This document shows, one piece after another, positions 1 through 33,716 of a DNA stretch of 33,716 nucleotides. Every line of letters starts with the position of its first letter. Positions within the stretch are counted from its first letter, which is position 1. Source of the stretch: an uncultured Verrucomicrobiota bacterium (lineage in GTDB: Bacteria > Verrucomicrobiota > Verrucomicrobiia > Limisphaerales > UBA9464); assembly GCA_903880005.1 (NCBI GenBank), contig CAIRNV010000395.1, positions 1 through 33,716 on the forward strand, in the 5' to 3' direction. A model generated the notes under the pieces. It searched no databases. It was not told the DNA's origin and saw only the letters and a list, made by a program, of their open reading frames with translations. Both the position numbers and the translations under genes were made by a program.

Positions 1-138
1 CGTGCTTGCTCGATCTGCTTGCGCAAATCCTTCGTCGTTCGCTCGTTACGGGCCTCGTACCGGCCCGCGCCTCGCTCACTCCTCGGCTTGCGCAAGCATC
101 TGCTTCGCAATCACTTCCCTCCCAACTGAATCGTTCCG
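1..138 (+). repeat. Left copy of a dispersed inverted repeat
   Basis: This stretch matches, with scattered mismatches, the reverse complement of 14043-14184. Shared blocks include a 'cgtgcttgctcgatctgct' start, a 'gtcgttcgctcgttac' block and a 'gcgcctcgctcactcctcg' block. The left copy runs off the window edge, so its true outer end is not visible. It stops just before the stop codon of the SIS gene. No convincing gene is seen in it; the open frame through it translates to an Arg/Ser-rich peptide that is probably a by-product of the repeat. Confidence 0.75.
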
Positions 139-139
139 G

Positions 140-709
140 CTAAGCGGTGGCGGCGTCCGTCTCCATGAACGCGTAGCACAGCAGGTGGAGGATGGTCATC
201 TGGGCGTCCTCGACGCGGCCGTAATGGGTGTCGTCGATGACGACCAATTGGTCGGCCAGCTCGGCCATGCGACCGCGCTTGGCTCCGACGAGGGCGACGG
301 TCCAGACGCCGTTGGCGCGGCACCACTCCATGGTCTTCACGAGGTTGGGGGAATTGCCGCTGACGCTGATGCCGATGACGACGTCCCCGGGGCGGGCGTA
401 GTTGGTCAATTGGCGGACGAAGATGTCGTCGTAGCTGTAGTCATTACCGAGCGCGGTGATCCACGCGACGTTGTCGGTGAGGGAAAGGACCCGGAAACGC
501 TTTCCGAGCTTGTCGGACGATCCCTTGCCGAGATCGACGGCAAAGTGCGAGGCGTTGGCGGCGCTGCCGCCATTGCCCACCGCGAAGATTTGGCGGTCTT
601 CCGACCATGCCTTGCGGAGGGTCGTGACGAGTCCTTCCAGGGCCTCGACGTTGAGTGATGCGAGCGTCGCGCGCTGCGCGGCGACGTATTCAGCGATCCA
701 ATTCTTCAT
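140..709 (-). CDS. SIS-domain phosphosugar isomerase, GmhA-like
   Basis: A 189-residue protein with a single SIS (sugar isomerase) fold of the phosphoheptose isomerase type. Visible signatures are GNGGSAANASHFAVDL (45-60), which binds the sugar phosphate, SVSGNSPN (115-122), and a C-terminal E167, Q170 and H175 cluster resembling the GmhA catalytic Glu/Gln/His set. Length fits GmhA (about 190). The start is the ATG at 709 (MKNWIAEY). The open frame extends upstream to 856 but there it only translates a repeat element. GmhA converts sedoheptulose 7-phosphate to D-glycero-heptose 7-phosphate for LPS or glycoprotein heptose. No other heptose gene is nearby, so the exact substrate is uncertain. 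The protein is probably cytoplasmic. Confidence 0.85.
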   Translation of the reverse strand: MKNWIAEYVAAQRATLASLNVEALEGLVTTLRKAWSEDRQIFAVGNGGSAANASHFAVDLGKGSSDKLGKRFRVLSLTDNVAWITALGNDYSYDDIFVRQLTNYARPGDVVIGISVSGNSPNLVKTMEWCRANGVWTVALVGAKRGRMAELADQLVVIDDTHYGRVEDAQMTILHLLCYAFMETDAATA

Positions 710-770
710 CCCGGCCAAAGTCTCGGTTCGCCGCTGGATCGAAGTCGAGACGCGATTGCGCGGCCCCGTT

Positions 771-831
771 GGCGGCCGGGGACGGCCGCGCTCCCAGGGT
801 GGAGCCCACACGACGTCTTCGGGCTGCACCG
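771..831 (+). repeat. Truncated copy of the palindromic TIR element
   Basis: It carries the invariant core GCGGCCGGGGACGGCCGC (772-789, six-bp arms around a six-base loop), then 'gctcccaggg' and 'cgacgtcttcggg', as in the fuller copies at 12956-13110, 14526-14680 and 33541-33698. The left end with its terminal inverted repeat is missing. The fragment lies in the divergent gap between the SIS gene and the EF-hand gene. Confidence 0.75.
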
Positions 832-913
832 CGTTGGCGGGACCGGGTCCGCGCAACGGCGGAGGGCGTCATCCGCCGTTGTTGCAATCTAGGAATCGTG
901 ACACGGTGTCCCC

Positions 914-1264
914 ATGACGACGAGGCATGCGATGCGGCAAATCGCCGTCGCGATGTTGGCCATGGCAGCGCTGGCGACGGCGGGGGCCAAGGAGATCGAG
1001 AGGCCCGGTGGCAAAGGACATCTCCAAGGACCGCAACGGGCCCTGAAGAACTTCGACGCCAACAAGAATGGCCGGATTGACGGGCCCGAGGTGGACCGGC
1101 TTCGGGAGGCGTTCGCCGGTGCCATGCGGGAGAGCCTGGCCCATTACGACCTCAATGGGGACGGCGTCCTAGACGACCCAGAGGTCGCGCGGATCCGGAC
1201 CGTGAGCCGGCCAGGCACGCCCCGATCCCAGGTGGGAGGCAGCGAAGCGGCCCCGGTGAAGTAG
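914..1264 (+). CDS. Small exported EF-hand protein
   Basis: A 116-residue protein with an N-terminal hydrophobic stretch (about residues 8-24) that looks like a signal peptide with cleavage near AGA, then two canonical 12-residue EF-hand loops: DANKNGRIDGPE (48-59) and DLNGDGVLDDPE (79-90). Both have acidic or amide ligands at positions 1, 3 and 5, Gly at 6, a hydrophobic residue at 8 and Glu at 12, so Ca2+ binding is likely. An in-frame ATG at 932 is better spaced from a 'cgagg' purine run than the ATG at 914, so the true start may be seven codons later. The role is unknown. It stands alone on its strand, convergent with the prepilin-like gene 47 bases downstream. Confidence 0.75.
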   Translation: MTTRHAMRQIAVAMLAMAALATAGAKEIERPGGKGHLQGPQRALKNFDANKNGRIDGPEVDRLREAFAGAMRESLAHYDLNGDGVLDDPEVARIRTVSRPGTPRSQVGGSEAAPVK

Positions 1265-1311
1265 AGCTCAAACACGAGCGAGCCGCGCCGGGCACGGCCT
1301 CCACCCGGCAC

Positions 1312-2064
1312 TTACCACCAAAACGCCGGGTCGTCGGTCGTGCGAACGACCATCTTCTTGAACGGCGTCCACGAGGTGTGGCCGTCCAGGAAGAGGACAT
1401 TGCCGCCAATGGGCATGCTGCCGTTCAAATGGGCGGCCTGGTGGCCCTTCCATCCTCCGTCCACGCGCACGTAACGGTTGCGGGTGCGGTCCACCATGTT
1501 GCCCCCGACGGACAGCGTGGCATCGGCGATGATCACCCGCTCGGAGGAGCCCGGGTTGACCTCCACCCCGGCGATGCGCCAGGGCTTGGGGTTGAGGGAC
1601 TCGGTGATGTTGGTGGACTGGACCCGGCCTGCGCCCTCGAAGGCGAACGCATAGCCGGCGACCCGGTAGCCGTTGTCGGTGCGCGTGATCTCGTTGGTGG
1701 AGTCCGTCGTGAAGCGCCAGAGCTCGTTGTTGTTCTGCTTCGTGAATCCCGGGCAATACAGGATGTTGCGCTGGCCGCCGTTCTTGACGATGGCGTTGGC
1801 GGCGGCGGCGGGGATGTCCCAGGGCCAGACGGCCCCGGCGCAGTTGGGGAACCGGTCCTTGTTGTCGTGCGCGTACATGATCGTCGCGACGCCCAACTGC
1901 TTCAGGTTGCTGTTGCAACGGACCACCAGGGCGCGGGACTTGGCCTTGGCCAACGCCGGCAACAACATGCCCGCGAGGATCGCGATGATGGCGATGACGA
2001 CGAGCAACTCGATCAAGGTGAAGGCGGCCCTCGAGCTCGGGCCGCGAACGCGCGACGGATTCAT
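1312..2064 (-). CDS. Prepilin-type N-terminal methylation protein with H-X9-DG-like C-terminus
   Basis: A 250-residue protein starting at the ATG at 2064. A short basic leader ends at A14, and the mature part begins F15-T-L-I-E19 followed by a hydrophobic helix ([19 protein letters not shown]). The conserved -1 Gly of type IV prepilins is Ala here, while Glu5 is kept. After the helix comes an [10 protein letters not shown] motif with a [11 protein letters not shown] segment, and near the end NVLFLDGH, the H-X9-DG signature. This is a very expanded paralogous family in Verrucomicrobia, Planctomycetes and Lentisphaerae whose members are exported and mostly uncharacterised. The gene is alone, divergent from the transglutaminase gene. 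The frame continues to an upstream start at 2124, but that would give an unusually long leader. Confidence 0.85.
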
Positions 2065-2264
2065 GATGAAACGGGTATCTGACCGGGACGTTGCCCAAGG
2101 CGCGCCCCGTCGCGCGAGCCTCAATTTCAGCGCCCAAACCCCGAATGATTCAGCCCAGGAACGGCGGCGGGCGACGAGGTCGCCCCACCCTACCGTCGGA
2201 TCCGAGGGGCTTCGCGGAGAAATGCCGTGCTTGAAATTGGGCGCGACCGCCGGACGCTCGGGGC

Positions 2265-3107
2265 GTGGCTAGGCTCCAAGTGGTCCATCGCACGCGTTAC
2301 GGGTACGCGACGCCGGTGCGCGAGAGCTTCAACGAGGTGAGGCTCCGGCCCGTCTCCAACGAGCACCAGCGTTGCGACTCGTTCATGCTCAAGGTGCTCC
2401 CGGCCGTGAACCTGCGTCATTACGAGGACTTCTATGCGAATTGCGTCCATCACTTCGAGGTCATCCAACCCCACGACTCCCTCTTGATCGAGGCCACCAG
2501 CCGCGTGGAGACCAACGCCTCGAACGTCCTCGATCCCGGGGCCACGCCCTTCCCCATGGCGCGCATCGACGAATGCGGGCGGCTCGAACGCTGCTTCGAC
2601 TACCTCCAAGGCAGCGACTACGTGGCGCTGGACGCCGACTTGTGGCGCCTTGCCATCGACATCGCCGGGCAGGAGACCGACGCATGGCAGGCCGCGCAGC
2701 GGATCTCGGGCTGGATTCATTCCACGTTTTCCTACGTGCCCCGCGCGACCAATGCCTACACCCGGATGTCCGACGCCCTGCAACGGCGCACCGGCGTCTG
2801 CCAGGACTACGCGCACGTCCTCGTCGGCCTCTGCCGTTCCCTCCGCATCCCCGCCCTCTACGTGTCCGGGTATTTCTGGACGCCGGGCGCCGATGCATCC
2901 CATGCGTGGGGGGAGGTTTACCTCCCGGGCCTTGGATGGCGGGCCCTGGACCCCACGCACGGGACCCAACCGGACGAGCGTTACATCAAGGTCGCCGTCG
3001 GGCGTGACTACGGGGACGTGGCCCCCACGCGCGGCCACTACAAGGGCACCCAGGAACGCTCCATCGACGTCCGCGTGGAGATCGGGCCCGTCGGGGAGAA
3101 TGGATGA
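2265..3107 (+). CDS. Transglutaminase-like cysteine protease family protein
   Basis: A 280-residue protein with an N-terminal bacterial transglutaminase-like beta domain (about 1-90, with [14 protein letters not shown] typical of its opening strands) and a transglutaminase core. The catalytic triad is visible: Cys179 in TGVCQDYAH, His213 in [10 protein letters not shown] and Asp229 in DPTHG. Members of this family generally act as amidases or proteases rather than cross-linkers, and no signal peptide is seen here. The start is a GTG at 2265; there is no better ATG at the N-terminus of the domain. It lies 18 bases upstream of the HtrA gene, so the two are probably co-transcribed. The substrate is unknown. 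Confidence 0.88.
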
Positions 3108-3125
3108 AGCGGCGCACGGCATCCC

Positions 3126-4556
3126 ATGAGAAGACACCCTGACGTTCCCACGCCGAACGGTGCCCCTGTTGCGGCCCGCCCGCCCTGTTGGGCGAGGTGG
3201 GCGATTGCAGCCATCGCTCTGGCCGGGGGACTGCCACCCCTCGCCGGGACCAACACCCCGCCCGCCACCGTCCCGCCAACGCCCATCGTCGAGCCGGGCG
3301 ACATCCGCAGGGATGCCACGGTGCAGGCCATCGAGAAGGTGATGCCCGCCGTCGTGAACATCTCGACACGGGTTCGTTCGAGCCGCCTGGACGATCCCGT
3401 GGAGCAATGGTTGTCGGACTTCTTCGGGTACCGCCAACGGCCCACGATGAAGGAGTACAGCCGCGGCTCCGGGGTCGTGATCGATCCCGACGGATACGTG
3501 CTGACGAACGTGCACGTGGTCCAGGACGTGGACGACATCCGGGTGCAGTTCGCGGACACCGGGGAGACGCTGGAGGCGGAGCGCATCGCGTTGTCGGCGT
3601 CCAAGGACGTGGCGTTGCTGCGCATACGGGGGACGGCGGGACGGCGTTTCAAGGCGGTGAAGCTCGCGAGGGAAGACGACCTGTTGCTGGGCGAGACCGT
3701 GATTGCGCTGGGCAACCCCTTCGGCCTCGGCGGATCGGTCAGCCGGGGCATCCTGAGCTCGAAATCGCGTCGGGCAACGGGCGCGGTTCCCGAGGGAACG
3801 CGACTCGACATCGAGGATTGGCTGCAAACGGACGCGTCGATCAACCCGGGCAACTCGGGCGGTCCCTTGGTGAATCTCAAGGGCGAATTGCTTGGCCTGA
3901 GCGTGGCGGTGCTGCCGGCGAACGTGGGCGCGCAGGGCATCGGCTTCGCCATCCCGATCCGCCGCGTGAACGAGGCCCTGGCCGAGACGTTGAGCGGGGA
4001 TTCGGTCGCGGGCTGGTGGTTCGGGGCGCGGCTGGAACCGGGCCGTCGGCCGCTGGTCATCCGGTCGGTGCAGCCCGGCAGCCCGGCGGACGCCGCAGGC
4101 CTGAAGGCGGGCGATCAAATCCAGGAACTGGGTGGCAAGCCCGTGGACCACGTCATCGAGTTCAACCGACGGCTCGTTGCCGGGGGCGGTCGGGACATGA
4201 CCCTGACGCTCAAGCGGTCCAACGCCGCCCGGACGGTCACCGTTCGCCTGGTCAAGGAGGCAGACTACTTCGATGCCCGGCTGGTGCGGCGGCGACTGGG
4301 GTTGTCGGTGGAGCGGTCGTCGGCCGGGCTGGTCATCAAGTCGGTGGATGCGGATGGGCCTGCGTCGGGCCGCGTGGCGGCCGGGATGGTGATTGATGGC
4401 ATGGACGGGCAGGCGCACGGGGACGTGATGGGGTTGGCGAAGGCCTTGAATGGGAAGCGTGCGGGCGACCGCGTGGACTTGTTGGTGGCGGCGTATCGCC
4501 GGGCTGGCCCTTTCGTCCGACGCGAGGAAGGCATCGTCAACGTGGCCGTGCGGTAG
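3126..4556 (+). CDS. HtrA/DegP-type serine protease with two PDZ-like domains
   Basis: A 476-residue protein with a hydrophobic anchor or signal (about 22-40), a trypsin-like domain (about 60-285) with His130 (TNVHVV), Asp161 (SKDVALL) and Ser244 (PGNSGGPL), and two PDZ-like regions. The first is around 300-375 (VQPGSPADAAGLKAGDQI); the second, around 390-455, is more diverged (DADGPASGRVAAGMVIDGM). This is the layout of periplasmic DegP/DegQ quality-control proteases and chaperones. The order of triad and PDZ modules and the length match the family. It follows the transglutaminase gene by 18 bases and precedes the ABC ATPase by 115 bases, so it may belong to the same transcript. The second PDZ is weak, and orthology to DegP, DegQ or DegS cannot be settled from sequence alone. 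Confidence 0.92.
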   Translation: MRRHPDVPTPNGAPVAARPPCWARWAIAAIALAGGLPPLAGTNTPPATVPPTPIVEPGDIRRDATVQAIEKVMPAVVNISTRVRSSRLDDPVEQWLSDFFGYRQRPTMKEYSRGSGVVIDPDGYVLTNVHVVQDVDDIRVQFADTGETLEAERIALSASKDVALLRIRGTAGRRFKAVKLAREDDLLLGETVIALGNPFGLGGSVSRGILSSKSRRATGAVPEGTRLDIEDWLQTDASINPGNSGGPLVNLKGELLGLSVAVLPANVGAQGIGFAIPIRRVNEALAETLSGDSVAGWWFGARLEPGRRPLVIRSVQPGSPADAAGLKAGDQIQELGGKPVDHVIEFNRRLVAGGGRDMTLTLKRSNAARTVTVRLVKEADYFDARLVRRRLGLSVERSSAGLVIKSVDADGPASGRVAAGMVIDGMDGQAHGDVMGLAKALNGKRAGDRVDLLVAAYRRAGPFVRREEGIVNVAVR

Positions 4557-4671
4557 ATGGGCGCGGCGATGCCGTCGGGGCCGGACGCATGGTTCGCGGG
4601 TGATGGAGGCCGGGCCGAGGAAATCCCGCTTGGGGGGACGGTGGCGAACGGGCAAGGTTGGCGGGACGGGC

Positions 4672-5634
4672 ATGGATCAAGGCAAGCCGATCATCGAGGT
4701 CGAGAACCTGACGAAGCGTTATCCCGGGCGAACAGCCGTGGACGACGTGTCGTTCGTGATTGGGCGTGGCGAGGTGGTGGGGTTCCTGGGGCCCAACGGC
4801 GCGGGCAAGTCCACCACGTTGCGCATCCTGGCCAGCTACCTCCCGGCGACGAGCGGGACGGTGCGCGTGGCGGGGCACGATGTCTTCCACGAGCCCGACG
4901 AGGTGCGGCGTCGGATCGGCTACATGCCCGAGAACAATCCGCTGCACCTGGACATGCGCGTGCGCGAGTACCTCAAGTTCCGGTCCCGGTTGAAGGGGCT
5001 CGGGTGGCGGCGCGGGCGGGAGCGGGTGGACACGGTGCTGGAACAATGCGGCCTGACGGGTGTTTCGAGCCGCATCATTGGGCAGCTCTCCAAGGGCTAC
5101 CGACAGCGCGTGGGCCTGGCTGATGCCCTCGTGCACGAGCCGGACCTGGTCATCCTGGACGAGCCGACGATCGGCCTGGACCCGCACCAGATACGGTCGG
5201 TGCGATCGCTGGTGAAGGACCTGGGCAAGCGGCACACGGTGGTGCTTTCGACCCACATCCTGAGCGAGGTGGAGATGACGTGCTCGCGGGTGTTGATCTT
5301 GCATCGGGGACGGATCCTGGCGGCGGACCGGACGGAGGACCTGGAGCAAAGGCTGAGCCTTGGCGGGCAGGTGGTGGCGGAGATCGAGGCCCCGGCTGCG
5401 GCGTTGATGGACGCGTTCCGCGACCTGCCGGGCGTGGAGACGACGGACGTGCAGCCCTTGGATGGGGCGTACCAGCGGGTGACGTTGTCGCCCAAGAACG
5501 GGGTGGACCTGAGGCCGGTGGTGTTCGGGGAGGCGCGGGCACGCGGTTGGACGCTGCGGGAGCTGACGCGGGGTCGGCGCTCGCTGGAGGACATCTTCGT
5601 GCACCTGACCCGTGGGAAGGTGAAGGAGGAATGA
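4672..5634 (+). CDS. ABC transporter ATPase, GldA-like
   Basis: A 320-residue ATPase with Walker A GPNGAGKST (40-48), signature LSKGYRQRV (139-147), Walker B VILDEPTIGLD (160-170) and H-loop His195 (STHILSEVE). The Q-loop region reads GYMPENNPLH, with Glu where many ABC proteins have Gln, as in other GldA/drug-exporter-like ATPases. The C-terminal 90 residues form the accessory domain typical of ABC-2 exporters. The start is the ATG at 4672 (MDQGKPIIEVENLTKRY). The open frame extends further upstream only into the HtrA gene. The ATPase should drive the permease encoded two bases downstream. The family is named from Bacteroidota gliding genes, but the homologues here need not mediate gliding. 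Confidence 0.92.
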   Translation: MDQGKPIIEVENLTKRYPGRTAVDDVSFVIGRGEVVGFLGPNGAGKSTTLRILASYLPATSGTVRVAGHDVFHEPDEVRRRIGYMPENNPLHLDMRVREYLKFRSRLKGLGWRRGRERVDTVLEQCGLTGVSSRIIGQLSKGYRQRVGLADALVHEPDLVILDEPTIGLDPHQIRSVRSLVKDLGKRHTVVLSTHILSEVEMTCSRVLILHRGRILAADRTEDLEQRLSLGGQVVAEIEAPAAALMDAFRDLPGVETTDVQPLDGAYQRVTLSPKNGVDLRPVVFGEARARGWTLRELTRGRRSLEDIFVHLTRGKVKEE

Positions 5635-5635
5635 G

Positions 5636-6388
5636 ATGAGGGCCTTTCCGACATTGGTGCTTCGGGAGCTGGGCATGCAGTTCAACTCGCTGACGGGGTA
5701 CGTGGTGATCGCGGGCGTGCTGTTGCTCACGGGCTTTAGCTTGGTGGACTTGGTGGAGCGCATCCGGCAGATGCCGCACGAGGCGCCGGTGACGGAGCTG
5801 TTCTACCAGACGGCGTACTTCTGGCTGGTGGTGTTGCTGGTGTCCCCGGTGATCACGATGCGTTCGTTTGCCGGCGAGAAGTCCGGGGGCACGTACGAGG
5901 CGTTGATGACCACGCCCGTGGGGGACTGGGAGGTGGTGCTGGCGAAGTTTGCGGGGGCGTGGCTGTTCTTCGTGCTGACATGGCTTCCGGTGGCGGGGGT
6001 GCTGCTGGTGATGCGCCAGGTGACGGGCGAGGCGGCCTTGTTCGAGCCGCGCGTGGTGGCGGTGACGTTCGGGGGCATCGGGCTGGTGGGCAGCTTGTTC
6101 ATGTCGTTGGGATGCTTTGCCTCGGCGCTGACCCGTTCGGAGATCGTGGCGGCCATGGTTTCGTTCCTTTTTGGGATTGGGTTGTGGATGCTGGGGTACC
6201 GGCCGGACTCGTCCGGGTTGCTGCCGGGATGGGCGGCGCCGGCGCTGGAGCACATCTCGATGACGCGGCACATGGAGGACTTCTCGCGGGGGCTCGTGGT
6301 GGGGCGACACGTCGTGTTCTACCTGACGGCGACGTGGTTGTTCCTGTTCCTGACGCAAAGGGTGGTGGAGAGCCGTCGATGGAAATGA
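5636..6388 (+). CDS. ABC-2 type permease, GldF-like
   Basis: A 250-residue polytopic membrane protein with about six hydrophobic segments. After the first helix pair comes ITMRSFAGEKSGGTYEALMTTPV, with the acidic GEK-GT-E-L-TPV motif typical of GldF/NosY-like ABC-2 permeases. Its ATG starts two bases after the ATPase stop codon, and its last codons overlap the start of the GldG-like gene, so translation is probably coupled. It would form the membrane channel with the upstream ATPase. The transported substrate is not evident. Confidence 0.9.
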   Translation: MRAFPTLVLRELGMQFNSLTGYVVIAGVLLLTGFSLVDLVERIRQMPHEAPVTELFYQTAYFWLVVLLVSPVITMRSFAGEKSGGTYEALMTTPVGDWEVVLAKFAGAWLFFVLTWLPVAGVLLVMRQVTGEAALFEPRVVAVTFGGIGLVGSLFMSLGCFASALTRSEIVAAMVSFLFGIGLWMLGYRPDSSGLLPGWAAPALEHISMTRHMEDFSRGLVVGRHVVFYLTATWLFLFLTQRVVESRRWK

Positions 6389-7890
6389 GATCCACGCGAC
6401 AGAACGAGCCGAGCTTCGTGCCCGCACGGCGGCTGCGCATCGCGTTTTCCGTGGTGGTCGGGATGGCGTCGGCGGTGGTCGTGTTCGTCCTGGTGAACCA
6501 CCTGGCGGCGTCGCGTTTCAAGTGGCGCCGGGACGTTTCCGGGACGGGACGCTTCCAACTGTCGCCCTTGACGCGCCAAGTGTTGGCGGGGCTGACGAAC
6601 GACGTCCGGGTGACGGTGTTGTTCCCGAGGGACTCGGAGATCCGGGGCTACATCGAGGGGTTGCTGCGCGAGTACACGGAGTTGCAACCCCGGGTCAGGG
6701 CGCGCTTCGTGGACAACGAGGTGGAGCCGGTGACGGCGATGCAGGTGCGGACGACGTACCGGCTGGGCAGCACGGACGCGAACCAGGTGATCTTCGACGC
6801 GGGCGGGCAGGTGGCGCGGGTGGCGGAGTCGGAGTTGTCGGCGTATGACGCGAACATCAACGAGATGATGCTGGGCGCGAAGAAGGAGATCCGGCGATCC
6901 GGCTTCAAGGGGGAGTTGTTGTTCACATCGGCGCTGGCCGGGCTGGCGAGCACGAACGTGCCCGTGGCGTGCTTCGTGACGGGACACGACGAGGCCCGCG
7001 CGGAGTCGGAGGACCGGCTGGGGGGATACTACCGGTTCTCGGCCTTGCTGGCGGGCAAGGGGGCAAGGGTGACCACGATTCGCCTGGACGGCACGAACGA
7101 CGTGCCGGCCGACTGCCAGATCCTCGTCATCGCGGGCCCGACGCAGCCCTTCCTGCCGACGGAGATCGAGCGGGTGGTGAAGTTCTTGGATGGCGGGGGA
7201 CGGGTGGTGCTGGGGCTGGACTCGACGCGGCCGACCTTGCGGACGGGGCTGGAGGAGGTGTTGCAGCAATGGGGCATCGCGGCCCCGCCCATGTACGCGG
7301 CGGACACCAACAACACGCTGGGCGGCTTCTCCGTTCTTTCGACCAACTTCGGGTCGCATCCCATCACGCTCCCGATGACGCGGAGCGAGTCGCGGTTGTT
7401 CTTCCTGGCGCCGCGCGTGGTGGGGACGTTGCCGCCCGACATGCGCCCTGCGGACGCGCCGAAGGCCGTGATCTTGGCGACGACGGGCCCGGGCGGGATG
7501 ACGCGGTCCGACTTCCGCGGCGGCTCGGTGGCCTTTCGTCCGGGGCTGGATCGCGTGGGGGAGGTGCCGATGGCGGCGGCGGCGGAGCGCGGCGGCGTGG
7601 CGGGGGTGGCGGCGGGGCGCGGGACGGCGCGGTTGGTGGTCGTGGGCGACATGCATGTGTTTGCGAACGACGCCTTCACCAACCCTGGCAACGTGGACTT
7701 CGCGGAGCTGACGTTGGCGTGGTTGCTGGACCGGACGGAGATGCTCGCGATCGGGCCGAAGCCCATCCGGGAGTATCGGCTGTACCTGACGCCCCAACAG
7801 CTCCGGGCGTTGCGCTGGACGTTGCTGGGCGTGTTGCCTTGCGCGGTGTTGGGGGTGGGGTTTGTGGTGTGGTTCCGGCGACGCAACTAA
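6379..7890 (+). CDS. GldG-like auxiliary protein of an ABC transporter
   Basis: A 503-residue protein with a membrane helix near the N-terminus (about 21-43), a large extracytoplasmic region and a second helix close to the C-terminus (about 478-496) followed by FRRRN. The extracytoplasmic part contains FLPTEIERVVKFLDGGGR, typical of the GldG / ABC-type uncharacterised transport domain. In Bacteroidota, GldG forms an ABC complex with GldA and GldF. Two starts are possible: the ATG at 6379, or the ATG at 6385, which overlaps the permease stop as ATGA. The second is the more usual coupling arrangement and would shorten the protein by two residues. The gene is followed after nine bases by the DUF4340 gene. 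Confidence 0.85.
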   Translation: MEMRSTRQNEPSFVPARRLRIAFSVVVGMASAVVVFVLVNHLAASRFKWRRDVSGTGRFQLSPLTRQVLAGLTNDVRVTVLFPRDSEIRGYIEGLLREYTELQPRVRARFVDNEVEPVTAMQVRTTYRLGSTDANQVIFDAGGQVARVAESELSAYDANINEMMLGAKKEIRRSGFKGELLFTSALAGLASTNVPVACFVTGHDEARAESEDRLGGYYRFSALLAGKGARVTTIRLDGTNDVPADCQILVIAGPTQPFLPTEIERVVKFLDGGGRVVLGLDSTRPTLRTGLEEVLQQWGIAAPPMYAADTNNTLGGFSVLSTNFGSHPITLPMTRSESRLFFLAPRVVGTLPPDMRPADAPKAVILATTGPGGMTRSDFRGGSVAFRPGLDRVGEVPMAAAAERGGVAGVAAGRGTARLVVVGDMHVFANDAFTNPGNVDFAELTLAWLLDRTEMLAIGPKPIREYRLYLTPQQLRALRWTLLGVLPCAVLGVGFVVWFRRRN

Positions 7891-7899
7891 GGGGGCCTG

Positions 7900-9666
7900 A
7901 TGAATCCAAGGGGCAATTGGTTGTTGTTTTCGGTGGCGGTGGCGCTGGGGGTGTTCGTTTACCTGTTGGACCGCCGGCCCGTCGTCTCGGTGCGCGGCGG
8001 AGCGGGGACGGTGGCGGCGTATGAGCCCGTGGACCCCTCGTTGGTGTCCGTCGTCGAGGTGATGCGTTCCAACGCCGTGGTGCGGGCGGAACTCACGAAC
8101 GGCGGTTGGCGGCTGGTCCTGCCGGTCCCCTACCCCGCGCAGTCGGCCAGCGTGCAGCGATTCCTCGCGGAGGCCGCCCTGCTGGTGCCTTCGGGCTGGG
8201 TGACGGCGGCGGAGGTGGCGGCGCAACCGGAGGGATTGAAGGCGTTCGGGCTGGAGCCTTCGCAGGCCACCGTGACCCTGCACACGCCCACCGGACCGTG
8301 GATGCTCCGCATGGGCAACGTGGCGCCCGGTGGAACCCGTTTTTACTTCCAACGAATCGGGGCCGAGGGCGTGTTCATCGCGCCCACGAACTTCCTCGCG
8401 GCCCTGCCCGCCCACGGATCCGAGTGGCGCGACCGCACCTTGATGGACCTCGGCGGGAAGACGCCGGACCGGATCAGCCTCTCGGCGCACGGACGCGTGG
8501 TGTTCGAGGCCGCAAAGGAGGGGCGTCGGTGGATGCTTCGCCAGCCACTGACGGCGCGGGCGGACGGGGAGCGCATCGAGGCCTTGCTGGCGCAGGTGGG
8601 CTCCGCGCGGGCGACGGGGTTCGTCACGGATGCGCCGGTCATCGACCGCGCCTCGTATGGGTTGCAGCCCCCGGAAGCGGAGCTGGCGGCGTGGTCGGGG
8701 GGCGTGGAGATCGGCCGGTTGCAGGTAGGTGGTGCCCCGACCAACACGCCGGACCAGCGGTTCGTGCGACGGATGGCCCACACCAACGTCGTGACCGTCC
8801 TCGCCGAGGACCTCGCCGCGCTGGGACGGCCGATGGTGGAGTTCCGGGATGCGTTGGTCTTCGGCCCGCTGGCCGACGTGGACCGCATCGAGCTGCGAGG
8901 CACGAACCACTTCGTTGCGGCAAGGGAAGGCACCAATTGGTTCGTGGTCCAGCCCCGTCGTTTTCCGGCCGAGCCGTCCGCCGTTGAGTTGTTGTTGTCC
9001 TCCATCGCGCAACTGGAGGTGGCGGAGTTTGTGAATGACGTGGTGACGGACCTCGCGCCGTATGGCTTGGACAAGCCCTCGCGTGAACTCGTCGTCTCGC
9101 GCGGCACCCAGACGGTCGGGCACCTGCTCGTGGGCAAGGTGGCGAACCCGGTCGGCACGCTGTTGTACGCACGACGCACCGACGAGCCATCGGTCTATGC
9201 CGTGCCCCGGACGATCTTGTTCAACCTCGAGTCCGCCGGGCAGCTCCGGACGTGGAAGTTCGCGCCCACCCAGGTGGTCTCCGTCGCGGTCTTGCATGCC
9301 GGTCGGACACGTTCCCTGTCACGGGAGACGGGCGGATGGAGGGTGACATCCGGAGGGGGCGCCGCGCCGGTGGGGGATGCGATGGAAGAACTGATGCATC
9401 GGTTGGGGAAATGGGACTCGATGCGCTACGCGGTGAGCGACGAGGCGGCGGTGATTCGGTCGGCCCGGGTGGGGGACGTGGACCACGAGGTGCGCATCAC
9501 GCTGGCGCCGGGCGCCCCGGCACGCTCGTTGCGCCTGAGGTTCGGGGCCGCCATGGGCGCAAGCCGGATCGTGCTGGCTTGGTTTGACGATGACCCGGTG
9601 GCGCTGCGCCTCGAGATGCCGCAGGGGCTGCACGAGGCGATGGTTGAGTTTCTGGGGATGCCATGA
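7900..9666 (+). CDS. DUF4340 domain protein with three repeat modules
   Basis: A 588-residue protein anchored by one N-terminal helix (about 7-23, LLFSVAVALGVFVYLL) with a long extracytoplasmic portion. The DUF4340-type motif, a helix followed by an aromatic-G-L turn and a short beta strand, appears three times: around 83-130 (KAFGLEP), 224-275 (ASYGLQPP) and 360-405 (APYGLDKP). DUF4340 proteins are regularly encoded right after GldG-like genes in Verrucomicrobia and Planctomycetes, which fits the place here. Function is not known; a role as periplasmic partner of the ABC complex is inferred. The stop codon overlaps the start of the AsmA-like gene by four bases. Confidence 0.85.
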   Translation: MNPRGNWLLFSVAVALGVFVYLLDRRPVVSVRGGAGTVAAYEPVDPSLVSVVEVMRSNAVVRAELTNGGWRLVLPVPYPAQSASVQRFLAEAALLVPSGWVTAAEVAAQPEGLKAFGLEPSQATVTLHTPTGPWMLRMGNVAPGGTRFYFQRIGAEGVFIAPTNFLAALPAHGSEWRDRTLMDLGGKTPDRISLSAHGRVVFEAAKEGRRWMLRQPLTARADGERIEALLAQVGSARATGFVTDAPVIDRASYGLQPPEAELAAWSGGVEIGRLQVGGAPTNTPDQRFVRRMAHTNVVTVLAEDLAALGRPMVEFRDALVFGPLADVDRIELRGTNHFVAAREGTNWFVVQPRRFPAEPSAVELLLSSIAQLEVAEFVNDVVTDLAPYGLDKPSRELVVSRGTQTVGHLLVGKVANPVGTLLYARRTDEPSVYAVPRTILFNLESAGQLRTWKFAPTQVVSVAVLHAGRTRSLSRETGGWRVTSGGGAAPVGDAMEELMHRLGKWDSMRYAVSDEAAVIRSARVGDVDHEVRITLAPGAPARSLRLRFGAAMGASRIVLAWFDDDPVALRLEMPQGLHEAMVEFLGMP

Positions 9667-12600
9667 AACGGGGGCGGGACTGGCGGCGGCGGGCGGCGGG
9701 CGGGTTTCGCTGGGGTCGTCGTTCCGTCTATCTCGTCCTGATGACGCTCTTGGTGGCGTTGGGATGGATTCACCAAGTGGGGTTGCCGGGCTTCATCAAG
9801 GCACCCTTGGTCGCGCAATTGGGCCAGCGAGGCATCCACCTGGAATTCGATCGGCTCCGTCTTCGCGCCACCCGCGGCATCGTGGCGGAAAAGGTGCGCT
9901 TGTCGGGACCCCGGGACGCCAAGGGTGGGCGGTTCGAGGCGGATGATGTCCAAGTGCGACTGGATTGGTCGCGGATGTTTCAAGGACACGTGCCGGAGGT
10001 CACCGGCCTTGTCATCCGAGGCGCCCGCCTGGCCGTGCCCATGGGAGATCCCGGCGACACCAACCTTCCACCGCTCGTCCTGGATCGCGTGTCCGCACGG
10101 CTGGTGTTCGAGAGCACCAACTCCTGGAAAATCCAGGAGGTGTCCGCCCATGGATTGCGCGGATCCGTCGTCGCCCGTGGAAGCCTGACGAACGTCGCGA
10201 CATGGATCGCGCGGCGGCGTGCGTCCGCCCCTTCACCACCCGTTTCAATGGGGCGTTGGCAAGATGGCCTGCGACAGGCCATGACGTGGATGGAGGCGAC
10301 GCGCTTCGATCGAGACCCAGAGGTCGCCTTGGAACTACGCCTCGACGCGATGGATCCGTTCCGCACAGAAGCGGACTTCCGGCTGACGGCGCACGGGATC
10401 TCGAACGAATGGCTCCAGGCCAAGGCCGCACAAGGGACCTGTCGCCTTCGACCGATGGAAGGCACCGACGGTGGGGCACGTGCCGAGCTGGAAGTCCGTC
10501 TCGAAGGCGTTGCGTCCCGATGGGGAGACGTCGGGGCGGCTCGATGGACGGCGACGGGGGAATGGAAGGCCGGGAACACCGGGCCCGGACCGGTGACATG
10601 GAAGCTGGAGGGAGATCGCCTGGGGCATCGCTTGGGGACGGTGGGCTGGGTGCAAGCCGAAGGATCCACGGAACCCTGTCCCTTGGCGGCGGGGCCCGAG
10701 GCACCGTGGCGATGGCCGCGACCCAACGAGCGTTGGGCTCGGTATGGTCAAGCGACGCCCGGTTATCGCACGGCGCTCAGGCTGGCGTTGAAGGACGGGA
10801 AGGCGTCGTGGCAAACCAACACCGCCGCCGTGAAGGAACTGGGGTTGGACCTCCGGGTTTGGCATGGCACGAACGGCTGGCGCGAGGCATGGGCAGACTT
10901 GGACCTCGCCGGGCTGCGCACCCCCTGGACCGGGCTGGATGACGTCGCACTGGGGCTCGGGGTGACGCCCAACGCGCGACCGCCCCAGACGGACGAGACA
11001 TGGGAGTACCTGCGGCCGTTGGCTCACGTCGATGGCTGGGGTTGGATTGAGTCAGCCGGGCTTGAACTGCCACGCGTGACGCTGGACGGCGTCACGGCCT
11101 CTTGGGAATGGCTGGCCCCGTGGTTTTCAACGGGGCCGTTCGAGGCGCGATTCGGGGGAGGCTCCGTCGTGGGCGAAGGCGAGATGGACGTGTCCCGAAG
11201 ACGCGCGGCGGCGACGGCCCGGTCGGACGCGGACCCGCGGGGGATCGCGCCGTGGTTGTCCCCGCCCGCGCGCGAGCAATTGGCGGCCTATCGCTGGCCG
11301 TCGAACCAGCCGCCACGCTTTCACGGAGCCGTCGGCATCGAGCTACCGCGATGGTCGGGCTTCGACAAGCCCACGCGCGAGGCAACCCTCGCCAACTTGA
11401 CGTTGGATGCAGAGATGGATGTGGGGCCCGTGACGTTCCGCGGCATCCCGATCGACCGCGGCACCGGAAGGGTGACCTACACGAATCGATTCTGGCGCAT
11501 CGGTCCCCTGGCGCTGACACGACCCGAGGGCCGGGCTTCCTTGCTGTACGAGAACAACGAGATCACGAGGGACTACCACTTCACGTTCCAGTCGGGGCTG
11601 GCTCCATCCATGGTCGGTCCACTACTGGACGAAAAGGGGCGTCGGGAACTGGCACGCATCGGACTCCCAGCGCCGCCACGGATCGACGGCGAGGCTTGGG
11701 GGCGATGGGGGGCACCGGAACGACTCGGTATTCGGGCCCACGTCGTGGCCACGAATGCCACCGTGCGGGGGGAACCCATCTCATGGGCCGAGGGCGACGT
11801 GGCGTTCACCAACGGGATCATGTCGTTTGCCAACGTGCGCGCCCGGTCCGACGGGGATGCCTTCGTCCCCGGGGCCGCGTACGACACGCGCCTCCGGTTG
11901 CTTTCCTTCACCAACGCGCAGGCGACGGTGCCCGTGTGGCGGGTGACGCGGATCATTGGGCCGGTCACGGCGGCCACGATGGAGCCCTACCGTTTCGCCG
12001 CGCCCCCCCGCTCGGTCGTCAATGGCGTGGTCAACGTCATGGGCACCCAGGGCACGGACATCCGTTTCGACGTGATGGCCGACGAGTTTTCATGGTGGAA
12101 GCTTCGCGGAACCCAGCTCGTGGCGAGCGTCCGTCTCGTCGGGGAAACCCTTCGGATCGAGGGCTTGCGTTCCGGGTTTTATGGAGGCGAGGTCCAAGGG
12201 GGCCTCTCATTCGATTGGTCCGGTCCCGAGCGCGATGCGGCCTACAGCCTGGACCTGGTCCTGACCAACGTGGCGCTGCGAGGCTTCCTGGCGGACGCAT
12301 GGCCCGGCACGAATCGCCTGGAGGGAACCGTATCCGGGCAGGGAAAGGTCACGGCGGGGCGCACGTCCGACCCCTCAACCGTCGTCGGCGAGGGGAGGCT
12401 GGCCATGCGCGACGGCTACCTGTGGGGGTTGCCGGTATTCGGATTGTTCTCGCCCTTGCTGGACGCCATTTCACCGGGGTTGGGGCAGGCCCGCTTCACC
12501 TCAGGAACCGCAAGCTATGCGCTGACGAATGGAACGATCCGCACGAGGGACTTCGAGATGCGTTCCCCGACGATGCGTCTCGCGTATGCGGGGGCGGTGG

Positions 12601-12863
12601 ACTTTTCGGGCAGGCTAGATGCCACGATGCAGGCGGAATTGTTTCGCGATGCGCCGATCATCGGACGCCTGTTGAGCCTTGTCCTGTCGCCGGTGACGAA
12701 GCTCTTCGAGTACGAGGTTCGTGGGACGTTGGGCCAACCGCAGGCGAAGCCGCATTACATCCCGGAGTTCCTGCTGTTCCTGCTGAAGCCGGTGGGACTG
12801 CTGAAGGAACTCTTGCCAGGCGACAACGCCGGGCAACCGAAGGCACCGCCTCCAAAGCCCTGA
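9663..12863 (+). CDS. AsmA-like inner-membrane-anchored protein
   Basis: A 1066-residue protein with a basic N-terminus, one membrane helix (about 21-40) and a very long beta-rich extracytoplasmic region. The C-terminal 170 residues have the AsmA/TamB/DUF3971-like pattern: VVGEGRLAMRDGYLWGLPVF, then an F-S-G-A-Y-L strand series, then a DFSGRLDATMQAEL strand and a closing EVRGTLGQPQ. AsmA-family proteins such as YhdP and TamB bridge the periplasm and are linked to phospholipid transport to the outer membrane. Here the gene overlaps the DUF4340 gene as ATGA, tying an AsmA-like protein to a Gld-type ABC complex. Thr-Asn pairs are frequent, as in the other exported proteins of the window. Confidence 0.8.
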   Translation: MKRGRDWRRRAAGGFRWGRRSVYLVLMTLLVALGWIHQVGLPGFIKAPLVAQLGQRGIHLEFDRLRLRATRGIVAEKVRLSGPRDAKGGRFEADDVQVRLDWSRMFQGHVPEVTGLVIRGARLAVPMGDPGDTNLPPLVLDRVSARLVFESTNSWKIQEVSAHGLRGSVVARGSLTNVATWIARRRASAPSPPVSMGRWQDGLRQAMTWMEATRFDRDPEVALELRLDAMDPFRTEADFRLTAHGISNEWLQAKAAQGTCRLRPMEGTDGGARAELEVRLEGVASRWGDVGAARWTATGEWKAGNTGPGPVTWKLEGDRLGHRLGTVGWVQAEGSTEPCPLAAGPEAPWRWPRPNERWARYGQATPGYRTALRLALKDGKASWQTNTAAVKELGLDLRVWHGTNGWREAWADLDLAGLRTPWTGLDDVALGLGVTPNARPPQTDETWEYLRPLAHVDGWGWIESAGLELPRVTLDGVTASWEWLAPWFSTGPFEARFGGGSVVGEGEMDVSRRRAAATARSDADPRGIAPWLSPPAREQLAAYRWPSNQPPRFHGAVGIELPRWSGFDKPTREATLANLTLDAEMDVGPVTFRGIPIDRGTGRVTYTNRFWRIGPLALTRPEGRASLLYENNEITRDYHFTFQSGLAPSMVGPLLDEKGRRELARIGLPAPPRIDGEAWGRWGAPERLGIRAHVVATNATVRGEPISWAEGDVAFTNGIMSFANVRARSDGDAFVPGAAYDTRLRLLSFTNAQATVPVWRVTRIIGPVTAATMEPYRFAAPPRSVVNGVVNVMGTQGTDIRFDVMADEFSWWKLRGTQLVASVRLVGETLRIEGLRSGFYGGEVQGGLSFDWSGPERDAAYSLDLVLTNVALRGFLADAWPGTNRLEGTVSGQGKVTAGRTSDPSTVVGEGRLAMRDGYLWGLPVFGLFSPLLDAISPGLGQARFTSGTASYALTNGTIRTRDFEMRSPTMRLAYAGAVDFSGRLDATMQAELFRDAPIIGRLLSLVLSPVTKLFEYEVRGTLGQPQAKPHYIPEFLLFLLKPVGLLKELLPGDNAGQPKAPPPKP

Positions 12864-12955
12864 ATCGTGCGGCACGCGGGCGGCGGGCGTCGCGCAGCGG
12901 GGTGTGCGGATGCGGGAATGGGGACGCGATGGGCCAGCCGCAGGGCACCGTCAAG

Positions 12956-13110
12956 CCGTGCATCCCGAGGTTGTCGGCGGGATTTGGACGGGCAGCGGAG
13001 AGCTGACCGGTCCCGCAGGGCAGGAGCATGGAGTGGCGGCCGGGGACGGCCGCGCTCCCAGGGTTGAGATCACACGACGCTTTCGAGAACAACGACAACT
13101 TCGGGTTGAG
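12956..13110 (+). repeat. TIR element, copy 1
   Basis: It begins with the 15-bp end ccgtgcatcccgagg (12956-12970), identical to the ends of the 33541-33698 copy. It carries the core palindrome GCGGCCGGGGACGGCCGC (13036-13053) and finishes with a degraded right end (gacaacttcgggttgag). It starts 93 bases after the AsmA-like gene. There is no coding capacity of note. Confidence 0.8.
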
Positions 13111-13139
13111 CCCACCGTCAAAAAAAGACTCAAAAACCT

Positions 13140-13436
13140 GTTGAACAAATGTCGAAGGTGAGGCAACTCTCCTCCGTAGCCCGGTTCTTCAGCTGCTTGT
13201 TCAGCAAAGAATCGGGGTTCTTTGGGTAGGATGAAGTTTTAGGGAATGGACTTAAGAGTCCTTCCCAAGCGCTTTCCAAGGGGCCGTTGTTCAGTTCCTT
13301 GGAATCTCTACATAATCCTACTGAACTATTCTTGAAAATTCCCCGGGAAGTACGGTCATCCTCTGACTGGCTTGCCGGTTTGATTCGGACACCCCGGTTT
13401 CACGGCTTCGGCTGCGAGATCGGGGTGTCTTTTTTA
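13140..13436 (+). ncRNA. Candidate structured RNA ending in an intrinsic terminator
   Basis: This tract is AT-richer than its surroundings and carries several exact hairpins on either strand: CAAAGAA/TTCTTTG (13205-13211 with 13218-13224), a near-perfect GGGA..GGACT/AGTCC..TCCC stem (13242-13266), TTCCAAGG/CCTTGGAA (13274-13281 with 13297-13304), and a final stem followed by a T-run (13388-13435) that fixes the plus strand as the likely transcript. I do not recognise it as 6S, SRP, tmRNA or RNase P RNA, and no promoter can be assigned with confidence. Against this reading, a 90-codon frame is open on the minus strand (13130-13399) with no ATG, so the tract could instead be a decayed coding remnant. 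Confidence 0.35.
13388..13435 (+). terminator. Rho-independent terminator
   Basis: The arms GACACCCC (13388-13395) and GGGGTGTC (13422-13429) pair fully and are followed directly by six T residues (13430-13435). The 26-base loop contains further possible pairing. The closest plus-strand gene upstream is the AsmA-like gene ending at 12863, so the site either ends a long 3' untranslated region or a separate RNA from 13140 onward. Confidence 0.7.
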
Positions 13437-13625
13437 CCCTGCCGCCACCCGTCATGCTGTAGGCCGCGTGCCCCACGCGGCGGCATGAATGCCACATCCT
13501 CGACGCGCCGGGTCGGGAAACCCCGGACCCCTTCCCTTCCAGACCAACGTTCCACGGCCGCCCGCAAAACGATAGAAGACCCCAGCCACCTCTCCCGTAC
13601 CGATCCCGGGTGCGCCGCGACCAAC

Positions 13626-14024
13626 ATCGAGTCCACTCGAATCGATCCCCGGCCCACTCCAGCAAGATTTGGGCGCACTCGAACCGACTTGAGGTGCACC
13701 GCAACCAATCTCTGGTGCATCTCAACTCATCTCGAGTCCGCTCGAACCAATCTCGGGTCCACTCCAACAAGGTTCGAGTGCACTCCAACCGACTTGAGGT
13801 GAACTCCAACCCTTCTCGGGCGCACTGCAACCCATCTCGAGTCCACTCGAACCAATCTTGAGTCCACTCCAACAAGGTTCGAGCGCACTCCAACCGACTT
13901 GAGGTGAACTCCAACCCTTCTCGGGCGCACTGCAACCCATCTCGGGTCCGCTCGAACCTATCTCGGGTCCACTCCAACAAGGTTCGAGTGCACTCCAACC
14001 GACTTGAGGTGCATCTCATCAAGG
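13626..14024. repeat. 21-bp minisatellite with a 105-bp higher-order period
   Basis: Nineteen consecutive 21-bp units fill exactly 399 bases. Most contain a core like 'ccactccaac'. The units come in a repeating order of five types (A-E): a diverged set at 13626-13730, then near-identical sets at 13731-13835 and 13836-13940, then four units at 13941-14024. Because 21 is a multiple of three, every frame gives heptapeptide repeats. The plus strand reads blocks such as SRVHSNK and is broken by a stop at 13859-13861. The minus strand is open across the array with blocks such as TRTLLEW and TRDGLQC. Minus-strand sequence beyond the array reads as non-protein-like, so I do not call a gene. Confidence 0.85.
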
Positions 14025-14042
14025 ACCGAATCCACCCGGATC

Positions 14043-14184
14043 AGGCCTGGACGAGGCAGTTGGGACGGAAGCGATGGCGCAGCCGATTCCTCTGGAAGAC
14101 GAGGAGTGAGCGAGGCGCGGTCCGGTACGAGGCTTGTAACGAGCGAACGACGGAGGATTTGCGGGAGCAGATCGAGCAAGCACG
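14043..14184 (-). repeat. Right copy of the dispersed inverted repeat
   Basis: The reverse complement of this segment aligns with 1-138, with about one mismatch in five and identical runs around the 'tcgttcgctcgttac' block. It begins right after the minisatellite and ends about 340 bases before the second TIR element. The pair brackets 14 kb in inverted orientation. Confidence 0.75.
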
Positions 14185-14451
14185 ATCGACTCAACTGCGT
14201 CGTCCCGGCTCAGTCGAGCTGCACCGCCAACGCCTGCCGCCCACCGCTCCATCGCTGGAGCGTTCCCGTCCCGCCGGGATGCCACGTCTCGCGGCTGGAA
14301 CCGGGGCATGTCCCCTCCCCTGCCGATCGCTTTGCTTCAGCCCACGGCAAGCGGGAAGAACTCACGGCTAAATTTTTGAACGTGCAGTGCAAGAAACCGG
14401 ATCCCGGCTTCGTTTCTTCAATGAAGGGCCTGCCTAACCCAACCAAACTGC

Positions 14452-14482
14452 GGGGCTGCGGATGCTTGGCGTCCGCAGCCCC
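14452..14482. other. Perfect 11-bp stem-loop
   Basis: GGGGCTGCGGA (14452-14462) and TCCGCAGCCCC (14472-14482) pair without mismatch around the nine-base loop tgcttggcg. No T-run follows on either strand, so it is not a standard intrinsic terminator. It could be a remnant of a mobile palindrome or a factor-assisted stop upstream of the epimerase. Confidence 0.6.
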
Positions 14483-14525
14483 AATCTGGCGCACGAGGGT
14501 GCGGCATCGTTGCCGCAGCCGAACC

Positions 14526-14680
14526 GCGCATCCCGAAATTTTTGGTGGGATGCGCACGGACAGCGGGTGGCGCACCGGTCCCGCGAGGCGGGAGCATGGA
14601 TGGGCGGCCGGGGACGGCCGCGGTCCCAGGGTTGAGCGCATACGAAGTCTTCGGGACCACCCACAACTTCGGGATGAACG
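14526..14680 (+). repeat. TIR element, copy 2
   Basis: Ends are CATCCCGAA (14529-14537) and its exact inverse TTCGGGATG (14668-14676). The interior keeps the GCGGCCGGGGACGGCCGC core, 'accggtcccgc' and 'ggagcatgg' in the same order and orientation as copy 1. It ends 70 bases before the chosen start of the epimerase gene, so it may sit in or next to that promoter. Confidence 0.8.
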
Positions 14681-14749
14681 CCCACCGAAGGCACCTCAAC
14701 TTCCATCTTTTCCACGGCGGTCCGGAACGGCACGTTGTTCATCATTCAA

Positions 14750-15742
14750 ATGAGCGCGAGAAACACCTCTGACATGGTCGTGGTTTGCGGTGGGGGCGGC
14801 TTCATTGGGGGCCACTTGGTGGGCGACCTTAGAAGGCAAGGCTATCGGCGGATACGGTCGGTGGACTGCAAGCCCCAGGGGGATTGGTACCAGCGGTACG
14901 CGGACGTGGAGAACGTTGTGCTCGACTTGGAGGACAAGCAGGCCTGCTACCAGGCGCTGCAAGGGGCGGACGTCGTCTATAACTTGGCGGCGGACATGGG
15001 CGGCATGGGGTTCATCGAGTTGAACAAGGGCCTGTGCATGCTCAGCGTCCTGATCAACACGCACTTGCTGATGGCCGCGCGGGACATTGGGGTGAAGCGA
15101 TTCTTCTACGCATCCAGCGCCTGCGTGTACAACGCCGACAAGCAGCGCGACCCCAACGTGACGGCGCTCAAGGAGGCGGACGCCTACCCTGGGATGCCCG
15201 AGGATGGATACGGGTGGGAGAAGTTGTTTTCGGAGCGCATGTGCCGCCATTTCCGCGAGGACTTCGGCGTCCAGACGCGCATGGCCCGATACCACAACGT
15301 CTATGGCCCGAACGGGACGTTTGAGGGAGGACGGGAGAAGGCGCCCGCCGCCATTTGCCGCAAGGTCCTTCAAGCCAAGTTCACCGGGAAGCACGAGATC
15401 GAGATCTGGGGCGACGGGCAGCAGACCCGTTCCTTCATGTACATCGACGACTGCCTCCACGGCACCCAAATGCTGACCCACTCCGACTTCGTCGAGCCCA
15501 TCAACATCGGGTCGTCCGAACTCGTCTCCATCAACCAGCTCGTGGACATCGTCGAGGAAATCGCCTCCATCCGGCTTCATCGTTCCTACAACCTGTCCGC
15601 CCCCAAGGGCGTCAATGGTCGCAATTCCGACAACACGTTGATCCAGTCCGCCTTCGGATGGGAGCCCTCGACGCGGCTGAAGGATGGGCTTGCGAAGACC
15701 TACGCGTGGATTCACGACCAGATGGCGCCTCGCTATCGCTGA
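14750..15742 (+). CDS. GDP-mannose 3,5-epimerase-like NAD-dependent epimerase
   Basis: A 330-residue extended short-chain dehydrogenase/reductase. The Rossmann motif GGGGFIGG (14-21) is followed by NLAADMGGMGFIE, SSACVY, YGWEK, GGREKAPAA, WGDGQQTRSF and GRNSDN, a set that closely follows plant GDP-mannose 3,5-epimerase (GME). Candidate catalytic residues Cys125, Tyr154, Lys158 and Lys197 are all present at the expected places. GME inverts C3 and C5 of GDP-D-mannose to give GDP-L-galactose or GDP-L-gulose. In bacteria this would most plausibly feed a surface glycan. I chose the ATG at 14750; an upstream TTG (14735) and a downstream ATG (14774, directly before the Rossmann strand) are alternatives. 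Activity on GDP-mannose is inferred by similarity. Confidence 0.85.
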   Translation: MSARNTSDMVVVCGGGGFIGGHLVGDLRRQGYRRIRSVDCKPQGDWYQRYADVENVVLDLEDKQACYQALQGADVVYNLAADMGGMGFIELNKGLCMLSVLINTHLLMAARDIGVKRFFYASSACVYNADKQRDPNVTALKEADAYPGMPEDGYGWEKLFSERMCRHFREDFGVQTRMARYHNVYGPNGTFEGGREKAPAAICRKVLQAKFTGKHEIEIWGDGQQTRSFMYIDDCLHGTQMLTHSDFVEPINIGSSELVSINQLVDIVEEIASIRLHRSYNLSAPKGVNGRNSDNTLIQSAFGWEPSTRLKDGLAKTYAWIHDQMAPRYR

Positions 15743-15777
15743 AGCTGGGATTGCATCCCCTCGGCGCGTCATTCCCG

Positions 15778-16587
15778 GTGTCCCACGCACGCCAAACGGC
15801 CGCATCCATCCGGGCCCGCAAGGGAGGGGTGCCCGTGGCTGCCCTCACGGCCTACGACCATCCCACGGCGCGGCTGCTGGATGAGGCGGGCGTGCCGTTG
15901 ATCTTGGTGGGCGATTCGCTGGGCATGGTGGTCCTGGGGCATCCCGACACGACGCATGTCACGATGGACGACATGCGCCACCACCTCCGGGCGGTCGCGC
16001 GGGCACAGTGCCGGGCCTTGGTGGGCTGCGACCTGCCGTTCAAGTCCTATGAAACCCCCGAGCAAGCCGTCGCCAACGCCCGGCTGTTGATGGCCGACGG
16101 TGCCGGCTTCGTGAAGGCCGAGGGCGGGCGTGAAATCATGGCCCAGGTGCGGGCCATCGTGGCGGAGGGGATTCCGTTCTGCGGCCATCTTGGGATGCTG
16201 CCACAGCATGTCGTGGAGGAGGGCGGGAAGTACCGGATTAAGGGGCGTGACGACGAAGGTCGCGCCCGGCTGATCGAGGATGCGCTCGCGTTGGAGGCAG
16301 CCGGCGCGTTCGCGTGCGTGCTCGAGCTGGTCACCCCACCCGTCGCGGCCGAGATCACCCGCCAATGCCAGTCCATGGTCACCATCGGCATCGGGTCGGG
16401 GCCCGATTGCGATGGGCAAATCCTTGTGACGCCGGACTTGGTGGGCGGGTTCCCATGGTTCACGCCCCGTTTCGTGAAGCCGCGGCTGAAGACCGGAGCG
16501 GACATCCGCGACGCCGTGGCGCAGTGGGTGTCGGAGGTGGTCGGCAAGGCATCGGACGACAAGGATGGCCCGAGTTGCCATCCATGA
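15778..16587 (+). CDS. panB: 3-methyl-2-oxobutanoate hydroxymethyltransferase (PanB)
   Basis: A 269-residue protein matching PanB in length and motifs. It transfers a hydroxymethyl group from methylene-tetrahydrofolate to 2-oxoisovalerate, giving ketopantoate for pantothenate and CoA synthesis in the cytoplasm. Visible residues are Asp46 in LVGDSLGM and Asp85 in GCDLPFKSY (Mg2+ ligands), Lys113 and Glu115 in VKAEGG, His137 in GHLGMLPQHV, and Glu183 in LELVTPP. The start is GTG at 15778, just after a Pro-rich stretch; TTG at 15751 is possible. It follows the epimerase by 35 bases, so the two may be co-transcribed although their pathways differ. PanC is not in the window. Confidence 0.93.
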   Translation: MSHARQTAASIRARKGGVPVAALTAYDHPTARLLDEAGVPLILVGDSLGMVVLGHPDTTHVTMDDMRHHLRAVARAQCRALVGCDLPFKSYETPEQAVANARLLMADGAGFVKAEGGREIMAQVRAIVAEGIPFCGHLGMLPQHVVEEGGKYRIKGRDDEGRARLIEDALALEAAGAFACVLELVTPPVAAEITRQCQSMVTIGIGSGPDCDGQILVTPDLVGGFPWFTPRFVKPRLKTGADIRDAVAQWVSEVVGKASDDKDGPSCHP

Positions 16588-16736
16588 GCGGCATTCTTCC
16601 GCTCGTCGCGTTCGTGGGGCTTCTTGTCGGATTGGCCGTCACGTTCCTACTCGTGCGCGCCCGGTTGACGCGGCCGGGAGGTGCACGGGGACCATTCCTT
16701 GGGAGCACGGCCGTCCCCGGCCGCTGCATGAAGTAG
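16584..16736 (+). CDS. Short membrane ORF ending inside a tandem repeat
   Basis: A 50-residue ORF whose ATG overlaps the panB stop as ATGA, indicating translational coupling. Residues 4-24 form one hydrophobic helix (ILPLVAFVGLLVGLAVTFLLV) followed by RARLTRPGG, a start resembling anchored proteins such as RmuC, but too little is left to name it. From about residue 34 the sequence is repeat-derived, and it stops at the 'atgaagtag' that recurs in each unit of the array. Most likely it is the 5' end of a gene truncated by repeat insertion or expansion; a genuine small membrane protein is the alternative. Confidence 0.4.
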   Translation: MSGILPLVAFVGLLVGLAVTFLLVRARLTRPGGARGPFLGSTAVPGRCMK

Positions 16737-16737
16737 C

Positions 16738-17059
16738 GCCCGAGGACGGGCACGGTCCCAGGCCCGGCCGCTGTATGAAGTAGCGCCCGGGGACGGGCAC
16801 GGTCCCAGAGCCCGGCCGCTGCATGAAGTAGCGCCCGGGGACGGGCGCGGTCCCAGGGGCCGGCCGCTGCATGAAGTAGCGCCCGAGGACGGGCGCGGTC
16901 CCAGGGCCCGGCCGCTGCATGAAGTAGCGCCCGAGGACGGGCGCGGTCCCAGGGGCCGGCCGCTGCATGAAGTAGCGCCCGGGGACGGGCGCGGTCCCAG
17001 GCCCGGCCGCTGCATGAAGTAGCGCCCGAGGACGGGCGCGGTCCCAGGGCCGGCCCTTG
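16738..17059. repeat. 47-48-bp tandem array of palindromic units
   Basis: Units start with gcccg at 16738, 16785, 16833, 16881, 16929, 16977 and 17024: six complete and one partial. Each holds a small palindrome GCCCG-(A/G)GGA-CGGGC, then 'ggtcccag', 'ggccggccgctg' and 'atgaagtagc'. A related half unit lies just upstream (16709-16737). The order palindrome then 'g[g/c]tcccag' is the same as in the dispersed TIR element core, so the array is likely a tandem derivative of that family. It fills the gap between panB with its trailing ORF and the convergent giant protease, whose stop codon lies 13 bases away, so it could act as a two-sided transcription barrier. Confidence 0.9.
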
Positions 17060-17071
17060 CGGTCGTGAGGA

Positions 17072-20000
17072 TCAAGGCCCGGTGGCTGGAACCACGCGGA
17101 AGAACGTCGCCTCGTCGTCGCCCACGACAATCGGGAGCCTGAGCGTGTAGCCAGTGGCCGTCTGCGGCGCGCCGAAATCGACCCAAGTCATGGGTTGCTC
17201 CAGCAGCGAGGCGGTTTGCACGAGGTAGGCTTGGCCGGGAACGGAGTCGATCTCCACGACGGGCGGTTGTCCTGGCGCGAAGAAGAGCCGGGAGCTGGTG
17301 GGTGCGATGGAGATGGGCACGCCCACCCGGGGCAACGCGGCGCGGACGGCGAAAAGGGCCGTGTTGGTGGATTGGCTTCCCACGGCCAAGTACCAGACGC
17401 CGGACAAGTCTTCTAGGTCGTTGGTAGTCACGAGAACCAACTCCGGCTGAAGGCCCGGCTTGGGGAACGAATAGGTGCGAATGCCCGGGCCCGGCACCGA
17501 CCCTTGGCCCACGGCCAAGTTCACGTCGGCGTCGAGGTTGTAGATTTCAAACGCGACCGACGGCGAGCCTGGGGGAACGACGAAGCGGAACACGATCGAC
17601 TTGGCCGGATCGACGGACCGGGCGACGGGTTGATCGTCGAAGAGCGTCTCCACGTCGATTCGATCGAAGGAGATTGTTGCCGCGATGGTATAGGCCAAGG
17701 GAGCGGGATCGACGGGCAGGACGCCGATGTACCAGCGGCCGGGCCCCAGCGGCACGGGCTGCGACACCACCGTGATGGCGACCGACTCGACGTTGGTGCC
17801 CGGGTTGCTGGAGGCGTAGTCGAAGTTGTTGGTCCCGACGAGCGGCAGGCCTTTCCTGACGAAAAGGTTCACGTCGCCGGTCAGCTCCGTGAGCTGGAAG
17901 TTGGCGGTGGTCGCATTGTCCGGAACGTCGATGGCGAAGTATTGCATCGTGCCTGTCACGGCATTGGTGACGGTGACGGCGACGTTGTTGGTGAGCAGGA
18001 CGACGTCGGCGACGAACTCCGAGGCGACGATGTTGTAGCTGGCGGAATTGGTGCCGCGCGTGGCCACGGACAGGAACCATCGGCCGGGCTCGAGCGGGGC
18101 GGGGGTGGACGACTGCGTGATGGCGATGACCTCGGGCGTCGTGCCGCGGTTGGTGCTCGCGTAGGAGTACAGGAAGGGACGTGGCAAGACGGGTGTCCTC
18201 GCGAGGTACAAGTCCACGTCGTCGGTCATGGCCGGGATCTCGAAGGCCGCGCCGAGTGCGTTGCTGCTGACGTCGAAGGCGTAGTAATCGAGGTAGCCGG
18301 GCGTGGTGCCCGAGCGCGTGAAGGGCACGCCATTGGCCAGGACGACCAAGCCGATGTCGAGGTCGGCTTGGACGGCAAACGGCTGCGGATCCGGATAGGG
18401 GTTGATGACCGTGATGTAGTAGCGCTGGCCCTGGGGCAAGATGGGCGGCGCATTCGTTCCCACGACAAACGGGTTGGTGGGTGCGAAGACGTCACCGGGG
18501 TCATTGCCGGTTGGGATACCCGAGTCGCTGTAAAGCATGGGCAGGTACACCCCGGAAAACACCGTGTTGGTGGCAGCCCGGGCCTCCAAGGGAACATCCA
18601 CGCGGAAGTAGGCGCTTTCGCCCGGGGCCAGGTTGCCGGAGTAAGGCACGCCGTTGGTGAGCCGAACCACGGGCCGGTTGGTTTGCATGAACGTGAGTCG
18701 AAGCTCCCAGCTATCGAGCACGCCCGCCACGCGGCCGCGATCATCCGAAAGCTCCAGCGTCCAGCGCCCCGTGCCGGACTTGCCGAGGACCGGCTCGAAG
18801 CTTTCCTCGGGCAGGTAGCTCAACTCGGCCCCCAGTTGCTCGAGGACGAACGTGTCCATCACGACGCCCTGTGGGGACCCGTTCGTGGGAACAGGCTGGG
18901 GCGTCGTCGCGGCGATCGCCACGTCCACGCGGTTCGACAGGGTGCGGAACCGGAAATCCGCGCGAACCCAATTCGTCGTGAGGTCAACGGTTTGGTCGAT
19001 CTGGCCGTTGATGTAGATGGCGGCGGTGACGGGGTTGGTGGACGCGGGATGCGCACGAAGCTGGACGGAGCCGCGGAAGCGGGTGCCGGTGGGAGACTGG
19101 CTGCGGAATGCGGCCGCGCCATTTCCAAGGGCGAGGGCTTGGCTGCCCGTCTGGGCGTCCGCACCCAGGAACTCCACGGAGACGTCATTGGTCAGGACGG
19201 TCCATCCATCCACGATGGTGCCGGGCCTGCGAATGCCGGGTGCGATGCCCTCGAACGAATTGCTGGCGACCAAGATGGGGCTGGCGTTGGTACCGAGGTA
19301 GGGCGGCGCGGCGAACTTCACCATGCCTTGGGAGAGGTTGGTTCGATCGCTGAAGACGGCGTAGGTGGCGTTGGTGGTCACGTCGCTGACCTGGACCAAG
19401 GCGGGCGGTCCCGCGACGACGACGGGCTGGCCGGCGGCGTTCAGGAAGACGGCGCTGACCGATCCGGGGCCGTTGCCCCATGGCGGATCGAATCCGACGA
19501 GCAACGCCGGCGTGGCGAGACCGGACTCGGGGCCCCATGCGCCAAAGACGATGCCCCGGTTGTCCGGATAGGCTTGGACCCAACCCTCGAGGGTGAAGCC
19601 AAGCCCGGGATCAATGGGAAGAACGGGCGTGCGCGCCTCGGCGGTAACACCCACGAAGCGGAGGCCGGTGTCGATCTGGCCGGGGACGAATTGCGAGAAG
19701 CCCAGCAAGGCCGTGTCGTTCAACCCGAGGACGTCGTTGCCATTGTTGTCGAAGGGCCACAAGGCGGCCAAACCCTCCGATTGACGCGAGGGAAGCTTCC
19801 CGAAACCCACCGTGCCATCGGCGTAAATCTCGCGGATCTCATTGGTGGTCAGGGGCCGACGCCAATAGCCGACGTCATCGAGGGCGGTGGCGGCCCTGGA
19901 GGTGCTGAAGCCCCGCGTGGGATCATTCGCAAGGCTGAGACGTTGATTGGAGGGCAATCGGACCGGGCCAATGTTGGAGGAGGCGACCCGGACGCCATTC

Positions 20001-23000
20001 ACATGGAGGCCCACGGTGGTGGTGATGGGATCCAGTGTCAGGGCCACGTGCTGGTAGTTGCTGATGATCACCGTCCCGCCGTAGCCCTTGGAAACGGTGC
20101 GCCCACGATTCTCGACCACCAGCATGCGGTCGCCCTGCGGGTTCACCAAGTGCACGGAAAGATCCGATGCTCGCAGATGGTTCAGCCGCAATCCCAGTTC
20201 CACATCGGCCACGGGACGCGTGTCCCCCACGAACAACTGAGACAACGTGCGGGCGGCGTCAGTCAGGCTGCCGACATCCGCCGGGCCGGAGCGAATCGTC
20301 TTGGAGAACTGCTCGTCGAGGTTCTCACGGACGGAAATGCTGTAGCAGTACTCGACGGGCGCCAGCGACTCGTTGAAGACCCCGACAAAATAACGTCCGG
20401 GCCGGAGGGGCGGCTCGTCGCGAATCCCCAACGACACCAAGCCGCCCGTCGGGGGCAACGTCACCACCTTGTCGGAGGCATCGGGGTCAGCGGGGTCGGG
20501 CGGGAAGTCCCGTCGGATGTGGACGACCAGAGGCCGGGCGGGCTGGATGTTGGTGATGACGACGCGCAGCTCGCTGGACCGCCGACCGACGTTGACCGGG
20601 TAGTAATTGCCTTCCTCGGCCTGGACGATCTCGCCGCAAATGAGTTCCTCGTTTTGCTGTCCGTAGCCCTGGGGGCTTGGGGTGGCGCGGACAATCACCT
20701 CCAGGTTGTCCACACGGCCCTGGTAGCCCAAGGCATCGTCCGCCGTCTGAAGGAACCAGACGCCGGGCATGGATTCACCCATGAAGTCGGCCAGGCTGCC
20801 CGGTCCATCCGTCCGGACCGAGCCAGGGAAGGTGCGCGTGCTGAGGTCGTCGTAGAAGGTCGTGATGTTGGTGCCGTACTGGAAGCCAACGGCGTTGCCA
20901 CCGCGCGTGCGGATGTTGCCATGGTTGTTGAGAACGGCGGTTCGGCGGTTGTAAACGAGCGTGCCGATGAGGTCCGGGAAGTTCCCGTGACTGAGGGTTT
21001 GCTCGACCCAGACGCGTTCGACCTGGCCGACGCCGATCCCGATGGCCATCGTGAGCCCGACCCCCGGGTTGTCCGGCGTGCCATCAGGGATGGGCTGGAC
21101 CAAGGGAATGCCGAAGAAGCCAAGGTTTCCGTCCGGACGCAGCGACCCGAAGGGCTTGGTGGACGACACCGTTACGAAGCCATACGTGCCGGCCTTCTGG
21201 TCCTCGGACTTCACGCCCACGTAGTAGATCTCGCCCGTGACAGGCGCGTTGGTGAAGACGATGAACTCCTGGCCGCCGCGCTGGGTGGACTTCCAAGCCG
21301 ACGCGATGGCGGCGGGGACGAGGTTTGTCAGGCGGGAATCCCGCGACACGTAGAGGTCGATGTCCGGTTCCTCGATGCGGGGGTTGGAGAGGTTTTGGGG
21401 GAAGAAGGTGACGAAGGCGACATTGGACCCGTTGGTGAGGGTTCCCCCGAAGCTGGCCTTGCCTGGCGTGTTGGTGAAGACGTAGAAGCGCCACTGGTTG
21501 GTGGAGCCATTCGTGGTGCCGATGAGGGGCGAGTTGGCCCCGACCCGCTCGCGGAGGAGGGGATAGCTGTTGGTGAGGACGCGTGTCGGAGGACGGGTGT
21601 AGGCGACGGTGCTGGTGCTGTTTGTCACCGTGACGTCCTCCACGGTCCCGACCACGCCCAGGTCTTCGGGCGCGGACGAGCGAAGGACCAGGGCGGCGTC
21701 CTGCACCACTTGATTGGGGTGCATTTGCAACGCATTCACGTTCACGCGGCGAGCGTGGACGGTGACGATGAACTCCTGGGGAACCGGCGGGGGGATGACG
21801 ATGCGCTCGATGTTGTTGATGAAGTCGGGAACGGCCGGCGGCTGGTTGGTCTGGACCACGGGGTTGCCGAAGGGATCGCTACCGGGGTCGCTGTTGATGG
21901 CGTTGGTGGCGGTCAGCACCCGTGAATAGGGCGTGCCGGCCACGAGGACGTTGCCGAGGAAGAACTCACCATTGGCCGCGTTGGTGACGGACAGGTCGAG
22001 GTCGTTGACCAGCTTGACGGCCGACGCCGGGTTGCCGGGGGGATCCGTCCACGCCAGCGTGATCCAAACGGGCGAGTTCGTGGCGGCGGGGTTTGAAAGG
22101 CGGATCTTGTAGGAGCGGGACTCGCCGGTGACGAGGCCCTCGGCGTTGGTCCGACCCACGATGGGGAAGCCAATGATCTGGTCGTTGGTGCCGCCGGGGT
22201 TGGTGGAGGCTCCTGGGAAGCCATTAAGCGTCTTGGCCGCCGCCGTGAACCCGCTGCGAATGGAACGTTTCAGGGAAGGACGACCCCAGCCCGCGTAGTT
22301 GATCGTGGTGTTGGGCTTGGGTTGGTAGGCGGCGTTGTCCACCTCGGCCGAGTTGATCAAGATGGCCTTGTAACCCGCCACCGGGATGCGGTTGTTGCGG
22401 CGCACGTCGTAATACTCCTGGACCTGCGCCAGGATGCCCGCGATGGCCGGGCTGGCCATCGACGTGCCCGACTCGTAGCGGTAGTAGGGCTCCGTCTCCG
22501 ACAACAACTCGTCGGTCACCGGCCAAAGATCGTCGTCCGGGCTCATCTGGTACTCCAGCCGCCACTGCGCCGAACGCGTCGAGAGGATGTACGAGCCCGG
22601 CGCGATGACATCGGGCTTGAAACGGCCGAACTCGCCCTCGGACCCGATGCCGACATTGCCTCGGCTGGAATAGGACGCCACCTGGGTGTCGGAGTCGGCC
22701 TCGGCCTCAAACACGGCGTTGGTCTCGTAGGAGGGATCGTTCGGGTCGTAGGCGCGGTCGGGAAGCACGGTCATGCCGGACCGGACCATGACGCCGTTCG
22801 TGTCGTACACGACGGAGTTGGTGAACATGCGCCGCGACTCGAGGGCGCCGACGGTCACGACGTTCTTGGCGTTGCCCGGTGAGCGGAGGCTGTCGGCCCT
22901 GCCGCCCAGGCCATTGTCGCCTCCGGCGCCCTCGTTGCCGGCCGCGAACACGTACAAGATGGGCTGGTCACCGGTGACGTCCGGCAGCGCATCACGCACC

Positions 23001-24349
23001 GCCGCGTCGTACAGGGCGGAGATCGAGTTGTACTCGGTTGCGGAAGGGTACCCCCAACTGTTGTTGGAGATGGGTGCGTTGGTGCGGCCACTGGCACCAT
23101 TCAACGCCAAGTTCGTCCGCGCGTATGTCTCCTGCAGGAAGATGTCCGAGGCCACCGGGCCCACGTTGAGGTCGATGGGCAGGATGAACAGCCGCGCCGA
23201 GGGCGAACGGCCGCCAAACTCGGCGTCGGCGACGGAGCCTTGAGCGACCCTGACGGAGCCCGAGGACGCGCCGCTTCCAGCAATGGTGCCCGCCACATGC
23301 GTCCCGTGGCCGACGGGATCCTCGAGGTTGGCGGGGTCGGTGGAGAACACGCGCCCGGCCAAGTCCGGGTGGCTCGCATCGATGCCGCTGTCGTTGACGT
23401 TGATCAGGACGTTGGACCCCACCAGGCCCTCGACGCGTTCCCGGTTGGTGAGATCAACGGATGACCCCAGCAGGAAGCCGGTCCGGTCGTTGAGCAAGGC
23501 CCTGGCATGGACCTCCTCCACCAACGTCACGCCCGGCAATCGCGCCAAGGACGCCATGGAGCCCGGAGGAACCTCCGCCGTGACCAATTCACCGAAGGGC
23601 CCGCGTTGCCGCTCGCGGATGCTCGCGCCCAGCGCCTCGACGGCCTTCACCGCCGCGTCCCCATCCACCACGGTGAGCATCAGGCGGGCGGGTGCCGACC
23701 GGCCTTCCATCACTCGCCCCACCAAGGCCGGTTCCAGCTTGAAGTACGGCTCGTTGGGAAGCACCGCCCGCGTCTCGGGCGCGGCGGCGAGCGCGGCGGC
23801 GGCCTCGGGCGAGGCCCGGACCAGCAACGCGTTGTTGGGGACGTACGAGATCTCGCGCGCACCCACGGAGCGCAGCCTGTCGCGGAACGCGGCGTCCACC
23901 GTGCCCACGGCCTGCACGATGTACGTGCCGGCGGGCCCGTCAGACCGGAGTTCCTCAGGCACGGCCAAGGGCTCGGACGATGCCGTGTCCACCAAGGCGT
24001 TGCGAAGCAGGATGGCGTCATCCCGCTGGGCCAGGGCGCCGATTCCCTCGCGGGTGTTGCGCAGTCGATGGGGGAACTTGGGGTCGAAGTTCGGCAGCGG
24101 GGAGCCCTTGGGCAGCGTGACGATGGACACCCAACTGGGGGCCGCCGCCGCGACGGGCGCGACCGGGCCACCGACGGGCGCAGCGGGCGCCTCGGGGGTT
24201 GCAGCCAGCGGCGACGCGCGGAGCTCGAGGGACGGCGTCGCCATGTCCGACTCGGCGGCACGACGGCCGGGCCGGGACATCCGATGGATGGCCACGCCAA
24301 GGGTGAGGAACAACAGGAGGACCGGGGCGATGCGGCGAAGGAAGCGCAT
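17072..24349 (-). CDS. Giant subtilisin-like (S8) serine protease with accessory modules
   Basis: A 2425-residue exported protein. An N-terminal helix (about 5-21) acts as signal or anchor, followed by a propeptide-like region to about 290. The S8 domain (about 300-690) has Asp320 (NVNDSGID), His348 (GHGTHVAGT) and Ser630 (SGTSMASP), plus the Asn of FAAGNEG. Downstream I see proprotein-convertase P-domain-like stretches (VEQTLSHGNFPDLIG; and a late one ending TGRWTLELSDD), a LamG-like segment (ALWPFDNNGND, FTLEGWVQAY), and about three bacterial pre-peptidase C-terminal (PPC)-like repeats of about 115 residues, each with a 'DV(D/N)L' and 'GRWY/GVWY' motif. The end resembles other Verrucomicrobial exported proteins. 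It is the last gene after the pseudopilin cassette, 54 bases from gene A. Substrate is unknown. Confidence 0.9.
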   Translation of the reverse strand: MRFLRRIAPVLLLFLTLGVAIHRMSRPGRRAAESDMATPSLELRASPLAATPEAPAAPVGGPVAPVAAAAPSWVSIVTLPKGSPLPNFDPKFPHRLRNTREGIGALAQRDDAILLRNALVDTASSEPLAVPEELRSDGPAGTYIVQAVGTVDAAFRDRLRSVGAREISYVPNNALLVRASPEAAAALAAAPETRAVLPNEPYFKLEPALVGRVMEGRSAPARLMLTVVDGDAAVKAVEALGASIRERQRGPFGELVTAEVPPGSMASLARLPGVTLVEEVHARALLNDRTGFLLGSSVDLTNRERVEGLVGSNVLINVNDSGIDASHPDLAGRVFSTDPANLEDPVGHGTHVAGTIAGSGASSGSVRVAQGSVADAEFGGRSPSARLFILPIDLNVGPVASDIFLQETYARTNLALNGASGRTNAPISNNSWGYPSATEYNSISALYDAAVRDALPDVTGDQPILYVFAAGNEGAGGDNGLGGRADSLRSPGNAKNVVTVGALESRRMFTNSVVYDTNGVMVRSGMTVLPDRAYDPNDPSYETNAVFEAEADSDTQVASYSSRGNVGIGSEGEFGRFKPDVIAPGSYILSTRSAQWRLEYQMSPDDDLWPVTDELLSETEPYYRYESGTSMASPAIAGILAQVQEYYDVRRNNRIPVAGYKAILINSAEVDNAAYQPKPNTTINYAGWGRPSLKRSIRSGFTAAAKTLNGFPGASTNPGGTNDQIIGFPIVGRTNAEGLVTGESRSYKIRLSNPAATNSPVWITLAWTDPPGNPASAVKLVNDLDLSVTNAANGEFFLGNVLVAGTPYSRVLTATNAINSDPGSDPFGNPVVQTNQPPAVPDFINNIERIVIPPPVPQEFIVTVHARRVNVNALQMHPNQVVQDAALVLRSSAPEDLGVVGTVEDVTVTNSTSTVAYTRPPTRVLTNSYPLLRERVGANSPLIGTTNGSTNQWRFYVFTNTPGKASFGGTLTNGSNVAFVTFFPQNLSNPRIEEPDIDLYVSRDSRLTNLVPAAIASAWKSTQRGGQEFIVFTNAPVTGEIYYVGVKSEDQKAGTYGFVTVSSTKPFGSLRPDGNLGFFGIPLVQPIPDGTPDNPGVGLTMAIGIGVGQVERVWVEQTLSHGNFPDLIGTLVYNRRTAVLNNHGNIRTRGGNAVGFQYGTNITTFYDDLSTRTFPGSVRTDGPGSLADFMGESMPGVWFLQTADDALGYQGRVDNLEVIVRATPSPQGYGQQNEELICGEIVQAEEGNYYPVNVGRRSSELRVVITNIQPARPLVVHIRRDFPPDPADPDASDKVVTLPPTGGLVSLGIRDEPPLRPGRYFVGVFNESLAPVEYCYSISVRENLDEQFSKTIRSGPADVGSLTDAARTLSQLFVGDTRPVADVELGLRLNHLRASDLSVHLVNPQGDRMLVVENRGRTVSKGYGGTVIISNYQHVALTLDPITTTVGLHVNGVRVASSNIGPVRLPSNQRLSLANDPTRGFSTSRAATALDDVGYWRRPLTTNEIREIYADGTVGFGKLPSRQSEGLAALWPFDNNGNDVLGLNDTALLGFSQFVPGQIDTGLRFVGVTAEARTPVLPIDPGLGFTLEGWVQAYPDNRGIVFGAWGPESGLATPALLVGFDPPWGNGPGSVSAVFLNAAGQPVVVAGPPALVQVSDVTTNATYAVFSDRTNLSQGMVKFAAPPYLGTNASPILVASNSFEGIAPGIRRPGTIVDGWTVLTNDVSVEFLGADAQTGSQALALGNGAAAFRSQSPTGTRFRGSVQLRAHPASTNPVTAAIYINGQIDQTVDLTTNWVRADFRFRTLSNRVDVAIAATTPQPVPTNGSPQGVVMDTFVLEQLGAELSYLPEESFEPVLGKSGTGRWTLELSDDRGRVAGVLDSWELRLTFMQTNRPVVRLTNGVPYSGNLAPGESAYFRVDVPLEARAATNTVFSGVYLPMLYSDSGIPTGNDPGDVFAPTNPFVVGTNAPPILPQGQRYYITVINPYPDPQPFAVQADLDIGLVVLANGVPFTRSGTTPGYLDYYAFDVSSNALGAAFEIPAMTDDVDLYLARTPVLPRPFLYSYASTNRGTTPEVIAITQSSTPAPLEPGRWFLSVATRGTNSASYNIVASEFVADVVLLTNNVAVTVTNAVTGTMQYFAIDVPDNATTANFQLTELTGDVNLFVRKGLPLVGTNNFDYASSNPGTNVESVAITVVSQPVPLGPGRWYIGVLPVDPAPLAYTIAATISFDRIDVETLFDDQPVARSVDPAKSIVFRFVVPPGSPSVAFEIYNLDADVNLAVGQGSVPGPGIRTYSFPKPGLQPELVLVTTNDLEDLSGVWYLAVGSQSTNTALFAVRAALPRVGVPISIAPTSSRLFFAPGQPPVVEIDSVPGQAYLVQTASLLEQPMTWVDFGAPQTATGYTLRLPIVVGDDEATFFRVVPATGP

Positions 24350-24403
24350 GGGTGCGAAAGCTCGCGGTGCTGGGGGTGGTGGCCGGGTGGGTGTGGGCTT
24401 GGC

Positions 24404-27400
24404 CTAGTTCTCGGGGGTCAGGATGCGGTGGTCCTCGACGATGGGCCGAAGGCGGCCAAGCAGGGGCGACCCATCGAAACGGACGACCGTGCGGGTGGCG
24501 AACTCGCCGGCCACGGCGTAGTTGGTGCACAGTCCGAAGAAGACGCCGGGGCGGGTGACGATGGAGTTGGGCGCGGGCCGGAGGGCCTGTCCGTAGGCGT
24601 AGATCACGACGCGCGGCTCCTCGGTTCGCAACAGGGACAACGTCTGCTGCGGCAACATCTCAACAACCTCGTCACGGACCTGGACGATGTTGGTGTAGGG
24701 ATCGAACGGCCTGAGGAAGGGCGAGTAGCGGAGCACGACCTGGTTGTTCGCGTTGGTGAACTTGGAGGCGGAAAGGGAGCCCGACGCCACGACGTGGCCG
24801 AGGGTCGGGAAACGTCCGCCTGGTTGGAGCGAACGAGCCTCCTGGATGCCTTGGTGAATGGCCGTCATCTGCGGGGAGGCAGGCTCGATGAAGCGGCGGG
24901 CGACGTTCGCGCCCACGTCGTTGGTCAGGACGGGCACGCCGGAGAAGATGGCGCTCCACGGGGCGAGGTTGGTTTGGTTGACGGAGAGCAACCCCTTGGC
25001 GGCGTTGTCATTGGCCGCCGTCGTGAAGAGGTCGAGCAACGCCCAGTCGGCCTCCGGACGCGTGTCCCGATGCCCCGCCCAGGCGATCCAGCTCTTCCTG
25101 CCCAGGTATCGATCCGTGGCCGTTTGCGTGCCGATCTCCGGGCGAAGGCCCTTGAGGTAAAGGGTCTGCCACGGGGTGCCGCGATGCACGCGCCCCATCC
25201 AACCGAGGCCTGGGAACTTGTTCGTGGGGAAGTCCCAGTCGTCGGAGCGACGAACCAAGGGATCCTTGAAGGCGACGTCGAACGCCGTGGAGTTGGCGTC
25301 GGTGAGGCCCACATCGACGGAGGTTCCCAGCCTTGGATTGACACCCCACGGCGCGTAGGCGCTGACGACCTTGGGTTGGTTGCCGAGGTGATTGGTGAAG
25401 TAGGAGGCCTCCGCCCCGATGTTGGCACGCGGCCCCGGCCGGAATCGGCCTCCATTGTCCAACGGCACCTCCACGTATCCCTCCGGAGAGGTGAAGATCG
25501 TCGTGCCGGGAGCCAAGTCCTCGCGGGTGTAGTGGACGAGGGGGTCGTTGGCTTGGCGACGATCGGTGATCAAGATGGACGGCGAGGGCGTGAAGCCCGC
25601 CTGCACGACCCGTCCGCCGAACCGGGCCACCAACTGAGGCGTCAGGCGCATGCCGGGGGTACGGGGACGTCGATACAGGAAGTAGTGCATCCCGTCCTTC
25701 TCGAACTCGATCTGGTCGATGCCCGGCTGTCCCCCGATGGCGTTGCGCCAGAGGTCCGGGGGAAGGATGAAGGCGCCCCCGTTGGCCGTGGCACCGAGCG
25801 AGGCATCCAATTGCTGGCCCACGCCCAGCGTGACCGTCGTTCCCGCCCCATATCGATTCGTGCGCCAGAAATCCTGCATCGACAGCGACCCGCCGCCGCC
25901 GGAGGACGCCTCGCCGAGCAACCGAAGCACGTTGGTCTCGAACAAGACGCTCTTGAGGTTCACGAAGTCGAGGACGCGGCCGGAAGCCTGGTCCACGAGC
26001 AGGTACGTGAGGCGGTTCGTGTACGCCAAGGTCAGGCGCGGCAACGGGGCCTCCGCCGCGACGTAGCCGGCGTCGGCAAGGCCAACGGGAAACACGGCTC
26101 GCCGCACCTGGTCGTAGATGAAACTGGAGGCGAACATCGCGTTCAGCGGCACCAGGTACTCGCCCGGGCGCCATTTGCCGGCCGCGATCACCGTGCCCGG
26201 GATGGATGCCACGCCGTTGGTCTGGACCACCTGGACCCGCCCCACTTCATCGGTGAGGGAGAAGGTGAACGCGTTGGTGGCAATGAGGCGGACGGGGGCG
26301 GAGTTGCTGAGCGTCTCGTAGGAGTTCCACGCCTCCATGCCCATGGAGTTGAAGACGTCGAACCGATGCTGCACCTGCGTCTGGAACCGGCCGTCCTCCC
26401 ATGGCCTCGCGTTGGTGCGCGCCAGCGCGGTGTCCGCCGCCGCCTTGAGGATTCGGAGGCGGCGCGTCACCTGGAGGCGCGATTGCCAGAACGCCTCCTG
26501 GAAGTTGGGGAGGCCCTTCTTCGCTCCCACGATCCAAGGGATGCCCACGCAATTGAAGTCTTGCCCCTTGGCCAGGATGTCCGCCGCCACCGGCGTCTCG
26601 GGCAGCCGGTTAAGCTGGACGGGGTCGTCCAGGTCCAGCCACGGCCGCGAGACCACCCCGGCGTTCACCACCTCCGCAAACCCCGCCAGGCGGACCAGCG
26701 TCTGGCCGTTCGTCACCTGCCGATATAGGATGGGCCGGAAGGTCGTGGGGATGTCGCCGCGGGGCGAGCCGGGCCGGGCCGCGGACTGGTAGTGGGTGGC
26801 ATCGTATAGATTGGCGGCCACCTGGAGGAGCCGGTGCACCCGGGCATCCCATCGATAAATGTTGGTGACGCCGCGCACGACGTTGGTGCCGAACACCGCC
26901 AAGCCATGGCCCAGATGGAACGTCCGCGGCGACGCCAGCAAGGCGGCGTCCGGAAGGCCGTTGGTGAACTCGGTGAGCAAGATGCGATGGACCGCGTTGG
27001 TGAACCATGGCAACGGGGCCCAGTCGCGGAAGTTGTTCACGTCGGCGCTCGTCTCGACGTCGAGGTTCGGGTTGGTCTGGTTCGCGTAGTTCAGGTTGAG
27101 CTTCGCACGCCGGTAAAAGATGCCGGCCATGTTCGTGCCCGACTCAAACCGCCCGTCGCCCGTGTCCGTGCCCAGGCTGCCCAGCAACCGGTAGAAGGTG
27201 TTGCGATCGTACGTGCTGTCGAGCACGCCCCCGACGAAGTCGCGCCGCCCGTTCAATCGCTGGTCGAGGCCCTGCCCCAGCGACCCGTCCAGCAACGCCG
27301 TCATGTCCGTCCATTGCCGGTTGTTGTCGGCCCCGGCCCAAGGCAACCCCACGGCATCCGAGTCCGTCAACAACTGGGGCCGGAGAAACTCGGCGAGCGT

Positions 27401-28465
27401 GGCCGGGATCGGTCCGTTGGCGTAGCCATCGAAGCGGTCGTTGGGGAAGGGCGTGGAATTGCCGTAGTAGCCGGGGGCCGTGGTGTTGACGTAGGAACCG
27501 CGCCGCGCGGCGAGGAGCAGCCCGGCGTCGCGGAAGGCCACACCGGTCGAGGCCGCGCCCGGGAAGGTGTTGTACTGGTAGATATAGTTCGCACCCGCCC
27601 GTGGCGCCCAGATGTTGGTGTTCAGGTCGGCGAGGAACGCCGCCAAGTTCACCTCCCATGATCCCACGCCTTGGTTGCGGGAAAACCCGCTCTGCGCGGG
27701 GTCCGGCCTGCGGAACTTCACCTCGTTGTGGTTGAAGTTGAGGTCGAGGGTCTTGCCGGCCGGCAGGACGACGTAGGCCATGCGGGCGATGAAGCGATTC
27801 GTGCCGGAGTGCGGCAGGCCGGGATGCTCGCGGATGCCAATCCACTCGGGATCGCCGACGAGGTCGTTGGTCAACCGGAGGAACTGGCCGCCCCGCGCCA
27901 GCATGATCTGCGGGCCATTCGTGTCGTACACGCCGTTGCGGTTCAGGTCCAAGTAGAAGCGGAACTCGGGCGCGAGCAACGGGCTCCGGCCGACCGGCAC
28001 GAAGACCGGCGGACGGGCGTCGTAGTAAAGGTTCATCAGCGAGGCGCGCTGGCGCTGCAAGTCCGTGGGGTTGGACAGGTTGAACACCGGCCGGCCGTCG
28101 GCTTGGAAGTACGTCGTCGCGTTCGTCAGCGTGGGAAGGGCGAGCGGGTCCGTCGGATCGATGGCTCCGGCGGCCAAGGCGTCGAGCTGGGCGACGTTGA
28201 GGAAGCGCGTCGTCCAGTTCGTCGAGACCATCAGGTCGAAGTTCTGGCGGTTGGTGGCCGCCCGGATGCGGGCCACCACCTCGGCCTGGGCCCGTTGCAA
28301 CGCGGACTCGGCGGCGTTGCGGGCATCCAATTGCTCGACGGCGGCCCCCACCGAGGCCCGGTCTTGGCGCGTCACCGCCAGGAACGCGACGGCGGTGATG
28401 GTCACCACCGACAGCATGATGAGGGTGATGACGAGCGCGATGCCGCGTTGATGGGATCGGTTCAT
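24404..28465 (-). CDS. Verru_Chthon cassette protein A-like; giant GspK/PilX-like pseudopilin
   Basis: A 1353-residue protein. A short leader ends at G8; the mature protein starts I9-A-L-V-I-T-L-I and runs into a hydrophobic helix, then RQDRASVGAAVEQLDARNAAESALQRAQ, the amphipathic segment typical of PilX/GspK. As in GspK, the Glu5 of other pilins is absent. GspK is the tip of the type II secretion pseudopilus and usually has about 330 residues, so this protein is about four times longer. The remaining 1,300 residues are Thr-Asn rich with few recognisable motifs (a DLNRNGVYDTNG segment near 170-180 could bind Ca2+). Its ATG overlaps the stop codon of gene C by four bases. The family name is recalled from TIGRFAMs and should be verified. 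Confidence 0.78.
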   Translation of the reverse strand: MNRSHQRGIALVITLIMLSVVTITAVAFLAVTRQDRASVGAAVEQLDARNAAESALQRAQAEVVARIRAATNRQNFDLMVSTNWTTRFLNVAQLDALAAGAIDPTDPLALPTLTNATTYFQADGRPVFNLSNPTDLQRQRASLMNLYYDARPPVFVPVGRSPLLAPEFRFYLDLNRNGVYDTNGPQIMLARGGQFLRLTNDLVGDPEWIGIREHPGLPHSGTNRFIARMAYVVLPAGKTLDLNFNHNEVKFRRPDPAQSGFSRNQGVGSWEVNLAAFLADLNTNIWAPRAGANYIYQYNTFPGAASTGVAFRDAGLLLAARRGSYVNTTAPGYYGNSTPFPNDRFDGYANGPIPATLAEFLRPQLLTDSDAVGLPWAGADNNRQWTDMTALLDGSLGQGLDQRLNGRRDFVGGVLDSTYDRNTFYRLLGSLGTDTGDGRFESGTNMAGIFYRRAKLNLNYANQTNPNLDVETSADVNNFRDWAPLPWFTNAVHRILLTEFTNGLPDAALLASPRTFHLGHGLAVFGTNVVRGVTNIYRWDARVHRLLQVAANLYDATHYQSAARPGSPRGDIPTTFRPILYRQVTNGQTLVRLAGFAEVVNAGVVSRPWLDLDDPVQLNRLPETPVAADILAKGQDFNCVGIPWIVGAKKGLPNFQEAFWQSRLQVTRRLRILKAAADTALARTNARPWEDGRFQTQVQHRFDVFNSMGMEAWNSYETLSNSAPVRLIATNAFTFSLTDEVGRVQVVQTNGVASIPGTVIAAGKWRPGEYLVPLNAMFASSFIYDQVRRAVFPVGLADAGYVAAEAPLPRLTLAYTNRLTYLLVDQASGRVLDFVNLKSVLFETNVLRLLGEASSGGGGSLSMQDFWRTNRYGAGTTVTLGVGQQLDASLGATANGGAFILPPDLWRNAIGGQPGIDQIEFEKDGMHYFLYRRPRTPGMRLTPQLVARFGGRVVQAGFTPSPSILITDRRQANDPLVHYTREDLAPGTTIFTSPEGYVEVPLDNGGRFRPGPRANIGAEASYFTNHLGNQPKVVSAYAPWGVNPRLGTSVDVGLTDANSTAFDVAFKDPLVRRSDDWDFPTNKFPGLGWMGRVHRGTPWQTLYLKGLRPEIGTQTATDRYLGRKSWIAWAGHRDTRPEADWALLDLFTTAANDNAAKGLLSVNQTNLAPWSAIFSGVPVLTNDVGANVARRFIEPASPQMTAIHQGIQEARSLQPGGRFPTLGHVVASGSLSASKFTNANNQVVLRYSPFLRPFDPYTNIVQVRDEVVEMLPQQTLSLLRTEEPRVVIYAYGQALRPAPNSIVTRPGVFFGLCTNYAVAGEFATRTVVRFDGSPLLGRLRPIVEDHRILTPEN

Positions 28466-29433
28466 CGGATGAAGGGGCGCAGCGGGACGCGTTGGCGGAA
28501 GCTTTGCACCCGGGCGAGGTTGTTCGTGATGTAGCGGTTCCGGATGGCCGGGTTGTCAGGCAGGGCGCGGTACTGGTCGAGAAGACGGGGCTCCAAGGCG
28601 TCGATCTCCACCTCCACGTATGCCGGCATGTACGGGCCGGTGAACGTGGCCTCGGTCACCAAGCCGCCGGCGAGATGCCTCAGCCCGATGGGAGGGACGG
28701 TCCCGTTTTGCGGGCGCGCCGGGAGTTGGTTCGTGGGATAGAGGAGGTTGAACGGGCGCCCCACCGAGTCGAAGGCCGTCACCTTGAAGTTCAGCACGCC
28801 ATCCATCACCCGGGCCGAGTTGGTACGGTAGGGAAGGGTGCTGCCCATGACCGCTCCCGCGCCGGTGCGAGCCAGCACGTGCTCCGACAAGGCTTCCAAC
28901 GCGAGGGGCTCCCGGACGATGAAGCGGATCGCCGCGTTGGTGACGATGGCCTCGCCAGGAATCCGTTGGCCGGGCCCGCGATCCTCGTACCGGTACAACG
29001 TCCCGATGGGCGGGCGCGTGCGCAGCGTGGGATCGGACTCGTCCGCGATGAAATAACCGAAGGTGCTCCACTGGCGGTCGGCGACGGACCGGATGCCGAA
29101 GACCTCCTGGAGGACGGGTTGGCGCTCCTGGAACAACCCCGACTGGTTCAGGACCAACCCGGGCGGCGCCGAGACGCGGGTCACCAGGTGCGGCCCGTCC
29201 AGCACACCCGCCGGCCGTGCCTGCTCCAGGTCACGCCGCACCAAATCGATGGCCGATCGCACCCCCTCCAGCACGTCCACCTGCCCCACCGACCCGCGCA
29301 AAGCGCGCTGCGTCTGGTCGAACATCGCGTACAACGCGAGGATCACGATGCTCAGGAGCCCCACGGACACGAGCAACTCGACCAAGGAGAAGGCCCGGGT
29401 GGCCGTGCGGGGATATGGGGGAAGGGCACGCAT
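28462..29433 (-). CDS. Verru_Chthon cassette protein C-like; GspJ/PilW-like minor pseudopilin
   Basis: A 323-residue protein with a 14-residue basic leader ending in Ala, then F15-S-L-V-E19 and a hydrophobic helix. It continues FDQTQRALRGSVGQVDVLEGVRSAIDLVRRDLEQARP, the helix extension seen in GspJ/PilW. It keeps Glu5 but has Ala at -1. GspJ sits just below the GspK tip in type II pseudopili, which fits its position before the GspK-like gene A. It starts seven bases after gene B ends, and its stop overlaps the start of gene A. Confidence 0.8.
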   Translation of the reverse strand: MRALPPYPRTATRAFSLVELLVSVGLLSIVILALYAMFDQTQRALRGSVGQVDVLEGVRSAIDLVRRDLEQARPAGVLDGPHLVTRVSAPPGLVLNQSGLFQERQPVLQEVFGIRSVADRQWSTFGYFIADESDPTLRTRPPIGTLYRYEDRGPGQRIPGEAIVTNAAIRFIVREPLALEALSEHVLARTGAGAVMGSTLPYRTNSARVMDGVLNFKVTAFDSVGRPFNLLYPTNQLPARPQNGTVPPIGLRHLAGGLVTEATFTGPYMPAYVEVEIDALEPRLLDQYRALPDNPAIRNRYITNNLARVQSFRQRVPLRPFIR

Positions 29434-29440
29434 GGGACGC

Positions 29441-30322
29441 TCAGAAGAGGATGGAGGGCTGGTTCGTCCGGCCGATGTCGTACCGGTAGGCCGGCCGAAG
29501 CGTGCCCAGGAAGTTCGTGGTCAGCACTTGCCGGTCGCCCATGACGTGGGATCGAAAGGTCCTCCGGTTGTTGCCCGCCCGGAATTCATTCCCCACGCGA
29601 AACACGGGCCATTGGAAGGTGAGGCTCAGCTCGTTGAGGGAGCGCTCCAGCTCGTATTGCGTCCGGGCGAGGAGGTTGGACTGGACCAGGTTGGTCTGGC
29701 CGGCAAAGACGGCATAGGGACGGGTGGGCGCGGCGAACGTTCCCACGGTGTAGAGGGAGAGGTTGGTGGTGAGGTTGGAAAGGTTCTCCACCGTCACGAG
29801 GTAGCGGAGCGCCGTGACCAGCCGCGCCGGGTCCGGCAACCCACCGGCACCCCGGTACGCCTTCTCCGTGAAGGGACCGCCAAAGGAACGGAACTGCGCC
29901 TGCACGAAGTTCTCGACCACGCCCCGCGGCGTCCGCTCGTACCGGGGCATCGACAGCAACGCAAGCACCTGCCAGGAGTCCATCAACGGCACCACCGTGC
30001 CCGGCAAGGCCTCGGTATAGTTCGGGCCCCTATAGTATTCCTCCCCCACCACGGCTCCCGACCTCCGCCACACGATGAAGTCCACCTGGTTGGTCAGGTC
30101 GGGGATGCCCAGCGCGCCGCCGCGGATGGACTCCATCAGGAACTGCGCGTCCTGCGCCACGAGGGTGTCCTCGCGGTTCTGGCGCTGCACGTTGAGGCCC
30201 GAGGGCAAGACGCCCATGATGGCGGTCAACGCAAGGCCGACCACCGCGATGCAAAGCGCCAGCTCCGTGAGCGTGAACGCCGCCGTCCCCCGTGCTTCTC
30301 GTTGCTGCGCGTGCGTCTTCAT
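29441..30322 (-). CDS. Verru_Chthon cassette protein B-like; GspI/PilV-like minor pseudopilin
   Basis: A 293-residue protein with leader MKTHAQQREARGTAA, then F16-T-L-T-E20 and a helix (LALCIAVVGLALTAIMGVLP) followed by NVQRQNREDTLVAQDAQFLME. This is the GspI/PilV layout. The -1 residue is Ala. The rest is a soluble domain I cannot assign. Its position between D and C, four and seven bases from its neighbours, matches gspI between gspH and gspJ. Confidence 0.8.
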   Translation of the reverse strand: MKTHAQQREARGTAAFTLTELALCIAVVGLALTAIMGVLPSGLNVQRQNREDTLVAQDAQFLMESIRGGALGIPDLTNQVDFIVWRRSGAVVGEEYYRGPNYTEALPGTVVPLMDSWQVLALLSMPRYERTPRGVVENFVQAQFRSFGGPFTEKAYRGAGGLPDPARLVTALRYLVTVENLSNLTTNLSLYTVGTFAAPTRPYAVFAGQTNLVQSNLLARTQYELERSLNELSLTFQWPVFRVGNEFRAGNNRRTFRSHVMGDRQVLTTNFLGTLRPAYRYDIGRTNQPSILF

Positions 30323-30326
30323 CGCT

Positions 30327-31211
30327 TCACTTGGGAAGGTTCTTCACCTGCCGCGCGCGGCCGGTGAGGTAGGAAACCCGGATCAAACCGTTCGTATAAC
30401 CGAACCGGGGCGCCTCCACGACGTCGGCCGGCCCCGGCATCAACAGCCCGCCCGGCGTGCGCGGCAGCAGGACCGACCCCGGGGCCACGGCCAGCACCAC
30501 GTCCGATCCCGGCGGCACCGGGTTGCCCTGCGCGTCGCGCAGGCCCGCATACGTGAGGTCCGAGACGCGTCCGCTCGGGTCAAAGGCGATGAACGGGAGC
30601 AAGGGCACGGAGTCGAGGTCCTCCCACATCTGGAAGGGACTGCCCAATCGGCGGTCGTAGTGCTCCGCCAGGCGGATACCGGGGAAGACCAACGGGAACG
30701 GCACATGGGCCAACGCCAGCCGATGCGGGCGCAGCGCGGGGACCGGCCCGCCGGGAAGCTCCGCGCCGGCGTACATCTCGCGGGGGAAAACCACCCCGGC
30801 CGGCAAGTGCCGCCACTCGGTAAGGTAGCGGGGGCGTTCGACCCCGGGCTGCTCGCCCATGCGTCGCTGGCTATAGAGGGCGTACGAGGCGCCCTGGCCA
30901 AAGATGACGTTGGTCAGGCTGTTGAGCGCCTCGTTGCGGAAGGTGCCGAACTGGGCGCCCAACCCCTGCAACGGCCCTTGATGCACCCAGGCGTTGGTGG
31001 GCGCGAACACCATGAACACCGTGGCGCGGTTCTTGATCGCCAATTGCCGCGCCAGCCGAAGGTCGTCCAGCAACTGGCGATGCGCCGCCGTGAACGCGTT
31101 GGACTGCCCGAACCCCTTGAAGGCCGGCACCGACACGGCCATGAGGGCCCCGATGATCGCCAACACCACCAGCAGCTCGATCAGCGTGAACGCCGCCGTT
31201 CGACGCTTCAT
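30327..31211 (-). CDS. Verru_Chthon cassette protein D-like; GspH-like minor pseudopilin
   Basis: A 294-residue protein from the ATG at 31211 (an in-frame ATG at 31235 would add eight residues). Leader MKRRTAA, then F8-T-L-I-E12 and helix LLVVLAIIGALMAVSVPAF, followed by QLLDDLRLARQLAIKNRATVFMVFAPT. The 'LARQxAIxNRxTV' run with its beta strand is the GspH/FimT signature. The -1 residue is Ala. It is four bases upstream of gene B and starts the tightly packed D-B-C-A group. Confidence 0.82.
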   Translation of the reverse strand: MKRRTAAFTLIELLVVLAIIGALMAVSVPAFKGFGQSNAFTAAHRQLLDDLRLARQLAIKNRATVFMVFAPTNAWVHQGPLQGLGAQFGTFRNEALNSLTNVIFGQGASYALYSQRRMGEQPGVERPRYLTEWRHLPAGVVFPREMYAGAELPGGPVPALRPHRLALAHVPFPLVFPGIRLAEHYDRRLGSPFQMWEDLDSVPLLPFIAFDPSGRVSDLTYAGLRDAQGNPVPPGSDVVLAVAPGSVLLPRTPGGLLMPGPADVVEAPRFGYTNGLIRVSYLTGRARQVKNLPK

Positions 31212-31286
31212 GGGAGGGTGGCGTGTGGGTCTCATGTGGCTTCCTTCGGGTTGTCAGGGGGGCGTCCCGCGCTCGGCGTCGCCGGC

Positions 31287-32024
31287 CTACTTCCAACTAT
31301 ACAGGTTGTCCGCGTTGACCGTGCCCTTCGCCGTCTGGCCCGCCGCCGGCTTGGTGAAGTCCACCTGGCCGTCCGTGCCCAACGAGAAGACCGCCACCGG
31401 GACGTTCAGGAACTCACGCTCGCCCGGCGCGCCAAAGAACGGGTTCCGAACGCGCCCGTCGTAGTCCAGGTCGAGGATCACGATATAGGGGAAGCCGAAC
31501 GGGTCGCGATACACGCCATCCACCTCGTCCACGCGGTCCGGCTTGCGGCCGGTCTCCGAGCGAACGGTGAGGAACACCTCCTGCTGAGGATTGAGTTCGT
31601 TGCCCTTGTTGATGAGCTGGCCGTTGATCGTGCGCGACTCGCGCAGGAGGATCGTGAGCAGCTCCGCATTCGAGATTTGCCAGGCATTGCCGGACGCGTT
31701 TCGAACCTGCGCGTAGTCCTGCTTCCCCCTGCTGGAAAAGACCTGCGCGCCGTCCTGCACCGTGCCGTAGGTGAAGTCCGGCCGGGCATCCGACACCGCC
31801 GCGCGGGTCTGCGTGGACGACGGCAGGCGGCTGTACTTCGTCTGGTACTGGCCAATCGCGCCCGCAAGGTTCGCGATCTGCGTCTGAGCCTGCTTGCGTC
31901 GGGCGTTCTTCTGCACCGCCGCGATGGCCGGGAGGGTCAGGCTCGCCAGGATCGCGATGATGGCGATCACCACCAGCAGCTCAATCAACGTGAAGCCGCC
32001 GCGCCGTTGGATTCGTGGGTTCAT
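31287..32024 (-). CDS. GspG-like pseudopilin (second)
   Basis: A 245-residue protein with leader MNPRIQRRGG ending in Gly (canonical -1), then F11-T-L-I-E15 and [19 protein letters not shown]. The helix extension KNARRKQAQTQIANLAGAIGQYQTKY and the late DPFGFPYIVILD plus SLGTDG resemble the DPWGNPY and SLGADG motifs of GspG, the major type II pseudopilin. It is longer than a usual GspG (about 140). It starts 78 bases after the first GspG-like gene ends, and gene D follows 75 bases later. The start is the ATG at 32024; the open frame continues upstream but a short leader is usual. Confidence 0.82.
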   Translation of the reverse strand: MNPRIQRRGGFTLIELLVVIAIIAILASLTLPAIAAVQKNARRKQAQTQIANLAGAIGQYQTKYSRLPSSTQTRAAVSDARPDFTYGTVQDGAQVFSSRGKQDYAQVRNASGNAWQISNAELLTILLRESRTINGQLINKGNELNPQQEVFLTVRSETGRKPDRVDEVDGVYRDPFGFPYIVILDLDYDGRVRNPFFGAPGEREFLNVPVAVFSLGTDGQVDFTKPAAGQTAKGTVNADNLYSWK

Positions 32025-32102
32025 GTTTTTCACGGGAAACAAGGAAAAGGGAGGCGTGGGATGAAAGGAGGATGGCGTGGCGGTCGAAGGGCCCATGCGG
32101 CG

Positions 32103-32810
32103 TCAGTTCTTCCAGTTGCCGATCACCTGCTTCTGGCCCTTGACCACAATCTCGGCCCAGAGGTCGTAGCTGCCGGGGTTGTGGATGGGGTTGCTGGCGT
32201 TGTACCGCCATGGGTTCACGCGCGGCGCGGCCGGGATGGGCGGCGGATTGCGAGGGTCGTTGGCGGGCCATGGCACCGGCACCACCAACACCTCGATGTC
32301 CGGGTTCGACGAGATCTCCGCGTGCTGCGAGTCCTTGAAGTCCGCCCGGAACAACCGCCGCATCTGGTTGGTCGGGGCTGCGTTCACGAAGCCGTCCCGG
32401 TTGAAGAACGCCCGCACATGCGCGTCCGGATCCAGCCGGTTTGTCGGACGGTCGGTGTCGGCCAACGACACGAAGTAGCCGCCCGAGCCCTGCCGCACCA
32501 CGCCGACGCCGGTGAGCTCGTAGAAGAGTGGGTTCAACGCCGCGTTCACCAGCGGCATGCCGTCTGGGTTTCGTCCCGTGACGTTGTCCGGGGGATACAC
32601 GCCGTACTTGTCCTTGTAGGCGTCAATGAGCAGCACCAGCTTCGCCAACTCGGACTTCGTGCGGCTTTCCCGGATCCGAGCCGTCGCCTGGGGAGCCAAG
32701 CCCACGAGCAACCCTGCCAGGATCCCCATGATGGCGATCACGGCGAGCAACTCGATCAACGTGAAGCCCCGGCTTCGGGTCCTTCCGTCATGGCATACGC
32801 TCGATTTCAT
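32103..32810 (-). CDS. GspG-like pseudopilin (first)
   Basis: A 235-residue protein from the ATG at 32810. Leader MKSSVCHDGRTRSRG ends in Gly, then F16-T-L-I-E20 and LLAVIAIMGILAGLLVGLA. The extension reads ATARIRESRTKSELAKLVLLIDAYKDKYGVYPPD, with the 'YKDKYGVYPP' typical of GspG-like proteins. The C-terminal half is not recognisable beyond the general type; it contains VLVVPVPWPAND. A GTG nine codons upstream is an alternative start. It is the first of the pseudopilin genes on this strand, 39 bases after the antitoxin-like gene. Confidence 0.8.
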   Translation of the reverse strand: MKSSVCHDGRTRSRGFTLIELLAVIAIMGILAGLLVGLAPQATARIRESRTKSELAKLVLLIDAYKDKYGVYPPDNVTGRNPDGMPLVNAALNPLFYELTGVGVVRQGSGGYFVSLADTDRPTNRLDPDAHVRAFFNRDGFVNAAPTNQMRRLFRADFKDSQHAEISSNPDIEVLVVPVPWPANDPRNPPPIPAAPRVNPWRYNASNPIHNPGSYDLWAEIVVKGQKQVIGNWKN

Positions 32811-32849
32811 TTCGTGCAGGCGGGACGGGCATTTCACCCATGTTTCGGC

Positions 32850-33125
32850 CTATCGGTCACGCATTTCCTTCTCCATCCGCTCGCTCAACCACTGCTTGAT
32901 CATGCTTTGATAATTGAGGTAACGCACCCGGGCGAGCCGCTTGATCCGTGCCAACATCCGCGGGTCCATCCGAAGCGTAATCGTCACCGATTCCGCCCCA
33001 TCCGACGCCCCGGTCGCGGCTCCCTCCATCAACCGCAGGTCCGCCTGATGCTCCACCCAGTACGCCGCCTCGGTCTGCTCGGCGTCGAACAGCGGGACAT
33101 CCTCCCATGACGTGATGGTTTCCAT
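32850..33125 (-). CDS. CopG/BrnA-like antitoxin
   Basis: A 91-residue protein. The N-terminal half is acidic (VPLFDAEQTEAAYWVEHQADL), the toxin-binding type. The C-terminal half is a ribbon-helix-helix: SVTITLRMDPRMLARIKRLARVRYLNYQ then SMIKQWLSERM, as in the CopG antitoxin family found with BrnT-type toxins. It should bind DNA as a dimer and repress its own operon. I chose the ATG at 33125; a TTG at 33140 is possible. It lies 19 bases after the toxin-like gene, so toxin precedes antitoxin as in brnTA. Confidence 0.78.
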   Translation of the reverse strand: METITSWEDVPLFDAEQTEAAYWVEHQADLRLMEGAATGASDGAESVTITLRMDPRMLARIKRLARVRYLNYQSMIKQWLSERMEKEMRDR

Positions 33126-33144
33126 GGGCGCGGCCTCCAACCCT

Positions 33145-33435
33145 TCACGATCCGGCCAACGCGTGGTTCAACCGCCGCTGGTAGAAATACTCCTCCTGCT
33201 CGGTGAACCGGCGCGACACGATCACCCGCGCCAACTTGCCGTTGGTCCGGTACACGCTGAACACCCCAACCCCTGCCGCAGAGCGACCCAGGTTGAAGTA
33301 CCGCGCTTGCACCGCGAACCGGGCTGAATCCGGCAGCAACCGCACTGCGAACGGATCCTCAAACGACTCCTCGATCTCCGTTACCGTCAAAGATCCCGCG
33401 ACATCAAACGACGGATTGTTCCAGTCAAAGTCCAT
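33145..33435 (-). CDS. BrnT-like toxin
   Basis: A 96-residue protein resembling BrnT, a RelE-superfamily ribonuclease. It has an F-D-W-N start, then ESFEDPFAVRLLPD (BrnT: FxDPxxxxxPD), RYFNLGRS, VFSVYRTNGKLARVIVSRRFTEQEEYFY and QRRL. BrnT catalytic residues are Arg, Glu and Lys at the C-terminal strands; here Arg residues (SRRF) and E-E-Y are visible but the equivalence is not certain. It is the first gene of the minus-strand group and precedes its antitoxin. Confidence 0.72.
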   Translation of the reverse strand: MDFDWNNPSFDVAGSLTVTEIEESFEDPFAVRLLPDSARFAVQARYFNLGRSAAGVGVFSVYRTNGKLARVIVSRRFTEQEEYFYQRRLNHALAGS

Positions 33436-33465
33436 GCTTCACAGCCCGTCGTCATGGCATCGCCC

Positions 33466-33493
33466 ATTCATTGTGAATACTTTGTATGTACAA
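33466..33493 (-). promoter_or_regulatory. Likely promoter/operator of the toxin-antitoxin pair
   Basis: An AT-rich patch 31 bases upstream of the toxin start contains two inverted repeats: ATTCA-TTG-TGAAT (33466-33478) and TTGT-atgt-ACAA (33482-33493). They are spaced one half-turn apart. Ribbon-helix-helix antitoxins usually bind such paired sites over the promoter. On the minus strand TTGTAC is a candidate -35 box; the -10 is unclear. Confidence 0.45.
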
Positions 33494-33540
33494 GCCGCCG
33501 CGGGATCGTGTCAATCACCCACTTCAGCCCCACCCGCGCC

Positions 33541-33698
33541 CCGTGCATCCCGAGGATTTGGGTCGTCCCGAAGACGTCGTGTGCGCTCAACCCTGGGAGC
33601 GCGGCCGTCCCCGGCCGCCACCCCATGCTCCCGCCCTGCGGGACCGGTCCGATCCCCGCTGCCCGCCCAGATGCCACCCACAACCTCGGGATGCACGG
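33541..33698 (-). repeat. TIR element, copy 3 (most complete)
   Basis: 158 bases bounded by perfect 15-bp terminal inverted repeats: ccgtgcatcccgagg (33541-33555) and its exact inverse (33684-33698). The interior, read on the minus strand, carries the GCGGCCGGGGACGGCCGC core and the same order of blocks as copies 1 and 2. It has no coding capacity. It is inserted upstream of the toxin-antitoxin promoter. Confidence 0.88.
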
Positions 33699-33716
33699 CC
33701 CGCGCCCAAACCCAGC

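Follow-up and report, generated by a model that had tools for sequence, protein, structure and literature searches.

Promoter-guided transposition in bacteria has been reported for few element families. It has been published for the ISKra4, ISLre2 and TnGBS elements (PMC3942029), and in that study the molecular contact with the promoter is only proposed. TnGBS and ISLre2 (p-MULT 3) insert upstream of sigmaA promoters at a distance given as 15–17 bp (PMC3942029) or 15–16 bp (PMC4701971), and the targeting by these elements has been assigned to a motif of the transposase (PMC3942029). The ISKra4 group (p-MULT 4) is characterized by target duplications of 8–9 bp, repeats of 18–39 bp and a terminal C, and the published promoter spacing is 13–17 bp from the repeat-genome junction (PMC3942029). 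Those elements of the group that have near-perfect repeats have promoters on both sides (Guerillot et al. 2014, PMC3942029). Four ISKra4 elements carry additional genes, which are described there as being of unknown function (PMC3942029) and which could include a DruA-like gene. The word MITE is absent from the main text of the same paper.

Here we analysed one whole contig (C395, 33,716 bases; the window) from a 5.02-Mb assembly that comprises 492 contigs and is 96.6% complete. The window contains a 158-bp repeat that works like the ISKra4 group, and our observations fit the published picture. As in that group, we find 9-bp duplications, near-perfect 25-bp repeats that end in C, predicted promoters at a fixed distance on either side and, in a partner element, a transposase related to the ISKra4 profile. 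Unlike that group, the repeat studied here is a gene-less 158-bp derivative with an embedded REP, and the partner element includes a DruA gene. The published spacing of 13–17 compares with 27 nt here, which is approximately one helical turn more unless the published count leaves the duplication out, in which case the two are nearly alike (18 nt here). We do not file the system as a confirmed ISKra4 member because of this spacing convention and because the transposase scores under the cut-off of its model. A fixed distance upstream of sigmaA promoters is also the property of TnGBS and ISLre2; however, these are autonomous and insert mostly in one orientation, whereas the MITE has the promoter on either side. 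The core of the repeat resembles the REP and REPIN sequences that occur with RAYT genes, as it is a palindrome with a conserved flank, found in inverted pairs and arrays with a RAYT-type gene among them, but one REP unit is here also embedded in a DDE-type MITE. MITEAba12 and other bacterial MITEs are likewise short and non-autonomous and have inverted repeats, a likeness by description. As promoter targeting is already published, the mechanism is known. Within the open-access literature searched, three features seem to be new, namely the use of promoter targeting by a MITE, the wider spacing and the presence of a DruA gene, and DruA paired with a transposase was not found in that literature.

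The two ends of the copy that lies close to the end of the contig form a perfect inverted repeat of 15 bp (CCGTGCATCCCGAGG). The initial annotation had described a non-coding repeat with such ends, and this holds exactly, at 158 bp and with the same boundaries; the consensus of the family extends the terminal inverted repeat to 25 bp. Four copies had been proposed for the window, of which three are full length and one is a fragment, with the ends refined to those in Table 1 (the fragment spans approximately 769–825). The two other full-length copies are oriented opposite to the copy at 33541. None of the open reading frames of at least 100 aa is contained in the MITE copies of the window, and frames run through two of the copies. 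The core GCGGCCGGGGACGGCCGC occurs exactly at 772, 13036, 14604 and 33601. When up to three mismatches are allowed, the window has 11 matches compared to 0.80 expected, a number reached by none of 100 shuffles; six of the 11 are units of the array at 16783–17039.

Table 1. Repeat copies, their target duplications and neighbouring features. Positions refer to the window unless another contig is named; promoter boxes are predictions.
Feature	Position	Strand	Remarks
MITE copy	33541..33698	(-)	158 bp; strand per family consensus; contig end 18 bp further
Target-site duplication, 33541 copy	33533..33540	.	8 bp, CCCGCGCC; one base short of the usual 9
Target-site duplication, second copy, 33541 copy	33699..33706	.	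CCCGCGCC
REP unit within 33541 MITE	33593..33618	(-)	GCGGCCGGGGACGGCCGCGCTCCCAG
Predicted -35 box TTGACA at 33541 copy	33509..33514	(-)	18 nt past the 8-bp duplication; offset 26 from element end
Predicted -10-like box TACATA at 33541 copy	33485..33490	(-)	18-bp spacer
96-aa ORF downstream of the predicted promoter	33145..33435	(-)	BrnT_toxin weakly matched (19.2 bits, cut-off 34.5; E 0.0015)
MITE copy	12956..13113	(+)	158 bp between its duplications; full length
Target duplication, 12956 copy	12947..12955	.	ACCGTCAAG; 8/9 identical to partner
Target duplication, partner, 12956 copy	13114..13122	.	ACCGTCAAA
Predicted -35-like TTGAAC at 12956 copy	13141..13146	(+)	18 nt past the duplication
REP unit within 12956 MITE	13036..13061	(+)	
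MITE copy	14524..14680	(+)	157 bp; full length
REP unit within 14524 MITE	14604..14629	(+)	
MITE fragment	769..825	(+)	covers model positions 82–138, with the REP and some of the right half
REP-type array outside any MITE	16670..17103	.	47–48 bp period
RAYT-type gene	L041 (contig C46) 1028–1846	minus	REP pairs on both sides

To count duplications across the genome, the element was bounded at CCGTGCAT...ATGCACGG. We observed a mean identity between the two flanks of 71% at a length of 9 bp, compared to 26–36% at the other lengths tested (4–8 and 10–13). At least six of nine positions agree in 29 of the 40 two-ended copies (11 copies at nine, 8 at eight), compared to approximately 4% of shuffled pairings. 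The copy at 33541 is among the 11 copies that fall below six of nine at 9 bp, because its duplication has 8 bp (CCCGCGCC). The copy at 14524 also falls below under the computed boundaries; by reading, it has a weak duplication (GCAGCCGAA / CCCACCGAA, 6/9). By its ends and target duplications, the 158-bp repeat is a MITE that transposed, as the initial annotation had suggested from its form: it is short, it lacks a transposase gene, and its 25-bp ends are shared with an insertion sequence. At four places, element ends lie back to back with exactly 9 bp between them (L282 7395–7441, L283 539–585, L243 130–176 and L183 2361–2407). These may be either tandem insertions that share one duplication or traces of circular intermediates with joined ends.

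Searching the genome with the 158-bp copy yielded at least 40 places that cover at least 130 of the 158 positions (40 of 166 first-look candidates scored); the repeat is thus dispersed, as had been expected. The core is found at 112 genome sites with up to one mismatch (reversed control: 1) and the end pattern at 98 sites with up to three mismatches (control: 5). Chance similarity was rejected by the core shuffles and the reversed-pattern controls. Furthermore, a profile built from 28 copies was run on 82 stretches, which were taken around sites among the matches listed for the core or the end pattern. This resulted in at least 96 matches: 43 with at least 140 model positions, 28 with 60–139 and 25 that are shorter, 22 of which overlap a REP. 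From the 43 and 28 longer matches in the 5.02-Mb assembly, the load is approximately one recognisable copy per 70 kb. The very high genomic load that had been deduced from four copies in 34 kb was thus overstated, and the window is locally dense. The 40 two-ended copies have a median identity to the consensus of 90%, and three of them measure about 128, 143 and 182 bp.

The more informative feature lies beyond what the initial annotation had in view, namely the position of the copies relative to promoters. In 53 of 242 flanks, a TTG starts exactly 27 nt from the element end, that is, 18 nt past the 9-bp duplication (23/104 in the host genome, 16/69 in relatives and 14/69 in named genomes). At offset 26 there are 9 such flanks and at offset 28 there are 6, and the other offsets have a mean of 4.0 (sd 1.95, maximum 8). 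The three sets overlap, since several named records represent assemblies that are also among the relatives, and shared flanks were removed. Left out were also 11 of 253 flanks that contain the end of another element, seven of which had TTG at 27 (60 before, 53 after); earlier counts per set excluded flanks shorter than 40 nt and flanks whose first 30 nt had already been counted. At offsets 13–17, we found no clear excess of TTG (4, 6, 8, 4 and 3 of 253 flanks). For the 40 two-ended host copies, TTG is at 27 in 18 of 80 flanks, a few of which are truncated by contig ends. When offsets 26–28 are considered, 21 of these copies have TTG on at least one side (right only 11, left only 8, both 2) where the background rate would give approximately four, and 19 have it on neither side.

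The sequence that follows the TTG resembles a promoter. In an alignment of 23 flanks that have TTG at the register or next to it, TTG[A/C]C is followed at +24, +25 and +29 by T/A (16/23), A (12/23) and T (11/23), which as a sequence pattern is that of a sigma70-type -35 and -10 with an 18-bp spacer. TANNNT at a spacing of 16–19 nt follows 10 of the 53 TTGs at the register, compared to 9 of 291 other TTGs. The register is seen on either side of the element and also for elements of relatives that have other interiors, and it holds in the other genomes taken together. Judged from these motifs, MITE copies tend to lie upstream of sigma70-type promoters and to keep a fixed register to them. For instance, the copy at 33541 has a predicted promoter TTGACA-N18-TACATA on the minus strand, upstream of the 96-aa open reading frame. 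By textbook promoter geometry, the 9-bp duplication would presumably fall near -62 to -54 from the start site. An element from cyanobacteria that is annotated as ISLre2 (L302–L306) has duplications of 8–9 bp at four of five places fetched. None of the 10 ends has TTG at offset 27, and the element thus gives no calibration of the published distance. Further plasmid relatives are almost all cyanobacterial, and a phage search gave no match.

A transposase with matching ends had been anticipated, and it is found in other genomes. An intact element of 2199 bp that is bounded by MITE-type ends lies at 93–2291 of L293 (JADLFD010000012.1, Verrucomicrobiales). It comprises two adjoining open frames with no stop in either. 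One frame encodes a DruA-domain protein (PF14236, 4.1e-23), and a 415-aa stretch matches the ISKra4-family transposase profile over residues 7–408 (4.8e-45), with 154 bits under a curated cut-off of 205. A similar element of 2195 bp (L215) has a DruA ORF (2e-25), and its transposase frame is interrupted by a single in-frame stop. A third element (L165) has the same ends and is internally deleted to 781 bp; by reading, it has an N-terminal stretch like the DruA ORF, for which Pfam gave no DruA match. No clear target duplication was seen for L293 and L215. The search of the host assembly yielded no insertion sequence bounded by matching ends, and gaps may hide one. Only two relatives of the ISKra4-like transposase were found in the host, 36% and 28% identical, on contigs C384 and C200. 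Both genes lie near contig ends, and no matching ends were detected in the stretches searched, which stop at the contig ends.

The initial annotation had described the inner palindrome as REP-like and had asked for a RAYT. Beyond the MITE, the unit of 26–37 nt forms inverted pairs and arrays of about 92 nt, and one array holds a RAYT-type gene. With up to two mismatches, the REP GCGSCCGNGGACGGSCGCGSTCCCAG has 149 sites in the genome (reversed control: 0). Among 139 REPs in the stretches searched, 60 lie inside and 79 outside MITE matches of at least 60 positions. The gene on contig C46 is flanked by REPs on both sides if its start is the Met near 1678 (by reading). It has 30.1 bits for PF01797 (cut-off 23) and 74.9 bits for NF047646, the REP-associated tyrosine transposase, which is just under the cut-off of 80; it is likely the partner of the REP family. 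The inner palindrome of the MITE is a true REP. Because REP arrays exist outside the MITE together with a RAYT-type gene, the unit inside the MITE is one member of a REP family with an existence of its own, and the two repeat families appear to travel as one. The array at 16670–17103 of the window consists of a GCGCCCG...CGGGCGC variant and is opened by one inverted GCGGCCG-type unit. A second Y1_Tnp gene is located on contig C432 (L300 1438–2211, plus); in the 2.2-kb stretch that contains it, no REP of the MITE-core type was found with up to five mismatches.

We find the end pattern with up to two mismatches in 31 of 96 genomes searched (host included), the richest having 293, 211, 92 and 68 sites. 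The same MITE is present in a genome of the same genus (G004, L113), with 89% identity at the best place. In a genome of the same order (G061), elements of 163 bp have the same ends and 9-bp duplications and a different interior without REP. When 84,980 species genomes were scanned for exact matches, 65 stretches were obtained, 63 of them titled Verrucomicrobiota; the others are from Singulisphaera acidiphila and a Syntrophobacteraceae genome. Many of the 65 come from metagenome-assembled genomes labelled Akkermansia muciniphila (CAMDGV, CAMAUY, CAMDJH, CAMAWP and CAMBEJ records), and this label is probably wrong.

The relatives also bear on the state of the sites before insertion. We searched the joined flanks of five insertions in the genus (nine genomes, host included). 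The MITE is absent from 13 of 13 matching loci fetched from relatives, one of which (L313) stops 42 nt after the aligned sequence. As none of the alignments extends across the junction, no base-exact empty site was found among the 13 loci, and the empty sites that had been asked for are seen only as loci that lack the element. At a ParA-like locus (KGGVGKTT motif, by reading), a -35 TTGC[C/A]A is recognisable, likewise by reading, in four of seven MITE-less relatives (L312, L313, L315 and L317), and the promoter thus predates the insertion where it is seen. The remaining three give no alignment in the intergenic stretch. A different repeat, some 60 nt in length (GAAGCAGATCGAGCAAGCACGGCCGACC...), is also dispersed; it is found in L316 and on many contigs, with many copies in the host and in G004.

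We conclude that the repeat is very probably a non-autonomous MITE that is moved in trans by an ISKra4-like transposase, guided by promoters, and that carries a REP of the host. The DDE transposase that mobilises the MITE would come from an insertion sequence of ISKra4-like (prokaryotic Mutator-like) type with the same 25-bp ends. This transposase would join the ends to cuts staggered by 9 bp, by which the target is duplicated. Many sites may be chosen by contact with a promoter, probably one that is occupied by RNA polymerase holoenzyme, and the element would land upstream of the -35 box, separated from it by the duplication and approximately 18 nt. Either end could face the promoter because the two ends are near-perfect complements. 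The REP may have been captured by an ancestral MITE; a MITE that carries one host REP unit would multiply the REP, and RAYT may spread REP separately.

The fixed register could alternatively stem from selection and not from targeting, if insertions were random and those in the register survived or were favoured because the element end acts as an upstream control element. Many copies are old, as judged from their identity to the consensus, and selection thus had time to act; furthermore, only about half of the copies have TTG at the register. However, the peak is one base wide, it has no second peak a helical turn away, and the same register is seen for elements with unrelated interiors. It is also seen at some ends of insertion sequences that are 100% identical between copies (L133 and L135; two of eight such), and promoter targeting has been published for the ISKra4-type transposase group (PMC3942029). 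We thus consider selection unlikely. Less probable still is a REP- or REPIN-type repeat that is moved by RAYT and in which the inverted repeats are incidental. It would agree with the core being the REP of the genome, with the RAYT-type gene among REPs on contig C46 and with the strong hairpin into which the 158-bp element folds (z -6.2). However, the 9-bp duplications and 25-bp ends belong to a DDE element, and an insertion sequence is bounded by such ends too. Moreover, many REPs lie outside any MITE match, and the elements of G061, G019 and G025 have MITE ends without the REP core. The DDE-type ends and duplications lead us to reject REP/RAYT as the sole mover of the MITE.

A further question is which protein reads the promoter. 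A DruA-domain ORF adjoins the transposase in two partner elements, and the deleted third has the similar N-terminal stretch, which would suit a role of the DruA-domain protein in picking the promoter in place of the transposase. Yet ISLre2 and TnGBS target promoters as well, and there the targeting is assigned to the transposase motif (PMC3942029), so that we regard this role of DruA as rather doubtful. About as tentative is the proposal that RNA polymerase at promoters serves as a ruler for an insertion sequence with DruA and an ISKra4-like transposase, that this ruler reaches one helical turn beyond that of TnGBS and ISKra4, with DruA as the adaptor, and that the MITEs of this insertion sequence carried REPs to promoter-proximal sites. 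If this were true, two mobile repeat systems would be coupled and strong hairpins would be placed just upstream of many promoters. The MITE is compact, and its numerous natural insertions, which span several genera of a single order, provide evidence of a ruler at one-base resolution. It also offers a small system in which the reader of the promoter could be sought. The multiplication of a REP unit by a second, unrelated transposition system would be a route of REP spread besides RAYT.

Lastly, we describe additional observations. DruA-domain genes adjoin ISKra4-like transposases in L216, L293 and L215 and, by reading, in L222 (host contig C384). The DruA family is named after the Druantia anti-phage system. 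Our observation suggests that the DruA of this defence system is related to a gene of insertion sequences, which bears on the origin of that defence gene. The window also contains an inverted repeat pair of 140 nt (1–140 and 14045–14184, 85% complementary) that is separate from the MITE, and a tandem repeat at 13599–14011 with spacings in multiples of 21 nt. Furthermore, a coding motif of 72 nt, which we take to be a type IV pilin-like N-terminal segment, is repeated at 1955–2026, 31123–31194, 31927–31998 and 32698–32769.
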